This document shows positions 1-64,000 of a DNA stretch of 64,000 bases, in pieces. The DNA is from Candidatus Saccharimonadota bacterium (GTDB taxonomy: Bacteria; Patescibacteriota; Saccharimonadia; Saccharimonadales; UBA4665). Position 1 is the first letter of the stretch. Each line of letters starts with the position of its first letter. The translations under genes and the position numbers were made by a program. The stretch is from the NCBI GenBank assembly GCA_028289125.1, contig JAQGGZ010000010.1, forward strand, positions 124,001 to 188,000. Reading direction: 5' to 3'. The notes beneath the pieces are model-generated. The model was not told the origin of the DNA, did no database searches, and was given only the letters and a program-made list of their open reading frames with translations.

Positions 1-347
1 TGATCGTGAAATTTCCGGACGGTGCTATGAGTGATATGTTCACTGAGGCCGGGGAAGAAAACAAGGTTTTGGCGATGCGGACCGATCGGGGCACGGGTTC
101 GTTCGATCAGCATGCGGGCGCCACCGATGGCTACGTCGTATAACGTCGCGTGGCGTACATAGTCGTCGCCGGGAGCGCTGACCTCACGGCACTCGAGCAT
201 ATCGGCATCAGCGACGGTTCGCAAATCACGTGCGAATTGATCGTCATGGAGGTCATCACCGTCGGGGCAAAGGTCGGTGTATGGGAACGACTCTGTCAGT
301 GCCCTCAGGGGCGCGGCAGTTTCGTAATCGAGTAGGGAAGCACTCAT
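1..347 (-). CDS. Partial hypothetical protein, N-terminal 115 residues
   Basis: An open frame on the minus strand begins at the ATG at 347 and runs without a stop to the window edge, so only the N-terminus is visible. It starts MSASLLDYETAAPLRAL and is rich in Asp, with a hydrophobic stretch NLVFFPGLSEHI near the visible end. I do not recognise a family. The stretch resembles the oxyanion-loop strand of alpha/beta hydrolases, but this is too weak to name a function. It is divergent from gatC. Upstream on the minus strand lies a promoter-like TTTACA-17 nt-TAGCAT. Base composition matches the neighbours, and the two plus-strand frames open here are shadows. Confidence 0.6.
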   Translation of the reverse strand, partial: MSASLLDYETAAPLRALTESFPYTDLCPDGDDLHDDQFARDLRTVADADMLECREVSAPGDDYVRHATLYDVAIGGARMLIERTRAPIGPHRQNLVFFPGLSEHITHSTVRKFHD

Positions 348-367
348 CGTTTTTTGACTTTGACCTA

Positions 368-396
368 ATGCTATTCCTCAATTCTAAAATTGTAAA
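368..396 (-). promoter_or_regulatory. Promoter of the divergent partial gene
   Basis: Read on the minus strand, TTTACA (396-391) is followed after 17 nt by TAGCAT (373-368). The predicted start point is near 361, giving a short leader before the ATG at 347. No clear Shine-Dalgarno sequence is visible in it. Confidence 0.45.
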
Positions 397-418
397 GGCT
401 TATTTTTCCTCTGTTATT

Positions 419-427
419 TGATATACT
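419..427 (+). promoter_or_regulatory. Extended -10 promoter of gatC, probably leaderless
   Basis: TG-A-TATACT ends 8 nt before the gatC ATG at 436, so the predicted transcript begins at or within a nucleotide or two of the start codon. No convincing -35 box is seen, as expected for an extended -10 promoter. Confidence 0.55.
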
Positions 428-435
428 GGGTGGAA

Positions 436-729
436 ATGGCAACACTATCACGTGACGAAATCTTCAAGTTGGCCGCGCTTGCCCGACTGGCAATCAGCGA
501 CGATGAAGCCACCGAATTCGAGGGGGAGATCAACGAGATCCTACAGTTCGTCGAACAATTGCAGTCCGTCGATGTAAGTGAGTTCGAACCGACCTCGCAG
601 GTTACCGGGCTGACTAACGTTTCGCGAGATGACGCCGTCATCGATTATGGCTATACGGCGGATGATCTTTTGAAAAATGTTCCAGCTGTCGAAAATCATC
701 AGATAAAAGTCCAGAGGATGGTCGGATGA
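436..729 (+). CDS. gatC: Asp-tRNA(Asn)/Glu-tRNA(Gln) amidotransferase subunit C
   Basis: Small subunit of the GatCAB complex, which converts misacylated Glu-tRNA(Gln) and Asp-tRNA(Asn) to Gln-tRNA and Asn-tRNA in the cytoplasm. The 97-residue product has the usual GatC start (MATLSRDEIFKLAALARLAI) and length. A TTG 18 nt upstream would add MIYWVE, but the family start and the extended -10 promoter ending at 427 favour ATG 436. Its TGA overlaps the gatA ATG in an ATGA junction, pointing to translational coupling. It is the first gene of the operon gatC-gatA-HEPN-like-gatB. Confidence 0.93.
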   Translation: MATLSRDEIFKLAALARLAISDDEATEFEGEINEILQFVEQLQSVDVSEFEPTSQVTGLTNVSRDDAVIDYGYTADDLLKNVPAVENHQIKVQRMVG

Positions 730-2150
730 GCCAGTGGCTACCCATCGATGATATCGTCGAGCAGGTGCAGGCCGGTAAACTACGGGCTGTCGATTTGGTC
801 GAGCAGGCTCTTCAGACCATCGAAGCCACAGCCGAGTTCGATGCCGTCATCGCGACGACAGCCGATCGGGCAAGACAGCGGGCAGCTGAGATTGATGCCC
901 GGGTAGACCGTGGTGAGACCGTCGGCAGCCTGGCCGGGGTGCCTTTCATCGCCAAAGATAATTTTTTGACGTTCGGCAGCGAAACGACCGCTGCCAGCAA
1001 TATCCTGAAGGGATTCGAGGCGCCGTATCAGGCTACCGCTATCGAACGCCTCGAAGAGGCCGGTGCCATCTGTGTGGCCAAGGCTAACCTCGACGCCTTC
1101 GCGCATGGCTCGAGTACTGAAAACAGTGATTTCATGACTACGAAGAACCCGCACGACCCGACGAAAGTCCCGGGCGGATCATCCGGTGGTTCTGCCGCTG
1201 CAGTCGTGCTGGATATGGCGCCATTCGCGTTAGGTACGGATACGGGCGGCTCGATCCGTCTGCCGGCCAGCTTCTGTGGGGCTGTCGGATACAAACCTAC
1301 CTATGGGCTCGTATCTCGTTCGGGCGTTGTTGCCATGGCAAGCAGTACCGATGTCGTCGGACCGCTGACTCGTACTGTGGCAGACAGCGCGATCGTGCTT
1401 GACGTGCTAGCCGGAGTCGACCCGCTGGATAGTACCACTATCGAACGCGACGACGATTGCTACCAGGTGTCCACCGCCAGTCTCAAGGGCATGCGGATCG
1501 GCATTATCAAAGAGTATATGGACGAAAGTCTGTCGGATGAGATTCGTCAACCGATTACGGCCGCCATTGAGAAGATGCGTCAGGCCGGCGCTATTATCGA
1601 AGAGGTCAGTCTGCCGTCGCTGCCGCTTGCCCTGGCTTGTTATTACATCATCTGTCCGGCAGAGGTCAGCAGCAACCTTAGCCGTTATGACGGTCAGCGC
1701 TATGGCTTCAGTGACACTGAGGCTAACGATCTGTTCAGCAGTTATGCCGGCAGCCGCTCCAAAGGGTTTGGCAAAGAAGCCAAGCGTCGCATCATGATCG
1801 GCACGTATGTATTATCGAGCGGCTACTACGACGCTTATTATAAAAAGGCCCAGACGGTACGTACTAAGCTCATTAAAGAGTACGAAGCCGCTTTCAAAGA
1901 TTTTGACCTGCTTGTCGGCCCAACCGCACCGACGCCCGCTTTCGCGATCGGCAGTCATACTGCCGACCCGTTGCAGATGTATCTGACCGATATCATGACT
2001 GTCGCCGCGAACCTGGCCGGCATCCCGGCTATCAGCATCCCGGCTGGCAGCAGTGACGGCTTGCCGGTAGGCCTGCAGCTGATGGCACCGCAAAGAGCTG
2101 ACCGTACGTTACTGGCCGCAGCCGCTAAAACAGAGGAGATATTACGATGA
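726..2150 (+). CDS. gatA: Glutamyl-tRNA(Gln) amidotransferase subunit A
   Basis: Glutaminase subunit of GatCAB and a member of the amidase-signature family. It releases ammonia from glutamine and channels it to GatB. The 474-residue protein shows the Ser-cisSer-Lys catalytic set by comparison with known GatA: Lys77 in FIAKDNF, Ser152 in PGGSSGGSAAAV and Ser176 in GTDTGGSIRLP. Length is normal for the family. It overlaps gatC by 4 nt and the next gene by 4 nt (ATGA at both ends), so it is embedded in a tightly coupled operon. Confidence 0.96.
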   Translation: MSQWLPIDDIVEQVQAGKLRAVDLVEQALQTIEATAEFDAVIATTADRARQRAAEIDARVDRGETVGSLAGVPFIAKDNFLTFGSETTAASNILKGFEAPYQATAIERLEEAGAICVAKANLDAFAHGSSTENSDFMTTKNPHDPTKVPGGSSGGSAAAVVLDMAPFALGTDTGGSIRLPASFCGAVGYKPTYGLVSRSGVVAMASSTDVVGPLTRTVADSAIVLDVLAGVDPLDSTTIERDDDCYQVSTASLKGMRIGIIKEYMDESLSDEIRQPITAAIEKMRQAGAIIEEVSLPSLPLALACYYIICPAEVSSNLSRYDGQRYGFSDTEANDLFSSYAGSRSKGFGKEAKRRIMIGTYVLSSGYYDAYYKKAQTVRTKLIKEYEAAFKDFDLLVGPTAPTPAFAIGSHTADPLQMYLTDIMTVAANLAGIPAISIPAGSSDGLPVGLQLMAPQRADRTLLAAAAKTEEILR

Positions 2151-2548
2151 ACCTGTACTTACTGATCTTATTGGGCGTCGTCGTCTTGTTGCTCGTGACA
2201 CTTGCCGGCTGGCTGGCCCGCCCGAAGCGCCTGAACCGGGCTTACTTCAGCACCCGGTGGCAGGAAGCCCAGAAACTTTGCGGTAGCAAAGATACCTGGC
2301 CGCTCGCCGTCATCAACGCCGACAAACTGGTCGATGACGCGCTGAAGCGTCGTCACTTCAAAGGTAAGACCATGGGCGAACGCCTCGTTGCTGCCCAGAA
2401 GACACTGACTGATAACGATAGCATCTGGCACGGTCACAAATTGCGCAATAAGCTCGTCCACGAAGATTTCACGTCGCTGCGCGAACAGGACGTCAAACAG
2501 GCGCTCGTCGGATTTCGTCAGGCCCTCAAAGACCTAGGAGCGTTATAG
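2147..2548 (+). CDS. Membrane-anchored HEPN-like small protein inside the gat operon
   Basis: A 133-residue protein with one N-terminal transmembrane helix (residues 3-24, LILLGVVVLLLVTLAGWL) and a basic boundary (ARPKRLNR), followed by an all-alpha-looking soluble part. Near residues 97-105 it reads HKLRNKLVH, which fits the R-[N/D/H]-x3-H core motif of HEPN domains (Arg100, Asn101, His105). HEPN proteins are often RNases in defence or RNA metabolism, but a lone motif does not prove nuclease activity. It starts within gatA (ATGA overlap) and ends just before gatB, so it is co-expressed with the tRNA amidotransferase. The function is unknown, and the HEPN reading is an inference from the motif and helical character. 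Confidence 0.8.
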   Translation: MNLYLLILLGVVVLLLVTLAGWLARPKRLNRAYFSTRWQEAQKLCGSKDTWPLAVINADKLVDDALKRRHFKGKTMGERLVAAQKTLTDNDSIWHGHKLRNKLVHEDFTSLREQDVKQALVGFRQALKDLGAL

Positions 2549-2549
2549 C

Positions 2550-4022
2550 GTGGTCAGCCCGGAAGTTCGTGCCCGCTACACGGTGACGATCGGTATCGAG
2601 TGTCACGTGCAGCTCAAGACTGTCAGCAAACTGTTCTCCGGCGCTGCTAATGATGCCCGTGAGGCCGAGCCCAACACACTTGTCAGCCACATCGATTTCG
2701 GCATGCCCGGTGCACTACCGGTACTTAACAAGGAAGCAGTCCATCTGGCCGCCCGCGCCGCTTTTGCCTTCGGTACCAAGCCTCAGCAGTTCAGCTACTT
2801 CGAGCGCAAGCATTATTTTTATCCTGACCTGCCGATGGGATACCAGATTACACAGCTGGCTCATCCGATCGTCGTCGGCGGCGAGGTCGTCATCGATGTA
2901 GACGGTGAACGGCAGACCGTCCGTATAAACCGCGTCCAGATGGAGTCTGACGCCGGCAAGAGCGTTCACCCGACTGGCAAGGACTATAGCCTCGTCGATC
3001 TGAACCGCGCCGGCACGCCGCTGCTGGAGATCGTCAGCGAAGCCGACATGCACAGTGCTGCTGCCGCCAAGGCCTACGCCAAGGAGCTGTATCTCCTTAT
3101 GCGCTACGCCGACGTGTCCGACTGTAATCTCTACTATGGCAACATGCGATTCGACGTCAATGTCAGCGTCAGTCAGACCGAAGAATTCGGTACCCGCACC
3201 GAGACTAAGAACCTCAACAGTTTCCGCGCGGTTGAAAAGACCATCGAATATGAGGTCAATCGTCAGATCGAACAGCTTGAGGGCGGCGAGAAAGTGGTGC
3301 AGGAAACCCGCGGCTGGAACGACGCCAAACAGAAAACGTTCACGATGCGCACGAAAGAAAACGCCGAAGATTACCGGTATATGCCTGACCCTGACCTGCC
3401 GCCGATCGTCCTGGACGAGGCTTACGTCGCCGATGTCGCGGCCGAAATGCCGGTACTACCGGCCGAGTGGCGTGAGCGCCTGAGCGGCCTCGGGCTCGAC
3501 CGGGCTCAGACGGACACGCTGCTGGAAGCAGAAATAGAAGTCGACGGTATCAATTATCTCGGCCTTATCGAACAGAACCTCGGTGATCAGGCTTACGCGA
3601 AGGCGCTGGCCAACTGGTTGATCAACGTTGAAATACCGCTACGCCGGAGTGATGTGACCATCGCCCTGACGGATGCCATCGCACGCGCAAAGCTCTATCG
3701 GGCGACATATGACCTTGTCGCGGCCAACAAACTCAGCTCAACGAATGCCCGTACCGTCCTGACCGAACTCCTGGTCAGTGGTGAAGCACGTGAACCGTCG
3801 GAATATGCCCAGGCGAAAGGCTATATCCAAGAGTCGGACGAAGGCGCCATACTGGAAATTGTCCGGCAGGTGCTTGCTGATAATCTCAAAGCGGCCGAAG
3901 ATGTGCGCGGTGGTGAGATGAAAGCCATCGGTTTCCTGGTCGGACAAGTGATGAAACTTAGCCAGGGCAAAGCCAACCCCGGTCTTGCGCAACAACTCAT
4001 CAAAAAAGAGCTCGGTTTATAG
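2550..4022 (+). CDS. gatB: Asp/Glu-tRNA amidotransferase subunit B
   Basis: GatB binds the misacylated tRNA, activates the carboxylate with ATP and transfers ammonia supplied by GatA. The 490-residue product opens with the family signature VTIGIECHVQLKT and contains the cradle-domain stretches KHYFYPDLPMGYQITQ and ENAEDYRYMPDPDLPP. The C-terminal helical and YqeY-like region is intact. The start is taken as GTG 2550, preceded by AGGAG at about 2535-2539; the first residues MVSPEVRARY are typical leader residues. One base separates it from the upstream gene. It ends the gat operon. Confidence 0.95.
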   Translation: MVSPEVRARYTVTIGIECHVQLKTVSKLFSGAANDAREAEPNTLVSHIDFGMPGALPVLNKEAVHLAARAAFAFGTKPQQFSYFERKHYFYPDLPMGYQITQLAHPIVVGGEVVIDVDGERQTVRINRVQMESDAGKSVHPTGKDYSLVDLNRAGTPLLEIVSEADMHSAAAAKAYAKELYLLMRYADVSDCNLYYGNMRFDVNVSVSQTEEFGTRTETKNLNSFRAVEKTIEYEVNRQIEQLEGGEKVVQETRGWNDAKQKTFTMRTKENAEDYRYMPDPDLPPIVLDEAYVADVAAEMPVLPAEWRERLSGLGLDRAQTDTLLEAEIEVDGINYLGLIEQNLGDQAYAKALANWLINVEIPLRRSDVTIALTDAIARAKLYRATYDLVAANKLSSTNARTVLTELLVSGEAREPSEYAQAKGYIQESDEGAILEIVRQVLADNLKAAEDVRGGEMKAIGFLVGQVMKLSQGKANPGLAQQLIKKELGL

Positions 4023-4038
4023 AATTACGACATAATAG

Positions 4039-4047
4039 TGATATAAT
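4039..4047 (+). promoter_or_regulatory. Promoter of the galU operon (extended -10)
   Basis: TG-A-TATAAT is a perfect extended -10 in the gap after gatB. The predicted start near 4054 gives a leader of about 74 nt that contains a small hairpin (CTATG-5 nt-CATAG, near 4092-4106) and AAGGAG just before the galU ATG. Confidence 0.65.
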
Positions 4048-4127
4048 GCAAGTACTGTAGCTGTAATAAAGATTACGGTCAAAATAAATAGCTATGGTTA
4101 TCATAGACCTATCTAAGGAGATCCCTG

Positions 4128-5030
4128 ATGAATCCAGCTCGTAAACCAGTCCGCAAAGCCGTTATCGCCGCCGCCGGCTTCGGCACACGCTTTTTGCCGC
4201 AGACCAAGGCGATGCCAAAGGAAATGCTGCCACTTATCGACAAGCCTATCATCCAGTATGTCGTCGAGGAACTGGTTGAGGCGGGGATCAAGGATATCAT
4301 CATCATCAGCGGCTCCAACAAGCGAAGTATTGAAGACCACTTTGATCTGCCTAATCAGGACTTGGTGGCGAACCTGGTCGCCGGCGGCCCGAAAAAGGCT
4401 CCGCTACTGGACGCTATAGATAACATCGCTAACCTGGCTAATTTCGTATACGTCCGCCAGAAGGGCCCGTACGGCAACGCCACGCCTATCATGAACGCTG
4501 AACACCTGGTCGGCGATGAACCGTTCATATACACCTTCGCTGATGACTTCTTCGCTTCCTCACCTGGTCGCACCCGGCAGCTCATTGACGCCTATAACGA
4601 ATACGAGGGATCAGTCTTCGCCTGCAAGACCGCGGTCAGCGATGATGAATACGATCGCTACGGTTTCGTCCATGGTGAACACGTCAGCGACGGCGTCCTG
4701 AAGGCCGACCGTATCATCGAAAAACCGGGTAAGGCAAACTCTCCATCGGATATGGCCAGTGTCAGCGGCTACTTGCTGACGCCGGACGTCTTCCGTTATA
4801 TCGAAAAGGCCATTCCTGGTCTCGAAGATGGAAAGGAGTTCCAAATCCAACCGATAATGCAGAAGATGATGGATGACGGGCTTCCTTTTTATGCGAAACA
4901 GATTACCGGCGGCACGTACCATGATACCGGCGACAAGCTGGAATATCTTAAGACTGTCGTGCATTTCGCGCTCGAACGTGAAGAAATCCGTGACGATTTT
5001 CGCGAATATCTTAAAAAAGTGGTATCGTAA
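4128..5030 (+). CDS. galU: UTP-glucose-1-phosphate uridylyltransferase
   Basis: Makes UDP-glucose from UTP and glucose-1-phosphate, a precursor for surface glycans. The 300-residue protein carries the nucleotidyltransferase signature AAGFGTRFLPQTKAMPKEM near residues 14-32, then PLIDKPIIQYVVEE and YGNATPIMNA, all typical of bacterial GalU. AAGGAG precedes the ATG, and the leader starts at an extended -10 promoter. Two small envelope genes follow within 20 and 9 nt and probably share the transcript. Confidence 0.95.
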   Translation: MNPARKPVRKAVIAAAGFGTRFLPQTKAMPKEMLPLIDKPIIQYVVEELVEAGIKDIIIISGSNKRSIEDHFDLPNQDLVANLVAGGPKKAPLLDAIDNIANLANFVYVRQKGPYGNATPIMNAEHLVGDEPFIYTFADDFFASSPGRTRQLIDAYNEYEGSVFACKTAVSDDEYDRYGFVHGEHVSDGVLKADRIIEKPGKANSPSDMASVSGYLLTPDVFRYIEKAIPGLEDGKEFQIQPIMQKMMDDGLPFYAKQITGGTYHDTGDKLEYLKTVVHFALEREEIRDDFREYLKKVVS

Positions 5031-5050
5031 AGCTGTAAGGAAGGGTATAT

Positions 5051-5293
5051 ATGGATACAGCAACACAGATTCTTGTCATTATCGTCTCAGTCCTACTGAG
5101 CATGGTACTGATCGTAACTATCGTCGTCCTCGTCCTGATCGCTAAGCTGGTCAAGGAAATCAAGCGGGTCGTCGCCAAGGCAGAGAATATCGCCGAGAGC
5201 GCCAGTCATCTGACCGAAATCGTCCGCGACGCCAGTGGCCCGCTCGCCATCGTCAAGGTCGTCAGAAACATCATCAAAGCAGTAAAGAAGTAA
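5051..5293 (+). CDS. Small single-pass membrane protein
   Basis: An 80-residue protein with a long hydrophobic helix (about residues 7-31, ILVIIVSVLLSMVLIVTIVVLVLIAKL) followed by a Lys/Glu-rich amphipathic segment. I do not recognise a named family, though the layout recalls DUF948-like membrane proteins that precede YtxH proteins in other bacteria. AAGGAAGG precedes the ATG. It lies between galU and a YtxH-type gene in one probable operon, which suggests an envelope role. Confidence 0.8.
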   Translation: MDTATQILVIIVSVLLSMVLIVTIVVLVLIAKLVKEIKRVVAKAENIAESASHLTEIVRDASGPLAIVKVVRNIIKAVKK

Positions 5294-5302
5294 GGAGCCA
5301 TC

Positions 5303-5719
5303 ATGGCCGATAAACACAATTCCTCCAACGCTAGTAAGTTCGCAATCGGAGCCGCTATCGCAGCGGGTGTCGGTTACCTAGCTGGTATCCTGACCGCTCC
5401 GAAAAGTGGCAAGGAAACCCGTGAAGACCTCAAGCACACAGCCAACCAGGCCATGACTGAAGCTGACAAGCAGTTGAAGAAACTACACACCGAAATCGCC
5501 GAACTCGCTGACAACGCTAAGGAAGCCAGTGCAAAGCTCTCGGGTAAGGCCAAGGCTGAACTAGACGCCGTTATAGCGACAGCCAATGAAAGTCGCCAGC
5601 GCATTCGTGAGATGCTGAGCAGCGTCCACGACGGTGACGCTGATGACAAGGATCTGCAGAAAGCGATCAAAGACGCCAAGAAAGCGGTTGATCACTTGAA
5701 GAAATACCTCGACAAGTAA
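5303..5719 (+). CDS. YtxH-like membrane-associated protein
   Basis: A 138-residue protein with a Gly/Ala-rich N-terminal membrane helix (residues 13-30, AIGAAIAAGVGYLAGIL) followed by TAPKSGKETREDLK, the hallmark of the YtxH family (PF12732). A long charged helical tail, likely coiled-coil, follows. YtxH proteins are small envelope proteins often linked to stress; their biochemical role is not established. AAGGAG lies directly before the ATG. It is the last gene of the galU operon and is followed by a GC-rich hairpin. Confidence 0.8.
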   Translation: MADKHNSSNASKFAIGAAIAAGVGYLAGILTAPKSGKETREDLKHTANQAMTEADKQLKKLHTEIAELADNAKEASAKLSGKAKAELDAVIATANESRQRIREMLSSVHDGDADDKDLQKAIKDAKKAVDHLKKYLDK

Positions 5720-5741
5720 ACGTAAGCTCAAATATTACAAC

Positions 5742-5767
5742 ACGGCCGGCATCGAATTGCCGGCCGT
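5742..5767 (+). terminator. Hairpin at the end of the galU-YtxH operon
   Basis: A 10-bp perfect stem (ACGGCCGGCA pairing with TGCCGGCCGT) and a 6-nt loop, followed by only TTT. It probably slows or ends transcription. The dnaE -10 box begins 8 nt after it. Confidence 0.55.
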
Positions 5768-5774
5768 TTGCGTC

Positions 5775-5780
5775 TATAAT
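5775..5780 (+). promoter_or_regulatory. -10 box of dnaE, leaderless arrangement
   Basis: A consensus TATAAT ends 7 nt before the dnaE ATG at 5788, so the predicted transcript begins at or next to the start codon. No -35 box at proper spacing is obvious, and there is no Shine-Dalgarno sequence. Confidence 0.55.
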
Positions 5781-5787
5781 GAAGTGA

Positions 5788-8700
5788 ATGAGCGATGCCG
5801 CCGGACCGCTGCGACCCAGCGATTATGTCCATCTCCACAATCACACTCAGTTCAGTCTGTTAGACGGACTGACTAAGATTCCTGATCTGCTCGATTTCGC
5901 CAAAGAAACCGGCATGGAAGCCGTCGCGATGACCGATCACGGCACATTATCGGGTACGATCGAGTTCTATAAAGAGGCAGAAGCACGTGGCGTTAAGCCG
6001 ATCATCGGTATCGAAACGTATGTCGCCGCTCGCAAACACACCGACAAAGACCCGCAGAAAGACAAGAACCGGTACCACCTGATACTGCTGGCGATGAATA
6101 ACCAGGGCTACCAAAACCTCATGCAACTAAGTACGACGGCGAACCTGCAAGGCTTCTACTACTATCCCCGTATCGATCATGAACTGCTTGAGCAGTACAA
6201 CGAAGGCATCATCGCCCTGAGCGCCTGCATGGGTGGTGAGGTCGGAGATGCCTTCCGCCAGGAGCAGCCTGACAAGGCACGCGAGGTCGCACTGTGGTAT
6301 AAGTCCATTTTTGGTGACAGATATTACTTGGAAATCCAAGATCACGGCCACCCCGACAATCCGCTGCCAAGCGCCGACCAGCAGAAGATCAACGAGCAAG
6401 TCCTCGCCCTTGGTAAAGAACTGGACATTCCGGTCGTCCTCACCTGTGACGCCCACTACTTACGTCACGAAGACCAAGATGCTCACGAAATTCTCCTCTG
6501 TGTCGGCACCGGGTCATTCCTCAGCGACGAGAAGCGTATGTCGCTTAAAGATTATCCATTGCATGTCGTCGAGCCACAGGAACTCATCGAACGCTGGGGT
6601 AAGGACCATCCGGAAGTCATCCGCAACACCAAAGCGGTGGCCGATCGCTGTAACGTGACTATCGAGCTTGGTAAGATCCTGATTCCGAAGTTTCCGGTGC
6701 CGGAAGGCGAGGACGAGAAGTCCTACCTGCATAAGCTGGTCTACAGCGGGCTTGCCTGGCGCTACACCGATCTGCCTGAAACCGAAACCCAGGCCTTATC
6801 AGTTGATGAAGCTAAGGCATTACTGCCGGAAAACGTTGCCCAAAGGGCAGAGTATGAGCTCGGTGTCATCGATAGCATGGGTTTCAACGGCTACTTCCTC
6901 ATCATCTCTGACTTCATGGGCTGGGGTAAGAGCAACGGCATCGTCTTCGGGCCAGGTCGTGGTTCGGCGGCCGGCTCGATCGTATCGTATTCTCTCAAGA
7001 TTACCGAACTCGACCCGATCAAATATGATCTGCTGTTCGAGCGTTTTCTCAACCCCGACCGTATCAGCATGCCTGATGTCGATATCGATATCCAGGACAC
7101 CCGCCGGGACGAAGTCATCGCGTACTGCGCCGAAAAGTATGGTTCTGAGCGGGTGGCGAACATCGTCACCTTCGGCCGGATGTTCGCCCGCAACGCCGTC
7201 CGCGACGTGTCACGCGTGTTACAGGTGCCGTATGCCGATGCCGACCGTCTGGCAAAGATGATTCCAGCGCCGGTGCAGGGCCGACACATCCCCTTGAAAG
7301 TTTCACTGGAGAAAGATGCCGACCTCAAACGTGAATATGCTGACAATGAAGTCAGCAAAATGGTACTCGATCAGGCCTTGCGCCTCGAAGGCACTGTCCG
7401 GAGTCACGGTATCCACGCTGCCGGTGTCGTGATCGCACCGGACGATATCGTCAAATTCGCGCCGCTTGAAATGGCCCAAAAGGGCGTCGTCTCAACCCAG
7501 TACCCAATGGGCCCGATCGAAGAGCTTGGTCTGCTTAAGATGGATTTCTTGGGCCTGTCTAACCTTACGGTCATAAATAACGCCCTTCGCATCATCAAAA
7601 AGGTGTATGGCCATACCATCGACATCAACGCCATTCCGCTGGATGACCAGAAGACTTTTGAGTTATTGCAGCGCGGCGACACCACCGGTGTGTTCCAGTT
7701 TGAATCTTCTGGCATGAAACGCTATCTGCGCGAGTTGAAGGCGACCGAATTCGATGACGTCATCGCGATGGGCGCCTTGTACCGCCCGGGTCCGTTATCA
7801 GCCGGCCTGACTGACAGCTTTATCAAACGTAAGAACGGGCTGGAAGCAACGACGTATGCCCACCCGTTGATGGAAAATGCGCTCAAGACGACCTTCGGCG
7901 TGCTCGTGTACCAGGAACAGGTCATGCAGATATCGCGTGATGTCTGTGGGTTTACCGGCGGTGAAGCTGACACGCTCCGTAAGGCTATCGGTAAGAAGAA
8001 GATCGACGTGATGAATAAGATGCAGATCAAATTTGAAGACGGAGCCGTCGCCAATGGCGTGCCGCGGCCGGTCATCGAGAAGTTCTGGAAGGACCTGCTC
8101 GGCTTCGCGGACTACTGCTTCAACAAGTCACACTCGGCTTGTTACGGTATGATTTCGTACCAGACGGCTTATCTCAAGGCGCACTATCCCTCGGCATTTA
8201 TGGCCGCCCTCATGACCAGTGACTATGACGACACCGATCGCCTGGCAATTGAAATCACCGAATGTAAGCGCCTCGGTATTCCGGTATTGCAGCCTGACGT
8301 CAACGAATCATTTAGCGAGTTCGCCGTCGTCCTTAATAAAGATGGCGGCCCTGACCCGATTCGATTCGGTATGGCGGCGGTCAAGAACGTCGGCTCGAAT
8401 GCCGTTGAAGAGATATTACGAGCGCGCAAGGTAGCCGGACACTTCGATACGCTCGAACAGTTCTTGGAAAACGTCAACGTGCGCATCTGCAACCGCAAGA
8501 ATATCGAAAGCCTGGTCAAGGCCGGAGCTTTTGACCGTTTTACGGATCGATCGAAGCTACTCCATAACCTTGATGTCATCCTGGCCTTCGCACAACGCCT
8601 CCAGAAGCAGGCCAGCAGCGGCCAGACCGACTTGTTCGGTCTGCTGACCGATTCGGCGATTTCCAAGCCTCAACTGACCCTGGAAGCGCCCGCAGTGGCG

Positions 8701-9468
8701 TACGATACCCGCGAGCAGCTCCTGTGGGAACGTGAATTGCTTGGGCTGTATCTCAGCCAGCATCCGCTCGAACTCTTCCAGCACTTCCTTGAAGAGCAGA
8801 CCGTGCCGATCAAGTCTTTGACTAAAGAGATGGACAACAAGTCAGTCGTCATCGGCGGAGCCATATCGGAAAGCCGCGAAATCATGACCAAGAACGGCCA
8901 GAAAATGGCTTTCGTCAAGATGGAAGACCTCAGCAGTGATATCGAAGTCATACTGTTCCCAAGCATCTATCAGCAGACGGTCGGTATCTGGGAGCGTGAC
9001 ACGGTCGTCCTGATTCGTGGTAAGGTCAACGCCAAAGACCGCGAAGGAAACCTGACCGATGAACTGAAAGTCCTGGTAGACGATGCCCGTGAGGTAACCG
9101 TCGAACAGGCTCAGGCCTACCAGTCAACCGGCAAGAAGAAACATGTTCCGAAAGCCAATCCGAAGCTCGCCACCCTCATGACGACTTCAGGTACGGCGCC
9201 TTTGAAAGGGCCCGGAGCCAAAGCGGCCGCCGCCCCGATCACGCCAGAGCGTGTTTATATCAAACTGGATAATAGCCAGGACCAGGCGATGCTTATGTCA
9301 CTCAAAATGACCATTGATAATCATCGCGGTGATACCGATGTGGTTTTGGTGCTCGGTGCCGAGGGCAGCCGTCAGGCAATCAAGCTGCCGGGCGGCATCA
9401 AGCGCGAGGACGCCGCTATCAACTTACTCCGCGACCTCGTCGGTCCTGCCAACATTAAAGTCCAATAA
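5788..9468 (+). CDS. dnaE: DNA polymerase III alpha subunit
   Basis: Replicative polymerase catalytic subunit, 1226 residues. The N-terminal PHP domain begins DYVHLHNHTQFSLLDGL (residues 12-28). The polymerase palm carries the catalytic aspartates in MPDVDIDIQD (about 428-437), with FGPGRGSAAGS just before. Helix-hairpin-helix and OB-fold regions follow (VVIGGAISESREIMTKNGQ near residue 1020). The start at 5788 fits the family and the -10 box. The last 14 nt overlap the convergent methyltransferase gene. Confidence 0.96.
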   Translation: MSDAAGPLRPSDYVHLHNHTQFSLLDGLTKIPDLLDFAKETGMEAVAMTDHGTLSGTIEFYKEAEARGVKPIIGIETYVAARKHTDKDPQKDKNRYHLILLAMNNQGYQNLMQLSTTANLQGFYYYPRIDHELLEQYNEGIIALSACMGGEVGDAFRQEQPDKAREVALWYKSIFGDRYYLEIQDHGHPDNPLPSADQQKINEQVLALGKELDIPVVLTCDAHYLRHEDQDAHEILLCVGTGSFLSDEKRMSLKDYPLHVVEPQELIERWGKDHPEVIRNTKAVADRCNVTIELGKILIPKFPVPEGEDEKSYLHKLVYSGLAWRYTDLPETETQALSVDEAKALLPENVAQRAEYELGVIDSMGFNGYFLIISDFMGWGKSNGIVFGPGRGSAAGSIVSYSLKITELDPIKYDLLFERFLNPDRISMPDVDIDIQDTRRDEVIAYCAEKYGSERVANIVTFGRMFARNAVRDVSRVLQVPYADADRLAKMIPAPVQGRHIPLKVSLEKDADLKREYADNEVSKMVLDQALRLEGTVRSHGIHAAGVVIAPDDIVKFAPLEMAQKGVVSTQYPMGPIEELGLLKMDFLGLSNLTVINNALRIIKKVYGHTIDINAIPLDDQKTFELLQRGDTTGVFQFESSGMKRYLRELKATEFDDVIAMGALYRPGPLSAGLTDSFIKRKNGLEATTYAHPLMENALKTTFGVLVYQEQVMQISRDVCGFTGGEADTLRKAIGKKKIDVMNKMQIKFEDGAVANGVPRPVIEKFWKDLLGFADYCFNKSHSACYGMISYQTAYLKAHYPSAFMAALMTSDYDDTDRLAIEITECKRLGIPVLQPDVNESFSEFAVVLNKDGGPDPIRFGMAAVKNVGSNAVEEILRARKVAGHFDTLEQFLENVNVRICNRKNIESLVKAGAFDRFTDRSKLLHNLDVILAFAQRLQKQASSGQTDLFGLLTDSAISKPQLTLEAPAVAYDTREQLLWERELLGLYLSQHPLELFQHFLEEQTVPIKSLTKEMDNKSVVIGGAISESREIMTKNGQKMAFVKMEDLSSDIEVILFPSIYQQTVGIWERDTVVLIRGKVNAKDREGNLTDELKVLVDDAREVTVEQAQAYQSTGKKKHVPKANPKLATLMTTSGTAPLKGPGAKAAAAPITPERVYIKLDNSQDQAMLMSLKMTIDNHRGDTDVVLVLGAEGSRQAIKLPGGIKREDAAINLLRDLVGPANIKVQ

Positions 9469-9955
9469 AGCGACAGTGGTACAGCGCCATGGCGGCGGCT
9501 TGCACGACGTTGAATGATTCTTTTTGGCCGTACATAGGTATCTCCAGATGGGTATCACACAGTTCCAGTACTGCAGGTTCAACACCTTCGACTTCGCGTC
9601 CGACCAGCAGGGCAATTTTTTCTGGTGGTTCGAAACCCGGCAATTTTACTGATAGAGCAGTTTGTTCGACAGCTGCCACGGTGAAGCCGTTAGCTTTTAA
9701 GGCAGACAGCACGGACATGACCTCGGATTCTTGCTGCCAGACGACGGTTTCTTCCGCTCCTAGAGCTGTCTTATGAATTTGTTTGTGTAGCTTTGAGGCC
9801 TCATGGGGTAATCGTCTGTCATCATTGGTTCGCGGGTAGGGTGTATATCCCGTCAGGAACACCTTGGATACTCCGAGACCTTCGGCAGTCCGAAGCAATG
9901 AGCCGACATTATGACAGCTCCGCAGATTGTGTGCGATTAAAACTATTTCTCTCAT
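9455..9955 (-). CDS. SpoU/TrmH-family RNA 2'-O-methyltransferase
   Basis: A 166-residue SPOUT methyltransferase with the three family motifs: NLRSCHNVGSLLRTAEGLG (residues 9-27), IALLVGREVEGVE (about 113-125) and LEIPMYGQKESFNVVQAAA (about 136-154). The deep-knot motifs bind S-adenosylmethionine. The target (tRNA or rRNA ribose) cannot be told from sequence. It is short, lacking the extra N-terminal RNA-binding domain of RlmB and TrmH. It is divergent from the pilB-like gene, has a leaderless-type promoter, and its 3' end overlaps dnaE by 14 nt. Confidence 0.9.
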   Translation of the reverse strand: MREIVLIAHNLRSCHNVGSLLRTAEGLGVSKVFLTGYTPYPRTNDDRRLPHEASKLHKQIHKTALGAEETVVWQQESEVMSVLSALKANGFTVAAVEQTALSVKLPGFEPPEKIALLVGREVEGVEPAVLELCDTHLEIPMYGQKESFNVVQAAAMALYHCRFIGL

Positions 9956-9961
9956 CCGCCC

Positions 9962-9970
9962 ATGGTACCA
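9962..9970 (-). promoter_or_regulatory. Leaderless extended -10 promoter of the SpoU gene
   Basis: On the minus strand TG-G-TACCAT is followed by exactly 6 nt and then the ATG at 9955, placing the predicted start point on the A of ATG. Confidence 0.55.
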
Positions 9971-10024
9971 CTATGCGGTTCATGAAGTGGCAAAATGCAT
10001 CTGGAGCGCAGCCGGTGAATGCTT

Positions 10025-10030
10025 TATACT
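10025..10030 (+). promoter_or_regulatory. -10 box of the PilB/GspE-type ATPase gene, leaderless arrangement
   Basis: TATACT ends 7 nt before the ATG at 10038. A weak TGGAGC lies 17 nt upstream. The 82-nt gap between the SpoU and ATPase genes thus seems to hold two outward-facing promoters, both without leaders. Confidence 0.5.
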
Positions 10031-10037
10031 AATGCTT

Positions 10038-11645
10038 ATGAGTCAAGACGCTCGCCGCGATGAAGAGCAGAATACGCAGCGCCGTGCCCGCATTCTGGGC
10101 ATGCACTATGTCGATACTTCCCAAATAGCCAACAAGGTTCTTTACAAGGACACCTTGACGGTACCGCAGATCCGGCAGTACAAGACGTTTCCACTGAGCC
10201 AGGACCAAAGTAACATCCTCTTCGGCATCACCACCACGACGTCCCAGCAAACTATGAAGTCGCTGCAAAATCACTTCCTCGATCAGAAGGTCAGCTTTGC
10301 TATCGTGTCGGAGGCCGGCTTCCGTGACTACCTGAATCTGTACGATCCGCCCAAGAAGGTCATTTACCAGGATATTCCACTGAATCAGGCCGGTGACACC
10401 GGTCTGGTAGATAAAGTGTCAGCCACACTTGAACAGGTCCGGGCCGACGACATGTTGGCCTATCTGGTGCAGCAAGCGCACAAACTGAATGCTTCCGACA
10501 TCCACATCGAGACCGGCGCCGATGCCGTCCGAATCCGTCTCCGTGTCGATGGTGTCCTGCATCCCATCGCGAACCTGCAGTATGACAAATACCGTATCCT
10601 TATCTCGGCCATCGCCAGTGCCGGAAATGTCTCGACTTCCTCAGATGAAGCCCAGCAGGGACATATATCGCAGCAGGTCAAGCTGGCGACCGGCGAAGAG
10701 GTGCAGGTCAACCTGCGTCTTGAGACTGTGCCGACGATCAACAGCATGGACGTCGTCATGCGACTGTTCAACATGGAACAGGAGAACTATCAGCTCGACC
10801 GGCTCGGCTTGACGCAAGCCGAACGGGCCAAAGTCGACGACGTAATATCCAGGCCGACCGGTCTGGTCATGATAGTCGGGCCGACCGGTTCCGGTAAGAC
10901 CACGACACTGTACTCGATGCTCAATTCGCTCAATAGTGACGAACGTAAGATCATCACTATTGAAGATCCGGTGGAATACCAATTCACCGGTATCACACAG
11001 ATTTCCGTTCATTCACAGCAGGCCGGCAATGACGGCAGTTTTGCTGAAAAATTACGCGCCGTCTTACGTCTGGACCCCGATATCGTCATGGTCGGAGAGA
11101 TCCGCGACATGGACACGGCTAAGACCGCACTACAGGCCGCCCTGACAGGGCATCTGGTGCTGAGTACGTTTCACGCCTCATCCGCGGCGGCGGCACTGAC
11201 CCGACTTGAAGACATCATCGGCCAGAATCCGTTGTTCGTCTCCGCTATTCGCCTTGTCATGGCACAGCGTCTGGTGCGCAAGCTCGACGAATCGACCAAA
11301 CAAGCGTACGCCGCGACGCCTCAGGAAATCGAACAGCTACAGAAAGTCGTAAATACGCTGCCGCCCAACATTCCACGGCCGAATCTCCAGGGCCTCCAGT
11401 TATATAAACCGGGCAGCTCGGCAGACAACCCTTATGGATATAGCGGACAGGTCGCTATCCGTGAGCAATTTACGATGGAAAGCGCCGTCAGAACTCTGCT
11501 TGAGACCCCGGGCGCGTCACTGTCGGCACAGAACATCGAGGAAGCTGCTATCCAAAGCGGAATGATGACGATGCGCCAGGATGCCTACATGAAGATTATC
11601 GCTGGCCAGACGACATTGGCGGAAGTCTTCCGCGTCCTCGGTTAA
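10038..11645 (+). CDS. PilB/GspE/PulE-type secretion or pilus assembly ATPase
   Basis: A 535-residue ATPase of the type II secretion/type IV pilus family. It has an N-terminal MshEN-like region, Walker A GPTGSGKTTTLYSML (about residue 281), Asp box IITIEDPVEYQFTGITQ, Walker B LRLDPDIVMVGEIRD (about 345-359) and His box GHLVLSTFHAS. The tetracysteine zinc module usual between the His box and the C-terminus is absent: the place of CPxC reads LVRKLDESTKQ. An earlier in-frame start at 9927 was rejected because it would read through the promoter region. CPR cells commonly carry type IV pili; no other pilus gene lies in the window. Confidence 0.92.
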   Translation: MSQDARRDEEQNTQRRARILGMHYVDTSQIANKVLYKDTLTVPQIRQYKTFPLSQDQSNILFGITTTTSQQTMKSLQNHFLDQKVSFAIVSEAGFRDYLNLYDPPKKVIYQDIPLNQAGDTGLVDKVSATLEQVRADDMLAYLVQQAHKLNASDIHIETGADAVRIRLRVDGVLHPIANLQYDKYRILISAIASAGNVSTSSDEAQQGHISQQVKLATGEEVQVNLRLETVPTINSMDVVMRLFNMEQENYQLDRLGLTQAERAKVDDVISRPTGLVMIVGPTGSGKTTTLYSMLNSLNSDERKIITIEDPVEYQFTGITQISVHSQQAGNDGSFAEKLRAVLRLDPDIVMVGEIRDMDTAKTALQAALTGHLVLSTFHASSAAAALTRLEDIIGQNPLFVSAIRLVMAQRLVRKLDESTKQAYAATPQEIEQLQKVVNTLPPNIPRPNLQGLQLYKPGSSADNPYGYSGQVAIREQFTMESAVRTLLETPGASLSAQNIEEAAIQSGMMTMRQDAYMKIIAGQTTLAEVFRVLG

Positions 11646-11649
11646 CCTC

Positions 11650-11678
11650 TTGCGATAGATACGGAAATAGTGTAGGAT
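11650..11678 (+). promoter_or_regulatory. Promoter of rplS, near-leaderless
   Basis: TTGCGA-17 nt-TAGGAT, with the -10 ending 9 nt before the rplS ATG at 11688. The predicted leader is at most 2-3 nt, and there is no ribosome-binding site. Confidence 0.6.
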
Positions 11679-11687
11679 AGTTTAGAT

Positions 11688-12197
11688 ATGAACGTTATCC
11701 AAGCTATTAACCAAAAGTACAAGAAGCCGGCCGTCGTCGACGTCCGCAGTGGTGACACCGTCAAGGTCCACCAGAAGATTCGTGAAGGCAACAAAGAGCG
11801 TGTCCAGATTTTCCAGGGCCTCGTCATCCGAACCGACAATAAAGGCAGCCAGACAAGCCGCATCACCGTCCGCCGCATCGCCAGCGGTATCGGTGTTGAG
11901 AAGAGCTTCATGATGCACAGCCCGCTGGTCCTCAAGGTTGAGATCACCAAGCGCTCCAAGGTCCGCCGCAACTACCTGACCTACATGCGCGCTCGCACCG
12001 GTAAGGCTGCCCGCCTGACCGCTGTCGACTTTGACCGCCAAGCCGTCAACGACATCGAAGACAAAGCCGCCGTCGAAGAAGAAGAGAAGCTGAAGGCTGA
12101 AACCGCCGCTGCAGCCGAAGCTGAAGTAGCCGCCAAAGAAGCTGATGAAGCCGAACGCGAAGCCAAGGTAGCTGCTGCTACCGCCGACCGCGCATAA
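11688..12197 (+). CDS. rplS: 50S ribosomal protein L19 with long acidic/Ala-rich tail
   Basis: bL19 sits at the 30S-50S interface. The first ~112 residues are typical (VRSGDTVKVHQKIREGNKER and RITVRRIASGIGVEKSF). The protein then continues for about 57 more residues made almost only of Ala, Glu, Lys and Asp (EEEEKLKAETAAAAEAEVAA and similar), giving 169 residues against about 115 usually. The extension is likely a disordered or single-helix tail. The gene stands alone here, without the usual rimM-trmD partners, and ends with a strong hairpin. Confidence 0.95.
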   Translation: MNVIQAINQKYKKPAVVDVRSGDTVKVHQKIREGNKERVQIFQGLVIRTDNKGSQTSRITVRRIASGIGVEKSFMMHSPLVLKVEITKRSKVRRNYLTYMRARTGKAARLTAVDFDRQAVNDIEDKAAVEEEEKLKAETAAAAEAEVAAKEADEAEREAKVAAATADRA

Positions 12198-12212
12198 GAC
12201 ACTCTTGTACTG

Positions 12213-12247
12213 AACATTAAGCGCCTTCCCCGGAAGGCGCTTATGTT
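12213..12247 (+). terminator. Terminator-like hairpin after rplS
   Basis: TAAGCGCCTTCC pairs with GGAAGGCGCTTA around a very short loop, extended by AACA/TGTT around a single bulged T. There is no long U-run. The -10 of the next gene starts at its right edge. Confidence 0.7.
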
Positions 12248-12252
12248 ATAAT
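12247..12252 (+). promoter_or_regulatory. -10 box of the LamG-repeat gene
   Basis: A perfect TATAAT directly abuts the rplS hairpin. The ATG at 12273 lies 20 nt downstream, so the leader would be about 14 nt with no Shine-Dalgarno sequence. Confidence 0.5.
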
Positions 12253-12272
12253 TGGGCTTACCAGAGCCTCTT

Positions 12273-14450
12273 ATGGATAGAAACAAATACTCAAACTATA
12301 CGACGCGCCAGGCCAGGGTTATTAAGGGTTCATCAAAGACAGCGAATATGCAAACCGCACCTGGTAAACATAGGTCTTGGTGGCGCCGTTGGCCCGTCAT
12401 ACTATCACTAGCTGGTTTATTATTGCTTATCGGCGGAGGTGCGACCTATGCACAACTTGGCCCGTCTATGGGCCAATCAAGTAGTACGACAGGTGTAAAC
12501 TTACAAAAAGGATTAGTCGGCTGGTGGAAGATGGATGGCAATATGAGGGACGCAACCCCTTATAGGCATAACGGTGCTGCGGCTAATCTGATTTCAGCAC
12601 CTGACAGAAAGGGTAAAGCTAATGCAGCCTATAGTTTTAACGGCACGTCAAGTGTAGTTGGGCTAGGCACTGTCTTAGATTCCCCTTCATCATGGAGCTT
12701 CTCGGTATGGCTCAAGCCTACTGCTGTATCATCTCCTGCGAATGCAGGATTACTCGGAGAGGCCAACAATCCTAGAATTACGTTTACGGACGGATCAAGC
12801 AATCCCAAAGTCGGTATTTTCGCAGCATACGCGGATAACACTTTGACGGGAATTGGGAATTACTCTCAGTCACTAAGTCTAGGAGATTGGCATCATGCTG
12901 TCGGTACATTTAGCGGAGCAAATACTAGCGCGCCCGTTGTTAAGCTGTACGTCGACGGCCAGTTGTATCAGACGTACACCGGTACAAAACCTATCCGGTC
13001 ACCTTCGGCCGGGCTATTCTTAAATAACCGTGACAACAATAAATCATTCAACGGTAGTATGGATGATCCTCGTGTGTACAATCGAGCCATAAATGCCAAT
13101 GAGGTCGCATCGCTATACCAAGAATATGATGCGCAAACTAATATGGCATCGGGGGAGAAAGGATTGGTAGGGTGGTGGAAATTTGACGGGAACTCCATGG
13201 ACGCTACCCCGTTTCGTAACAACGGCACAGTTTTGAACAGTACGCTGGCAAGTGATCGAAAAAATGCTGCGAATTCAGCCTATAGCTTTAACGGAACAAA
13301 CAGTGCGGTCAACCTGGGAAACAGTACTCGGTTCAATGGTAACAGTATAACGATGGAGGCATGGATAAAACCCACAAGCCTGAGTACTACGGGGATAGTC
13401 ATGGCAAAGGAGTTTCAGTACAAGTACAGAGTAAGGACGGACGGAAAGCTGGAAGCTCTAATCAGCACAAACGGGATATCGTGGAATGCGGGGGCATACA
13501 CATTTAGTGGTGGGGTAGTTTCTGTAGGCCGTTGGCAGCACGCAGCCTTAGTTATTGATTTGACGAATTCGATCGGTCGTCTGTACCTTAACGGGGCACA
13601 GGTGGCAAGCAGTGTCTTGGCAACTCCCATCTCGGCGTATAATACCAACCCATTGTACGTCGGCGCTTACAAAAATAATGCAAGCGGGGCTACTGCAGAA
13701 TATTTCAGCGGCAGCATAGACGATGCTCGCATATACATGAGGGCTTTGTCGGCCAATGAAATTGCGGCACAGGCTAGAAGCTATAATTCACAATTTTCAG
13801 TTAATAGTTATTCTTCCAGAGTTAGCTTATCATCAGGCTTAATTGGATACTGGCCTTTCAGCGGCAACGCAAACGATGTGACCCCCTATAAGCGTAATGG
13901 CATAGTTTCTGGCGCCATTTTGGCGGCTGACCGGCTTGGCCGCAGTGATAGTGCGTACAATTTTCCTTCTGGCGTGCAAGCCACTATTACTGTGCCTTTC
14001 ATAAAGCAGTACCAACTAAACGGCGCGTTTACTACTTCGTTTTGGTATGCTGACGGGGGAGCTACCGCAACTTATCCTACGATCATCAGCCAAGGTAACG
14101 GGGCCACCACAGGCAACGGATGGCTATGGTTTTATACTCCGTCAGACGGTGCGATATACTACAAGCGTGATAATCTTTACATTAACTCAAGCACTTGCCT
14201 GCCAAGAGGAATAGTTAACAGCGTTCCCAAGATGTATACGTTCACATCAACAGCCAGTTCGCAAAAACTGTATGTCAACGGTACGCTGTGTTCGTCGGCA
14301 GGAAACGTGTATGCCACCAGTACGGTCACCAACCCTCTACAGTTTGGTAATACCGGTTCCGTATTGACGGGTACGCTAGATGACGTACGTGTCTATAATC
14401 GTGTACTTAGTGCGTCGGAAGTAGGCGCCCTTTATAATGATTACCGCTAG
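12273..14450 (+). CDS. Anchored surface protein with three LamG/concanavalin-like repeats
   Basis: A 725-residue protein with a basic cytoplasmic N-terminus, one transmembrane anchor (about residues 41-58, VILSLAGLLLLIGGGATYA) and a large outside part. This is built of three LamG_3-like jelly-roll units that open alike: KGLVGWWKMDGNMRDATPY (DNA about 12,507), KGLVGWWKFDGNSMDATPF (about 13,157) and SGLIGYWPFSGNANDVTPY (about 13,832). Each contains a YSFNGT-type strand and the first two end in a DDPRVYNRAINANE-like motif. LamG domains often bind glycans or proteins, so adhesion to a host cell is a reasonable inference. Codon use is visibly more AT-rich (AAT, ATA, AGG) than in the neighbours, suggesting acquisition or relaxed selection. 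A TTG 21 nt upstream is in frame, but ATG is preferred. Confidence 0.88.
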   Translation: MDRNKYSNYTTRQARVIKGSSKTANMQTAPGKHRSWWRRWPVILSLAGLLLLIGGGATYAQLGPSMGQSSSTTGVNLQKGLVGWWKMDGNMRDATPYRHNGAAANLISAPDRKGKANAAYSFNGTSSVVGLGTVLDSPSSWSFSVWLKPTAVSSPANAGLLGEANNPRITFTDGSSNPKVGIFAAYADNTLTGIGNYSQSLSLGDWHHAVGTFSGANTSAPVVKLYVDGQLYQTYTGTKPIRSPSAGLFLNNRDNNKSFNGSMDDPRVYNRAINANEVASLYQEYDAQTNMASGEKGLVGWWKFDGNSMDATPFRNNGTVLNSTLASDRKNAANSAYSFNGTNSAVNLGNSTRFNGNSITMEAWIKPTSLSTTGIVMAKEFQYKYRVRTDGKLEALISTNGISWNAGAYTFSGGVVSVGRWQHAALVIDLTNSIGRLYLNGAQVASSVLATPISAYNTNPLYVGAYKNNASGATAEYFSGSIDDARIYMRALSANEIAAQARSYNSQFSVNSYSSRVSLSSGLIGYWPFSGNANDVTPYKRNGIVSGAILAADRLGRSDSAYNFPSGVQATITVPFIKQYQLNGAFTTSFWYADGGATATYPTIISQGNGATTGNGWLWFYTPSDGAIYYKRDNLYINSSTCLPRGIVNSVPKMYTFTSTASSQKLYVNGTLCSSAGNVYATSTVTNPLQFGNTGSVLTGTLDDVRVYNRVLSASEVGALYNDYR

Positions 14451-15006
14451 CATCGTTGGAATAGATGAAGTGGGCCGTGGCTGTTGGGCGGGCCCCGTAG
14501 TCGCAGGTGCAGTCATCTTAAGCGAAGACATTGGCGGTCTAAAAGACTCAAAGAAACTATCTAAGAAGCAACGTGAGGCCCTGGCCAGTCTCATAACTGA
14601 TACGGCAGTTTCTGCTAGCCTCGGGTGGGTGCCGCCGGCCGAAGTAGATGAAATCGGATTAACGGCGGCTGTCAGGCTTGCTATGAAACGAGCCGTTGCA
14701 GAAATCTCCGTCGGTTATGAAAAAATTATCATAGATGGGAGCTTTAACTTTCTCACTGATAATCTTAAAGCTAGTACGCTTATCAAAGCCGATGATCTGA
14801 TCCAAAGTGTCAGCGCCGCCAGCATCATCGCTAAAGTCGCTCGTGACAATTATATGGCAGAACAAGCCAAGCTCTATCCTGGCTATGGTTTCGAGAACCA
14901 CGTCGGTTACGGGACCAAGCAGCACCTTAACGCACTGTTAAGTTTAGGTGTTACGCCCCTGCATCGCCTTAGCTACAAACCTGTCCGTGCTACAATGCAG
15001 CCATGA
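14437..15006 (+). CDS. rnhB: Ribonuclease HII
   Basis: Removes RNA from RNA-DNA hybrids and misinserted ribonucleotides. The 189-residue product has the type-2 RNase H signature GIDEVGRGCWAGPVVAGAV, with Asp10-Glu11 in the active site. Further acidic residues lie in KIIIDGSFNF and KADDLIQSVSAASIIAKV. It begins inside the last 14 nt of the LamG gene, so the start codon is fixed between that overlap and the DEVGRG motif. It overlaps DUF1653 by 4 nt (ATGA). The rnhB-yraN neighbourhood is common in bacteria. Confidence 0.95.
   Translation: MITASIVGIDEVGRGCWAGPVVAGAVILSEDIGGLKDSKKLSKKQREALASLITDTAVSASLGWVPPAEVDEIGLTAAVRLAMKRAVAEISVGYEKIIIDGSFNFLTDNLKASTLIKADDLIQSVSAASIIAKVARDNYMAEQAKLYPGYGFENHVGYGTKQHLNALLSLGVTPLHRLSYKPVRATMQP
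14988..14996 (+). promoter_or_regulatory. Leaderless extended -10 inside the rnhB 3' end
   Basis: TG-C-TACAAT lies within the last codons of rnhB and ends 6 nt before the DUF1653 ATG at 15003, so the predicted start point is the A of that ATG. It may supplement read-through from upstream. Confidence 0.45.
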
Positions 15007-15296
15007 ATGAACTGCGGGCCGGCGTTTACAAGCATTATAAGGGGGCTTTATACCTTGTGTTCGGTAAGGCGACGCAAAGTGAGACGCACGAAAAGATGAT
15101 CGTCTATGTTTCTTTATACGTCGGTACGGTGGGTAGCATGTTCGTCCGCCCCTACGACACATTCTTTGAGGACGTGACGGTCAAAGGGCGAACGGTTCCA
15201 AGGTTCACCTATATCGGTGAAGAAGTCGGTCCGGCAGTAGCCGCCTGGTATGATCCGAAGTCGGGCTACCATGGGGCCGACCGTGTCGACGACTGA
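15003..15296 (+). CDS. DUF1653 family protein
   Basis: A 97-residue protein matching the DUF1653 pattern: AGVYKHYKGALYLVFGKA, SETHEKMIVYVSLY, a FVRPYDTFFEDV strand and VPRFTYIGEE. The family is widespread, small and of unknown biochemical role; the fold is probably a beta barrel. It overlaps rnhB by 4 nt and the yraN gene lies in another frame over its end, so the three look co-transcribed. An internal extended -10 may also drive it separately. Confidence 0.85.
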   Translation: MNELRAGVYKHYKGALYLVFGKATQSETHEKMIVYVSLYVGTVGSMFVRPYDTFFEDVTVKGRTVPRFTYIGEEVGPAVAAWYDPKSGYHGADRVDD

Positions 15297-15624
15297 CGTC
15301 GGTAACAGGGCGGAGTCGGCCGCTGCTCGATTTCTAGAACGGCAAGGGTTCATTATCCTGGCTCGCAATTGGCGAAATCGCTGGTGCGAAATCGATATCA
15401 TCGCTGAGCGGGGCGGTACGATCTGCTTCGTCGAAGTGAAATACAGGGTTGTCAGTAGTCATGGCGATGGACTGGAGCATATTACTGCGTCAAAAATAAG
15501 GCAATTAGAGCGGGGTGCCGTTATGTGGATGGCCAACCGTGCCGCCGATGAGCCGATCGCGCTGATAGGAGTGGCTGTGTCCGGCACAGAATATATTGTG
15601 CAAGCGGCCACCGTGTTGACATAG
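15271..15624 (+). CDS. yraN: UPF0102/YraN endonuclease-like protein
   Basis: A 117-residue protein of the UPF0102 family with a restriction-endonuclease-like fold. The core motif is visible as NRWCEIDIIAERGGTICFVEVKYR, with acidic residues and the E-x-K triad expected for metal binding. Cellular role is unclear; the family is often next to rnhB. The start is uncertain: ATG 15250, ATG 15271 or GTG 15283 are in frame. The conserved part begins at GNRAESAAARFLERQGF, so the two later starts are most plausible. It overlaps DUF1653. Confidence 0.88.
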   Translation: MGPTVSTTDVGNRAESAAARFLERQGFIILARNWRNRWCEIDIIAERGGTICFVEVKYRVVSSHGDGLEHITASKIRQLERGAVMWMANRAADEPIALIGVAVSGTEYIVQAATVLT

Positions 15625-15643
15625 TCCAAAATGATACTACTAT
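15616..15643 (+). promoter_or_regulatory. Leaderless promoter with perfect -35
   Basis: TTGACA (15616-15621), a 16-nt spacer, then TACTAT (15638-15643) and 6 nt to the ATG at 15650. The predicted start point coincides with the ATG. This is one of the clearest leaderless cases in the window. Confidence 0.65.
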
Positions 15644-15649
15644 GAGCTA

Positions 15650-16135
15650 ATGAAGAAGTTCTGGGAAAGTTTGGTTCCGGAAGTCACAGCCGTCGTGTAC
15701 ACGCAGGACTATGGGCGTCCAATGCCCAGGCGTATGCCATACAGGAACGTGCCATATCTGCCACCTCCTCAATCCGACATGGCCTTCGTCTTGGCCCGCG
15801 GTAGATTTATGCGCCCAAACTGGGATCAGCCGTACTGGCGTCCGAATGATCTCACTAAGCCCCCTCGCTGGCGTCCTAATACGCACCACGGCATTGAACT
15901 GGTGAATAGCCTGGTAGACGAGGAAATCGTCGAGAGCGCTTATGTGACGGACAATTATATCACCGTGCTAACCGGTGATCGCGCAGCTGAAGATTGGCAG
16001 GATCGAATGCTTACGCTCTACGATCGGGTCGGCGAGACCGCTATGATCTTATCTGAACTGGCCGGTAGCGGCAAGGTGGTCGATTACACATTCCTCGAAG
16101 GCAATATTACTGATCCGCGCCGGTTTCTGGACTGA
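15650..16135 (+). CDS. Hypothetical protein, Pro/Arg/Trp-rich N-terminal half
   Basis: A 161-residue protein I do not recognise. Residues 20-75 are rich in Pro, Arg, Tyr and Trp (GRPMPRRMPYRNVPYLPPP, WDQPYWRPNDLTKPPRWRP) and probably disordered. The C-terminal half looks folded (LVDEEIVESAYVTDNYITVL). There is no signal peptide or membrane helix. It has its own well-formed promoter, and the last 29 nt overlap the convergent pepN gene, so both proteins share coding DNA at their C-termini. Confidence 0.75.
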   Translation: MKKFWESLVPEVTAVVYTQDYGRPMPRRMPYRNVPYLPPPQSDMAFVLARGRFMRPNWDQPYWRPNDLTKPPRWRPNTHHGIELVNSLVDEEIVESAYVTDNYITVLTGDRAAEDWQDRMLTLYDRVGETAMILSELAGSGKVVDYTFLEGNITDPRRFLD

Positions 16136-18668
16136 AGTACTTCTTGACCGACGACAGGTCACGGTCTTTCCAACCTGCCTGCCACTCGATCGTCTCGATC
16201 GCTTGTTTTACCGGTCGCTCAAAAGCTGCGCTCATGTGGCCTTCGAAGAAAGCAGTGAAAGTCGGCAAGAAAGCGGTGTCACTATAATTGCGACCGGCGT
16301 AATTCGGCATCCGGTAAAAGGCCAGGTCGTCGCCGAGGTTCTTTTCAAGCCAGTCCCAGTGGCTGGTCATCCAGTCCCAGGTCATATCCCGGGCGTGGCG
16401 GTTCATGAAGCTGTATGCGACCCAGTACGCCGCATCCTGCAGACGTACATCTTTGGTTGGGACAGTATCGAGGGCGCGCTTGATCAGTTCGGGTTGTTTG
16501 AAACCGGTCAGCGCGGCCGATAAGGTGACGCGCTCTTCGCTGTTGCGGCTGTCGTTATGCATCTTGAGCATCTTATCGAACTCAGCCTCACCACCTTCAC
16601 GAGCAGCCGTGCCGTAGACGATGCCTCGTAAATCCGGTGCGATGTCTTCTGGTTTGGTCATCGATTCAAACCGGGCCATGGCTTCTTTGACGACACCTTT
16701 ATCGTCGGAAGAAGATGCCAGGCCAAGGACGGTCGGACGTAATAACGTATCGAAGTGGTTTTCCTCGGGCTTGGCGTTCCAGCCCAAGCGGTGTACCTGT
16801 GCTTCGGCCAGTTCGCGGCCGAGGGGCTTCATAGCTTCACGTAGCTCCTCGTCGCGCATGACGGTACGGACAGAACCAAGAGCCCCTGTGATGACGTCCC
16901 AGACAAAGGTGTTCGGCTCGTCCTTGTAGGCTTCAAGCAAACGGAGGGCGTCAAGCGTCGAACTGTAGCCGGCTTTGGCGGCCTCGAAGGCATCGCTGAG
17001 CAAGCCCAGGCGGTCAAGTGGATCCAGCGTCATCAGATTGTCTTTTATCTGGTGCAGGTAGTTCTTGTCATATATCACCCGGTAAAAGCCGGTGCGGTTA
17101 TGATTGAAGATGACCGGACCGTTCGTCGGGGGCAGCGGTTCGCTGAGCGATTCCATGTCAAGACGGTCGGTGCTTAAGCTGGCGGAGGCAAGTAATGGTA
17201 CTGGCCAGAGTTGTTCGTGGATATTGCTGGGTTGCGAGGCTGGATTCAAATAAAAGCGCTGCTGACTGACGGTGACCTCGGTGTCGGTCGTATGGGCGCG
17301 TAAGAGGGGGTATCCCGGTTGGCCGGTCCAGGCGCTCATAAAGCTGCTGATGGGCTTGCCTGACACATCTTCAAGCGCGGCCCATAGGTCTGTCGTCTCG
17401 GCATTGTCATAGGCGTGTTGTTTCAGGTACTGGCGCAGACCGTCTCGGAACGGTTCGTCACCGAGGTAATTCTTGAGCATCTGCAGGACACTGGCGCCTT
17501 TTTCGTAACTGATGGCGTCGAATATCGTCCGGATCTCATCGGGGTGATTGATGGTGACTTCGATCGGGTGGGTGTTGTCGAGGGCATCGAGCTTCAGGGC
17601 GACGGCTTGCTCGTCGACGACGAACTGGGTCCAGACGTCCCACTCTGGGAAGAGGTGGTCGACTGCCAGGTAGCTCATCCAACTGGCAAAGCTTTCATTC
17701 AACCAGAGATCGTTCCACCAGCGCATCGTGACCAGGTTGCCGAACCATTGATGAGTCAGTTCGTGGGCGACGACGTTGGCAACATATTGTTTCATCGGCA
17801 GTGAAGTGTTTGCTTCGTCGACGAATAAGGCTTGTTCGCGGAACGTGATACAGCCCCAGTTTTCCATGGCACCGCTGGCGAAATCTGGGAGTGCGATGAA
17901 GTCACACTTGGCAAGCGGGTAGGGGATGTCGAAGTACTCGTTGTAAAACTCCAGACACTTAACAGCGACATCGAGGGCGAACCGGGTGTGTTCGACATTG
18001 GCAGGCGTGGCGTAGGTACGAACGACCGTGCCATTGGCGGTCTTGCTTTCGAGGTACTTCAGCTCACCGCACACAAAGGCCAGCAGGTACGTTGACATGC
18101 GCGGCGTCGTTTCAAAGGTGGTGACGTTGCCGTCCTGTGATTTGATCGGCGTGTTGGCGATGACCGGTTCGTCGGCGGGCGTCGTCAGGGTAAGATCGAA
18201 GGTCGCCTTGGCTTCGGGCTCATCGATGCAAGGGAAGGCCTCACGGGCGTGGTGGCTCTCGAACTGGGTGGCAAGCAATACCTTTTCGGTACCGTCTTCC
18301 TCAAAGAAGCAAGGGTAGATGCCGTTCATAGGACGGGTTATGTCGCCAGAGAATTCCAGCGTCACCGTGTACTGACCTGGGTACATCATGGTGCCGGCGT
18401 GTAGTCTGACCTCGTCAAACGATTTCTGCAGATTTATGCGGCTGACGCCGACCTCGGTCTCGACTTGTTTGTCATGCTTGGTGATCGTCGCGGCGGAGAC
18501 GTTCAAGCCTTTGGCATGAAATGTCAGTCGCTGGCTGGGCCGGCCAACTTTTTTGCCGGTGATGGTCACCGTGCCGCTGAATTTCATGGCTTCGCGGTCA
18601 AGCTTGAGATGGAGTTGATAATTATCGGGCTGGAACTGGGTGTATAGGCGGGTAACTTTGTTAGGCAT
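16107..18668 (-). CDS. pepN: M1-family zinc aminopeptidase
   Basis: Removes N-terminal residues from peptides. The 853-residue protein has the M1 exopeptidase motif GAMENWG and the zinc site HELTH (His302, Glu303, His306), with the third ligand Glu325 in WLNESFASW, exactly the HExxH-x18-E pattern. The C-terminal ERAP1-like region is present. No signal peptide is visible, so it is likely cytoplasmic. For an organism with few biosynthetic pathways, peptide salvage is a plausible role (inference). The gene symbol is by family; TricornF3-like assignments are possible. Confidence 0.93.
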   Translation of the reverse strand: MPNKVTRLYTQFQPDNYQLHLKLDREAMKFSGTVTITGKKVGRPSQRLTFHAKGLNVSAATITKHDKQVETEVGVSRINLQKSFDEVRLHAGTMMYPGQYTVTLEFSGDITRPMNGIYPCFFEEDGTEKVLLATQFESHHAREAFPCIDEPEAKATFDLTLTTPADEPVIANTPIKSQDGNVTTFETTPRMSTYLLAFVCGELKYLESKTANGTVVRTYATPANVEHTRFALDVAVKCLEFYNEYFDIPYPLAKCDFIALPDFASGAMENWGCITFREQALFVDEANTSLPMKQYVANVVAHELTHQWFGNLVTMRWWNDLWLNESFASWMSYLAVDHLFPEWDVWTQFVVDEQAVALKLDALDNTHPIEVTINHPDEIRTIFDAISYEKGASVLQMLKNYLGDEPFRDGLRQYLKQHAYDNAETTDLWAALEDVSGKPISSFMSAWTGQPGYPLLRAHTTDTEVTVSQQRFYLNPASQPSNIHEQLWPVPLLASASLSTDRLDMESLSEPLPPTNGPVIFNHNRTGFYRVIYDKNYLHQIKDNLMTLDPLDRLGLLSDAFEAAKAGYSSTLDALRLLEAYKDEPNTFVWDVITGALGSVRTVMRDEELREAMKPLGRELAEAQVHRLGWNAKPEENHFDTLLRPTVLGLASSSDDKGVVKEAMARFESMTKPEDIAPDLRGIVYGTAAREGGEAEFDKMLKMHNDSRNSEERVTLSAALTGFKQPELIKRALDTVPTKDVRLQDAAYWVAYSFMNRHARDMTWDWMTSHWDWLEKNLGDDLAFYRMPNYAGRNYSDTAFLPTFTAFFEGHMSAAFERPVKQAIETIEWQAGWKDRDLSSVKKYFSPETGADQ

Positions 18669-18674
18669 GCATCC

Positions 18675-18683
18675 ATAGTAGCA
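18675..18683 (-). promoter_or_regulatory. Leaderless extended -10 promoter of pepN
   Basis: On the minus strand TG-C-TACTAT is followed by exactly 6 nt and then the pepN ATG at 18668. Confidence 0.55.
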
Positions 18684-18695
18684 TCTTGCGTCCCC

Positions 18696-18723
18696 TTGTG
18701 TTTTTAAGAAAACCCACTATACT
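18696..18723 (+). promoter_or_regulatory. Promoter of nusA
   Basis: TTGTGT-16 nt-TATACT, with a predicted start near 18730. The leader of about 60 nt ends in AAAGGAGGATCAC before the ATG. This is a near-perfect Shine-Dalgarno sequence, which implies a canonical anti-SD in the 16S rRNA of this organism. Confidence 0.65.
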
Positions 18724-18733
18724 GAGAGTTATC

Positions 18734-18759
18734 AGCCGGCCGAAGTGGTCGGCTCTTTT
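18734..18759 (+). terminator. Terminator-like hairpin in the nusA leader
   Basis: A 9-bp stem (18734-18742 with 18746-18754, two G-U pairs, 3-nt loop) is followed by CTTTTC. It lies inside the nusA leader just after the predicted start, so it could act as an attenuator sensitive to NusA. It could also be a weak stop for upstream read-through. Confidence 0.5.
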
Positions 18760-18788
18760 CGTATCAAGACATGTAAAGGAGGATCACT

Positions 18789-19952
18789 ATGGATTTAGAC
18801 ATGAAACAACTGGCAGTCGCCCTTAAGACGATCGCCGAAGAGAAAAACTTACCAGAAGACACCGTCCAGGAAGTCGTCGAGCAGGCCCTGGCTGCAGCGT
18901 ACCGCCGTGACTATGGTGACCGCGAACAGGAAGTCCGCGTCAGCATGAACCTCAACAGCGGTGAAGTCGACGCCTACGTCAGCAAAGAAGTCGTCGAAGG
19001 CGAGCCCGAGAACGACGCATTTGAGATCAGCCTGGCTCAGGCCAAGGTCATGAAGAAGGACGCCGCTGTCGGTGACCTTATCGAGATCCACGAAAAGGTC
19101 GAGTCATTCGGTCGCGTAGCCGCCCAGACTGCCAAGCAGGTCATCTTGCAGCGTTTGCGCGAAGCCGAGCGCGATCTGATCATGGAAGAGTACGAAGACA
19201 AGATCGGCACCGTCATTAACGCAACCGTCGCCCGCGTCGAGGGTAACATCGTCCGCGTCGACCTCGGCAAGGCACAGGGCATCATGCCTCGCAGCGAGCA
19301 GATCCAGGGTGAGCGGTACTACCCGGGCCAGCGCATCAAGGTCTTTTTGAAAGACGTCGAGCGCGGTTTCCGCGGCCCGCAGCTCATCCTGAGCCGTGGC
19401 AACCGTGAATTCATCGAATGGCTGTTCCGGGCCGAAGTTCCAGAAATGGAAAGCGGTGCCGTCGAAATCAAGGGCATCGCCCGTGAAGCCGGTGTCCGTA
19501 GCAAGATCGCCGTGTTCAGCACCGTACCTGGTGTCGACCCGGTTGGTACCTTCGTCGGCGGCCACGGTACCCGTGTCAACGCCGTGGTTAGCGAAATCGG
19601 TGAACAGGAAAAGATCGACATAATCGTATGGGACGCCGACTCGACTGCCTACATCACGAACGCCCTTAGCCCGACCAAGGTCAGCAAGGTCCACCTCGAT
19701 GAGCAGGCCCAGAAAGCCCGTGTCAGCGTGCCTGAAGACCAGCTCAGCATCGCCATCGGCAAGGGCGGACAGAACGTACGCTTAGCCAGTAAATTAACCG
19801 GATATGAATTAGATATAGAACAGGACAAAGAAGAAGTGAACGACCAATCCCCAGAACCAACACCAGCCGTCAAGCCACAGATGCCAAAATTGAAGAAGAA
19901 GTCAGAGCTCGAGAACAGCCTGCTAGACGCGATCGAACAGCACGGCGAGTAA
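18789..19952 (+). CDS. nusA: Transcription termination/antitermination protein NusA
   Basis: Binds RNA polymerase and nascent RNA to control pausing and termination. The 387-residue protein has an N-terminal NusA domain (MDLDMKQLAVALKTIAEEKN), an S1 domain (KIGTVINATVARVEGNIVRVDLG, about residues 139-161) and two KH domains ending in AIGKGGQNVRLASKLTGYELDI. A charged tail follows in place of the C-terminal repeats of E. coli NusA. The rimP partner that usually precedes nusA is missing here. It has a strong Shine-Dalgarno sequence and a hairpin in its leader. Confidence 0.96.
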   Translation: MDLDMKQLAVALKTIAEEKNLPEDTVQEVVEQALAAAYRRDYGDREQEVRVSMNLNSGEVDAYVSKEVVEGEPENDAFEISLAQAKVMKKDAAVGDLIEIHEKVESFGRVAAQTAKQVILQRLREAERDLIMEEYEDKIGTVINATVARVEGNIVRVDLGKAQGIMPRSEQIQGERYYPGQRIKVFLKDVERGFRGPQLILSRGNREFIEWLFRAEVPEMESGAVEIKGIAREAGVRSKIAVFSTVPGVDPVGTFVGGHGTRVNAVVSEIGEQEKIDIIVWDADSTAYITNALSPTKVSKVHLDEQAQKARVSVPEDQLSIAIGKGGQNVRLASKLTGYELDIEQDKEEVNDQSPEPTPAVKPQMPKLKKKSELENSLLDAIEQHGE

Positions 19953-19956
19953 ATAC

Positions 19957-20292
19957 ATGTCAGAAGTCTCGTCCGACGCCTCGGGGTTATATGATGCGTG
20001 GGTCGAGTTTGAGACGGCTGCTGTCGAGGCTGAAAAGGCTGCCCGGGCCGGCCAACGCCGGCAGTGGGTTGAAGACAGCGTCGAATTAGTCGGGGATTAC
20101 GTGGCCGCAGCCGAGGAGCACCCGCTCAAAGTGGGCTTGCCGGCCGCCATCGGTGGTGCCGCTACGCTTTTCATGTGTGGTCTCACTAATTACGGCGACA
20201 ACCAGAGTGCAGCCGTGTCGGGCGGCATAGCAGCCTATTCTTTTTGGGCTAGCTGGATGATGTACAAAAAGGTCCGTTACGACGACATTTAG
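19957..20292 (+). CDS. Small membrane protein downstream of nusA
   Basis: A 111-residue protein with a charged N-terminal half (about 50 residues, likely helical) and two hydrophobic segments (about residues 60-75 and 85-102, VSGGIAAYSFWASWMMY). I do not recognise a family. It starts 4 nt after nusA and is likely co-transcribed. Its stop codon lies inside the CIRCE operator of clpC, so operator and coding sequence overlap by 4 nt. Confidence 0.75.
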   Translation: MSEVSSDASGLYDAWVEFETAAVEAEKAARAGQRRQWVEDSVELVGDYVAAAEEHPLKVGLPAAIGGAATLFMCGLTNYGDNQSAAVSGGIAAYSFWASWMMYKKVRYDDI

Positions 20293-20315
20293 CACTCTTG
20301 ACGTGAGAGTGCTAA
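20289..20315 (+). promoter_or_regulatory. CIRCE operator of clpC (perfect)
   Basis: TTAGCACTC-N9-GAGTGCTAA is an exact match to the CIRCE inverted repeat bound by the heat-shock repressor HrcA. The 9-nt spacer TTGACGTGA contains the -35 hexamer of the clpC promoter. Confidence 0.93.
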
Positions 20316-20327
20316 TGGCGTTACTAT
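20298..20327 (+). promoter_or_regulatory. clpC promoter nested in CIRCE
   Basis: TTGACG-18 nt-TACTAT, with the -35 inside the CIRCE spacer. Predicted start near 20334. A leader of about 113 nt follows, with an 8-bp hairpin (AGTGTTTA/TAAACGCT, 20357-20381) and GAAAGGTGG before the ATG. Confidence 0.75.
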
Positions 20328-20446
20328 GGATACATGGTACGTTTTTAGGGCAAAACAGTGTTTAAACTCACAGTAAACGCTCAAGCGGTTACCGTAAAAT
20401 GATTAGAGTAGGACAGTAAGTCTTACAAGAAAGGTGGATCATAGAT

Positions 20447-22933
20447 ATGACTCCGGATAGCCCCGACTTCCAAGATTTTCTTAATCATCTGACGAATAAT
20501 GCTTTGAATAGTTTGAAGCATGCTGACGGCATTGCCCGCAGCTTCGGCAGTGCGTACGTCGGTACAGAACACTTACTGCTCGGCTTGCTCGCGCAAGACG
20601 GCAGCATGGGTGCAAAATTATTAGAAGGCGTCGGTGTGACGCTTGACCGGGCCCGTCTGGCCTTAAATCTGACGCCAAAGGCTACGCTTGTTATCAACAT
20701 GGGTGCGAAGGGTCTTAGTGAGACCGCTAAGCTAACCCTGAAGATGGCATACGACGTTGCCCTCGATTATAACCAGGAATTCTGCGGTACCGAACATATC
20801 CTTTACAGCATCCTCAGCCAGAAGAACGCCCGTGCGACCATCCTCTTGCGTGATATGAATATCGATGTCGATTCTCTGACGAACGAGCTCGAGCAGTTCC
20901 TTAACCGCCAGCAGTTCGAAGGTTCCGACAACCAAGCTGCCGGCCGCCGGACGAACAGCAAGAAGCAGCGCAAGACGGCTCTCGACTTTTACGGTACCGA
21001 CCTGACCGAGCAAGCCCGTAACGGCAAACTTGATCCCGTCGTTGGCCGCGATAATCAGATCCGCCGTGTCATTACTATCCTGAACCGCCGCACCAAGAAC
21101 AACCCGGTCTTAATCGGAGAACCTGGTGTCGGTAAGACCGCCATCGTCGAAGGCCTGGCACAACGCATCATCAGCGAAGACGTGCCAGACGCTCTGATTG
21201 ATAAGCGTATCGTTCTTTTGGACCTGGCAGGAATGATCGCTGGCACCAAGTACCGCGGTGAGTTTGAAGAGCGCTTGAAGAAAGTGATGGCTGAGCTCGA
21301 AAAAGACAATAAGACCATCGTATTCATCGACGAGCTGCACTTGATCGTCGGTGCCGGTGCGGCCGAAGGCGCCATGGACGCTGGCAACATCTTGAAGCCG
21401 GCACTGGCCCGTGGCAAGATTCAGGTCATCGGTGCCACGACGACTGCCGAATACACGAAGCACATCGAAAAGGATGCCGCCCTGGAGCGCCGGTTCCAGC
21501 CGGTTCAGGTTCCGGAGACCACGGTCCCCGAGACCGTTGCCATCCTGAAGGGTCTGCGCAAGCACTATGAGAGTTTCCACGGCGTGACCATCAGCGATGA
21601 AGTCGTCGAAGACATCGTCAACCTGGCGAAGCGCTACATCAATGACCGGTTCATGCCGGACAAGGCAATCGATCTGCTTGACGAGACGGCCGCCCACTTG
21701 CGTGTCGACCGCGGCAAGACCAGCCCTGAAGTCCGCAAATTGCAGAAAGAGCTTAAACTCGTCAATACTCGCATCGAAGACGCTGTTGACAGTGAGGACT
21801 ACGAAAAAGCCGCAAAGGAAAAGACCCGCGCCAGCCAGATCAATGAAGAATTGCAACAGATGCAAGCCGACGGTAAGCACACACAGAGCATCAAGCTGAC
21901 CAGTGATGACGTCGCCGAAGTCGTTTCCCGCATTACCGGCGTACCGGCTACCAAGGTCATTCACGCCGAGGCTAAATACCTTCTGAATCTTGAGAAGCGG
22001 CTCGGTAAGTTCGTAATCGGTCAGCAGGAAGCCGTCGCAGCCGTATCAAGGGCTGTCCGCCGCAACCGTTCCGGTATCGGTTCGACCAACCGGCCGATCG
22101 GTTCATTCATCTTCCTCGGTCCAACCGGGGTTGGTAAGACCGAGCTGGCCCGTGTCCTGGCCCGCGAATTCTTTGGCAGCGAGAATAACCTCGTCAAGAT
22201 CGACATGAGTGAGTTCGGCGAGCATCACAACGTATCGCGTCTGGTCGGTGCACCTGCCGGTTTCGTCGGTTATGATGACGGCGGACAGTTGACTGATAAG
22301 ATCCGACGCCAGCCATATAGCCTGGTACTGTTCGACGAAATTGAAAAAGCCCACCCGGACGTATTCAACATGCTACTCCAGATTCTTGAGGACGGTCGTC
22401 TGACAGACGCCAAGGGGCGTAGCATCGATTTCACGAATACCATCGTGATCATGACGAGCAACATCGGCGCCGATAAGTTGCAGAAAGAGGCCAACTTCGG
22501 TTTCCGCGTCTCGAACAAATCCGGTGAAAAAGACCTCGATGAACTCCATGACCAGAACAGATCACGGGTGCTCGACGAATTGAAGAAGGCTATGCGCCCT
22601 GAACTGCTCAACCGTATCGATAAGACCATCGTGTTCCGTGCCTTGACTAAAAAGGACATCCACCACATTATCGATCTACAGGTTGACGAACTGAAGGGCC
22701 GCTTGCAGAAGCATGGTCTCGGCCTGCAACTGACAGCAGCCGCCAAGCAGTACTTGCTCGAGCATGGTTATGATTCCAAGAACGGCGTGCGCCCACTTCG
22801 TCGCTTGCTCCAGGATACGATCGAAGACCAGCTGGCTATCAACTTACTGGATGATAAGTACAGCAAGGGTGAAATCATCCAGGTCGCCGCGAAGCAGGGT
22901 GAGCTTGTTTACACCTCTTCACACGAACAATAA
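20447..22933 (+). CDS. clpC: ATP-dependent Clp protease ATPase subunit ClpC
   Basis: An 828-residue Hsp100 unfoldase that feeds substrates to ClpP. It has an N-terminal Clp-N double repeat ([30 protein letters not shown]), AAA+ module 1 with Walker A GEPGVGKT (about residue 224) and Walker B FIDELH, a short middle domain with a UVR-like [13 protein letters not shown] segment, and AAA+ module 2 with Walker A GPTGVGKT (about 557). The short middle domain favours ClpC over ClpB. CIRCE control matches clpP in this window. The ClpP-docking loop reads GFRVSN, less clear than the usual IGF/LGF. Confidence 0.93.
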
Positions 22934-22935
22934 GC

Positions 22936-22941
22936 TATACT
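22936..22941 (+). promoter_or_regulatory. -10 box 6 nt before a GTG start
   Basis: TATACT overlaps the region just after the clpC stop and ends exactly 6 nt before the GTG at 22948. This is a leaderless arrangement with a non-ATG start. No -35 with good spacing is seen. Confidence 0.5.
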
Positions 22942-22947
22942 GAAGAC

Positions 22948-23919
22948 GTGAAGCGCCGATTACTACAATATCTCTTACTGGCCCTACTCATAGGTGTGTC
23001 TGTCTATGGAATCACCAACGCTCAGAATATCCGTGATGCGATCAAACTCCGCGGTTATCAACCGTCGGACGAGATCGCGGCGCTACCGACCGACACGGCT
23101 ATGACAGACAAGGCGCGCCGGATATTCTATGTCAATCATCCGGCAGTAGCAGCCAAAAAAGCTTTCTCGAACTTCTGTGAAGCAAGACAAGAGCAGACCA
23201 TCGTCCTGGGCTGCTACCATGGCAATCAGAATGGTATTTATGTCCTCGATGTGACCGATGGCCGCTTGGCAGGCGTCGAGCAAGTGACGGCGGCTCACGA
23301 GATGCTACACGCGGCGTATGATCGGCTCAGCTCGAAGCAGAAAACCGCTATCAATGCCCAGCTGCAGGATTACTACGACAACCATCTGACAGATAGCCGC
23401 ATCAAGCAGACGATCGATTCGTACAAGAAGACTGAGCCCCATGATGTCGTCAATGAGATGCATTCGATATTCGGAACCGAGGTCGCCAGCCTGCCGCCAG
23501 GGCTGGAAGGGTATTATAGTCAGTATTTTACCGACCGGCAGGTTGTCGTCAAGAAAGCGGCTGCGTATGAAACCGAGTTCTCATCGCGTCGTACGCAGAT
23601 CGCAGCTGACGATACGCAGCTTGGCGCCTGGCACGCTCAAATCGAGCGACAACAGGCAGAGTTGTCATCCATGTCGGATTCGATCAGTACCGACCGTAAC
23701 CGGTTAGATGGGTATCGGTCTGGCGGAAATGCGGCAGCTTATAATGCAGCCGTGCCAGCCTACAATGCTAAAGTTGATCTATATAACCGTAAATTGGCCA
23801 GCCTTCGCGGGCTGATCACCAAGTACAATGACTTGGTTGACGAACGTAACCAGCTGGCAAACCAGATAGATGACCTCGTGCAGGCTATCAGCAGTTCTGA
23901 CATCCCAAGCGCGCAATAA
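22948..23919 (+). CDS. Membrane-anchored HExxH protein with coiled coil
   Basis: A 323-residue protein. Residues 5-24 (LLQYLLLALLIGVSVYGITN) form an N-terminal anchor or uncleaved signal. A compact domain follows with QVTAAHEMLHAAYDRL, holding an HExxH zinc-metallopeptidase motif (His117, Glu118, His121), and VNEMHSIFGTE about 40 residues later could supply a third ligand. Residues ~205-315 are a long coiled coil (TQLGAWHAQIERQQAELSSM). The predicted arrangement is a metalloprotease domain outside the membrane. Peptidase activity is an inference from the motif. It lies between clpC and radA and starts with GTG. Confidence 0.8.
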   Translation: MKRRLLQYLLLALLIGVSVYGITNAQNIRDAIKLRGYQPSDEIAALPTDTAMTDKARRIFYVNHPAVAAKKAFSNFCEARQEQTIVLGCYHGNQNGIYVLDVTDGRLAGVEQVTAAHEMLHAAYDRLSSKQKTAINAQLQDYYDNHLTDSRIKQTIDSYKKTEPHDVVNEMHSIFGTEVASLPPGLEGYYSQYFTDRQVVVKKAAAYETEFSSRRTQIAADDTQLGAWHAQIERQQAELSSMSDSISTDRNRLDGYRSGGNAAAYNAAVPAYNAKVDLYNRKLASLRGLITKYNDLVDERNQLANQIDDLVQAISSSDIPSAQ

Positions 23920-23930
23920 AGGAGATACTC

Positions 23931-25283
23931 ATGGCTAAGAAATCAGCAGTACGCTACGCCTGCACCAACTGTGGTGCCATGTATAGTTCCTGGACCGGTC
24001 GCTGCAGCCAGTGCGGAGAATGGAATACGCTTCAGGAGGAACTACAAGTTAGCACGCAAGCGGTGGCATCCAGCGGCAACCGTCTTAAGACCCAGACGGT
24101 TGATGACGTCGTCAGCCACGACGAGCATAAACGTATCGCGTCAGGCATCACCGATGTCGATACCATACTGGGAGGCGGAATCGTTAGCGGGAGCGTCAAT
24201 CTGATCGCCGGCCAACCTGGCATCGGCAAGAGTACGTTATTGCTCCAGCTGGCTTATGCGGTAGCCGCCCATGAGCCCGTGCTATACGTCAGCGGCGAAG
24301 AATCGGCTCACCAGATTGGGCTACGCGCCAAACGCCTCGGCGCATTACGGTCGGATCTGCAACTGGCAACCAGCACGTCAGCAGACGACATTGCCGCGAC
24401 GGTCGCCAGTGGCCAGTATAAACTCGTCATAGTAGACTCAATACAAACGGTAGGGGCGTCGGCCATCACATCCGCGCCGGGTTCGGTATCGCAAATTACG
24501 AACAGCACCCAACTTCTGACCGTCGCGGCCAAGCAGACAAACACTGCGCTTATCATCGTCGGACATGTCACCAAAGAAGGTTCGATCGCCGGACCGAAAG
24601 TCCTCGAGCACCTTGTTGACGTGGTACTGCAGTTTGAAGGCGACCGCTATGGCGGTTTTAAGATCCTGCGGGCTATTAAGAACCGTTACGGCTCCACTTC
24701 CGAGGCTGGCATCTTTGAAATGGTCGACAACGGACTGCAAGTCGTCAAAAACCCGTCAGCGGCCCTGTTGGCAGAGCGGCAGGTGAGCGACGGATCGGTG
24801 GTGTTGGCGACACTTGAAGGCACCAGGCCGTTACTGGTGGAAGTTCAGGCTCTGGTCAACAAGACGAGTTACGGCTATCCGAAGCGCGCGGTCAGTGGCC
24901 TGGAGCTCAATCGGCTCAACCTACTTGTTGCCATGCTGGAGCGGCGCACCAAACTGAATCTCGCCGATCAGGATATATATGTTAATATAGTCGGCGGTAT
25001 GCAGATCAAAGAGCCGGCCGCCGATTTGGCTATATGTCTGGCTATCGGGTCAGCGGCTCGGGGGCTGCAGCTGAAGTCGAATGCCGTCGTTTTTGGTGAA
25101 GTCGGCCTATCCGGCGAGGTGCGCCATGTGCCTTATATTGAGAAGCGTCTGGCAGAAGCCAAAAAGCTCGGATTTGACGCTGCGATCGGCCCGGTAGAAA
25201 TCTCAAATACTAAAAAATCATCATTCCTGCGCAGCGTACCTGACGTACGTACTGCGCTCAACACCTTCTTGGAGAAAGACTAA
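23931..25283 (+). CDS. radA: DNA repair protein RadA
   Basis: RecA-like branch-migration ATPase for recombination intermediates. The 450-residue protein has the N-terminal zinc finger CTNCGAMYSSWTGRCSQCG (four Cys kept), Walker A AGQPGIGKSTL, the RadA-specific KNRYGS motif (IKNRYGSTSEAGIFEM) and a C-terminal Lon-like domain (VNIVGGMQIKEPAADLAICL). AAAGGAG precedes the ATG, and the gene lies 11 nt after the HExxH gene. The PIN-TRAM gene follows immediately, as in the radA-disA-yacL region of Firmicutes but without disA. Confidence 0.96.
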   Translation: MAKKSAVRYACTNCGAMYSSWTGRCSQCGEWNTLQEELQVSTQAVASSGNRLKTQTVDDVVSHDEHKRIASGITDVDTILGGGIVSGSVNLIAGQPGIGKSTLLLQLAYAVAAHEPVLYVSGEESAHQIGLRAKRLGALRSDLQLATSTSADDIAATVASGQYKLVIVDSIQTVGASAITSAPGSVSQITNSTQLLTVAAKQTNTALIIVGHVTKEGSIAGPKVLEHLVDVVLQFEGDRYGGFKILRAIKNRYGSTSEAGIFEMVDNGLQVVKNPSAALLAERQVSDGSVVLATLEGTRPLLVEVQALVNKTSYGYPKRAVSGLELNRLNLLVAMLERRTKLNLADQDIYVNIVGGMQIKEPAADLAICLAIGSAARGLQLKSNAVVFGEVGLSGEVRHVPYIEKRLAEAKKLGFDAAIGPVEISNTKKSSFLRSVPDVRTALNTFLEKD

Positions 25284-25285
25284 CC

Positions 25286-26002
25286 ATGCAGTATATGACC
25301 GCATTCCAAATTTTATTATTATTCGCCATCATCGGCTTGCTACTACGCCGCCAGTCAACGACCGGTCAGCCGGAAGTTAAGAAAAAAGCCGGTCAAAAGA
25401 TCATTCTTGATAGCTGTGCGCTGATCGATGGTCGTATCATTGCCATCACTGAAGCTGGCTTCGGGGCTGAAGAGCTGATCGTACCAGAATTCATCGTGCA
25501 TGAATTACAGCTGTTGGCCGACGGACACGATGCCCACAAGCGCGAAAGGGCACGCTTTGGTCTCGATGTCGTCCAGCAACTCCAGAGCAACGAGCAATTG
25601 ACTGTCATTCTCGATACGACCCGTTTCGACGATATTCAGCACACCGACGACAAGCTGGTGGCCCTCGCGAAGAAACTCAACGCCCGTCTCTACACGACAG
25701 ACTTCAACCTCAATAAAGTCGCGGCCGTGACCGGCGTACAGGTACTCAACGTCAACGAACTTGCCCAAAGCCTCCGCCCCGAAGCGCTACCGGGTGAGAC
25801 CAAACAGATCAAACTGTTACAAAAAGGTCAGGGTCGTGAACAGGCTGTCGGCTATCTTGACGACGGAACGATGGTCGTCGTGGACAAGGCGCGCACCCTC
25901 ATTGGCAAGTCCGTTACCGTCGTCGTCGAACGTATGCACCAGACCGTCGCCGGTAAAATGGTCTTTGCCCACTTGCAAAAACCACTGAAGTCTAAAGACT
26001 AG
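25286..26002 (+). CDS. PIN-TRAM domain membrane protein (YacL-like)
   Basis: A 238-residue protein with an N-terminal membrane helix (residues 4-20, MTAFQILLLFAIIGLLL). This is followed by a PIN ribonuclease-fold domain (ILDSCALIDGRIIAI, VPEFIVHELQLLAD, HTDDKLVALAKKLNARLYTTDFNLN) with the expected acidic residues, and a C-terminal TRAM domain (AVGYLDDGTMVVVDKARTLIG). This is the YacL architecture. PIN domains are metal-dependent RNases; the target here is unknown. Two ATG codons (25286, 25295) are possible starts. The 3' end overlaps the convergent PBP gene by 4 nt. Confidence 0.88.
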   Translation: MQYMTAFQILLLFAIIGLLLRRQSTTGQPEVKKKAGQKIILDSCALIDGRIIAITEAGFGAEELIVPEFIVHELQLLADGHDAHKRERARFGLDVVQQLQSNEQLTVILDTTRFDDIQHTDDKLVALAKKLNARLYTTDFNLNKVAAVTGVQVLNVNELAQSLRPEALPGETKQIKLLQKGQGREQAVGYLDDGTMVVVDKARTLIGKSVTVVVERMHQTVAGKMVFAHLQKPLKSKD

Positions 26003-28902
26003 TTACCGCTCCTGCGGGGCGTGACTATGTTGTTATCAGTCTGGGGCTGAGATGGCGTCGTTGCCGCCGTTTGAGCCGTAGCAAACAGGTTGGCTGAGCT
26101 GGTCGAGTCATACAATACGCTATCTATGATCTGAGCGGTGATCGTCGTCTGACCGGTCGACGTCGGCATGTAGGTGAACGACACGGATGCCGGGCTGTCG
26201 GTGACGTGCTGAGTGTTAACGGTCTGGCCGTTCACGATGAAGTTGATAGTCCCTGGGAAACTGCCCGAATCGAGTGCGTGGGTACCTGCCGTGGCGGTCG
26301 CCGTGATCGTACAGCCGCCTTGATTGGCATTACAGTTGTCCGGCGCGGTTATGGTAATGGAAGGCTTGCTGTCGGCACACTGGTGGACGTTATCGGAGCT
26401 GGTCGCGGTCGTACTGGCCGCAGACCTGGCGGATCGGTTTGTAGGCCAGAAGATGTCTGCGGAGAAACTGTTATCGTTCGCGCCGCTGGCAGTCAGCTTA
26501 GCCATCTCGGGAGTACAGCTGGTAGCGAGCATATTAGACACTTTATCGATCGTCTGGCTACCGGTGCTGCCTGATTTGGCTTGGTACCATGACGGGAAGA
26601 GATCGTTGGTCGGGCTTGGCTCGACCGAACCCAGACCGACATGCGTTCGTACGACATATGCCGGGAGAGACTTGACGCCACTTGGCTGTGCCCAGTTAGT
26701 CGGCTTGGTGTTAGCGTGCAGGGCCTGCATCATGCCGCGTGTCAGTGGAGCGGTCATCGTTTCCATGGCGCCTGATGTCAAAGCTACGGTACGCGTGTGG
26801 TAACCGACCCAGCTGACGACGGCATACTTGGTTGACCAGCTGGTCATAAGACCGTCGAAGTTATCGTTGGTCGTACCGGTCTTGACGGCGAATTTCCAAC
26901 CGTTCCAGTTCTGGAACTTATTGGCGCCGCTCAGGTAGGTCGCTTTCGTATCAGACAACATATCGTTGACGATGTAGGCGGTGTCAGGGCGGACTATTTG
27001 TTTAGCTTGCGGTTGGCTCCACTCATAGAGCTTCTTGTTAGACGCGTCGGTAATTTTCAGTATGTATGAAGTCGGAATGTAATTGCCAAGCCGAGCCAGC
27101 GAAGCTAGGCCGTTGACGTGCTGGTCAAGGTGCAGATACGCTCCGTCACCGATGGCGGATGAACCGTAACAAGGCGCCTGGTCGTCCTTGGTGGCGTTAT
27201 TGACGTCAACGCCCTGGGCATAACATTTGTACGCGTTGTCGTCGCCCATCAGCGCATTAGCGGTGCTTATGACCTTATCGGTCCCGACGGTCAGCATGGC
27301 TTTCACGGCCGGAACGTTACGTGAGCCGGCCAAAGCGTAGCGTAGGGTCAGGGCACCAGGGTACTTGAAGTCGTAATCAAACAGACAATCGCCGCCATCC
27401 TTCGGGCGTTCCTTGTTAGAACATTTATACGTACCGAGTGGCTGCTGCACGTCATAAAGGACGGAGCCAGCCCCGGTGTTGGTCGTGTTCTCGATCATTG
27501 CCGTATAGTCGTACGGCTTGAAACTAGATCCTGGGGAAACGTTGACGGTGTGGGCGAAGTTCAGCTCGCCGTATTCCTTATTGTTGAAATCAGAACCGCC
27601 TACCAGCGCGACAATCTGTCCGGTCTGGACATCCTCGACCACCATGGCCTGGCTGTCACCTTTGTAGCGTTTGACGGTAGCCTGGTTCTTAGCGACAAGG
27701 TTCTCGGCGGTTGACTGAGCTGTCAGGTCAACCGTCGTTACGACTTTCCAGCCACCGCGTTTGACAGTTGAGTCGCCATATTTCTTGGTCAGCTCATCAC
27801 GAGCGGCGAGAACGAAATACGGAGCCTTGATATTCTCATATTTGCTGGGTGACAACTGGTGGATCTTAGCCAGGATGTCGACCTTCTTCGCTGCCGTAGC
27901 CTCGGACTTCTTGATCATGCCCTGGTCGGCCATCTGGTCAAGGATGTAGTGTTGCCGGCCGATCAAAGCCTCCTCATCGAAGTTAGAATCGGCGATGGCA
28001 GGGTTCCAGCGTGGATCACTATATGGTGACAGGCTGCTGGGTGCCTTTGGCAGGGCGGCCAGAAAAGCCGATTCATCAAGGGTCAGTTCCTTAGCTGATT
28101 TATTAAAGTAGTCGCGGGAGGCACTTTCGACACCATAGGCGACGCCGCCGTAGGGTGCTATGTTCAGATACCCGGTCAGGATGTCATCTTTGGAGTATTC
28201 ACGTTCCAGTTCGACGGCGAGGATGACCTCTTTCACCTTACGGGCGATCGTCTGGTCGTTCGTCCAGCCCTCACTGTTCTTGACCAGCTGCTGGGTGATG
28301 GTCGAACCACCCTGTCGTCCACCGCTACCGAATACGTCGTTATAACCGGCGCGGGCGATACCGCGCAGGTCGACGGCACCGTGCTTATAGAAGTCTTTGT
28401 CTTCGATGGCGATCGTGGCTTGTTTGACGTACTTGGACATACTGTCACCGGCCACCGGCACGCGTTTGACACCGTTGTAATCCTGGAACAAGACGGTCTG
28501 TCCCGTACGGTCGTAGTAGGTAATGCTTCCGCCCAACTTGTCACCGGAAAGGTTCTTGATTTCAGGCAGGTCTTTGCGGAAAAAAGCGAAGACACCGACG
28601 GTCAGCAAGAAGATGGCTACCATGCCCACCCCGGCTAACTTGAGAGCCATGATCATTCCTTCGCGGCTGAACCAATAGTGCATGACGCGCTTCGGGTGGA
28701 GACGGTACAGGATGCGTTGGAAACGATCCTTCGGCAGGGTACTGAGATACATGGCCTTACGCTGAGCGCGCAGATCACGCTTCACTTTGGAGCGCTCACC
28801 CAAGCTACGATGTAACTTGATACTGTTGCCGCTCTTCATCGTGAAGCTATTTTTAGCAGGACGGCGCCCGCCAGGGGTGCCGGAATTCGTTGGGTTAGCC
28901 AT
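25999..28902 (-). CDS. Class A penicillin-binding protein (transglycosylase/transpeptidase)
   Basis: A 967-residue bifunctional peptidoglycan synthase. A basic cytoplasmic N-terminus leads to one membrane helix (about residues 83-109). The GT51 transglycosylase domain shows TIAIEDKDFYKHGAVDLRGI and GGSTITQQLVKN. The transpeptidase domain has SSFK (Ser459-Lys462), SRN and KTGT (Lys674). The C-terminal ~100 residues form an Ig-like beta domain (SITITAPDN, TINFIVNGQTVN, TGQTTITAQI). It builds the wall outside the membrane. The gene is divergent from tyrS, with GGAGAGA before the ATG. Confidence 0.93.
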   Translation of the reverse strand: MANPTNSGTPGGRRPAKNSFTMKSGNSIKLHRSLGERSKVKRDLRAQRKAMYLSTLPKDRFQRILYRLHPKRVMHYWFSREGMIMALKLAGVGMVAIFLLTVGVFAFFRKDLPEIKNLSGDKLGGSITYYDRTGQTVLFQDYNGVKRVPVAGDSMSKYVKQATIAIEDKDFYKHGAVDLRGIARAGYNDVFGSGGRQGGSTITQQLVKNSEGWTNDQTIARKVKEVILAVELEREYSKDDILTGYLNIAPYGGVAYGVESASRDYFNKSAKELTLDESAFLAALPKAPSSLSPYSDPRWNPAIADSNFDEEALIGRQHYILDQMADQGMIKKSEATAAKKVDILAKIHQLSPSKYENIKAPYFVLAARDELTKKYGDSTVKRGGWKVVTTVDLTAQSTAENLVAKNQATVKRYKGDSQAMVVEDVQTGQIVALVGGSDFNNKEYGELNFAHTVNVSPGSSFKPYDYTAMIENTTNTGAGSVLYDVQQPLGTYKCSNKERPKDGGDCLFDYDFKYPGALTLRYALAGSRNVPAVKAMLTVGTDKVISTANALMGDDNAYKCYAQGVDVNNATKDDQAPCYGSSAIGDGAYLHLDQHVNGLASLARLGNYIPTSYILKITDASNKKLYEWSQPQAKQIVRPDTAYIVNDMLSDTKATYLSGANKFQNWNGWKFAVKTGTTNDNFDGLMTSWSTKYAVVSWVGYHTRTVALTSGAMETMTAPLTRGMMQALHANTKPTNWAQPSGVKSLPAYVVRTHVGLGSVEPSPTNDLFPSWYQAKSGSTGSQTIDKVSNMLATSCTPEMAKLTASGANDNSFSADIFWPTNRSARSAASTTATSSDNVHQCADSKPSITITAPDNCNANQGGCTITATATAGTHALDSGSFPGTINFIVNGQTVNTQHVTDSPASVSFTYMPTSTGQTTITAQIIDSVLYDSTSSANLFATAQTAATTPSQPQTDNNIVTPRRSGN

Positions 28903-28949
28903 GAATGGGATCTCTCCGTTGTCTGTTACTAGTCGACATGTTCCACCTT

Positions 28950-28955
28950 ATTATA
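28950..28955 (-). promoter_or_regulatory. -10 box of the PBP gene
   Basis: On the minus strand a perfect TATAAT within GCTATAATAAGG. Predicted start near 28943, leaving a leader of about 40 nt with GGAGAGA upstream of the ATG at 28902. No good -35 is seen. Confidence 0.5.
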
Positions 28956-29000
28956 GCAAACATAAGCTGTGAATAAGCCATAAAAATGCGCCCGATACCG

Positions 29001-29006
29001 TATACT
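29001..29006 (+). promoter_or_regulatory. -10 box of tyrS
   Basis: TATACT lies 25 nt before the GTG start of tyrS; a second AT-rich hexamer TATAAA occurs at 29013-29018. AAGGA at about 29019-29023 is the likely ribosome-binding site, so this gene is not leaderless. Confidence 0.45.
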
Positions 29007-29031
29007 GATATGTATAAATAAGGACCGTATC

Positions 29032-30276
29032 GTGACATTATCCGACGATTTACTGTGGCGGAATCAGATCAAAGACCGCACATTCCCTGATGTTAACTGG
29101 CTGAATACTCCGCGGACGTTCTATCTTGGCAGTGACTGCTCATCCGACAGCCTTCAGGTCGGGAACCTTGCGGTTTATATGTTGGCGCGTCGGCTGGCCC
29201 AAGCCGGTTGGAAGCCGGTACTGCTCGTCGGCGGTGCAACCAGCCTGATCGGTGATCCGGGTGGCAAAGAGACCGAACGTGAACTCAAAAGCCGCGAAGA
29301 AATCGCTGCCAATGTACGAGGTATCGCAGCTCAGGTACAGACCTTGCTCGGCGATGCTGAAGTGACTTTGGTCGACAATTACGACTGGTTCAAAGACATC
29401 GGTTACCTGGAGTTTCTGCGCGACGTCGGCAAGCATTACAGCATGACCGAGCTGCTTCAACGTGAGTACATCACCGAACGACTTGGTGAGGGTGGCAGCG
29501 GTATCAGTTATGCCGAGTTCAGCTATAGTCTGGTCCAGGGCTACGATTACTGGCACCTCAACGAACATCATGACGTCGAATTACAGATCGGCGGCTCGGA
29601 CCAATGGGGCAATATGCTATCCGGCGTGCCACTGATCCGCAAGAAGAGCGGCCGCGAAGTACATGCCATGAGCATGCCGCTCGTCATCAATAAGGCGACC
29701 GGTAAGAAGTTCGGCAAAAGTGAAAGCGGTACTATCTGGCTTGACCCCGCTAAAACTACCCCGACGGCCTTTTATCAGTTCTGGATCAACGCCGATGACG
29801 AAGGCGTCGACAATTATCTTCGTATATACACTGAGTTCGATCGTCCGACGATAGAAGCGATCATGGCCGAGCACGTGTCGGATCCTGGCCGCCGTCATGC
29901 TCAGCGCCAGTTAGCGGCCGCCGTCACGACGCTAGTCCACGGGGCCGATAGCGCTCAGATTGCGGAACATGTGACCGACGTACTTACGGGCAATCGTTCG
30001 ATCGATGATGTGTCCGATGCCGGGCTTGAGGCATTACGACAAGAAATCCCAAGTGCCAGAGCTGCCGTGGGAGCGGAAATCATCAGTTTACTCGTAGAGA
30101 CAGGCTTAGCCGTATCGACTAGTGAGGCACGACGCCTGATGGCGAGCAACGGTATCAGTCTGAACGGTCAGAAATCACAGCGTGACCAACTGTCAGCCGA
30201 AGATTTCACTTCAGGACGCATCTTGCTCAGGAAAGGCAAGAAGTTCCGCGACAGCGCCCTGATAGAGGTGGCGTAA
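29032..30276 (+). CDS. tyrS: Tyrosyl-tRNA synthetase
   Basis: Charges tRNA-Tyr. The 414-residue class I synthetase has FYLGSDCSSDSLQVGNL in the HIGH region, QIGGSDQWGN, KKFGKSESGTIWLD (KMSKS-loop equivalent KFGKS) and a C-terminal S4 RNA-binding domain (SEARRLMASNGISLNGQK). The start is GTG 29032 after AAGGA. It ends 6 nt before recG, so the two may form an operon. Confidence 0.95.
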   Translation: MTLSDDLLWRNQIKDRTFPDVNWLNTPRTFYLGSDCSSDSLQVGNLAVYMLARRLAQAGWKPVLLVGGATSLIGDPGGKETERELKSREEIAANVRGIAAQVQTLLGDAEVTLVDNYDWFKDIGYLEFLRDVGKHYSMTELLQREYITERLGEGGSGISYAEFSYSLVQGYDYWHLNEHHDVELQIGGSDQWGNMLSGVPLIRKKSGREVHAMSMPLVINKATGKKFGKSESGTIWLDPAKTTPTAFYQFWINADDEGVDNYLRIYTEFDRPTIEAIMAEHVSDPGRRHAQRQLAAAVTTLVHGADSAQIAEHVTDVLTGNRSIDDVSDAGLEALRQEIPSARAAVGAEIISLLVETGLAVSTSEARRLMASNGISLNGQKSQRDQLSAEDFTSGRILLRKGKKFRDSALIEVA

Positions 30277-30282
30277 ACTTTT

Positions 30283-32316
30283 ATGATCCTGGCCAGCCCG
30301 TTGACCTCGATTAAAGGTGTCGGGCCGGCGCTTGCCGACAAACTGGCCGGTCTCGGGCTTAGGACCGTCGGTGACCTGATCAATTACTACCCGCGCCGTT
30401 ACGACGATTATTCCGCCGTGACACCCATCAAGCAGATCAAACCAGGGCCGGTGACCATCAAAGCTGTCATGAAACAGGCGACCGGCCGCTATGCGCGCCG
30501 CGGTCTGCATGTGACCGAGGCGGTCGTCAGTGATGATACCGACAGTGTCCGGTTGGTCTGGTTCAACCAACCGTACCGTGCCAAAGCCATCAAACCGGGT
30601 CACGAATACTACATTTCCGGTACGTACGAGCTGAACTTCCGCCGATTCAGCATCATGAACCCGGCGATGGAACTGGTGTCTGACTTTCCTATAAGTACTG
30701 CCAGGATTATACCGATTTACCGTGAGACCAAAGGCCTGACGTCGCGGCAGATTCGGGCCGTACTGGCTGAAGCCGTGCCAGTCATCCGGGAGCTCCCTGA
30801 GACTTTGCCGGCCTGGCTCGCGAAGAAGCAGAAGTTGAGCCATGCCCGCGCGCTCGAGATGCTGCATTTCCCGGGGTCGGCCGAAGACTTGGCAGCAGCG
30901 CGTGAGCGACTGGCTTTTGAAGAAGTCTTCCAGTTGACGCTGGCCAGCCTGATGAATAAATACGAACTCATGCATGAACAGGCGCCTGCCGTACCGTTTG
31001 AAGCTGCCGTCGCCAAGCAGTTTACCGATAGCCTGCCGTTCAAGCTGACAGATGGTCAGCGATCGGCAGTCTGGCAGATATATCAGGATATGGCCCGAAC
31101 GCAGCCGATGAACCGGCTGCTCGAAGGTGATGTCGGGTCCGGTAAGACATTGGTAGCGGCAATGGCAGCGGTCATGGTCCTGCATAGCGGCCACCAGGTG
31201 GCCATCATGGCACCGACCGAATTGCTGGCACGCCAGCACGCCGAGACGTTTTACCAGGTGCTGGAGTCATCGGGCTATAGCCATTACGTCGGGCTGCTGG
31301 TCGGCGGCATGACTAAACAACAAAAAGACACCGCCCGCCAGCGGATGGCCGACGGTACCTGCCGTCTTATAGTCGGTACGCACGCCATAATTCAGGAATC
31401 GGTCGACATGCACAACCTAGAATTAGTAGTGATAGACGAACAGCATCGTTTCGGTGTTGAGCAGCGCAAGAAATTACAGATAAAGGCCGGGCATATGCCA
31501 CATGTTCTGAGCATGACCGCTACACCGATTCCGCGCAGCCTGGCGCTTACGCTGTACGGAGAAATGGACGTAGTAATCCTGAAAGACAAACCGGCGAACC
31601 GCCTACCGATCATCACCAAAATCACGTCACCCAACTCACGCAAACAGTTATATGAGCAGATTGACGCCCAGCTTGGTGCCGGACGACAGGCCTTCATAGT
31701 CTGTCCCTTGATCGCCGATTCCGAAATGTTAGCCGCGACTTCGGCTGAGACCATGTACGAACGGGTCAGCAAAGTCGATTTCAAGCATCGCCGGGTCGGT
31801 CTTTTGCACGGCAAGATGAAACCCGCTGAAAAGAACGAGGTCATGGATCGCTTTGTCAGGCACGAGCTGGACATACTGGTGTCGACGACCGTCATCGAGG
31901 TCGGTGTCGACGTTCCGAACGCGACGGTCATGCTTATCGAAGGAGCGGATAGATTCGGTCTGGCCCAGATTCACCAGCTGCGTGGACGCGTCGGGCGCAG
32001 TCATCATCAGGGGTACTGTTATCTCATGATGAGTGATAGCAGTGAACCGAGCCGGCGGCTGCGGGCGCTTGAGCGGTCGAGTGACGGCTTTGCTTTGGCC
32101 GAACTTGACCTTGAGCTCAGAGGGCCGGGCGCAATATACGGGACGATGCAGCACGGTCAGCTTGACCTGCGCATAGCCAAGCTGAGCGACATCCAACTGA
32201 TCGCAGTCGCCCGTAAGGCGGCTCAGAAATTTATCGATGACGGTGAAGATTTGCTACAATATGAAGAGTTATCAAGAAACATCGCCCGCCTACGGGCCGT
32301 TACTAATCTGAATTAA
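30283..32316 (+). CDS. recG: ATP-dependent DNA helicase RecG
   Basis: Branched-DNA helicase that regresses stalled replication forks. The 677-residue protein has the N-terminal wedge (SPLTSIKGVGPALADKLAGL), helicase motif I LEGDVGSGKT, motif II DEQHRFGV (the RecG DEQH box), motif III SMTATPIPRSLALT, and motif VI IHQLRGRVGRSHHQG. It is full length. It is 6 nt after tyrS, and the following gene starts 3 nt after its stop. Confidence 0.96.
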   Translation: MILASPLTSIKGVGPALADKLAGLGLRTVGDLINYYPRRYDDYSAVTPIKQIKPGPVTIKAVMKQATGRYARRGLHVTEAVVSDDTDSVRLVWFNQPYRAKAIKPGHEYYISGTYELNFRRFSIMNPAMELVSDFPISTARIIPIYRETKGLTSRQIRAVLAEAVPVIRELPETLPAWLAKKQKLSHARALEMLHFPGSAEDLAAARERLAFEEVFQLTLASLMNKYELMHEQAPAVPFEAAVAKQFTDSLPFKLTDGQRSAVWQIYQDMARTQPMNRLLEGDVGSGKTLVAAMAAVMVLHSGHQVAIMAPTELLARQHAETFYQVLESSGYSHYVGLLVGGMTKQQKDTARQRMADGTCRLIVGTHAIIQESVDMHNLELVVIDEQHRFGVEQRKKLQIKAGHMPHVLSMTATPIPRSLALTLYGEMDVVILKDKPANRLPIITKITSPNSRKQLYEQIDAQLGAGRQAFIVCPLIADSEMLAATSAETMYERVSKVDFKHRRVGLLHGKMKPAEKNEVMDRFVRHELDILVSTTVIEVGVDVPNATVMLIEGADRFGLAQIHQLRGRVGRSHHQGYCYLMMSDSSEPSRRLRALERSSDGFALAELDLELRGPGAIYGTMQHGQLDLRIAKLSDIQLIAVARKAAQKFIDDGEDLLQYEELSRNIARLRAVTNLN

Positions 32317-32319
32317 TTA

Positions 32320-33102
32320 ATGTATTCCGTCATTCTTCATGCCCATCAAAAACTTGACCGGGTGGCCTACCGCCATTTCCAGGCTGTTTCTGATGTCCAC
32401 CCGAGTTTTCCGTCTATCAAGGAAATCCTTTATTTTGAGGGCAATCGTGGCCCGGACAGCACCAATTTCAAAAACAAGCCCGGCGTCGAACAGCCTTGGC
32501 ATTTCTTCAACCCCTTAGATGAGAAAGATGTGGCCATCTACGGGCTGGTTCAGGAGCACCACGACAACATGGTTAAAAACCTGCGCAAAGGTAACACGAA
32601 CCGGGTCGCCTTCGAAGCAGCCTGGTTAGCCCACGCCCTGGTGGACGGCATGACGCCCGCTCACCATTATCCATACGAGCAGGAACTTGAGAATCTGTTC
32701 GGCGCGCACCGCGACGAACGTGAAGGTCTGGTCGGACGAGCCATCGTCAAAGGTGACACGGCGCCTGATTCGATTAAGAAAAGCTTTCAACTGCTCGGGC
32801 CAAAGGGGCTTCTCACTACCCACGCCATGTTCGAGGGCGGAGCCTATAGCATCCTGGCGCCACTCAGACTGAATAACGCCAAGCCGAGCGAAGCGGAATT
32901 GAAAGAAGTGGAAGACAAGGGTATTGTCGCGCTGTTCCGGCGTCAGGCGATCGAAATCACCGGTCTTAACATTTATGATGATTTTTATAAGACCGGTTGG
33001 ACGCCTGATCTTGCCCGCCGGGTCCGCCGTGATCTAGCGCCGCGTATCGCCCGGACGGTAACCTTGGCGTGGTACGACGCCAATAGGCAGGCGAACCGCT
33101 GA
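32320..33102 (+). CDS. Putative zinc-dependent phospholipase-C-like protein
   Basis: A 260-residue all-alpha-looking protein. Conserved-looking His/Asp/Trp residues are spaced as in the zinc-dependent phospholipase C/S1-P1 nuclease fold: HAHQKLDRVAYRHF at the start, QPWHFFNP, VQEHHDNM, and AWLAHALVDGMTPAHHYPY. In that fold three metals are held by such His and Asp residues. There is no signal peptide, so it is probably cytoplasmic. The family call is tentative. It is packed between recG (3 nt) and rsmD (1 nt). Confidence 0.6.
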   Translation: MYSVILHAHQKLDRVAYRHFQAVSDVHPSFPSIKEILYFEGNRGPDSTNFKNKPGVEQPWHFFNPLDEKDVAIYGLVQEHHDNMVKNLRKGNTNRVAFEAAWLAHALVDGMTPAHHYPYEQELENLFGAHRDEREGLVGRAIVKGDTAPDSIKKSFQLLGPKGLLTTHAMFEGGAYSILAPLRLNNAKPSEAELKEVEDKGIVALFRRQAIEITGLNIYDDFYKTGWTPDLARRVRRDLAPRIARTVTLAWYDANRQANR

Positions 33103-33103
33103 T

Positions 33104-33649
33104 ATGGGCGCGTTACGGATCATCGCCGGGCAGTATAAGAACCGGTCATTGGCATCTCCGAAAACGACCAAGACGCATCCGATGAGCGAACAGATCCGCG
33201 GAGCTATCTTTAATACGCTTGGAGACATTGAAGGCCTGACGGTGCTTGATACTTTTGCCGGCAGCGGCGCTATCGGCCTCGAAGCGATCAGCCGCGGAGC
33301 CGAGGCAGTCGTCTTGATCGACGCTGATAAATCGGCGCAGAAAGCCATCGCTGACAATATTCAGGACCTGGCCATGCAGCCCAAAGCTAAACTCATCAAG
33401 ACGACTATATCGAACTGGCTTGCTACCACCATCGCTGATCAGCGCTTTGACATCGTGATCGCGGACCCACCCTATCATGATGTACAGCTACCGACGATAG
33501 CACGCCTGACAGAACGGATCGCCACCGACGGCTGGCTCGTTCTGTCTTGGCCAGGCAAAGAGTCTCTCCCGGTGTTTCCTGACTGCGTGCGGGTGGTTGA
33601 ACGTAGTTACGGCGATGCCCAACTCGGGTATTACCAGAAGGTCAACTGA
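33104..33649 (+). CDS. rsmD: 16S rRNA (guanine966-N2)-methyltransferase
   Basis: A 181-residue SAM-dependent methyltransferase of the RsmD family. It opens with GALRIIAGQYKNRSLASP, has PMSEQIRGAIFNTLGDI, the SAM motif VLDTFAGSGAIGLEAISRGA and the catalytic DPPY in FDIVIADPPY. It modifies G966 of 16S rRNA in the small-subunit head. One base separates it from the upstream gene. The 3' end overlaps the convergent membrane-protein gene by 8 nt. Confidence 0.94.
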   Translation: MGALRIIAGQYKNRSLASPKTTKTHPMSEQIRGAIFNTLGDIEGLTVLDTFAGSGAIGLEAISRGAEAVVLIDADKSAQKAIADNIQDLAMQPKAKLIKTTISNWLATTIADQRFDIVIADPPYHDVQLPTIARLTERIATDGWLVLSWPGKESLPVFPDCVRVVERSYGDAQLGYYQKVN

Positions 33650-34346
33650 ACTTAGCGTCAGTCAGCTCCTTGTACCGGAGCGCGGGGGCGGCAGCGAAAA
33701 CGAAGCCTAGGACCAGACTCATGATGGTACCGATCGTAGGCGTGTAAGCGATGACGATGATGACGCCGATCATCAGTAGCAGTTGCCATATAGCCCAGCC
33801 GCTCTGGCGGGCCTCGTTATTAGACGTCAGCAGGGCTTGTTTGATAGAAAGATCACGATCGATCAGGTAGTACGGTGTCAGGATGAAACGTTGCAATACG
33901 AAGAAAGCAGGTACGATCAGCAGCGCACCTAGAATGAAGGCTATCGTTACTACGAGCAACAGACCGATGTAACGGACATAGAAGCGGCGGGTAGCCAGTA
34001 TTGCGGGCCAGATGTCCGTCCGCTTGTTCTTGGCGCCACGGATAAGGGTGTAGGCAAGCGGGGGCCCGATAGCCACTGATGCCACCAGACTCGCGATACT
34101 GCTAGCCAGGATGCCAGGGCCGATATGGATCGGCATGGTCGGGTCCTTGGCCGCAGCCTGCAGGCTGGCGACTTCGGCAGGGGTACGAAAAAGCATGTAT
34201 GCCACTGTGCTGACGAGCAACGGAATCAGTAGTAGTTCGGCCACGGTGATGAAATTCTGGTGTACGATACGCCAGCTGGCCGGCAGCAAATCGAGAGCTG
34301 GCATAAAGTTCGGTTTGCGTCCGCCGGTGTATTTGATCTTGACCAT
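33642..34346 (-). CDS. Polytopic membrane protein, unknown
   Basis: A 234-residue protein with four to five hydrophobic segments (for example AELLLIPLLVSTVAYML, YIGLLLVVTIAFILGALLIV, WQLLLMIGVIIVIAYTPTIG) and a short charged N-terminus. The pattern resembles DUF975/YesL-like or glycerophosphodiesterase-associated membrane domains, but I cannot name a family. ATG 34346 is preferred over a TTG three codons upstream because an extended -10 ends 8 nt before it. It is convergent with rsmD. Confidence 0.8.
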   Translation of the reverse strand: MVKIKYTGGRKPNFMPALDLLPASWRIVHQNFITVAELLLIPLLVSTVAYMLFRTPAEVASLQAAAKDPTMPIHIGPGILASSIASLVASVAIGPPLAYTLIRGAKNKRTDIWPAILATRRFYVRYIGLLLVVTIAFILGALLIVPAFFVLQRFILTPYYLIDRDLSIKQALLTSNNEARQSGWAIWQLLLMIGVIIVIAYTPTIGTIMSLVLGFVFAAAPALRYKELTDAKFS

Positions 34347-34354
34347 ATGATTCA

Positions 34355-34363
34355 AGCATAGCA
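34355..34363 (-). promoter_or_regulatory. Leaderless-type extended -10
   Basis: On the minus strand TG-C-TATGCT ends 8 nt before the ATG at 34346. Confidence 0.45.
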
Positions 34364-34408
34364 GTAACCCATTAAGAGAAACAGTGGGCTAGTTCACAAC
34401 CGATGCGG

Positions 34409-34414
34409 TATAAT
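34409..34414 (+). promoter_or_regulatory. -10 box of tRNA-Leu
   Basis: A perfect TATAAT. The predicted start near 34421 lies 16 nt before the mature tRNA 5' end, giving a short leader for RNase P removal. Confidence 0.6.
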
Positions 34415-34436
34415 CGTTCGGTACGCTACCGCGATC

Positions 34437-34520
34437 GCGCGAGTGGTGGAATGGTAGACACGCTGGTTTTAGGAGCCAGTGCCGCAAGGCATGGAGGTTC
34501 AAGTCCTCTCTCGCGCACCA
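34437..34520 (+). tRNA. tRNA-Leu (anticodon UAG)
   Basis: An 84-nt class II tRNA. The acceptor stem GCGCGAG pairs with CTCGCGC, followed by A and an encoded CCA. The anticodon arm CTGGT-TTTAGGA-GCCAG gives anticodon TAG. A variable arm (GTGCCGCAAGGCAT) is present, and the T arm is GGAGG-TTCAAGT-CCTCT. All stems close. It is followed at once by a strong terminator. Confidence 0.96.
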
Positions 34521-34554
34521 ATTAAAAAGGCCCAATCTGGGCCTTTTTAATTGG
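34518..34554 (+). terminator. Strong terminator after tRNA-Leu
   Basis: AATTAAAAAGGCCCA, a 3-nt loop ATC, and TGGGCCTTTTTAATT: a 15-bp perfect stem with A-tract and T-tract, which also reads as a terminator in reverse. The stem begins at the last base of the CCA end. Confidence 0.88.
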
Positions 34555-34558
34555 ATAA

Positions 34559-34658
34559 TGTGCGAGAGAGGACGCAGAACCTCACGCGAGCATCACGAGC
34601 ATGCTTGAGCGGCGGAGTGCCCGGCCCGTCAGGCCGAGCGCGATAGTCCTCTCTCGAT
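34559..34658. repeat. Large imperfect palindrome carrying tRNA-Leu 3'-end echoes
   Basis: CGAGAGAGGAC (34563-34573) pairs perfectly with GTCCTCTCTCG (34646-34656) around a 72-nt GC-rich middle that has its own hairpin (CGGCC-5 nt-GGCCG). The right arm repeats the tRNA-Leu T-arm/acceptor sequence GTCCTCTCTCG. The left side, read in reverse (GAGGTTCTGCGTCCTC...), looks like a decayed inverted copy of the T arm. It holds no ORF. It may be a structured RNA, a recombination relic, or a tRNA-derived repeat. Confidence 0.6.
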
Positions 34659-34673
34659 CAGGGTGAAAAGCCC

Positions 34674-34704
34674 TTACTGCAATGCTTGCAATAAGGTGTA
34701 TAAT
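34674..34704 (+). promoter_or_regulatory. Promoter of hisS
   Basis: TTACTG-19 nt-TATAAT, with the -10 ending 10 nt before the hisS ATG. The predicted leader is only about 4 nt, with no Shine-Dalgarno sequence. Small hairpins (AGGG/CCCT and TGCAA/TTGCA) lie just upstream. Confidence 0.55.
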
Positions 34705-34714
34705 GTAATCTATT

Positions 34715-36025
34715 ATGGCCCTTTCTACAAAACCGTACAAAGGCGCTCGCGACTTCTACCCGGAAGACAAGCGTCTGCAAACCTATTTGTTCAGCACGAT
34801 CCGCAAGACCGTAGCTAAATTCGGTTACGAGGAATACGACGCACCGATTCTAGAACCGCTTGAGCTATATCTGGCCAAGACCGGCGACGAAATCGTCAAT
34901 GAGCAAACCTACGTCTTTACTGATCGCGGCGACCGCGAAGTCGTCATCCGCCCGGAAATGACCCCGACCGTCAGCCGAATGGTCGCTGCCCGCCGCCAAG
35001 AGCTGCCATTCCCGGTCCGCTGGTTCAGTATTCCGAACCTCTGGCGCTACGAGCGCCCGCAGCGAGGCCGTCTCCGTGAGCACTGGCAGTTGAATGTCGA
35101 CCTGTTCGGTGTTGCCGGACTAGAGGCCGAGCACGAACTGATCGTCGTCGTCGATGAGATCTTCAAGGCTTTCAAGGCCAAGCACGACATGTACGAAATC
35201 AAGCTGAACAACCGCAAGCTGGTCGACCACTTCCTGCTTGATTACCTCGGTCTTGACAGTGTCCAGGCCCACAGCGTCGGTAAGCTGATCGACCGCAAGA
35301 ACAAGATGTCGGAAGCCATGTTCGAAGCCCAGGCCGACGCGATCCTGACCCCTTCACAGCGCGAGGCCGGCGTCCTGAATAAGCTGCTCGGCGTTATGAA
35401 GATCAAAAAGTTATCACACTTACCTGAAGATCTGCGTGAGCATGATAGTGCCAAGGATCTCCAGAAGATGCTCGATCTACTGGCTGCCAGCGGTATCACG
35501 AACGCCCACTACGATCCGACGCTAATGCGCGGCTTCGATTATTACACCGGCATAGTCTTCGAGGTCTTTGACACCAACCCTGAAAACAACCGCGCTATGC
35601 TTGGCGGGGGCCGCTATGACGGCCTGGTCGGCTTGTTCGGCGTCGAACCGGTACCGACCGTCGGCTTCGGCTGGGGTGATGTCACCTTACAGAATTTCCT
35701 CGAGACACACGAGCTCTTGCCACCCAAGAAAACACCGGTCGACGTCTACGTCGTCATGCTTGACCTTAACTTGTACGAAAAAGCCCAGAAGACCATCGCC
35801 AGCCTGCGTAGCATGGGCATGAACGTCGCAGTCGATATGACGGGCCGCAAGGCCGACAAACAAATCAAGTCGGCCGACAAACAAGCTATCGCCTTTGCAC
35901 TCTTCATCGGCGCCAAAGAGCTCGAGGAAGGCGTCTTCAACCTCAAGAACCTCCACACCGGCCACGAAGAAGCTCACTCCATCGAGCGCATCGTGACCAT
36001 GATAAAAGATCACCGCCGCAAGTAA
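34715..36025 (+). CDS. hisS: Histidyl-tRNA synthetase
   Basis: Charges tRNA-His. The 436-residue class II enzyme has motif 1 near GARDFYPEDKRLQTYLF, TYVFTDRGDREVVIRPEMTP, motif 2 WRYERPQRGRLREHWQLNVDLFG, the His-A region LMRGFDYYTGIVFEVF, motif 3 LGGGRYDGLVGLFG and a C-terminal anticodon-binding domain. It overlaps the next gene by 1 nt (TAATG). Confidence 0.96.
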   Translation: MALSTKPYKGARDFYPEDKRLQTYLFSTIRKTVAKFGYEEYDAPILEPLELYLAKTGDEIVNEQTYVFTDRGDREVVIRPEMTPTVSRMVAARRQELPFPVRWFSIPNLWRYERPQRGRLREHWQLNVDLFGVAGLEAEHELIVVVDEIFKAFKAKHDMYEIKLNNRKLVDHFLLDYLGLDSVQAHSVGKLIDRKNKMSEAMFEAQADAILTPSQREAGVLNKLLGVMKIKKLSHLPEDLREHDSAKDLQKMLDLLAASGITNAHYDPTLMRGFDYYTGIVFEVFDTNPENNRAMLGGGRYDGLVGLFGVEPVPTVGFGWGDVTLQNFLETHELLPPKKTPVDVYVVMLDLNLYEKAQKTIASLRSMGMNVAVDMTGRKADKQIKSADKQAIAFALFIGAKELEEGVFNLKNLHTGHEEAHSIERIVTMIKDHRRK

Positions 36026-36471
36026 TGCGGGCGATCAACCACGCACTGACCGGCGCGGTCATCGGACTCAGCCTGCCAGCACCCGTGGCAATACCGTTAG
36101 CTTTCGTGTCTCATTTCGTCCTTGATGCCATACCGCACCAGGGTTCTGAGGCGATGGTTCCGAAGAATAAGATATTTACGGTCACATTGATCGTTGATGC
36201 CATACTTTGCGTATTGCTGGTACTGGTTCTCGGGCTGACAAGTACCGACAACTGGTTCATTCCGTCCCTCTGTGCCTTTCTGGGGACTTCACCAGATCTG
36301 ATGTGGCTTAATAACTATCGCCAGATGAAACAGGGAAAACCCCAGCCACATACCGACAACTGGTTATTGCGGTTCCATTCGTGGATACAGTGGTATGAGC
36401 GCCCGCTTGGGCTGATAACCGAAGTGGTCTGGGCGCCGGCAATGATTATGCTTATGATTGCCCGTATCTGA
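36025..36471 (+). CDS. Membrane protein, YdjM/metal-dependent-hydrolase-like
   Basis: A 148-residue protein with about three to four membrane helices. The pattern NHALTGAVIGLSLPAPVAIP...FVSHFVLDAIPH recalls the LexA-regulated YdjM/membrane-bound metal-dependent hydrolase family (DUF457), in which His/Asp at helix ends are conserved. Activity is not established. It overlaps hisS by one nucleotide and is probably co-translated. Confidence 0.65.
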   Translation: MRAINHALTGAVIGLSLPAPVAIPLAFVSHFVLDAIPHQGSEAMVPKNKIFTVTLIVDAILCVLLVLVLGLTSTDNWFIPSLCAFLGTSPDLMWLNNYRQMKQGKPQPHTDNWLLRFHSWIQWYERPLGLITEVVWAPAMIMLMIARI

Positions 36472-36486
36472 CCCTTCTGCTAAAGT
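36458..36486 (+). promoter_or_regulatory. Promoter of tig, leaderless arrangement
   Basis: TTGCCC-17 nt-TAAAGT, with the -10 ending 8 nt before the tig ATG at 36495. The -35 lies in the last codons of the upstream gene. Confidence 0.55.
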
Positions 36487-36494
36487 TGATAGTT

Positions 36495-37781
36495 ATGCAT
36501 ATAGAGACGAAACAACTTACCGACACCCGTCTGCAGCTTGATATCGCTGCCGACGCCGACCAACTTAACGACGCCAAGCAGGAAGCTTTACGCGCGCTGC
36601 AAAAGCAGGTCAAGCTGCAAGGCTTCCGTGAGGGCAAAGCGCCCCTGGCCATGGTTGAAAAAAGTGTCGACCAGAACCGCCTGCAAAGCGAATTCCTGGA
36701 GATAGCCGTTAACCGCATTTATATCGATGCCGCTACCAAAGAAAACCTGCGCCCGGTATCAGCCCCTGACATCAATATCCAAAAGTTCGTACCGTTCACT
36801 GATCTTGAAATCCGTGCCGAAGTGGACGTCATCGGCAAGATCAAGCTGCCGGACTATACGAAGATCAAAGTCGCCAAGCCCGCCGTTAAGGTGACGGCCG
36901 AAGATGTCAACAAGGTCCTCGAGGATTTGCGTGACCGGACGGCTGACAAGAAGCCGGTTGAGCGCGCCGTCAAAATCGGCGATGAAGCCGTCATTGATTT
37001 CGTCGGTACCGATGAAGAAACCGGTGACCCGCTGCAGGGCGGTGCCGGCACTGCCTACCCGTTGCTTCTCGGCAGTAACAGTTTCATCCCTGGTTTCGAA
37101 GACCAGCTGGTCGGCCTGAAGGCCGGTCAGGAGAAGACTTTCCAGATCACATTCCCGGCTGATTACGGCGTCGCCGCTTTACAGAACCGTAAGGTCAGCT
37201 TTGCGGTGACAGTCAAGCTCGTCCACGCCATGTCCAAGCCGAAGCTGGATGATGAGTTTGCCGCCAAAGTCGGTCCGTTCAAGGCATTGGCCGACCTCAA
37301 GAAGGACATCAAGGCCCAGCTGACACAGGAAAAAGAACAGCAGTCCGAACGTGAATTTGAGAATGATCTGGTCGCCAAGATCGCCGACAAGACCACCTTG
37401 GCCATTCCGACCGCACTGGTTGATGAAGAACTCGACAGCCTCGAACGTGATGAGCGTCAGAACCTGGCTTACCGTGGCCAGACATGGCAGGAACACCTCG
37501 CAAGCGAAGGTGTCACCGAAAACGAACACCGTGAAAAGAACCGTGGCCCAGCTGAGCAACGCGTCAAGGCCGGCCTTATGTTGTCCGAAATCGCCGAGCG
37601 TGAAAAGCTTGAAGTCACCGCAGATGAGATTGACGAGCGTATCAACCAGCTGAAAGGACAATACAGCGATCCGCAGATGCAGGCCGAGCTGGATAAAGCC
37701 TCCAACCGTCGCTCAATCGCCAGCCGTATCCTGACTGAAAAGACACTGGCCAAGCTCAAAGACTACGCCCAAAAAGCCTGA
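36495..37781 (+). CDS. tig: Trigger factor
   Basis: Ribosome-bound chaperone and peptidyl-prolyl isomerase. The 428-residue protein has the N-terminal ribosome-binding domain (VKLQGFREGKAPLAMVEK, carrying the GFRxGKxP signature), an FKBP domain (AVIDFVGTDEETGDPLQGG, FIPGFEDQLVGLKAGQEKTF) and the C-terminal helical cradle (VTADEIDERINQLKGQY). An in-frame TTG at 36486 was rejected in favour of the ATG. It lies directly before clpP, an order (tig-clpP) common in bacteria. Confidence 0.95.
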   Translation: MHIETKQLTDTRLQLDIAADADQLNDAKQEALRALQKQVKLQGFREGKAPLAMVEKSVDQNRLQSEFLEIAVNRIYIDAATKENLRPVSAPDINIQKFVPFTDLEIRAEVDVIGKIKLPDYTKIKVAKPAVKVTAEDVNKVLEDLRDRTADKKPVERAVKIGDEAVIDFVGTDEETGDPLQGGAGTAYPLLLGSNSFIPGFEDQLVGLKAGQEKTFQITFPADYGVAALQNRKVSFAVTVKLVHAMSKPKLDDEFAAKVGPFKALADLKKDIKAQLTQEKEQQSEREFENDLVAKIADKTTLAIPTALVDEELDSLERDERQNLAYRGQTWQEHLASEGVTENEHREKNRGPAEQRVKAGLMLSEIAEREKLEVTADEIDERINQLKGQYSDPQMQAELDKASNRRSIASRILTEKTLAKLKDYAQKA

Positions 37782-37782
37782 G

Positions 37783-37809
37783 TTAGCACTCTTGACATGA
37801 GAGTGCCAG
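37783..37809 (+). promoter_or_regulatory. CIRCE operator of clpP (one arm imperfect)
   Basis: TTAGCACTC-TTGACATGA-GAGTGCCAG: the left arm is perfect and the right arm differs from consensus at two positions. It starts 2 nt after tig. Confidence 0.88.
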
Positions 37810-37821
37810 ACCCCGTATGAT
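37792..37821 (+). promoter_or_regulatory. clpP promoter nested in CIRCE
   Basis: A perfect TTGACA is inside the CIRCE spacer, then 18 nt, then TATGAT. Predicted start near 37828. GAAAGGTGG lies before the ATG at 37849. The layout copies the clpC promoter. Confidence 0.78.
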
Positions 37822-37848
37822 TAGTACATACTAACGAAAGGTGGTTAC

Positions 37849-38460
37849 ATGTCAGATTTACGAAGCTCCGTACTTGTCCCGACCGTCGTTGAAAGTGACG
37901 GCCGCTACGAGCGTGCCTATGATATATATTCGCGGCTACTGAAAGACCGCATTATTTTCCTTGGCACCGATGTCAACGAAGCGAGTGCCAACATCGTCGT
38001 GGCACAGTTGCTCTTTTTGCAGGCGGAAGATCCTAAGAAGGATATCTTTCTGTATATCAACAGCCCGGGCGGTAGCGTATACGACGCACTCGCCATTTAT
38101 GACACGATGCAGTTCGTCACCAATGATGTCCAGACCGTCGGTATCGGCGTTCAGGCTTCGGCGGCGGCCTTCTTATTGAGTTCCGGCACCAAAGGTAAGC
38201 GTTTCGCGCTACCGAACGCGACCGTCATGATTCACCAGCCTTCCAGCGGTACCCGGGGCAAGGTGACCGATCAGGAGATTGACCTACGCGAATCCCTCCG
38301 TATCAAAAGGCTGCTTGAGACTATTATGGCCGGCAATACCGGGCAGAAGGTCGAACAGATCCACGAGGACATGGAACGCGACAAGTGGCTCACTGCGGCC
38401 GACGCCAAGAAATACGGCATCATCGATGCCGTCATCTACAACCCACCGAAGACATCTTAA
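37849..38460 (+). CDS. clpP: ATP-dependent Clp protease proteolytic subunit
   Basis: A 203-residue serine peptidase that forms a barrel docked to ClpC. By alignment to E. coli ClpP the triad is Ser104 ([14 protein letters not shown]), His129 ([11 protein letters not shown]) and Asp178 (HEDMERDKW). The oxyanion strand [20 protein letters not shown] is intact. The residue after the catalytic Ser is Ala, where most ClpP have Met. Regulation by CIRCE pairs it with clpC in the window. Confidence 0.96.
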
Positions 38461-38490
38461 TTGACAGCTCGGGCTCTATGAGCCTAGAGT
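38461..38490 (+). promoter_or_regulatory. Promoter of the GNAT gene with inverted repeat in the spacer
   Basis: A perfect TTGACA starts at the first base after the clpP stop, followed by 18 nt and TAGAGT. The spacer/-10 region contains overlapping inverted repeats (GGCTC-TAT-GAGCC and CTCTA-6 nt-TAGAG), which could be a weak clpP terminator or an operator. Confidence 0.6.
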
Positions 38491-38517
38491 GAAGTTTACG
38501 GTAAGAGGCACCTAAAG

Positions 38518-39219
38518 ATGATTTCAAACGAGATTGAATTCAACGTCATTAGTGGCAGTAAAGATATCAGATCTGAACTGATGACGCCTGGTGCCCCTAA
38601 TGCTGTTATGATGCAGAAACTCTTGGAAAAATCTATCACAGCAGCCATCGGTGTCGACCGGCTGGGCTTATACGGAGGGGCTCGATTCGCACGTATCGGT
38701 GATCCGATGGGGTTTCGCGAGGCGAGAGCCGATCCTAATTACGATGTGAGGCATGGCCGCTTACGTGGTGATCAGTCGTTCCATCAGCCAGCGGTCACTC
38801 TTGCCACCCATAAGGACAGGCTCGTCGGTTATGCCCATGCCGCCGGAAACGTGTCGGGCAGTAATGCGGCTGTTCGCTTCCTGAAACATCACGGTCACGC
38901 CCGCAACTACACATGGTTCCGTGAAATCGCTGTCGACCCGGAATACCAGCACCAAGGCATTGGTGCAGGGCTCGGGGCACTGACATTAATGTCCGTAGAT
39001 CCTGATCTGAGGAACCCTGTCAGCGCACATGTCATTACTGAAGCACCGGCCGTCAACGCATTCTTCGACAGTTTGCCGGACGAGCTAAAGGTCGTGCGCG
39101 ACGAAGAGGCCGGTCCGGATCTGGGAGAGGGTATGGAACCGTTACGTGTCAGGCCAATTGTAATCCCTGACAGCAGAATGCTGTTTGTTCGTCTCAACGC
39201 TATCGCATCAGGTCAATAA
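38518..39219 (+). CDS. GNAT-family N-acetyltransferase
   Basis: A 233-residue protein. The acetyl-CoA-binding motif A is visible in the middle: EIAVDPEYQHQGIGAGLGAL (QxxGxGxG/A type), after the beta strand VTLATHKDRLVGYAHAAG. The substrate is unknown. N-terminal residues 1-75 are variable. It has its own promoter and a leader of about 20 nt with AGAGG. It lies between clpP and the rpoBC leader. Confidence 0.8.
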   Translation: MISNEIEFNVISGSKDIRSELMTPGAPNAVMMQKLLEKSITAAIGVDRLGLYGGARFARIGDPMGFREARADPNYDVRHGRLRGDQSFHQPAVTLATHKDRLVGYAHAAGNVSGSNAAVRFLKHHGHARNYTWFREIAVDPEYQHQGIGAGLGALTLMSVDPDLRNPVSAHVITEAPAVNAFFDSLPDELKVVRDEEAGPDLGEGMEPLRVRPIVIPDSRMLFVRLNAIASGQ

Positions 39220-39222
39220 GTA

Positions 39223-39251
39223 TTGACATTGGCCCCTGTATTCCGCATACT
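39223..39251 (+). promoter_or_regulatory. Promoter of rpoBC
   Basis: TTGACA-17 nt-CATACT, predicted start near 39258. The leader before rpoB is long, about 185 nt if translation starts at 39442. Confidence 0.7.
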
Positions 39252-39348
39252 CTAACCTAAGAAGTAGTATAAGTGGCCATAACATACCTCGGTAACTTAG
39301 TAATCTTCGCGCGAACCATCAAACAAAAACAAAAATCCTAAGCGTAAA

Positions 39349-39396
39349 CTAAAAAGCATTGCAAACAATCGATCAGCAGTTTGGAATGCTTTTTAG
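39349..39396 (+). terminator. Long hairpin in the rpoBC leader (attenuator candidate)
   Basis: CTAAAAAGCATT pairs with AATGCTTTTTAG, and inside it CAAAC pairs with GTTTG. The whole is a 17-bp stem with one mismatch and a 12-nt loop. The descending arm contains TTTTT. It fills the middle of the leader, 46 nt before the rpoB ATG at 39442. It could terminate or attenuate transcription, or protect the mRNA. Confidence 0.65.
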
Positions 39397-39441
39397 ATGT
39401 TAAGACTTCAGCAACGTAAACAGGGGGCATTGCTGCTATAT

Positions 39442-42400
39442 ATGGCAAAAGCAAGCACGACATCAACAAACGCGACGTCTAATAAGAAGACTGACCGCGT
39501 GTATTTTACGTCGCAAGACGACGCAACCGTTTTACCAAGTTTAGTCGACCACCAGAACCGTTCGTTCCAGTGGTTCGTCGATGAAGGTCTGGGAGAGCTC
39601 TTAGCCGAGATCAGCCCGATCGATGACTATACCGGCACGAAGCTATCATTAAATTTCAAAGACTACCACTTTGATGAGCCGAAACTGACCGAGAACGCAG
39701 CCCGCGAGAACAACGTCAGCTACGAAGCTCCGCTCAAGGCCACCGTCGAACTGATCAACAAGGTCACCGGCGAAGTCAAAGAGCAGGAAATCTACCTGGG
39801 TGACTACCCGTGGATGACCAGCCGTGGTACGTTCGTTATCAACGGTGCCGAGCGTGTCGTCGTCAGTCAGTTGATCCGCAGTAGCGGTGTCTTCTTTACG
39901 TCTGACCAGCACGGCGCCACCAATTTATACGGTGCCAAGGTCATTCCTGGCCGCGGTGCCTGGCTTGAGTTCGAGACCGCTGCTAATGGCGCTCTCTACG
40001 TCAAGATTGACCGCAAGCGCAAGATCGCTGTCACTACCTTATTGCGTGCTCTCGGTATGACCGAGGCCCAGATGCGTGACCGCTTCAAACACGTCGACCA
40101 GGGCAAGAACAGCCACCTCGACATCACCCTCGAAAAAGATCCGACCAAGGGTCAGAACGATGCTCTGATCGAAGTCTACCGTCGTTTGCGCCCGGGTGAC
40201 CTCGCGACCGTCGACAACGCCCGCAGCCTGCTTGAGAACATGTTCTACAACTTCAAGCGCTTCGACTTCAGCCGCGTCGGCCGTTACAAGATCAACAAAC
40301 GCCTCGACCTCGATGTGCCGAACACCACCGAGAACCGCATCATGCGTCTTGATGACCTCGTCGCTATCATCGCCGAGCTGATCCGCCTTAACAACACTCA
40401 GGAGCCGGCTGACGATATCGACAGCTTGGCTAACCGCCGCGTCAAACTCGTCGGTGAGTTGGTCCAGCGCCAGTTCCGCATCGGTCTGCTGCGCATGGAG
40501 CGCAACACCAAGGACCGTATGAGCATGTCCGAAATCGAGACCGTCGTACCTGGTCAGCTGATCAACGCCCGCCCGGTCGTCGCTGCTGTCCGTGAATTCT
40601 TCGCCAGCTCCCAGCTGTCGCAGTTCATGGACCAGATCAACCCGCTGTCAGAGTTGGCTCACAAGCGCCGCCTTAGCTCGATGGGCCCTGGTGGTCTGTC
40701 CCGTGAACGCGCCGGCTTTGAAGTCCGTGACGCCCACGCTACTCACTACGGTCGTATCTGTGCCGTTGAAACCCCTGAAGGTGCCAACATCGGTTTGGTA
40801 CTGAACCTCGCTAACTACGCCCGCATCAACGACTACGGTTTCGTTGAGACTCCTTACCGCAAGGTCATCAACGCCGTTACTCCGGCTGACGCCGTCGGTC
40901 ACATCGCCAGCGTCGACTTAGAAGATGAATCCGGTAAGGTCATCGTCAAAGCCGGTGCTACCATCACGGCTGACGCCGCTAAGAAATTAGCTGCCGTTAC
41001 CAGCCGCGTCACCTGGCCGGTCAAGGCCAAGGTTACCAAGGACGTCAAGTACTTGGACGCCTTTGAAGAAGAGAACGCCATCGTTGCCGGCGCCGGTAAC
41101 AAGATCGATGAGAACGGTTACTTCGTTGACAGCCGCATCAGTGCCCGTACTGCCTTGAAATCAGGTGAAGTCGACGCCGATGACGTCAACTACATGGACG
41201 CCGCCCAGAACCAGATTATCGGTTCGAGCGCCGGCCTTATCCCGTTCATTGAAAAGAACTATGTCTACCGCTCACTCATGGGTAGTAACCAGCAGCGCCA
41301 GGCCGTTCCGCTGATCCAGCCACAGGCTCCGATCGTCGGTACCGGTCTTGAAGCCGTTGCCGCCCGCAACACCGGTCAGGTCATCCTGGCTGAAGCCGAT
41401 GGTGAAGTCACCAAGGCGAGCGGCGATGAAATCATCGTCAAGTACGCCGAAGGCAATGCCACGTACAACCCGCTGCACTTTATCCGCAGCAACGAAGGTA
41501 CTTCGATCAACCAACGTGTTGTCGTCAGTACCGGTGACAAAGTCAAAGCCGGCGACGTATTAGTCGAAGGTATGTCTATTAGCGGCGGGGAACTTGCCCT
41601 TGGTAAGGACCTTATCGCCGCCTTCATGCCATGGGGTGGTTACAACTTCGAGGACGCCATCATCATCTCGCGCAAACTTGTGCAAGATGACACTTTGACC
41701 AGCGTCCACATCGTTGACTTCATGATTGAAGTGCGCGAAACCAAATTAGGCCCAGAAATCGTTACCCGCGACATCCCGAACGTTTCTGAAGAAACTTTGC
41801 GTCACCTTGACGACGACGGTATCGTCCGTATCGGTGCCGAAGTTCACCCTGGCGACATCCTCGTCGGTAAGATTACCCCGAAGGGTGAGCAGGAACTCAG
41901 CAGCGAAGAGCGCTTACTGCGCGCAATCTTCGGTGAAAAAGCCAAGGAAGTCCGCGACACCTCTCAGCGTATGAGTAACGGTAAGCACGGTAAGGTCGTC
42001 GGCGTCAAAGTCTTCAGCCGTGAAAACGGTCACGAACTCAAGGCCGGCGTTATCAAGCAGATCCAGGTCTTCGTCGCTCAGATGCGCAAGATCTCTGTCG
42101 GTGACAAACTCGGTGGCCGCCACGGTAACAAGGGCGTCATCGCCCGTATCCTGCCTGTCGAAGACATGCCGTTTACCGAAGACGGTACCCCGGTCGACAT
42201 CCTGTTGAACCCACTGGGTGTTCCATCCCGTATGAACATCGGTCAGTTATTTGAGACCCACCTTGGTATGGCCGCTCGCGCACTTGGTATCCATGTCGCC
42301 AGCCCGTCATTCAACGGTGTTCCGGTTGAAAAGATTAAGAGCCTTTTGACCGAAGCCGGCTTGCCCGACGACGGTAAGCAACAGCTGTACGACGGCCGCA

Positions 42401-43016
42401 CGGGTGAAGCCTTCCAGGAACGTACTACCGTCGGTAGCATGTACATGATCAAGCTGAACCACATGGTCGCTGACAAGATCCACGCCCGTTCGACCGGACC
42501 ATACACCATGGTCACCCAGCAGCCACTCGGTGGTAAGGCCCAGAATGGTGGCCAGCGCTTCGGTGAGATGGAGGTTTGGGCCCTCGAAGCTTACGGTGCC
42601 GCCAGCACCTTGCAGGAAATGCTGACCATCAAGTCTGACGACGTGTACGGACGCAGCAAGGCCTACGAATCCATCATCAAGAAGACTGCCATCGTCGGTC
42701 CGAAGGTTCCTGAAAGCTTCAACGTCCTCGTTAAGGAACTGCAGGGTCTCGGCCTTAAGGTCGACCTCGTTACTGAAGAGACGGCCATTGATGCTGAAGC
42801 CGTTTTGGCCAGCAACATCCATGACGAAGCCACACATCCGAGTGATGTCGAGGTTCCGGAGCCGGTCATTGCCGTTGATATGAGCGAAGACCCGTCCGCA
42901 GACGAGTTCATGGTATTAGAAGAACAAGAAGAAGAAAACGTCGGTACCGTTGCGACTGATGAAGACGCCGCTCTGGTAATCGCCGATCAAGATGAAAATG
43001 AAGAGGAGGTCGCCTA

Positions 43017-43017
<1 letters not shown>
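39442..43017 (+). CDS. rpoB: RNA polymerase beta subunit
   Basis: Catalytic subunit of RNA polymerase, 1191 residues from ATG 39442. Recognisable are FVINGAERVVVSQLIRS, the rifampicin region SSQLSQFMDQINPLSELAHKRR, PEGANIGLVLNLANY, the DNA-clamp stretch GGRHGNKGVIARILP and AQNGGQRFGEMEVWALEAYG. The start is ambiguous. ATG 39397 would add MLRLQQRKQGALLLY and lies directly at the foot of the leader hairpin; ATG 39442 gives the Ser/Thr-rich N-terminus MAKASTTSTNA and is preferred. There is no rplJ-rplL upstream, unlike most bacteria. It overlaps rpoC by 1 nt. Confidence 0.95.
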
Positions 43018-46844
<3,827 letters not shown>

Positions 46845-46884
46845 ACCTGTTACAATAACCAAGAATTACTAAACAATCCGAGCA

Positions 46885-46906
46885 CGGGGAGGCGGCATCC
46901 TCCCCG
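46885..46906 (+). promoter_or_regulatory. GC-rich hairpin in the rpsL leader
   Basis: CGGGGAGG-CGGCAT-CCTCCCCG is a perfect 8-bp stem with a 6-nt loop, 16 nt before the Shine-Dalgarno AAGGAG (46922-46927). No U-run follows. The right arm CCTCC could instead pair with the Shine-Dalgarno sequence, so a translational switch is possible (inference). Confidence 0.55.
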
Positions 46907-46932
46907 GGAGCGGTAGATTGCAAGGAGAACAC

Positions 46933-47346
46933 ATGCCAACGATTAACCAATTGGTCCGCAAACCGCGGACCGCTAAGAGTCAGAAGTCGAAGTCCCCGCA
47001 CTTACAGCGCGTGGTCAACAACTTGAAGACCAAGAACTACGAAAAAGCTTCACCGTTCAAACGCGGTGTCTGTGTCAAGGTTACAACCAAGACCCCGAAG
47101 AAGCCTAACTCCGCCTTGCGTAAGGTTGCCCGCGTGCGCCTGACCAACGGTTACGAAGTTTGGGCTTACATTGGTGGTGAAGGTCACAACCTGCAAGAGC
47201 ACGCCGTTGTCATGGTACGCGGTGGCCGCGTCAAAGACCTTCCGGGTGTCCGCTACCACATCGTTCGCGGCGCCCTCGACCTCCAAGGTGTCAACAACCG
47301 CAAGCAGGGCCGTTCCAAGTACGGCGCCAAGAAGGAAAGTAAGTAG
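46933..47346 (+). CDS. rpsL: 30S ribosomal protein S12
   Basis: uS12 in the decoding centre. 137 residues, with [10 protein letters not shown] at the N-terminus, [20 protein letters not shown] around the streptomycin-region lysine, and the second loop [13 protein letters not shown]. The start ATG 46933 follows AAGGAG; an in-frame TTG at 46918 was rejected. It is the first gene of the rpsL-rpsG-Cys-rich unit. Confidence 0.97.
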
Positions 47347-47348
47347 TC

Positions 47349-47828
47349 ATGCCACGTAAGAAAACCAAAGCCTTAGTCCGCGAAGTTCAACCTGACCGCC
47401 TGTATAGCAGCACCCAGGTCCAGAAACTTATCAACCGCATCATGCTTGATGGTAAGAAGCAGCTCGCTGAGCGTATCGTCTATGACGGTATGAAGCTTGC
47501 CGCTGACCGCCTGAAAGTTGAGAGCCCTCTCGAAGTTTTCGAGACCGCCTTTAAGAACATCACGCCACACGTTGAGACCCGTTCCCGCCGTGTCGGTGGT
47601 GCCAACTACCAGATTCCTTTCGAGGTCAAAGGTCAGCGCCAGAACCACCTGACTACCATGTGGTTCGTCGCCGCCTGCCGTAGCCGCAAGGGTACGACCA
47701 TGGCTAACTGCATCGCTGCAGAACTGCAAGATGCCTACAACGGCCAAGGCTCCGCCGTCAAGAAGCGTGAAGACACGCATAAGATGGCTGAAGCTAACCG
47801 CGCCTTCGCGCACTTTGCCCGAGGCTAG
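47349..47828 (+). CDS. rpsG: 30S ribosomal protein S7
   Basis: uS7, a primary binder of the 16S 3' major domain. 159 residues with the family stretches KLINRIMLDGKKQLAERIVYD, RSRRVGGANYQIPFEV and EANRAFAHFARG at the end. It is 2 nt after rpsL. The next ATG follows its stop codon directly (TAG-ATG). Confidence 0.97.
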   Translation: MPRKKTKALVREVQPDRLYSSTQVQKLINRIMLDGKKQLAERIVYDGMKLAADRLKVESPLEVFETAFKNITPHVETRSRRVGGANYQIPFEVKGQRQNHLTTMWFVAACRSRKGTTMANCIAAELQDAYNGQGSAVKKREDTHKMAEANRAFAHFARG

Positions 47829-48182
47829 ATGCAACTCGTGTCACCGCAACCAGAGCAGGCTGACTTTTATACTGAAACGATAGACTTGTTGTGCGAACAG
47901 CTCTGTGATGATTGCCCACTCCGTAATAGGCTCGGTGTCGTGACCATGGAACGGGCATTCGCAAATGAAGACATGCCCGAAGTAGACCGCGTCGACCTGG
48001 CAATCAGTGAAGCTGATATGATCAGCCGACTGGCAGCTGCCGCCGCAATGCGGAGGCGGGCAGGCTGCGAAGGTAAGCAAACGATTAATTGCTGCGAAAA
48101 CTGCGGCAATGATGTTGAGTGCGGCGCCCTCGAGATGGTCCACGATTACATGGACAAACGTTCGGATAAAGATGACGAATAA
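47829..48182 (+). CDS. Cysteine-rich small protein between rpsG and fusA
   Basis: A 117-residue protein of no family I recognise. It has eight cysteines in two groups: Cys22, 26 and 29 in LCEQLCDDC, and Cys80, 88, 89, 92 and 98 in GCEGKQTINCCENCGNDVECG. Clustered C-x3-C-x2-C and CC-x2-C spacing suggests metal (zinc or iron-sulfur) binding. There is no signal peptide, so a cytoplasmic role is likely. Its ATG follows the rpsG stop with no gap, in the slot between S7 and EF-G in the str operon, suggesting a tie to ribosome function or its expression. Confidence 0.8.
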   Translation: MQLVSPQPEQADFYTETIDLLCEQLCDDCPLRNRLGVVTMERAFANEDMPEVDRVDLAISEADMISRLAAAAAMRRRAGCEGKQTINCCENCGNDVECGALEMVHDYMDKRSDKDDE

Positions 48183-48188
48183 CCTTTC

Positions 48189-48197
48189 TGATAGAAT
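48189..48197 (+). promoter_or_regulatory. Extended -10 promoter of fusA
   Basis: TG-A-TAGAAT, predicted start near 48204. GTGGAG lies 10 nt before the ATG at 48224. It would give fusA a promoter separate from rpsL-rpsG. Confidence 0.5.
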
Positions 48198-48223
48198 TAA
48201 TAGCAGATTAAGTGGAGTAACGA

Positions 48224-50311
48224 ATGGCAGACAAGAAAACACCTATTGATAAGATCCGTAATATTGGAATCATCGCGCACATTGACGCCGGTAAGACCAC
48301 GACGACCGAAGGTATCTTGTACCGCACCGGCCTGAAACACAAGATCGGTGCCGTCCACGAAGGTGGTACAACGACCGACTGGATGGCTCAGGAGCGCGAG
48401 CGCGGTATTACCATCGTATCTGCTGCCGTTACCTGCTACTGGAAGGGTAACCAGATCAACATCATCGACACGCCGGGTCACATCGACTTTACTGCCGAAG
48501 TTGAGCGCTCTTTGCGTGTCCTTGACGGTGCCGTCGTCGTTTTCGACGGTAAGATGGGTGTTGAAAGCCAGTCTGAAACCGTTTGGCGCCAGGCTGACAA
48601 GTATGGTACACCGCGTATCTGTTTCATCAACAAGATCAACCAGACCGGTGGTGACTTCTACAAGTCTCTCGAATCAATTCACAACCGCTTGAACAAGCGT
48701 GCTTTCCCGATTCACCTGCCGATTGGCTTTGAACAGAGCATTAACGGTGTCGTCGACCTTATCAACATGAAGTCCTACACCTACAAGGAATTCACCGATC
48801 ACGAGCTGATCGAAGGCGAAGTCCCGGCTGACATGCTTGACCAGGTCAAGAAGTACCGCAGCCTGCTGATCGAGAACGCCGTCGCTGAAGACGAAGCCAT
48901 GCTTGAGAAGTACTTCGAAGTCGGTGAAGACGGTCTGTCTGAAGCTGAAATCCGCCAGGCTGTCCGTAGCGCCGTCCTATCAGGTTCGTTCTACGCCGTC
49001 ACCGGTGGCGATGGCCGTGGTGTCATCGTCGAGAAACTGCTCGACTCCGTCAACGAGTTTCTGCCGACACCGCTTGACCGTGGCAGCAGCTGGGGCGAAC
49101 ACCCGAAGACCGGTGAACAGATTGAGCGCAAGCCGTCTGACGCAGAACCCTTGGCTGGTTTAGCCTTTAAGATCACGACCGACCCATTCGTCGGTAAGCT
49201 GGCTTACTTCCGCGTCTACTCCGGTACTTTGACCGCCGGTTCATACATCATGAACACCTCGACCGGTGAAAAGGAACGCATCGGCCGTATCGTCCGCATG
49301 CAGGCTGACAAGCGTGAAGACATCACCGAAGTCAGTGCCGGTGACATCGCTGCAATCGTCGGGCTGAAGGGAACTACCACCGGTAACACGCTGGCAGACC
49401 CGAATCACCCCATCATCCTTGAGAACATTACTTTCCCGGATCCACCAGTCTCTATCGCCATAGAGCCGAAGACCAAGTCCGACCAGGAAAAGATGAGCCT
49501 TGCCTTACAGCGTTTGGCTGAAGAAGACCCGACCTTCCGCGTCCACGTCGACCACGAAACCGGTCAGACCATCATCTCAGGAATGGGTGAGCTTCACCTC
49601 GAAATCCTCGTTGACCGTATGAAGCGCGAATTCACCGTCGAAGCCAACATCGGCCAGCCCCAGGTTGCTTACCGTGAAACCATCCGCAAGGATGCCGTTG
49701 AAGTCCAAGGTAAGTTTGCCAAGCAGACCGGTGGTCGTGGTCAGTACGGTGACGTCTGGTTGCGCCTGTCACAGAACGAATCCGGTAAGGGCTTTGAGTT
49801 CATCAACTCAATCAAGGGTGGTGCCGTTCCGACCGAATACATCAAGCCGGTCGAGCAGGGTATCAAAGAAGCTATGGCCAACGGTGTCATCGCCGGCTAC
49901 CCAGTCGTCGACTTGAAGGCCGAACTGTACGACGGTAGCTACCACGAAGTTGACTCCAACGAAATGGCCTTTAAGATCGCCGGTTCGATGGCACTGCAAG
50001 ACGGTGTCAAGAAAGCCAACCCTGTCCTGATGGAGCCAGTCATGAAAGTCGTCGTCGTTACACCTGAAGAATTCATGGGTGACGTCATCTGTGACCTCAA
50101 CAGTAAGCGTGGCCGCATCGAAAGCATGGAAGATCTGCCAGCCGGTATCAAGGAAATCACTTCCTACGTACCACTTGGTGAGATGTTCGGTTACACCACG
50201 AACCTACGTTCCATGACCCAAGGTCGTGCCAGCTCAAGCATGGAGCTTGCCCACTACGCTGATGTTCCGCAACACGTGACTGACGCTATCGTTGCTAAGA
50301 ACAGCAAATAG
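48224..50311 (+). CDS. fusA: Elongation factor G
   Basis: A GTPase that drives ribosomal translocation. 695 residues, with G1 AHIDAGKTTT, switch II DTPGHIDFT, G4 INKINQTGGDFY (NKxx with Asn in place of Asp: NKIN), domain IV GGRGQYGDV and domain V VPLGEMFGYTTNLRSMTQGRA. The G4 motif is normally NKMD; here Asn at the fourth position is unusual and would affect guanine recognition. The remaining sequence is typical and full length. Confidence 0.96.
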   Translation: MADKKTPIDKIRNIGIIAHIDAGKTTTTEGILYRTGLKHKIGAVHEGGTTTDWMAQERERGITIVSAAVTCYWKGNQINIIDTPGHIDFTAEVERSLRVLDGAVVVFDGKMGVESQSETVWRQADKYGTPRICFINKINQTGGDFYKSLESIHNRLNKRAFPIHLPIGFEQSINGVVDLINMKSYTYKEFTDHELIEGEVPADMLDQVKKYRSLLIENAVAEDEAMLEKYFEVGEDGLSEAEIRQAVRSAVLSGSFYAVTGGDGRGVIVEKLLDSVNEFLPTPLDRGSSWGEHPKTGEQIERKPSDAEPLAGLAFKITTDPFVGKLAYFRVYSGTLTAGSYIMNTSTGEKERIGRIVRMQADKREDITEVSAGDIAAIVGLKGTTTGNTLADPNHPIILENITFPDPPVSIAIEPKTKSDQEKMSLALQRLAEEDPTFRVHVDHETGQTIISGMGELHLEILVDRMKREFTVEANIGQPQVAYRETIRKDAVEVQGKFAKQTGGRGQYGDVWLRLSQNESGKGFEFINSIKGGAVPTEYIKPVEQGIKEAMANGVIAGYPVVDLKAELYDGSYHEVDSNEMAFKIAGSMALQDGVKKANPVLMEPVMKVVVVTPEEFMGDVICDLNSKRGRIESMEDLPAGIKEITSYVPLGEMFGYTTNLRSMTQGRASSSMELAHYADVPQHVTDAIVAKNSK

Positions 50312-50315
50312 TTAG

Positions 50316-50344
50316 TTGCAATATATGCCGTCCAGGCATATAAC
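50316..50344 (+). promoter_or_regulatory. Leaderless promoter overlapping a hairpin
   Basis: TTGCAA-17 nt-TATAAC, with exactly 6 nt to the ATG at 50351. An 8-bp inverted repeat TATATGCC-GTCCA-GGCATATA (50322-50342) fills the spacer and enters the -10. It may be the 3' end of fusA mRNA, an operator, or both. Confidence 0.6.
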
Positions 50345-50350
50345 AGAACC

Positions 50351-50731
50351 ATGACTACAACTGAACGCACGAATGACCAAATGCCAGAAATAAATCCTGC
50401 CGACGTCCATCACCTTGCGGATGTCGCTTTAGAATGGTTACCGGATAGAGGCATCAAAAACACACTCGGTGATTTACCGACTGCCCTGGATGCTGACGGC
50501 ATCCGTGCCGTCGCCGACATCGCCAGATTACACAACCAAGCTACGACGCGTTTCGCTGAAAGACAGACGATAGCTACGCTCGGCCGGCTTTCCAGCCACG
50601 AGAAGAGAGCGGACTTCGTAACCGCAAAGAATGCCGCAGAATATCTTAGGCACGATATTGGCGGTGTGGTTGCCCGATTCCAGGCGTGGCGTATCGATGC
50701 GACCGTACGCCGCAACCAAAGCGTAGCCTGA
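50351..50731 (+). CDS. Hypothetical protein between fusA and tuf
   Basis: A 126-residue, mostly helical, charged protein (HHLADVALEWLPDRG, LSSHEKRADFVTAKNAAEYL) with no signal peptide, membrane helix or family I recognise. It has a complete promoter with the -10 ending 6 nt before ATG, so it is probably expressed independently of fusA and without a leader. Its place between EF-G and EF-Tu, which are usually adjacent, makes it a lineage-specific insertion. Confidence 0.72.
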   Translation: MTTTERTNDQMPEINPADVHHLADVALEWLPDRGIKNTLGDLPTALDADGIRAVADIARLHNQATTRFAERQTIATLGRLSSHEKRADFVTAKNAAEYLRHDIGGVVARFQAWRIDATVRRNQSVA

Positions 50732-50763
50732 ACGGCAGGAGATAACCGGCGACGGAATAACCC

Positions 50764-50792
50764 TTTACAAGATATGGTTAACACCTTATACT
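50764..50792 (+). promoter_or_regulatory. Promoter of tuf
   Basis: TTTACA-17 nt-TATACT, predicted start near 50799. An inverted repeat GTCGA-6 nt-TCGAC (50795-50810) spans the start point and could be an operator. The leader is about 60 nt with AAGGAG before the ATG. Confidence 0.7.
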
Positions 50793-50858
50793 AAGTCGAA
50801 GTAACTCGACGAGGGTTCTACTTTTCACTACTAAGTATTAACTAAGGAGTCATTTCAT

Positions 50859-52043
50859 ATGGCAGAAAATTTTGACCGTAGCAAGCCTCACGTCAACGTT
50901 GGTACAATGGGCCACGTCGACCACGGTAAGACCACTCTAACCGCAGCAATTACCGCTGTCCTAGCTAAGAAATTACCAAGTGCCGTTAACAAGCCTATCG
51001 CTTACGACCAGATCGACAACGCACCTGAAGAGCGCGCTCGTGGTATTACCATCGCTACCTCTCACCAGGAATACGAAAGTGAAAAGCGTCACTACGCTCA
51101 CGTCGACATGCCAGGGCACGCCGACTACGTTAAGAACATGATCACCGGTGCCGCTCAGATCGACGGCGCTATCCTCGTGGTCGGTGCTAACGACGGTCCG
51201 CTTCCACAGACCCGTGAGCACGTACTTCTTGCCAAGCAGGTCGGTGTTCCGAAGATTCTTGTCTTCATGAACAAGATGGACCTCGCTGACGCAGAATTAG
51301 TAGAACTCGTCGAAGAAGAAATCCGCGAACTTTTGGAAAAGAACGGTTTTGACCGCGACTGCCCAATCATCAAGGGTTCTGCTACCAAGGCTCTTGCCGG
51401 CGACGCAGAAAACGAAGATGCCGTCATGGAGCTTGTCCGCGCAATGGACGACTACATCACTGAGCCTAAGCGTGAACTCGACAAGCCATTCCTGATGCCT
51501 ATCGAAGACGTCTTCTCAATCAAAGGCCGTGGTACCGTCGCTACCGGTCGTGTTGAGACTGGTATCGTCAAGATCAACGAAGAAGTTGAAATCGTCGGCA
51601 TCCACACTACCCGTAAGGTAGTCGTAACCGGTGTTGAAATGTTCAAGAAGCAGCTTGACCAAGGTCAGGCCGGTGACAACGTCGGTATCCTCCTCCGCGG
51701 TGTTGAGCGCGATGACATCGAGCGCGGCCAGGTCTTGGCTAAGCCAGGTTCCATCACTCCGCACACCGAGTTTGATGCTGAAGTCTACATCCTGACAAAG
51801 GAAGAAGGTGGTCGCCACACTCCTTTCTTCAAGGGTTACAAGCCTCAGTTCTACTTCCGCACGACGGACGTAACCGGTGAAGTTGAGCTCCCAGCTGACA
51901 AAGAAATGGTCATGCCTGGTGACACCATCACCTTTAAGGTCAAGTTACTCGCTCCGATCGCCATGGAACAAGGTCTGCGCTTCGCTATTCGCGAAGGTGG
52001 CCGTACCGTTGGTGCCGGTGTTGTTACTAAGATTACTAAGTAA
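50859..52043 (+). CDS. tuf: Elongation factor Tu
   Basis: Delivers aminoacyl-tRNA to the ribosome. 394 residues, with G1 [16 protein letters not shown]2 RARGITI, switch [15 protein letters not shown]4 NKMD, and domain II/III stretches [13 protein letters not shown] and [11 protein letters not shown]. It has a strong AAGGAG and its own promoter. Codon use is strongly biased, as expected for high expression. A perfect terminator follows. Confidence 0.98.
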
Positions 52044-52059
52044 CAACTTCTACCTTATT

Positions 52060-52089
52060 AAAAAGAGCGCTAGCAATAGCGCTCTTTTT
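52060..52089 (+). terminator. Intrinsic terminator of tuf
   Basis: AAAAAGAGCGCTA-GCAA-TAGCGCTCTTTTT: a perfect 13-bp stem with a GNRA-type loop and a T-run. Confidence 0.92.
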
Positions 52090-52117
52090 ACTATTGTGAT
52101 ACCTTATGGTGAACATC

Positions 52118-53302
52118 ATGCAAAACACAAACGATACTATACCTCCTGTCACGTTCAATAGCGGACCGATACGCGACCGGGCTTTATTCAGACTCGCCTA
52201 CGGTGTGCTTATGGCCGGCGTGTTCATCACGATTTATGAACTATTCGGAAAACGCGGGGAACCGACAATGCGTATCATCGCTTACGCCGTCGTAACGGTG
52301 GCTGCCATTTACGGCTCTCTATGGTTGTGGGGCGCTGAGCGGATAGCTCTGAAGGCGGGCAAGGATAGGCGGCTGATGCGTGGCCCGTTCAGTATATGGA
52401 AAGTGTTCTATGAGATTGCGGATCTGCCTGGCGATACGGCGGTGCTACAAGGTTTGGATCCCATAGCTCGTGACGTGCCGCCACCCGGCATTGTCCGCAC
52501 CGTAGCCGGCCCGTTATTCGTATTCAGCTCGCTGGTAGCGTTAGCTGCCAGAGCTGAACTGTTCGACGGGATCCGACAGCGTTTCGGCAAGCCAGCTTCC
52601 TACGATTTATTAATGTGGAGCGGACTAGGTGTAATCACCCTTGGGCTCGGCGACGCTGAATACATGGGAGGGAAGACTTCCCAGCCCATCTCTGAGGTGC
52701 CCGTGTATAATCAGTCGACATTAATAAGTGACGCGCCGATGCCGATGATACCTGCTGCATCCGCTCCGGTGCCTAGTGCCGCGCTTGATACGCCCCCTTG
52801 GGCGACCATATTCCTCTTGCTCTGTGGGATGTCTTTGACGGCTCCCATTATATTAGGTGCGGTCATAGGTTCGGCATTAGGGGCGGCTATAGCGAGTGTC
52901 GGCATACTCGCAATCTTCCTTCTCCCCTTCATATATCTATCTCCACTTTTCATGGCATTTATCGCCGGACATTATTTTGGACGATGGTTATTCCGACGTT
53001 ACTTCCTGGCCTACGCCAGTACGGGAGTCTTCTGGGGCTCACTTTCAGCCATCATGTATGCGTACGTCGTATCAACGTTTATAGAGTTTGGCGACGCTTT
53101 TTCCGTAATCCCGTTGATCCTCGTATTGCTGTATCCACTCGTGGGAGGCATCGTCGCATTATTAAGTCTGCGAGCCTTACAGAGTGATCGCCCGAATAAG
53201 TCATTGGTCGCTTTTGGCAACATAGTGCTCGTGGGCGCTTTGATCGGCGTACTCGTCGTATCTAAACACTTAGAGCTCCGGCCGCTATGGCTAGGCCTCT
53301 AG
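52118..53302 (+). CDS. Large polytopic membrane protein, unknown
   Basis: A 394-residue protein (from ATG 52118; ATG 52106 is also in frame) with about nine hydrophobic segments: two near the N-terminus, two around residues 120-180, then a Pro-rich loop (PMPMIPAASAPVPSAALD) and five more (APIILGAVIGSALGAAI, ILAIFLLPFIYLSPLFMAFI, VIPLILVLLYPLVGGIVALL and others). I recognise no family and no transporter signature. A TATGGT ends 7 nt before ATG 52118. It stands alone between tuf and rpsJ. Codon choice is more relaxed than in tuf. Confidence 0.75.
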   Translation: MQNTNDTIPPVTFNSGPIRDRALFRLAYGVLMAGVFITIYELFGKRGEPTMRIIAYAVVTVAAIYGSLWLWGAERIALKAGKDRRLMRGPFSIWKVFYEIADLPGDTAVLQGLDPIARDVPPPGIVRTVAGPLFVFSSLVALAARAELFDGIRQRFGKPASYDLLMWSGLGVITLGLGDAEYMGGKTSQPISEVPVYNQSTLISDAPMPMIPAASAPVPSAALDTPPWATIFLLLCGMSLTAPIILGAVIGSALGAAIASVGILAIFLLPFIYLSPLFMAFIAGHYFGRWLFRRYFLAYASTGVFWGSLSAIMYAYVVSTFIEFGDAFSVIPLILVLLYPLVGGIVALLSLRALQSDRPNKSLVAFGNIVLVGALIGVLVVSKHLELRPLWLGL

Positions 53303-53341
53303 TATTTACATAAAAAGCGCCTAACGGTGCAAGCACTCGTC

Positions 53342-53369
53342 TTGCCATAGCATTTCAATGTGTTATAAT
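53342..53369 (+). promoter_or_regulatory. Promoter of rpsJ
   Basis: TTGCCA-16 nt-TATAAT with TG-T extension, predicted start near 53376. The leader is about 83 nt, with AAGGAG before the GTG. A small GC hairpin (GCGCC-TAAC-GGTGC) just upstream may end the preceding transcript. Confidence 0.72.
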
Positions 53370-53458
53370 TCAAGCTTAACTAATCATCATACCGACAACT
53401 CGTCCGGTCACTCATCACTCCGGAAGAGGTTACGGTATCGCACATAAGGAGTCCATAC

Positions 53459-53788
53459 GTGGCAACAGCAGCAAAACCAGAAACAAAACAACGGATCCGT
53501 ATCCGTCTAAAGGCCTACGACCACAAGGTGATCGACCAGGCAGCAAAGCAGATCGTTGACACGGCTCTGCGCACCGGCGCCAGCTTGGCTGGTCCTATTC
53601 CACTGCCGACCCGCCGCAGCACTTTCACGGTCATCAAAAGCCCGCATGTATATAAGAAGGGCCGCGAACAATTCGAAATGCGCGTCCACAAACGCCTGAT
53701 CGACGTATTCGAACCGACTCCGAAGACCATTGACTCGCTGATGAACCTCAGCTTGCCAGCCGGCTGCGACGTCGAAATCAAAATGTAA
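53459..53788 (+). CDS. rpsJ: 30S ribosomal protein S10
   Basis: uS10, which also acts as NusE in antitermination. 109 residues with [41 protein letters not shown] and [15 protein letters not shown]. The start is GTG 53459 after AAGGAG. It is normally the first gene of the S10 operon, but here it has its own promoter and is closed by a strong terminator, separated from rplC by a Nudix gene. Confidence 0.96.
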
Positions 53789-53792
53789 CACC

Positions 53793-53819
53793 AAAGCCGC
53801 TCACACGAGCGGCTTTTTT
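53793..53819 (+). terminator. Intrinsic terminator of rpsJ
   Basis: AAAGCCGCTC-ACAC-GAGCGGCTTT plus TTTT: a 10-bp stem with a T-run. It isolates rpsJ from the downstream ribosomal operon. Confidence 0.9.
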
Positions 53820-53834
53820 AATGAGGGTAAGGGT

Positions 53835-54302
53835 ATGATAACTCCTGCAGATCAAATCGTGGATTGGCGCCGTGGCGTCGACTATATCGGCGTGACCGTC
53901 TGTTTCTTAGTGCATGACGGAAAGGGCAACGTCCTGTTCCAGAAGCGCGGTCAACAGGCCCGTGATGAACGCGGCAAATGGGACATTGGCGGCGGTGCCG
54001 TTGAATTCGGAGAAGAGCTTACTGATGCCGTCCGGCGCGAGATAAAAGAGGAGCTGTGTACCGAGCCGCTCGAGGTTCGTTTTCTGACGGCCGGTGAAGC
54101 TCATCGCACAAACGACGGGAAGCCGACCCACTGGGTATACCTATTACATGCCGCCCTAGTCGATCCCAGCTCAGTCAAGATCGGTGAACCGCACAAAATC
54201 GAAGCCATCGGCTGGTATGGCGCGGACAGTTTACCCGAACCGATGCATTCGCAGTTCCATAAGATTGTCGACATAGCCAAAGCCGAACGAATCCTTTTGT
54301 AG
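53835..54302 (+). CDS. Nudix hydrolase
   Basis: A 155-residue Nudix-fold protein that would hydrolyse a nucleoside diphosphate linked to another group. The Nudix box GGAVEFGEELTDAVRREIKEELC matches G-x5-E-x7-REUxEExGU, except that the final Gly is Cys. Upstream strands VTVCFLVHDGKGNVLFQKRG and the segment KWDIGGG are typical. The substrate is unknown; candidates include oxidised nucleotides, NDP-sugars or IPP-isomerase-like substrates. A gene at this place between rpsJ and rplC is unusual. Confidence 0.88.
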   Translation: MITPADQIVDWRRGVDYIGVTVCFLVHDGKGNVLFQKRGQQARDERGKWDIGGGAVEFGEELTDAVRREIKEELCTEPLEVRFLTAGEAHRTNDGKPTHWVYLLHAALVDPSSVKIGEPHKIEAIGWYGADSLPEPMHSQFHKIVDIAKAERILL

Positions 54303-54315
54303 AATTTGCAACGGA

Positions 54316-54345
54316 TTGACAGGGGTAGGCTATTCGTGCTAATCT
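54316..54345 (+). promoter_or_regulatory. Promoter of the rplC-rplO operon
   Basis: TTGACA-18 nt-TAATCT with TG-C extension, predicted start near 54352. The leader is about 127 nt and highly structured. Confidence 0.7.
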
Positions 54346-54362
54346 ATTATGGTATATCAAAT

Positions 54363-54461
54363 GATTTGCACTTGGTGCTACGAGGAAAGGTCACTCCAAC
54401 AGGGGTAGAAACCACCCGTCACCAACGTTTTTATGTAACGGCCCAAGTGGCGTAGCAAATC
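54363..54461 (+). ncRNA. Structured leader RNA of the rplC operon (regulatory candidate)
   Basis: The two ends pair: GATTTGC (54363-54369) with GCAAATC (54455-54461), continuing inward as CACTTGG (54369-54375) with CCAAGTG (54443-54449) around a 5-nt bulge. An inner hairpin GGGGT/ACCC is possible. GCTACG (54377-54382) could alternatively pair with CGTAGC (54451-54456), which would break the outer stem. The element ends 8 nt before the Shine-Dalgarno AGGGAG. Its position matches autoregulatory r-protein leaders (L4/S10 type), but no known family was recognised. Confidence 0.6.
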
Positions 54462-54478
54462 CTAACATAGGGAGAACT

Positions 54479-55090
54479 ATGAAAGCATTGATCACCCGGA
54501 AGGTTGGCATGACAAGCACCATCGCAGAAGACGGTGTTATGCAGGCTATAACCTTGCTTTCCGCTAGTCCCTGCGTTATCACGCAGGTCAAAACCGTCGA
54601 AAAAGACGGTTACACCGCTGTCCAGCTTGGTGCTGAGACCGGTAAGAACATTAATAAAGCCCAGCAAGGCCACTTTAAGGCCGCTGGCGTAATGCCGAAG
54701 ATTGTGCGCGAGTTCCGCGTCGACGAAATCACTGAAGACCTCAAGGTAGGCGAAAGCATCGACCCAGAGGTCTTTTCAGTCGGTGACGTCGTTCACGTGA
54801 CCGGTACGAGCAAGGGTAAGGGTTGGGCCGGTACTATCCGTCGCCACAACTTCCACCGCGGTCGTAAGACACACGGTGGCCGCAGCTACCGCCGCCCAGG
54901 TTCCATCGGTTCGATGTACCCGCAGCGCATTTTCAAAGGCAAGAAGATGGCTGGTCAGCTTGGTGACGAGCAGGTTACCGTCCGCAACCTTAAGGTTGCT
55001 ATGGTCGACCGCGAGCTCGGCGTCATCGGCGTCGTCGGTGCCGTTCCTGGCCCTCGCCACGGCATCATCATCTTGAAGGGAGCAAACTAA
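54479..55090 (+). CDS. rplC: 50S ribosomal protein L3
   Basis: uL3 near the peptidyl-transferase centre. 203 residues, with LITRKVGMTSTIAEDGVMQA at the N-terminus and the long loop KGWAGTIRRHNFHRGRKTHG, then SIGSMYPQRIFKGKKMAGQ. It is the first gene of a 19-gene operon with a structured leader and AGGGAG before the ATG. It is 1 nt from rplD. Confidence 0.97.
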   Translation: MKALITRKVGMTSTIAEDGVMQAITLLSASPCVITQVKTVEKDGYTAVQLGAETGKNINKAQQGHFKAAGVMPKIVREFRVDEITEDLKVGESIDPEVFSVGDVVHVTGTSKGKGWAGTIRRHNFHRGRKTHGGRSYRRPGSIGSMYPQRIFKGKKMAGQLGDEQVTVRNLKVAMVDRELGVIGVVGAVPGPRHGIIILKGAN

Positions 55091-55091
55091 G

Positions 55092-55727
55092 ATGGCTGTT
55101 CTCACGTTTAACAAGTCCGGCGCTAAGGCTACTACGGCCGCCAAGCTGGACGCCAAAGTCTTCGACGTCGCCGTTGAAAACCACGCCTTGCTCAAGCAGG
55201 CCTACACGGCTTACTTGGCAAACGGACGCGAAAACCTCAGTGTCGTCAAGAAGCGCGGTGAAGTCAGTGGTGGTGGTAAGAAGCCTTGGAAGCAAAAAGG
55301 CACCGGCCGTGCCCGTTTCGGTTCGAGCCGTAACCCGATCTGGCGTGGTGGTGGTATCGCTTTCGGTCCGACCGGCAACGAAAACTACAGCCACAGCATC
55401 AACACTAAGTCTAAGCGCGTCGCTACCCGTCAGGCTCTGAGCCTGGCTAACGCTAGCGGCAAGGTCCGTGTCATCGAAGACATCGTCAGCACCGGCAAGA
55501 CCGCTGAGCTCGCTCAGTTACTGACCAAGATCGGTGCCAGCCGCCGTATCCTGATCGTCGTTGAGCACAAGACGCCTGAACTCGTCCGCGCCAGTGGCAA
55601 CCTCGGCAGCATCAAAGTCGTCCAGCCGGCTTACGTCAACGTGTACGATACGCTTAACGCTGACACTATCGTCATGACTACTGCAGCTGCCGCAGCCTTA
55701 AGCACACGTTTGGGAGGTGACAAATAA
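55092..55727 (+). CDS. rplD: 50S ribosomal protein L4
   Basis: uL4 lines the exit tunnel and in other bacteria represses its own operon. 211 residues, with the tunnel loop KKPWKQKGTGRARFGSSRNP and IWRGGGIAFGPT. Its stop overlaps the rplW ATG (TAATG). Confidence 0.96.
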   Translation: MAVLTFNKSGAKATTAAKLDAKVFDVAVENHALLKQAYTAYLANGRENLSVVKKRGEVSGGGKKPWKQKGTGRARFGSSRNPIWRGGGIAFGPTGNENYSHSINTKSKRVATRQALSLANASGKVRVIEDIVSTGKTAELAQLLTKIGASRRILIVVEHKTPELVRASGNLGSIKVVQPAYVNVYDTLNADTIVMTTAAAAALSTRLGGDK

Positions 55728-56062
55728 TGTACAACTCTATTACTTTGAAGCCTCGCATGAGCGAAAAGGCATACCAGTTGTCTTTGGCCAAGAACACCTA
55801 CGTCTTTGACGTTCCTGGTGACGCCAACAAGCACACGGTCGCCCGTGCCGTCGCCGCTCAGTTCGACGTCGTGGTCACCAAGGTGAACATCTCGAACCTT
55901 GACGGCAAGGCTAAGCGCACGGTTACCAAGCGCCGCCAAGTCGCCGGTCGCAAGAATGACATCAAGAAAGCCTACGTCACACTGGCCGAAGGCAACAGCT
56001 TGCCGTTCTTCGCAGCCGAAGCCGCCGAAGACGCCAAAGCTGATGATAAGGAGACTAAATAA
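55727..56062 (+). CDS. rplW: 50S ribosomal protein L23
   Basis: uL23 at the tunnel exit, the docking site for trigger factor (tig is in this window) and SRP. 111 residues, with ITLKPRMSEKAYQLSLAKNTYVFDV and a short acidic Ala-rich tail (AEAAEDAKADDKETK). Overlaps rplD and rplB by 1 nt each. Confidence 0.95.
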   Translation: MYNSITLKPRMSEKAYQLSLAKNTYVFDVPGDANKHTVARAVAAQFDVVVTKVNISNLDGKAKRTVTKRRQVAGRKNDIKKAYVTLAEGNSLPFFAAEAAEDAKADDKETK

Positions 56063-56898
56063 TGGCTATTAAAGCATACAACCCGACCACCCCTGGCCGG
56101 CGTGGCATGACCAGCCAGGACTTCGGTGCGATCACTACCAATAAGCCACTGCGCTCATTGATAGTCGCAAAGCGCCGCGGTAACGGCCGCAACAACCAGG
56201 GCCGTATCACGACCCGTCACCAAGGTGGCGGCGCCCGCAAGTTCTACCGCTTAGTCAACTTCAACCTGCCAGCCGGTACCGTCGCTACGGTCGAGCACAT
56301 TGAGTATGACCCGAACCGCTCAGCTCGTATCGCCCGTATCAAAGACCAGAACGAACAGTATCACTACATTCTCGCCAGCACGACTATGCGCCAAGGCATG
56401 ACCGTATCGGTCGGCGAAGATATCGCCGTCGAAGCCGGCAACCGCATGCCTCTCAAGGCTATTCCAGTCGGTAGCGTCATCCACGCTATCGAAATGCAGC
56501 CAGGCCGCGGTGCCCAGATGGTCCGTAGCGCCGGCAACAGCGCCCAGCTGATGGCCAAAGAAAACGGCTACGCCCAGGTCCGCTTACCATCAGGCGAAGT
56601 CCGCTTGATTAACCTCGAGTGTACTGCCAGCCTCGGTGTCGTCGGTAACGAACAGCACCAGAACATCAAGATCGGTAAGGCCGGCCGCAGCCGCCACCTC
56701 GGTAAGCGTCCGTCCGTCCGCGGTGTCGTCATGAACGCCGTAGATCACCCACACGGTGGTGGTGACGGTGGTCGTCACCGTATGGCTAAAGCACCACGCA
56801 CGCCGTGGGGCCAGAAGACTCTTGGTTTCAAGACTCGTCGCCGTAAGAATACCAGTCAGTTTATCGTAAGGAGCCGTCATGCGGCTAAGAGGAAATAA
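56062..56898 (+). CDS. rplB: 50S ribosomal protein L2
   Basis: uL2, needed for subunit joining and peptidyl transfer. 278 residues, with GRITTRHQGGGARKFYRLV, VHAIEMQPGRGAQMVRSAGN-like (VIHAIEMQPGRGAQMVRS) and the conserved VDHPHGGGDGGRH, including the key His. Slightly beyond the motif, the usual GRHPVTPWG reads APRTPWGQKT. Confidence 0.97.
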   Translation: MAIKAYNPTTPGRRGMTSQDFGAITTNKPLRSLIVAKRRGNGRNNQGRITTRHQGGGARKFYRLVNFNLPAGTVATVEHIEYDPNRSARIARIKDQNEQYHYILASTTMRQGMTVSVGEDIAVEAGNRMPLKAIPVGSVIHAIEMQPGRGAQMVRSAGNSAQLMAKENGYAQVRLPSGEVRLINLECTASLGVVGNEQHQNIKIGKAGRSRHLGKRPSVRGVVMNAVDHPHGGGDGGRHRMAKAPRTPWGQKTLGFKTRRRKNTSQFIVRSRHAAKRK

Positions 56899-56901
56899 CG
56901 T

Positions 56902-57177
56902 ATGAGTCGTTCACTTAAGAAAGGTCCATTCATCGATTTCAAGCTCGCCAAGAAAGTGGCTGCCTTGGGCAATGAAGACCGTACCATCATCAAGACGTGG
57001 GCCCGGGCCAGTACCATCAGCCCTGACTTCGTCGGTAAGACCATCGCCGTGCACAACGGTCGTGTCCACGTTCCGGTATTCGTTACCGAAAACATGGTCG
57101 GCCACAAGCTCGGTGAATTCAGCCCGACCCGTAAGTTCCGTACCCACGGCGGTAAGCTCGCGAAAGGGAAGAAGTAA
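56902..57177 (+). CDS. rpsS: 30S ribosomal protein S19
   Basis: uS19 in the 30S head. 91 residues: [19 protein letters not shown], then [20 protein letters not shown] and [18 protein letters not shown]. Full length, 3 nt after rplB. Confidence 0.97.
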
Positions 57178-57179
57178 TC

Positions 57180-57563
57180 ATGGCAGTCAAAGCTTTAGCT
57201 AAAGGCGTCCAGATGAGCCCGCGCAAGGTAGCCGTCGTCGCTAGCTTGGTCCGTGGCCGCAGTGTCGCTGACGCCCTGACCATCCTTGAGCACACGCCTC
57301 GTCGCAGTGCCCTGGCTGTCAGCAAAGTCATCGCCAGTGCTCGTGCCAACGCCGACCACAACCACAACTACAAACCAGACACATTGCAGATCGTTGAAAT
57401 CACCGTAACGCCTGGCCCACGCCTGAAGCGTTTCCGCCCTGCCTCCCACGGCCGTGCGTTACCGTTCCAGCGCAAGACCAGCCACATCACGGTCCTGGTC
57501 GACGGTGAGCAGCGTGTCGCTAAGAAACCGGCAGCCGCCAAGAAAGAAGAGGAGGCCAAGTAA
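57180..57563 (+). CDS. rplV: 50S ribosomal protein L22
   Basis: uL22, part of the exit-tunnel constriction. 127 residues, with MSPRKVAVVASLVRGRSVADAL and the loop GPRLKRFRPASHGRALPFQRKTSHI. A short Lys/Glu/Ala tail (AKKPAAAKKEEEAK) is added. Overlaps rpsC by 1 nt. Confidence 0.96.
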   Translation: MAVKALAKGVQMSPRKVAVVASLVRGRSVADALTILEHTPRRSALAVSKVIASARANADHNHNYKPDTLQIVEITVTPGPRLKRFRPASHGRALPFQRKTSHITVLVDGEQRVAKKPAAAKKEEEAK

Positions 57564-58192
57564 TGGGACAAAAAGTTCACCCTATCAGCATGCGCCTTCA
57601 GGTCAACAAGGACTGGCGCAGCAAATGGTTTGCGAGCAAGAAAGACTACGCTCAGTTCTTGAAAGAGGACCTGGCCGTACGCCGTATCATAGCTCAGAAG
57701 ACCGGTTCACGTGGCGCCGTCAACAAGGTTGACATCGAGCGCTCGCCGAACCTTGTAACCGTCACTATCAGCACGGCTAAAGCCGGTGTCGTCATCGGCC
57801 GCGGTGGTAGCAGCGCTCAAGAGTTGAAGGCTGCGATTGAAAAGATCTATGGCCGCGCCACCCGCGTCAACATCGAAGAGCTCAAGAAGCCAGAACTGTA
57901 CGCCAAACTGGTCGCCGAGAACATCGCCCACCAGTTGGAACGCCGTATGAGCTTCCGCCGCGCTATCAAGAGTACCGCTGCCAGCACCATGCGTGCCGGT
58001 GCCCAGGGCATCCGTATCCAGGTAGCCGGTCGTTTGAACGGCGCCGAAATGTCCCGCACCGAAAAGGAAGTCGCCGGTTCCGTACCGCTTCACACCCTGC
58101 GTGCTGACATCGACTACGCACAGGTTAATGCTCAGACTACTGCCGGTATCATCGGCGTTAAGGTTTGGATTTACAAAGGCGAGGTAGCATAA
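57563..58192 (+). CDS. rpsC: 30S ribosomal protein S3
   Basis: uS3 at the mRNA entry channel. 209 residues, with [20 protein letters not shown], the KH-domain motif [20 protein letters not shown] and RGEV-like IYKGEVA at the end. Confidence 0.97.
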
Positions 58193-58193
58193 G

Positions 58194-58607
58194 ATGTTAT
58201 TACCGAATCGCACTAAGTTCCGCAAGGTCCGCAAGGGCCGCGTCAACGGTGTTGCTACCAGTGGTAACTACATCGCTTTCGGTGACTTCGCGTTGCAATC
58301 CCAAGGCAACGAACGTATCACCAGCCGCCAGATCGAGTCCGCTCGTCAGGCAATGACCCGCTACATCAAGCGCGGTGGCAAGATTTGGATCCGGATTTTC
58401 CCGCACACTCCAGTCACCCGCAAGCCACTCGACGTTAAGATGGGTAGCGGTAAGGGTAGCCCTGAATTCTTCGTCGCCAAGGTCCGCGCCGGCACCATCC
58501 TGTTTGAAATGCAGGGAGTTCCGGAGCCTATCGCCCGCGAAGCGATGCGCCTGGCTGCCCACAAGTTACCGGTTAAGACCAAGTTCCTGGTCAGGGATGA
58601 GGCATAA
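58194..58607 (+). CDS. rplP: 50S ribosomal protein L16
   Basis: uL16 near the A-site tRNA elbow. 137 residues, with [39 protein letters not shown] and [20 protein letters not shown]. One base separates it from rpsC. Confidence 0.97.
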
Positions 58608-58610
58608 ATT

Positions 58611-58811
58611 ATGAAAATCACAGATATCCGCAAATTGTCCACGACTGAATTAACCACTGAAAGCAGCAAGCTGCGCGACGAACTCGCCGAGCTGAAGCGC
58701 CGCTTACACACTGGTGAAGTTCAGAATGTCCGGACGATCCGCAATAAGCGTAAAGATTTGGCCCGCATGTTAACCGTGTTGGCTGAGCAGTTGACGAAGG
58801 AGGCCTTGTAA
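58611..58811 (+). CDS. rpmC: 50S ribosomal protein L29
   Basis: uL29 at the tunnel exit. 66 residues forming two helices: ITDIRKLSTTELTTESSKLRDELAELK and VRTIRNKRKDLARMLTVL. Overlaps rpsQ by 1 nt. Confidence 0.93.
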   Translation: MKITDIRKLSTTELTTESSKLRDELAELKRRLHTGEVQNVRTIRNKRKDLARMLTVLAEQLTKEAL

Positions 58812-59089
58812 TGGCGCGCACTATCGTTGGTACCGTGAGCTCGAACAAGACTGACAAGACGATCGTCGTCACTGTCCAGACACGTAAGACGCACCCGCTG
58901 TACCGCAAACAATATTCAGTTAGTAAGAAATTCATGGCTCATGATGAAAAGAATGAAGCCGAAATCGGCGACAAGGTCGCCATCACCGAGACCCGTCCGT
59001 TGAGCGCCCGCAAGCGCTACATCCTGGACCGGATCATCGAAAAGCCGGCTATCCGCGAGGTTAAGACCGGTGAGGAGGACGCCTCATGA
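58811..59089 (+). CDS. rpsQ: 30S ribosomal protein S17
   Basis: uS17, an OB-fold protein of the 30S body. 92 residues, with [25 protein letters not shown] and [20 protein letters not shown]. Overlaps rplN by 4 nt (ATGA). Confidence 0.95.
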
Positions 59090-59454
59090 TCCAACAAGAA
59101 TCCCGTTTAACCGTCTGTGACAACAGCGGTGCCAAGGAAATCCTTTGCATCCGTGTCCTCGGCGGTACCCGTCGGCGCTACGCCCGTGTCGGCGACATCA
59201 TCGTCGCCACCGTTAAGGCAGCCGCTCCAAACGGTACCGTTAAGAAAAAGTCGGTCGTCCGTGCCGTCGTCGTCCGCACCAAGAAGGAAATCACCCGCAA
59301 GGATGGTTCTACCATCAAGTTTGACGACAACGCCGCTGTTATCATCAACGAAGAGAAGCAGCCACGCGCAACCCGTATTTTCGGCCCGGTCCCACGCGAA
59401 CTACGTGACCAGGGCTACGCCAAGATCGTCTCTTTGGCACCGGAGGTATTGTAA
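59086..59454 (+). CDS. rplN: 50S ribosomal protein L14
   Basis: uL14, contacting the 30S subunit. 122 residues: [69 protein letters not shown]. Overlaps rplX by 1 nt. Confidence 0.97.
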
Positions 59455-59786
59455 TGAGTGATAACATGTTCAAAATCCGTTTGAAGAAAGGTGACACCGT
59501 CATCGTTCGGGCTGGCAAATACAAAGGCCAGACCGGTAAAGTCACTGCTACACATCCTACCGAGAACAAGGTGACCGTCGAAGGCATCAACATTGTCAAG
59601 AAGCACGTCAAGCCGACTCAGTTCAAGCCACAGGGCGGTATCGTTGAGATCACCAAGCCGATCTGGGTTTCAAAAGTCGCTATCGTCGAACCAACCTCCA
59701 AGAAAGCTAGCCGCATCGGCTACGTTGTCAAAGAGGACGGAACCAAGAGCCGCGTATTTAAGTCGACCGGAAAGGAGATCAAGTAA
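59454..59786 (+). CDS. rplX: 50S ribosomal protein L24
   Basis: uL24, an assembly initiator. 110 residues, with the KOW motif KKGDTVIVRAGKYKGQTGKV and VEGINIVKKHVKPTQFKPQGG. Overlaps rplE by 1 nt. Confidence 0.96.
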   Translation: MSDNMFKIRLKKGDTVIVRAGKYKGQTGKVTATHPTENKVTVEGINIVKKHVKPTQFKPQGGIVEITKPIWVSKVAIVEPTSKKASRIGYVVKEDGTKSRVFKSTGKEIK

Positions 59787-60376
59787 TGGCTACAGCAAAC
59801 AAAACCGCTACCAAGACCACGCCACAGCTTTCTCGCCTGCACGGTCTGTACAACGACACGTTCGCTGCCGAGCTCGTAACTGAGCTTAAGCTGGACAACG
59901 TCCACCAGGTTCCGAAGCTTGAAAAGATCGTCATCAACGTCGGTCTCGGTAAAGCCAAGGATGACAAGCGCATGATGGAAGTCGCTACCAACACCGTTCG
60001 TAAGATCACCGGTCAACAGCCGGTCCAGACGATCGCCAAGAACTCCATCGCCGGCTTCAAGCTGCGTGAAGGTAACGTCATCGGCCTGAAGGCTACTCTT
60101 CGCGGTGAACGAATGTACGAAATGGCTGACCGCCTGATTTCAATCGTCCTACCACGTCTCCGTGACTTCCACGGTGTCAGCGCCAAGGCTTTTGATAAGC
60201 AGGGGAACTACAGCCTCGGCATGACCGACCAGTCGGTCTTCCCGGAACTGACGTTCGAAGAAACCACCACTGCCCACGGTATGCAATTCGTATTCGTCAT
60301 CAACGCACAAGAACAAGCTCATGCCCGTGCCTTACTCGAAAAGTTTGGCATGCCATTTGAAAAGGAAGGTAAGTAA
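59786..60376 (+). CDS. rplE: 50S ribosomal protein L5
   Basis: uL5 binds 5S rRNA. 196 residues with an N-terminal Ala/Thr extension ([18 protein letters not shown]) before the usual [14 protein letters not shown]. Then [35 protein letters not shown] and [20 protein letters not shown]. Full length. Confidence 0.96.
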
Positions 60377-60377
60377 T

Positions 60378-60647
60378 ATGGCTAAAAAATCAGCAGTCGC
60401 CCGCGATTTGAAGCGCCAGAAAATGATTCTGAAGTACGCTGCCAAACGCGCCGAATTAAAGTCACTCGGTGACCTGGAAGGTCTGGCCAAGTTGCCACGC
60501 AACGCAAGCCCGACCCGCTGGAAGAACCGTTGTATCGAAACCGGTCGTCCGCATGCCTACATGCGTCAGTTCGGCCTGTCCCGTATCAGTTTCCGTGAAC
60601 ACGCCAGCAAGGGCGAAATTCCTGGCGTAACGAAAGCGAGTTGGTAA
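60378..60647 (+). CDS. rpsN: 30S ribosomal protein S14, zinc-free type
   Basis: uS14 in the 30S head. 89 residues from ATG 60378: [15 protein letters not shown], then [24 protein letters not shown] and [18 protein letters not shown]. It has one Cys and lacks the CxxC-x12-CxxC ribbon, so it is the C-minus form that does not need zinc. An upstream in-frame start at 60321 was rejected because it lies inside rplE. Confidence 0.95.
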
Positions 60648-60652
60648 TCACT

Positions 60653-61054
60653 ATGAGTACAACTTCAACTGACCCAATCGCAGATATGCTGTCGCGGATC
60701 CGCAATGCTATCGCGGTCAACAAATCAGAAATCGTCCTGCCTCATTCCAAGGTCAAGGAATCCGTCGCTAAGCTGCTGGCTGAAAGCCAGTTCATCAGCG
60801 GCGTGCACGTGACCGATGCCACTATCGGCAAGTCACTCGTCCTGACCCTGAATGATGAGCGCCAGAACAGCCCGATCACCGAAATCAAGCGCCTCAGCAA
60901 GCCTGGTCGCCGCTATTTCGTCGGTGCTGACCAGATCCCTGTCATCAAGCGTGGCCGTGGTGTCGTGATCGTTTCTACCAGCAAAGGTATGATGATCGGC
61001 GCCCAGGCTAAGCAACAGGGTGTCGGTGGCGAATTAATCTGTAGCGTTTATTAA
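60653..61054 (+). CDS. rpsH: 30S ribosomal protein S8
   Basis: uS8 binds the 16S central domain and, in E. coli, represses the spc operon. 133 residues from ATG 60653: TDPIADMLSRIRNAIAVNKSEI, ITEIKRLSKPGRRYFVG and GVVIVSTSKGMMIGAQAKQQGVGGELICSVY. A GTG four codons upstream is less likely. Confidence 0.95.
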   Translation: MSTTSTDPIADMLSRIRNAIAVNKSEIVLPHSKVKESVAKLLAESQFISGVHVTDATIGKSLVLTLNDERQNSPITEIKRLSKPGRRYFVGADQIPVIKRGRGVVIVSTSKGMMIGAQAKQQGVGGELICSVY

Positions 61055-61074
61055 AGGATATATAGGAATACATA

Positions 61075-61614
61075 ATGAGTCGTATAGGAAAACTACCGAT
61101 CGCTATCCCGAGCGGTGTGACAATCACTGTCGACCCAGCCGAAATCACGGTTGCGGGCGGTAAAGGCACACTGAAGCAGTTCACCATGGAAGGTGTCACT
61201 GTCGCATTGGAAGACAATCAAGTCGTCGTAACCCGCGTCAACGACGAACCGAAGAACCGTGCCAAGCACGGTCTGATGCGCGCCCTTATCAACAACATGG
61301 TTGTCGGCGTTACTACCGGTTTCAGCAAGAAGCTAGAAATCAATGGTGTCGGTTACCGCGTCGCCATGCAGGGTGCAGATCTCAAGATGAACCTTGGATT
61401 CTCGCACGACGTTATTTACAAAGTGCCAGCCGGCATTACCGCTGTCGCTGAAGCCAACACCATTACGGTTTCCGGTATCAGCAAGCAGCAGGTTGGCCAG
61501 GCCGCCGCTGAAATCCGCGCGCTGAAGAAGCCTGAGCCTTACAAGGGCAAGGGTATCAAGTACGTCGGTGAACACATCATCCGCAAGAGCGGTAAGTCAG
61601 GAAAGGACAAGTAG
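61075..61614 (+). CDS. rplF: 50S ribosomal protein L6
   Basis: uL6 near the factor-binding site. 179 residues: MSRIGKLPIAIPSGVTITV, GFSKKLEINGVGYRVAMQG, PEPYKGKGIKYVGEHIIRKSG. Full length, 1 nt before rplR. Confidence 0.97.
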   Translation: MSRIGKLPIAIPSGVTITVDPAEITVAGGKGTLKQFTMEGVTVALEDNQVVVTRVNDEPKNRAKHGLMRALINNMVVGVTTGFSKKLEINGVGYRVAMQGADLKMNLGFSHDVIYKVPAGITAVAEANTITVSGISKQQVGQAAAEIRALKKPEPYKGKGIKYVGEHIIRKSGKSGKDK

Positions 61615-61615
61615 C

Positions 61616-61975
61616 ATGAGCAATAAACTCGATCATAAACTTCGGAACCGCTCACTGCGTGCTGCCCGTGTCCGCAGTAAAGTCCAGGGTACGGCTATCC
61701 GCCCTCGCCTCAGCGTCACTATCAGCAATCTGCACGTCAGTGCCCAGCTGTTCGATGACGTTACCCACACCACTATCGGTGCTGCTTCAACCGTCGGTAA
61801 CAAAGCCGCTACCGGCACGATGACCGCTAAGGCTGAACTCATCGGTAAGGAAATCGCTAAGAAAGCTAAGGCCGCCAAGATCACAGCCGTCGTCTTTGAC
61901 CGCGGTAGCAAACTGTATCACGGTCGTGTAAAAGCGTTGGCAGATGCCGCCCGCGCAGAAGGATTGGAGTTCTAA
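61616..61975 (+). CDS. rplR: 50S ribosomal protein L18
   Basis: uL18 binds 5S rRNA with L5. 119 residues from ATG 61616 (MSNKLDHKLRNRSLRAARVRSK), then RPRLSVTISNLHVSAQLFDD and FDRGSKLYHGRVKALADAAR. An upstream frame extension inside rplF was rejected. Confidence 0.95.
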   Translation: MSNKLDHKLRNRSLRAARVRSKVQGTAIRPRLSVTISNLHVSAQLFDDVTHTTIGAASTVGNKAATGTMTAKAELIGKEIAKKAKAAKITAVVFDRGSKLYHGRVKALADAARAEGLEF

Positions 61976-62545
61976 ATGGCTGATAACAATCAGACCCAGG
62001 GCCCGCAGCACCGTGGCAATAACGACCGCCGTGGTCGCCGCCCCGAAATGCAGCCTGAAGAAAAACTGTTCGATGAGCGCACTTTGCACATCGACCGCGT
62101 CGCCCGCGTCGTAAAGGGTGGTCGCCGTTTCCGCTTCCGCGCCCTCGTCGTCGTCGGTGACCGCAAGCACAAAGTCGGTGTCGGTATGGCCAAAGGTGCA
62201 GACGTCACCGCCGCCGTTACCAAAGCCACTGAAGTTGCTAAGAAGAACATGATCACCGTTACGCTGTACAAAGGTACGCTTCCACACGAAGCTGAAGCCA
62301 AAGTCAGCGGCGCTAAGATTCTGATCAAGCCAGCTAGTGCCGGTACCGGTCTTATCGCCGGCGGTGTCGTCCGTACTATTCTTGAAGTAGCCGGCGTCAG
62401 CAACGTTTTGAGCAAATCGCTCGGTTCTACCAACAAGGCCAACACGGCTTACGCTACTATCGCTGCACTCGACAGCATGGTCGCTGCCAAGGACTGGGTC
62501 GGAGCTAAAGCTAAGGCTAAGGCTGCTCAGAAGGTAGAGGCTTAA
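61976..62545 (+). CDS. rpsE: 30S ribosomal protein S5
   Basis: uS5, important for accuracy and mRNA unwinding. 189 residues with a polar N-terminal extension (DNNQTQGPQHRGNNDRRGRR) before RVARVVKGGRRFRFRALVVVG, and GGVVRTILEVAGVSNVLSKSLGS. It abuts rplR with no gap. rplO follows after 2 nt, so rpmD (L30) is absent. Confidence 0.96.
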   Translation: MADNNQTQGPQHRGNNDRRGRRPEMQPEEKLFDERTLHIDRVARVVKGGRRFRFRALVVVGDRKHKVGVGMAKGADVTAAVTKATEVAKKNMITVTLYKGTLPHEAEAKVSGAKILIKPASAGTGLIAGGVVRTILEVAGVSNVLSKSLGSTNKANTAYATIAALDSMVAAKDWVGAKAKAKAAQKVEA

Positions 62546-62547
62546 TC

Positions 62548-63021
62548 ATGAAGTTCAACGAATTAGACGTCAAGAAAAACAAGCAGATCACCCGCGTCGG
62601 TCGCGGTATTGCTGCCGGTAAGGGTAAGACCGCCGGTCGCGGTACCAAGGGTCAGGGTGCCCGTACGGGTAAGAAGCTGCGCCCAGGTTTCGAAGGTGGT
62701 CAGACACCTTTGATGCAGCGCCTGCCGAAGCTCCGCGGTTTCCGTAGCCACCACATCAAGCCCGAAGAGGTCTACACAGGCCAGCTCGAGGACTTGAAGG
62801 GCAAGAACGTTGACACTGCGGTACTCGCTGAAGCCGGTCTGATCAGCAGTCCTTTCGTAAAGGTCAAGCTGCTCGTCCGCGGTGAGCTTACCAAAGCCGT
62901 CACCGTCAACCTGCCGGCCGCCAGCGCTCAGGCCATTGCTGCCGTCGAGTCCGCCGGTGGTAGCTTCAACGCTGCCAGCCAGGTCGGTCGTCCGAAGGTA
63001 CGTGAAGCCAAAAAAGCTTAA
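62548..63021 (+). CDS. rplO: 50S ribosomal protein L15
   Basis: uL15, a late-assembly protein. 157 residues: RVGRGIAAGKGKTAGRGTKGQ, RTGKKLRPGFEGGQTPLMQRLPKLRGF. Last gene of the operon, followed by a strong terminator. secY, usually the next gene, comes after an inserted hydrolase gene. Confidence 0.96.
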   Translation: MKFNELDVKKNKQITRVGRGIAAGKGKTAGRGTKGQGARTGKKLRPGFEGGQTPLMQRLPKLRGFRSHHIKPEEVYTGQLEDLKGKNVDTAVLAEAGLISSPFVKVKLLVRGELTKAVTVNLPAASAQAIAAVESAGGSFNAASQVGRPKVREAKKA

Positions 63022-63036
63022 CGCGACGTCCCTTTT

Positions 63037-63069
63037 AAAAATAACCGTCTCACTGAGGCGGTTATTTTA
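63037..63069 (+). terminator. Intrinsic terminator of the ribosomal operon
   Basis: AAATAACCG-T-CTC, loop ACT, GAG-G-CGGTTATTT: a 14-bp stem with one T-G pair and T-rich end. It separates rplO from the hydrolase and secY. Confidence 0.88.
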
Positions 63070-63093
63070 TGTTCGGGGATAACGTTGAGGGTT

Positions 63094-63102
63094 TGGTATC
63101 AT
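63094..63102 (+). promoter_or_regulatory. Leaderless extended -10 promoter
   Basis: TG-G-TATCAT ends exactly 6 nt before the ATG at 63109, so the predicted start point is the A of ATG. Confidence 0.5.
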
Positions 63103-63108
63103 TTAATA

Positions 63109-63852
63109 ATGCTCGATCGAGTCATATCCCATTATTCAGCCATAAGACATGGCGCCGTAGTATCTGATTACAGTCCTCAGCAGGCTATAACAAGCAAAAC
63201 GATCTTTAATGCAGGTGGCGAATACCTGACGGTTCTACTGCCACCGTGGCACGGTGGAGGCGCAGTATATGATCGGCTGATCAAAAGGTTAGTTAAAAAC
63301 GGTTCGGCCGTGGTCAGCTATAAATTTCATGGTCAGATTCTTAGCGCTGACATTCAGCAGGTAGTCGATTCGTTTCATTACATACAGGAAACGATTGCGG
63401 CAGACATCAACGACTTATTACGAACTGGGCATTACCGTCATGTTGACGTCATTGCTTCCAGTTTAGGTAACGTGTCACTTTGTCTGGTGGCGAACATGTT
63501 CCAGGAATTTAACCGCGTCACTATGATTGTTCCGGGCGCGAATCTGGCAACTTGTACTTGGGATGGTTCAAGAACGAAGTTGATCCGTAAAGAGTTGGAA
63601 AAACAGGGCATAACCAAACATGACCTCGAGGATGCATGGAGCTCACTCGCGCCCATACATAACCTCAGCGGCCTCAAAGATAGTGAAGTACGCGTTTATA
63701 TGTCCAAGTCTGACTTGATCATACCGACACGGTACCAAATGCTACTGGCGGTATCGCTAAAGGCGGATATACGCAGCTGCTCTCTGGAAGAATCTACGAA
63801 CGGACATGTTGCAACCATTGCAAACTTTTGTATCCGGGGACCTATCGGCTAG
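63109..63852 (+). CDS. Alpha/beta-hydrolase-like protein
   Basis: A 247-residue protein with the pattern of an alpha/beta hydrolase: a strand and oxyanion region YLTVLLPPWHGGG, a nucleophile elbow VIASSLGNVSLCL (G-x-S-x-G-like A-S-S-L-G), a late acidic residue in VYMSKSDLIIPTRY and a final His in STNGHVATI. A Ser-Asp-His triad is thus plausible. The substrate is unknown and there is no signal peptide. The longer start at 63085 was rejected because it reads through the extended -10. It interrupts the usual rplO-secY junction. Confidence 0.78.
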   Translation: MLDRVISHYSAIRHGAVVSDYSPQQAITSKTIFNAGGEYLTVLLPPWHGGGAVYDRLIKRLVKNGSAVVSYKFHGQILSADIQQVVDSFHYIQETIAADINDLLRTGHYRHVDVIASSLGNVSLCLVANMFQEFNRVTMIVPGANLATCTWDGSRTKLIRKELEKQGITKHDLEDAWSSLAPIHNLSGLKDSEVRVYMSKSDLIIPTRYQMLLAVSLKADIRSCSLEESTNGHVATIANFCIRGPIG

Positions 63853-63891
63853 CTTTTACGCTACAAGCTGTACCCGGAGGCTTCGATTCTG

Positions 63892-63897
63892 TATACT
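63892..63897 (+). promoter_or_regulatory. -10 box upstream of secY
   Basis: TATACT 39 nt before the GTG, with a predicted start near 63904. GAGG at about 63922-63925 is a weak ribosome-binding site. Confidence 0.45.
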
Positions 63898-63936
63898 AAT
63901 TCCAAGAAGTTATAAAACAATGAGGTTTCCCCGACA

Positions 63937-64000
63937 GTGAACTGGAAAATAATCGTCCGCTCCCTTGCTAACCGTGACATGCAAAAACGTATCCTGGCCG
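63937..64000 (+). CDS. secY: Preprotein translocase subunit SecY (N-terminal fragment)
   Basis: The last 64 nt translate from GTG as VNWKIIVRSLANRDMQKRILA, which matches the start of SecY (the sequence before the first transmembrane helix) seen in Patescibacteria. The gene runs off the window. Position after rplO supports it, as secY commonly closes the spc operon. Confidence 0.82.
   Translation, partial: MNWKIIVRSLANRDMQKRILA

Follow-up and report, generated by a model that had tools for sequence, protein, structure and literature searches.

The control of genes by the repressor HrcA through its operator CIRCE is textbook knowledge. The class I regulon of Bacillus subtilis covers the dnaK and groE operons, and the canonical HrcA (1stz) combines a winged-helix domain, a GAF-like domain and an inserted dimerising domain. 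Other bacteria usually give control of the ClpCP protease to CtsR. In the CtsR regulon of Firmicutes (ctsR-clpC, clpP and clpE), clpC and clpP are repressed in unstressed cells and released by heat. The two repressors reportedly meet at clpP of Streptococcus salivarius, for which Chastanet and Msadek are said to have described dual regulation in 2003, with HrcA as the second regulator beside CtsR. The HrcA regulon of mycoplasmas comprises clpB, lon and dnaK (PMC4245973, PMC5138195). Our literature search on HrcA in Saccharibacteria or CPR found no report, and almost nothing on stress-gene regulation in Saccharibacteria is on record in the literature searched. Here we analyse a clpP locus of Saccharibacteria whose promoter very probably belongs to the HrcA regulon, in which HrcA would repress both clp genes by occupying their -35 boxes.

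Operators and promoters of clpP and clpC

The window, which is the whole stretch of 64,000 nucleotides analysed, comes from a genome of 874 kb in 11 contigs that is about 89% complete. The operator and promoter of clpP read TTAGCACTC-TTGACATGA-GAGTGCCAG-ACCCCG-TATGAT (Table 1), and both the TTGACA box within the CIRCE spacer and the TATGAT box 18 nt further on are present as the initial annotation had described them. Set against the CIRCE pattern, TTAGCACTC-N9-GAGTGCTAA with at most about two mismatches and near a promoter, the site overlaps its promoter and agrees with the consensus at 16 of 18 arm bases. Both mismatches fall in the right arm, and we count this imperfection against control by HrcA. 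With up to three mismatches allowed, the window contains exactly two CIRCE sites, those of clpP and clpC, compared with a mean of 0.03 in shuffled windows; two sites were reached in none of 100 shuffles. Each of these two sole sites holds the -35 box in its spacer, which bears out the CIRCE-in-promoter design previously claimed for both genes.

Table 1. Features of the clpC and clpP loci, in positions of the window
Feature	Position	Strand	Basis or remark
CIRCE operator of clpC, perfect	20289..20315	+	CIRCE search; kept in 30/30 loci
-35 box TTGACG of clpC, within CIRCE spacer	20298-20303	+	sequence
Candidate -10 box TACTAT of clpC	20322-20327	+	sequence
Shine-Dalgarno sequence GAAAGGTGG of clpC	20429..20437	+	sequence
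clpC-type Clp ATPase, 828 aa; Clp_N, two AAA domains, D2-small	20447..22933	+	Pfam
tig (trigger factor), directly upstream of clpP	36486..37781	+	Pfam
clpP CIRCE and promoter	37783-37821		
CIRCE operator of clpP	37783..37809	+	TTAGCACTC-N9-GAGTGCCAG, 2 mismatches; kept in 56/58 class members
Left arm TTAGCACTC	37783-37791		
Spacer TTGACATGA	37792-37800		
Right arm GAGTGCCAG	37801-37809		
-35 box TTGACA of clpP, opens CIRCE spacer	37792..37797	+	sequence; register conserved in relatives
-10 box TATGAT of clpP	37816..37821	+	18 nt past -35 box; moves with -35 register in relatives
Shine-Dalgarno sequence GAAAGGTGG of clpP	37836..37844	+	sequence
clpP, 203 aa	37849..38460	+	Pfam CLP_protease, E 9.3e-76

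In the window, clpP has a short leader carrying the Shine-Dalgarno sequence GAAAGGTGG, which occurs exactly twice there, at clpC and at clpP (0.31 copies expected; two reached in 3 of 100 shuffles). The initial annotation had taken this common ribosome-binding site to point to one regulon. We rejected it as a regulon mark because such a Shine-Dalgarno sequence is nothing unusual and many relatives lack a leader that could hold it.

Conservation in relatives and displacement of the clpP promoter

We compared 300 nt upstream of clpP in the genome itself and in 49 relatives from its family and order. All 50 loci have a CIRCE with up to three mismatches (28 with none, 16 with one, five with two and one with three), so that the arms carry at most one mismatch at 44 of them, and the best match in 1000 shuffled upstream regions had four. 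Among three further relatives, two have the site at clpP and one lacks it (G054); the phylum-wide sample contributes two loci with the site and one without from the order, and two with it from the class. In the negative genome of the order (G164), clpP lies 20 nt behind a clpC that has a perfect CIRCE itself. Altogether, CIRCE stands directly upstream of clpP in 56 of 58 members of the Saccharibacteria class, a count of loci rather than of independent evolutionary events that covers about 25 families, with most of the named genomes being metagenome assemblies. The initial annotation had proposed this footprinting, with a clpP repeat lost beside a kept promoter as the finding that would speak against it; repeat and promoter proved to be kept together, which speaks strongly for a functional operator.

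At clpC, the operator (up to two mismatches) was found at 30 of 30 loci, 19 of them perfect, and in seven of seven additional class members, giving 37/37 in the class. Among the other Patescibacteria, CIRCE precedes clpP in three of 51 genomes, two of the three from one family, and clpC in six of 33. In the phylum sample, 100 of 116 genomes encode HrcA, all eight class members among them; by our own count, these eight have three to seven CIRCE sites per genome (up to two mismatches), against a median of one elsewhere. Because HrcA is widespread in the phylum and the clp operators are rare outside the class, control of ClpCP by CIRCE would appear to be a trait of the Saccharibacteria class, or to have been lost elsewhere.

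The position of the promoter within the operator is not the same in all relatives. In the 27-mer at clpP, TTGAC starts at position 10 at 28 of the 50 loci and at position 14 at 20, and no exact TTGAC was seen between these positions at any of the 50. The two registers mirror each other across the dyad. In 19/28 loci of the first group the -10 box begins 5 nt behind CIRCE, in 15/20 of the second 9 nt behind it, and the commonest gap between the two boxes is 17 nt in both groups. Judged from these registers, the two clpP promoter boxes have shifted together by 4 bp, and the operator arms have stayed in place. Since the -35/-10 pair shifts in this way in 20/50 genomes, promoter and operator are distinct, overlapping and separately conserved elements. 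The clpP promoters thus offer a natural experiment, in which a promoter slides by 4 bp under a fixed operator.

This displacement bears on another reading, by which the inverted repeat would be a chance palindrome in a constitutive housekeeping promoter, kept just for its -35 box. Almost all copies do have TTGAC in their spacer, but both nine-base arms are kept where the promoter has moved, the arm mismatches at 44 of the 50 loci are far below those of the shuffled regions, and the groES site has nearly the same arms even though it lies outside the -35/-10 region. This reading is already largely refuted, and we give it hardly any credence.

The gene order suggests a different objection. The gene tig precedes clpP at 44 of 50 loci, and in the window CIRCE begins 2 nt past the tig stop codon. 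HrcA might therefore bind CIRCE with clpP being mainly read through from tig, so that the repressor would only fine-tune expression or act as a roadblock. Such read-through could supply some clpP transcript without the CIRCE promoter. As the main source we consider it unlikely, however: relatives keep a good -35/-10 pair between tig and clpP, and at 26 of 47 scored loci no more than 10 nt separate the -10 box from the first in-frame start codon of clpP, as for a dedicated leaderless transcript. With the start codon so near the -10 box, many relatives probably make clpP mRNA without a leader.

CIRCE sites across the genome and a shortened HrcA

The genome-wide search and the inspection of the dnaK, groEL and clp promoters suggested in the initial annotation placed CIRCE at hrcA, dnaK (two sites), groES, clpC and clpP. 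These six sites (up to three mismatches; none with the reversed control pattern) all belong to protein-quality-control genes. The hrcA-grpE promoter has TTGTCA in the CIRCE spacer, TATAAT downstream and the ATG 7 nt further, a distance so short that the hrcA mRNA looks leaderless (L008 7998-8013). Before dnaK, two CIRCE sites stand in tandem (G000:C5 9209-9280), one lying across the -35 box and the other, more degenerate, in the leader; the tandem pair was found again in many relatives. At groES-groEL, TTGACA-18-TATCAT lies upstream and CIRCE starts some 12 nt past the -10 box (reverse strand, our own reading); the in-promoter design is therefore not found at every target. A second ClpB/ClpC-like ATPase (G000:C8:80362-82752), 45% identical to ClpC, has no CIRCE with up to three mismatches, so not every Clp ATPase belongs to the regulon.

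Pfam confirms HrcA (HrcA, E 2.5e-15; HrcA_DNA-bdg, E 1.5e-6), GrpE, DnaK and GroEL in the genome. HrcA was found in 56 of 60 relatives. CtsR was found in none of 60 genomes, this one and 59 relatives, and was detected in the positive control, Lactococcus lactis. The elements of an HrcA/CIRCE regulon are thus in place, with HrcA encoded, operators at hrcA, dnaK and groES-groEL, and conservation in relatives; CtsR, which a CtsR regulon presupposes, is missing from all 60 genomes. The earlier proposal of one HrcA-type regulon over ClpCP is supported by the genome-wide sites, the encoded HrcA, the absent CtsR and the kept clp operators, with the qualification that the groES operator, downstream of the -10 box, does not share the architecture. 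Another repressor, HspR-, ClgR- or CtsR-like, might bind the site or regulate the clp genes in addition to HrcA, for which the dual regulation of clpP reported in S. salivarius (title cited in PMC3842655) could be a precedent. We regard this as very improbable, since the site is a textbook CIRCE and a repressor search that covered CtsR did not find it in the 60 genomes.

We also approached the arrangement independently of clp genes and sought the exact CIRCE/-35 hybrid TTAGCACTCTTGACNNNNGAGTGCTAA in 84,980 species genomes, which gave at least 119 loci. Among the matches listed, the genes directly downstream are clpC (at least 28), hrcA (at least 28), dnaK (at least 18), clpP (at least 16), groEL (at least three) and dnaJ (at least two). 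By title, most of the matches listed belong to Saccharibacteria or further Patescibacteria and a few to cyanobacteria, Chloroflexi and Firmicutes, and the -35-in-CIRCE arrangement is therefore not unique to Saccharibacteria. Of at least 28 unassigned sites, we read 17 by eye; at least eight precede an Hsp20-like gene and one a ClpC-like N-terminal domain, both named from sequence by eye. The Hsp20-like genes with the hybrid (L184, L198, L200, L220, L227, L233, L278 and L294) occur in Saccharibacteria and other bacteria, and at several of these loci the leader may open with a hairpin. The folding energies of leader hairpins after some CIRCE promoters (hsp20, clpC) were not clearly below those of shuffled sequences (z about -2.2 to 0.3).

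By homology, the repressor encoded in the genome (G000:C5 8011-8715; 234 aa) is HrcA in a shortened form. Pfam finds the DNA-binding domain in it, but the match to the C-terminal domain is confined to positions 106-213 of 215, and the same shortening is seen across the phylum. In alignment with three full-length proteins of 342-343 aa, from Clostridiales, Bacillus and another bacterium, the Patescibacteria HrcA of about 220-248 aa lacks one continuous middle block of about 100 residues, whereas the winged helix is complete and includes the PHTSAGRIPT motif. The predicted structure of HrcA from a close relative (L260; mean pLDDT 89.9) superimposes on Thermotoga maritima HrcA (1stz) with a query TM of 0.85 and a target TM of 0.63. 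Outside the missing block the fold is present, winged helix included, and the block presumably corresponds to the inserted dimerising domain of 1stz. The short form might differ from textbook HrcA in dimerisation or stress sensing. It is possible, though rather doubtful, that the short HrcA of Patescibacteria still recognises CIRCE without this domain and has become, in the Saccharibacteria class, the sole repressor of the cytosolic quality-control proteins Hsp70, Hsp60, sometimes Hsp20, ClpC and ClpP. If this were true, its stress sensing or dimerisation would be unlike that of textbook HrcA.

Proposed circuit and comparison with described regulons

What the sequence shows is a conserved operator that overlaps the promoter, an encoded HrcA and a missing CtsR; HrcA binding, repression and a signal through GroEL or heat are what we infer. 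In the unstressed cell, HrcA would sit on CIRCE, cover the -35 box in the spacer and sterically keep RNA polymerase off. When unfolded protein builds up, HrcA would become inactive, by analogy with other bacteria either because GroEL is titrated away or because HrcA senses heat. Loss of HrcA activity would turn on clpC and clpP together with hrcA-grpE, dnaK and groES-groEL. ClpCP would then follow the chaperone repressor HrcA and not a dedicated Clp repressor of the CtsR kind, so that damaged proteins are probably refolded or degraded under the command of a single switch. In Campylobacter, GroE stimulates HrcA binding and HrcA senses heat (PMC8533110). By inference from this analogy, such modulation may carry over to the short HrcA. 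In the transcriptome of TM7x, most chaperones are higher in the initial encounter and one predicted clp protease has its higher level during recovery, so that co-expression of the HrcA regulon is not obvious there (PMC10768705), a point that we count against the model. With about five promoters, the proposed regulon is short and defined, and might provide a testable circuit in episymbionts with reduced genomes.

The closest described system is the HrcA/CIRCE class I regulon of B. subtilis, which shares the operator, the repressor family and the core targets hrcA-grpE, dnaK and groES-groEL. In contrast to B. subtilis, Saccharibacteria add clpC and clpP as targets, place the operator over the -35 box at clpP, clpC, dnaK and hrcA, and have an HrcA of about 234 aa without about 100 middle residues. 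The mycoplasma regulon resembles the present one in its reduced genome and in having CIRCE before protease or disaggregase genes and dnaK, but the former are clpB and lon there, not clpC and clpP. The CtsR regulon of Firmicutes has clpC and clpP as targets as well, whereas here the operator is CIRCE and CtsR is absent from the genomes searched. Control of clpP by HrcA and CIRCE has its reported counterpart in S. salivarius, where CtsR acts too, whereas in Saccharibacteria HrcA apparently acts alone and clpC is included across the class. What is apparently new is a shortened HrcA as the sole repressor of both ClpC and ClpP throughout a whole class. With ClpCP under the chaperone repressor throughout this class and rarely outside it, and the repressor itself widespread in the phylum, Saccharibacteria would represent a clean case of regulon rewiring.
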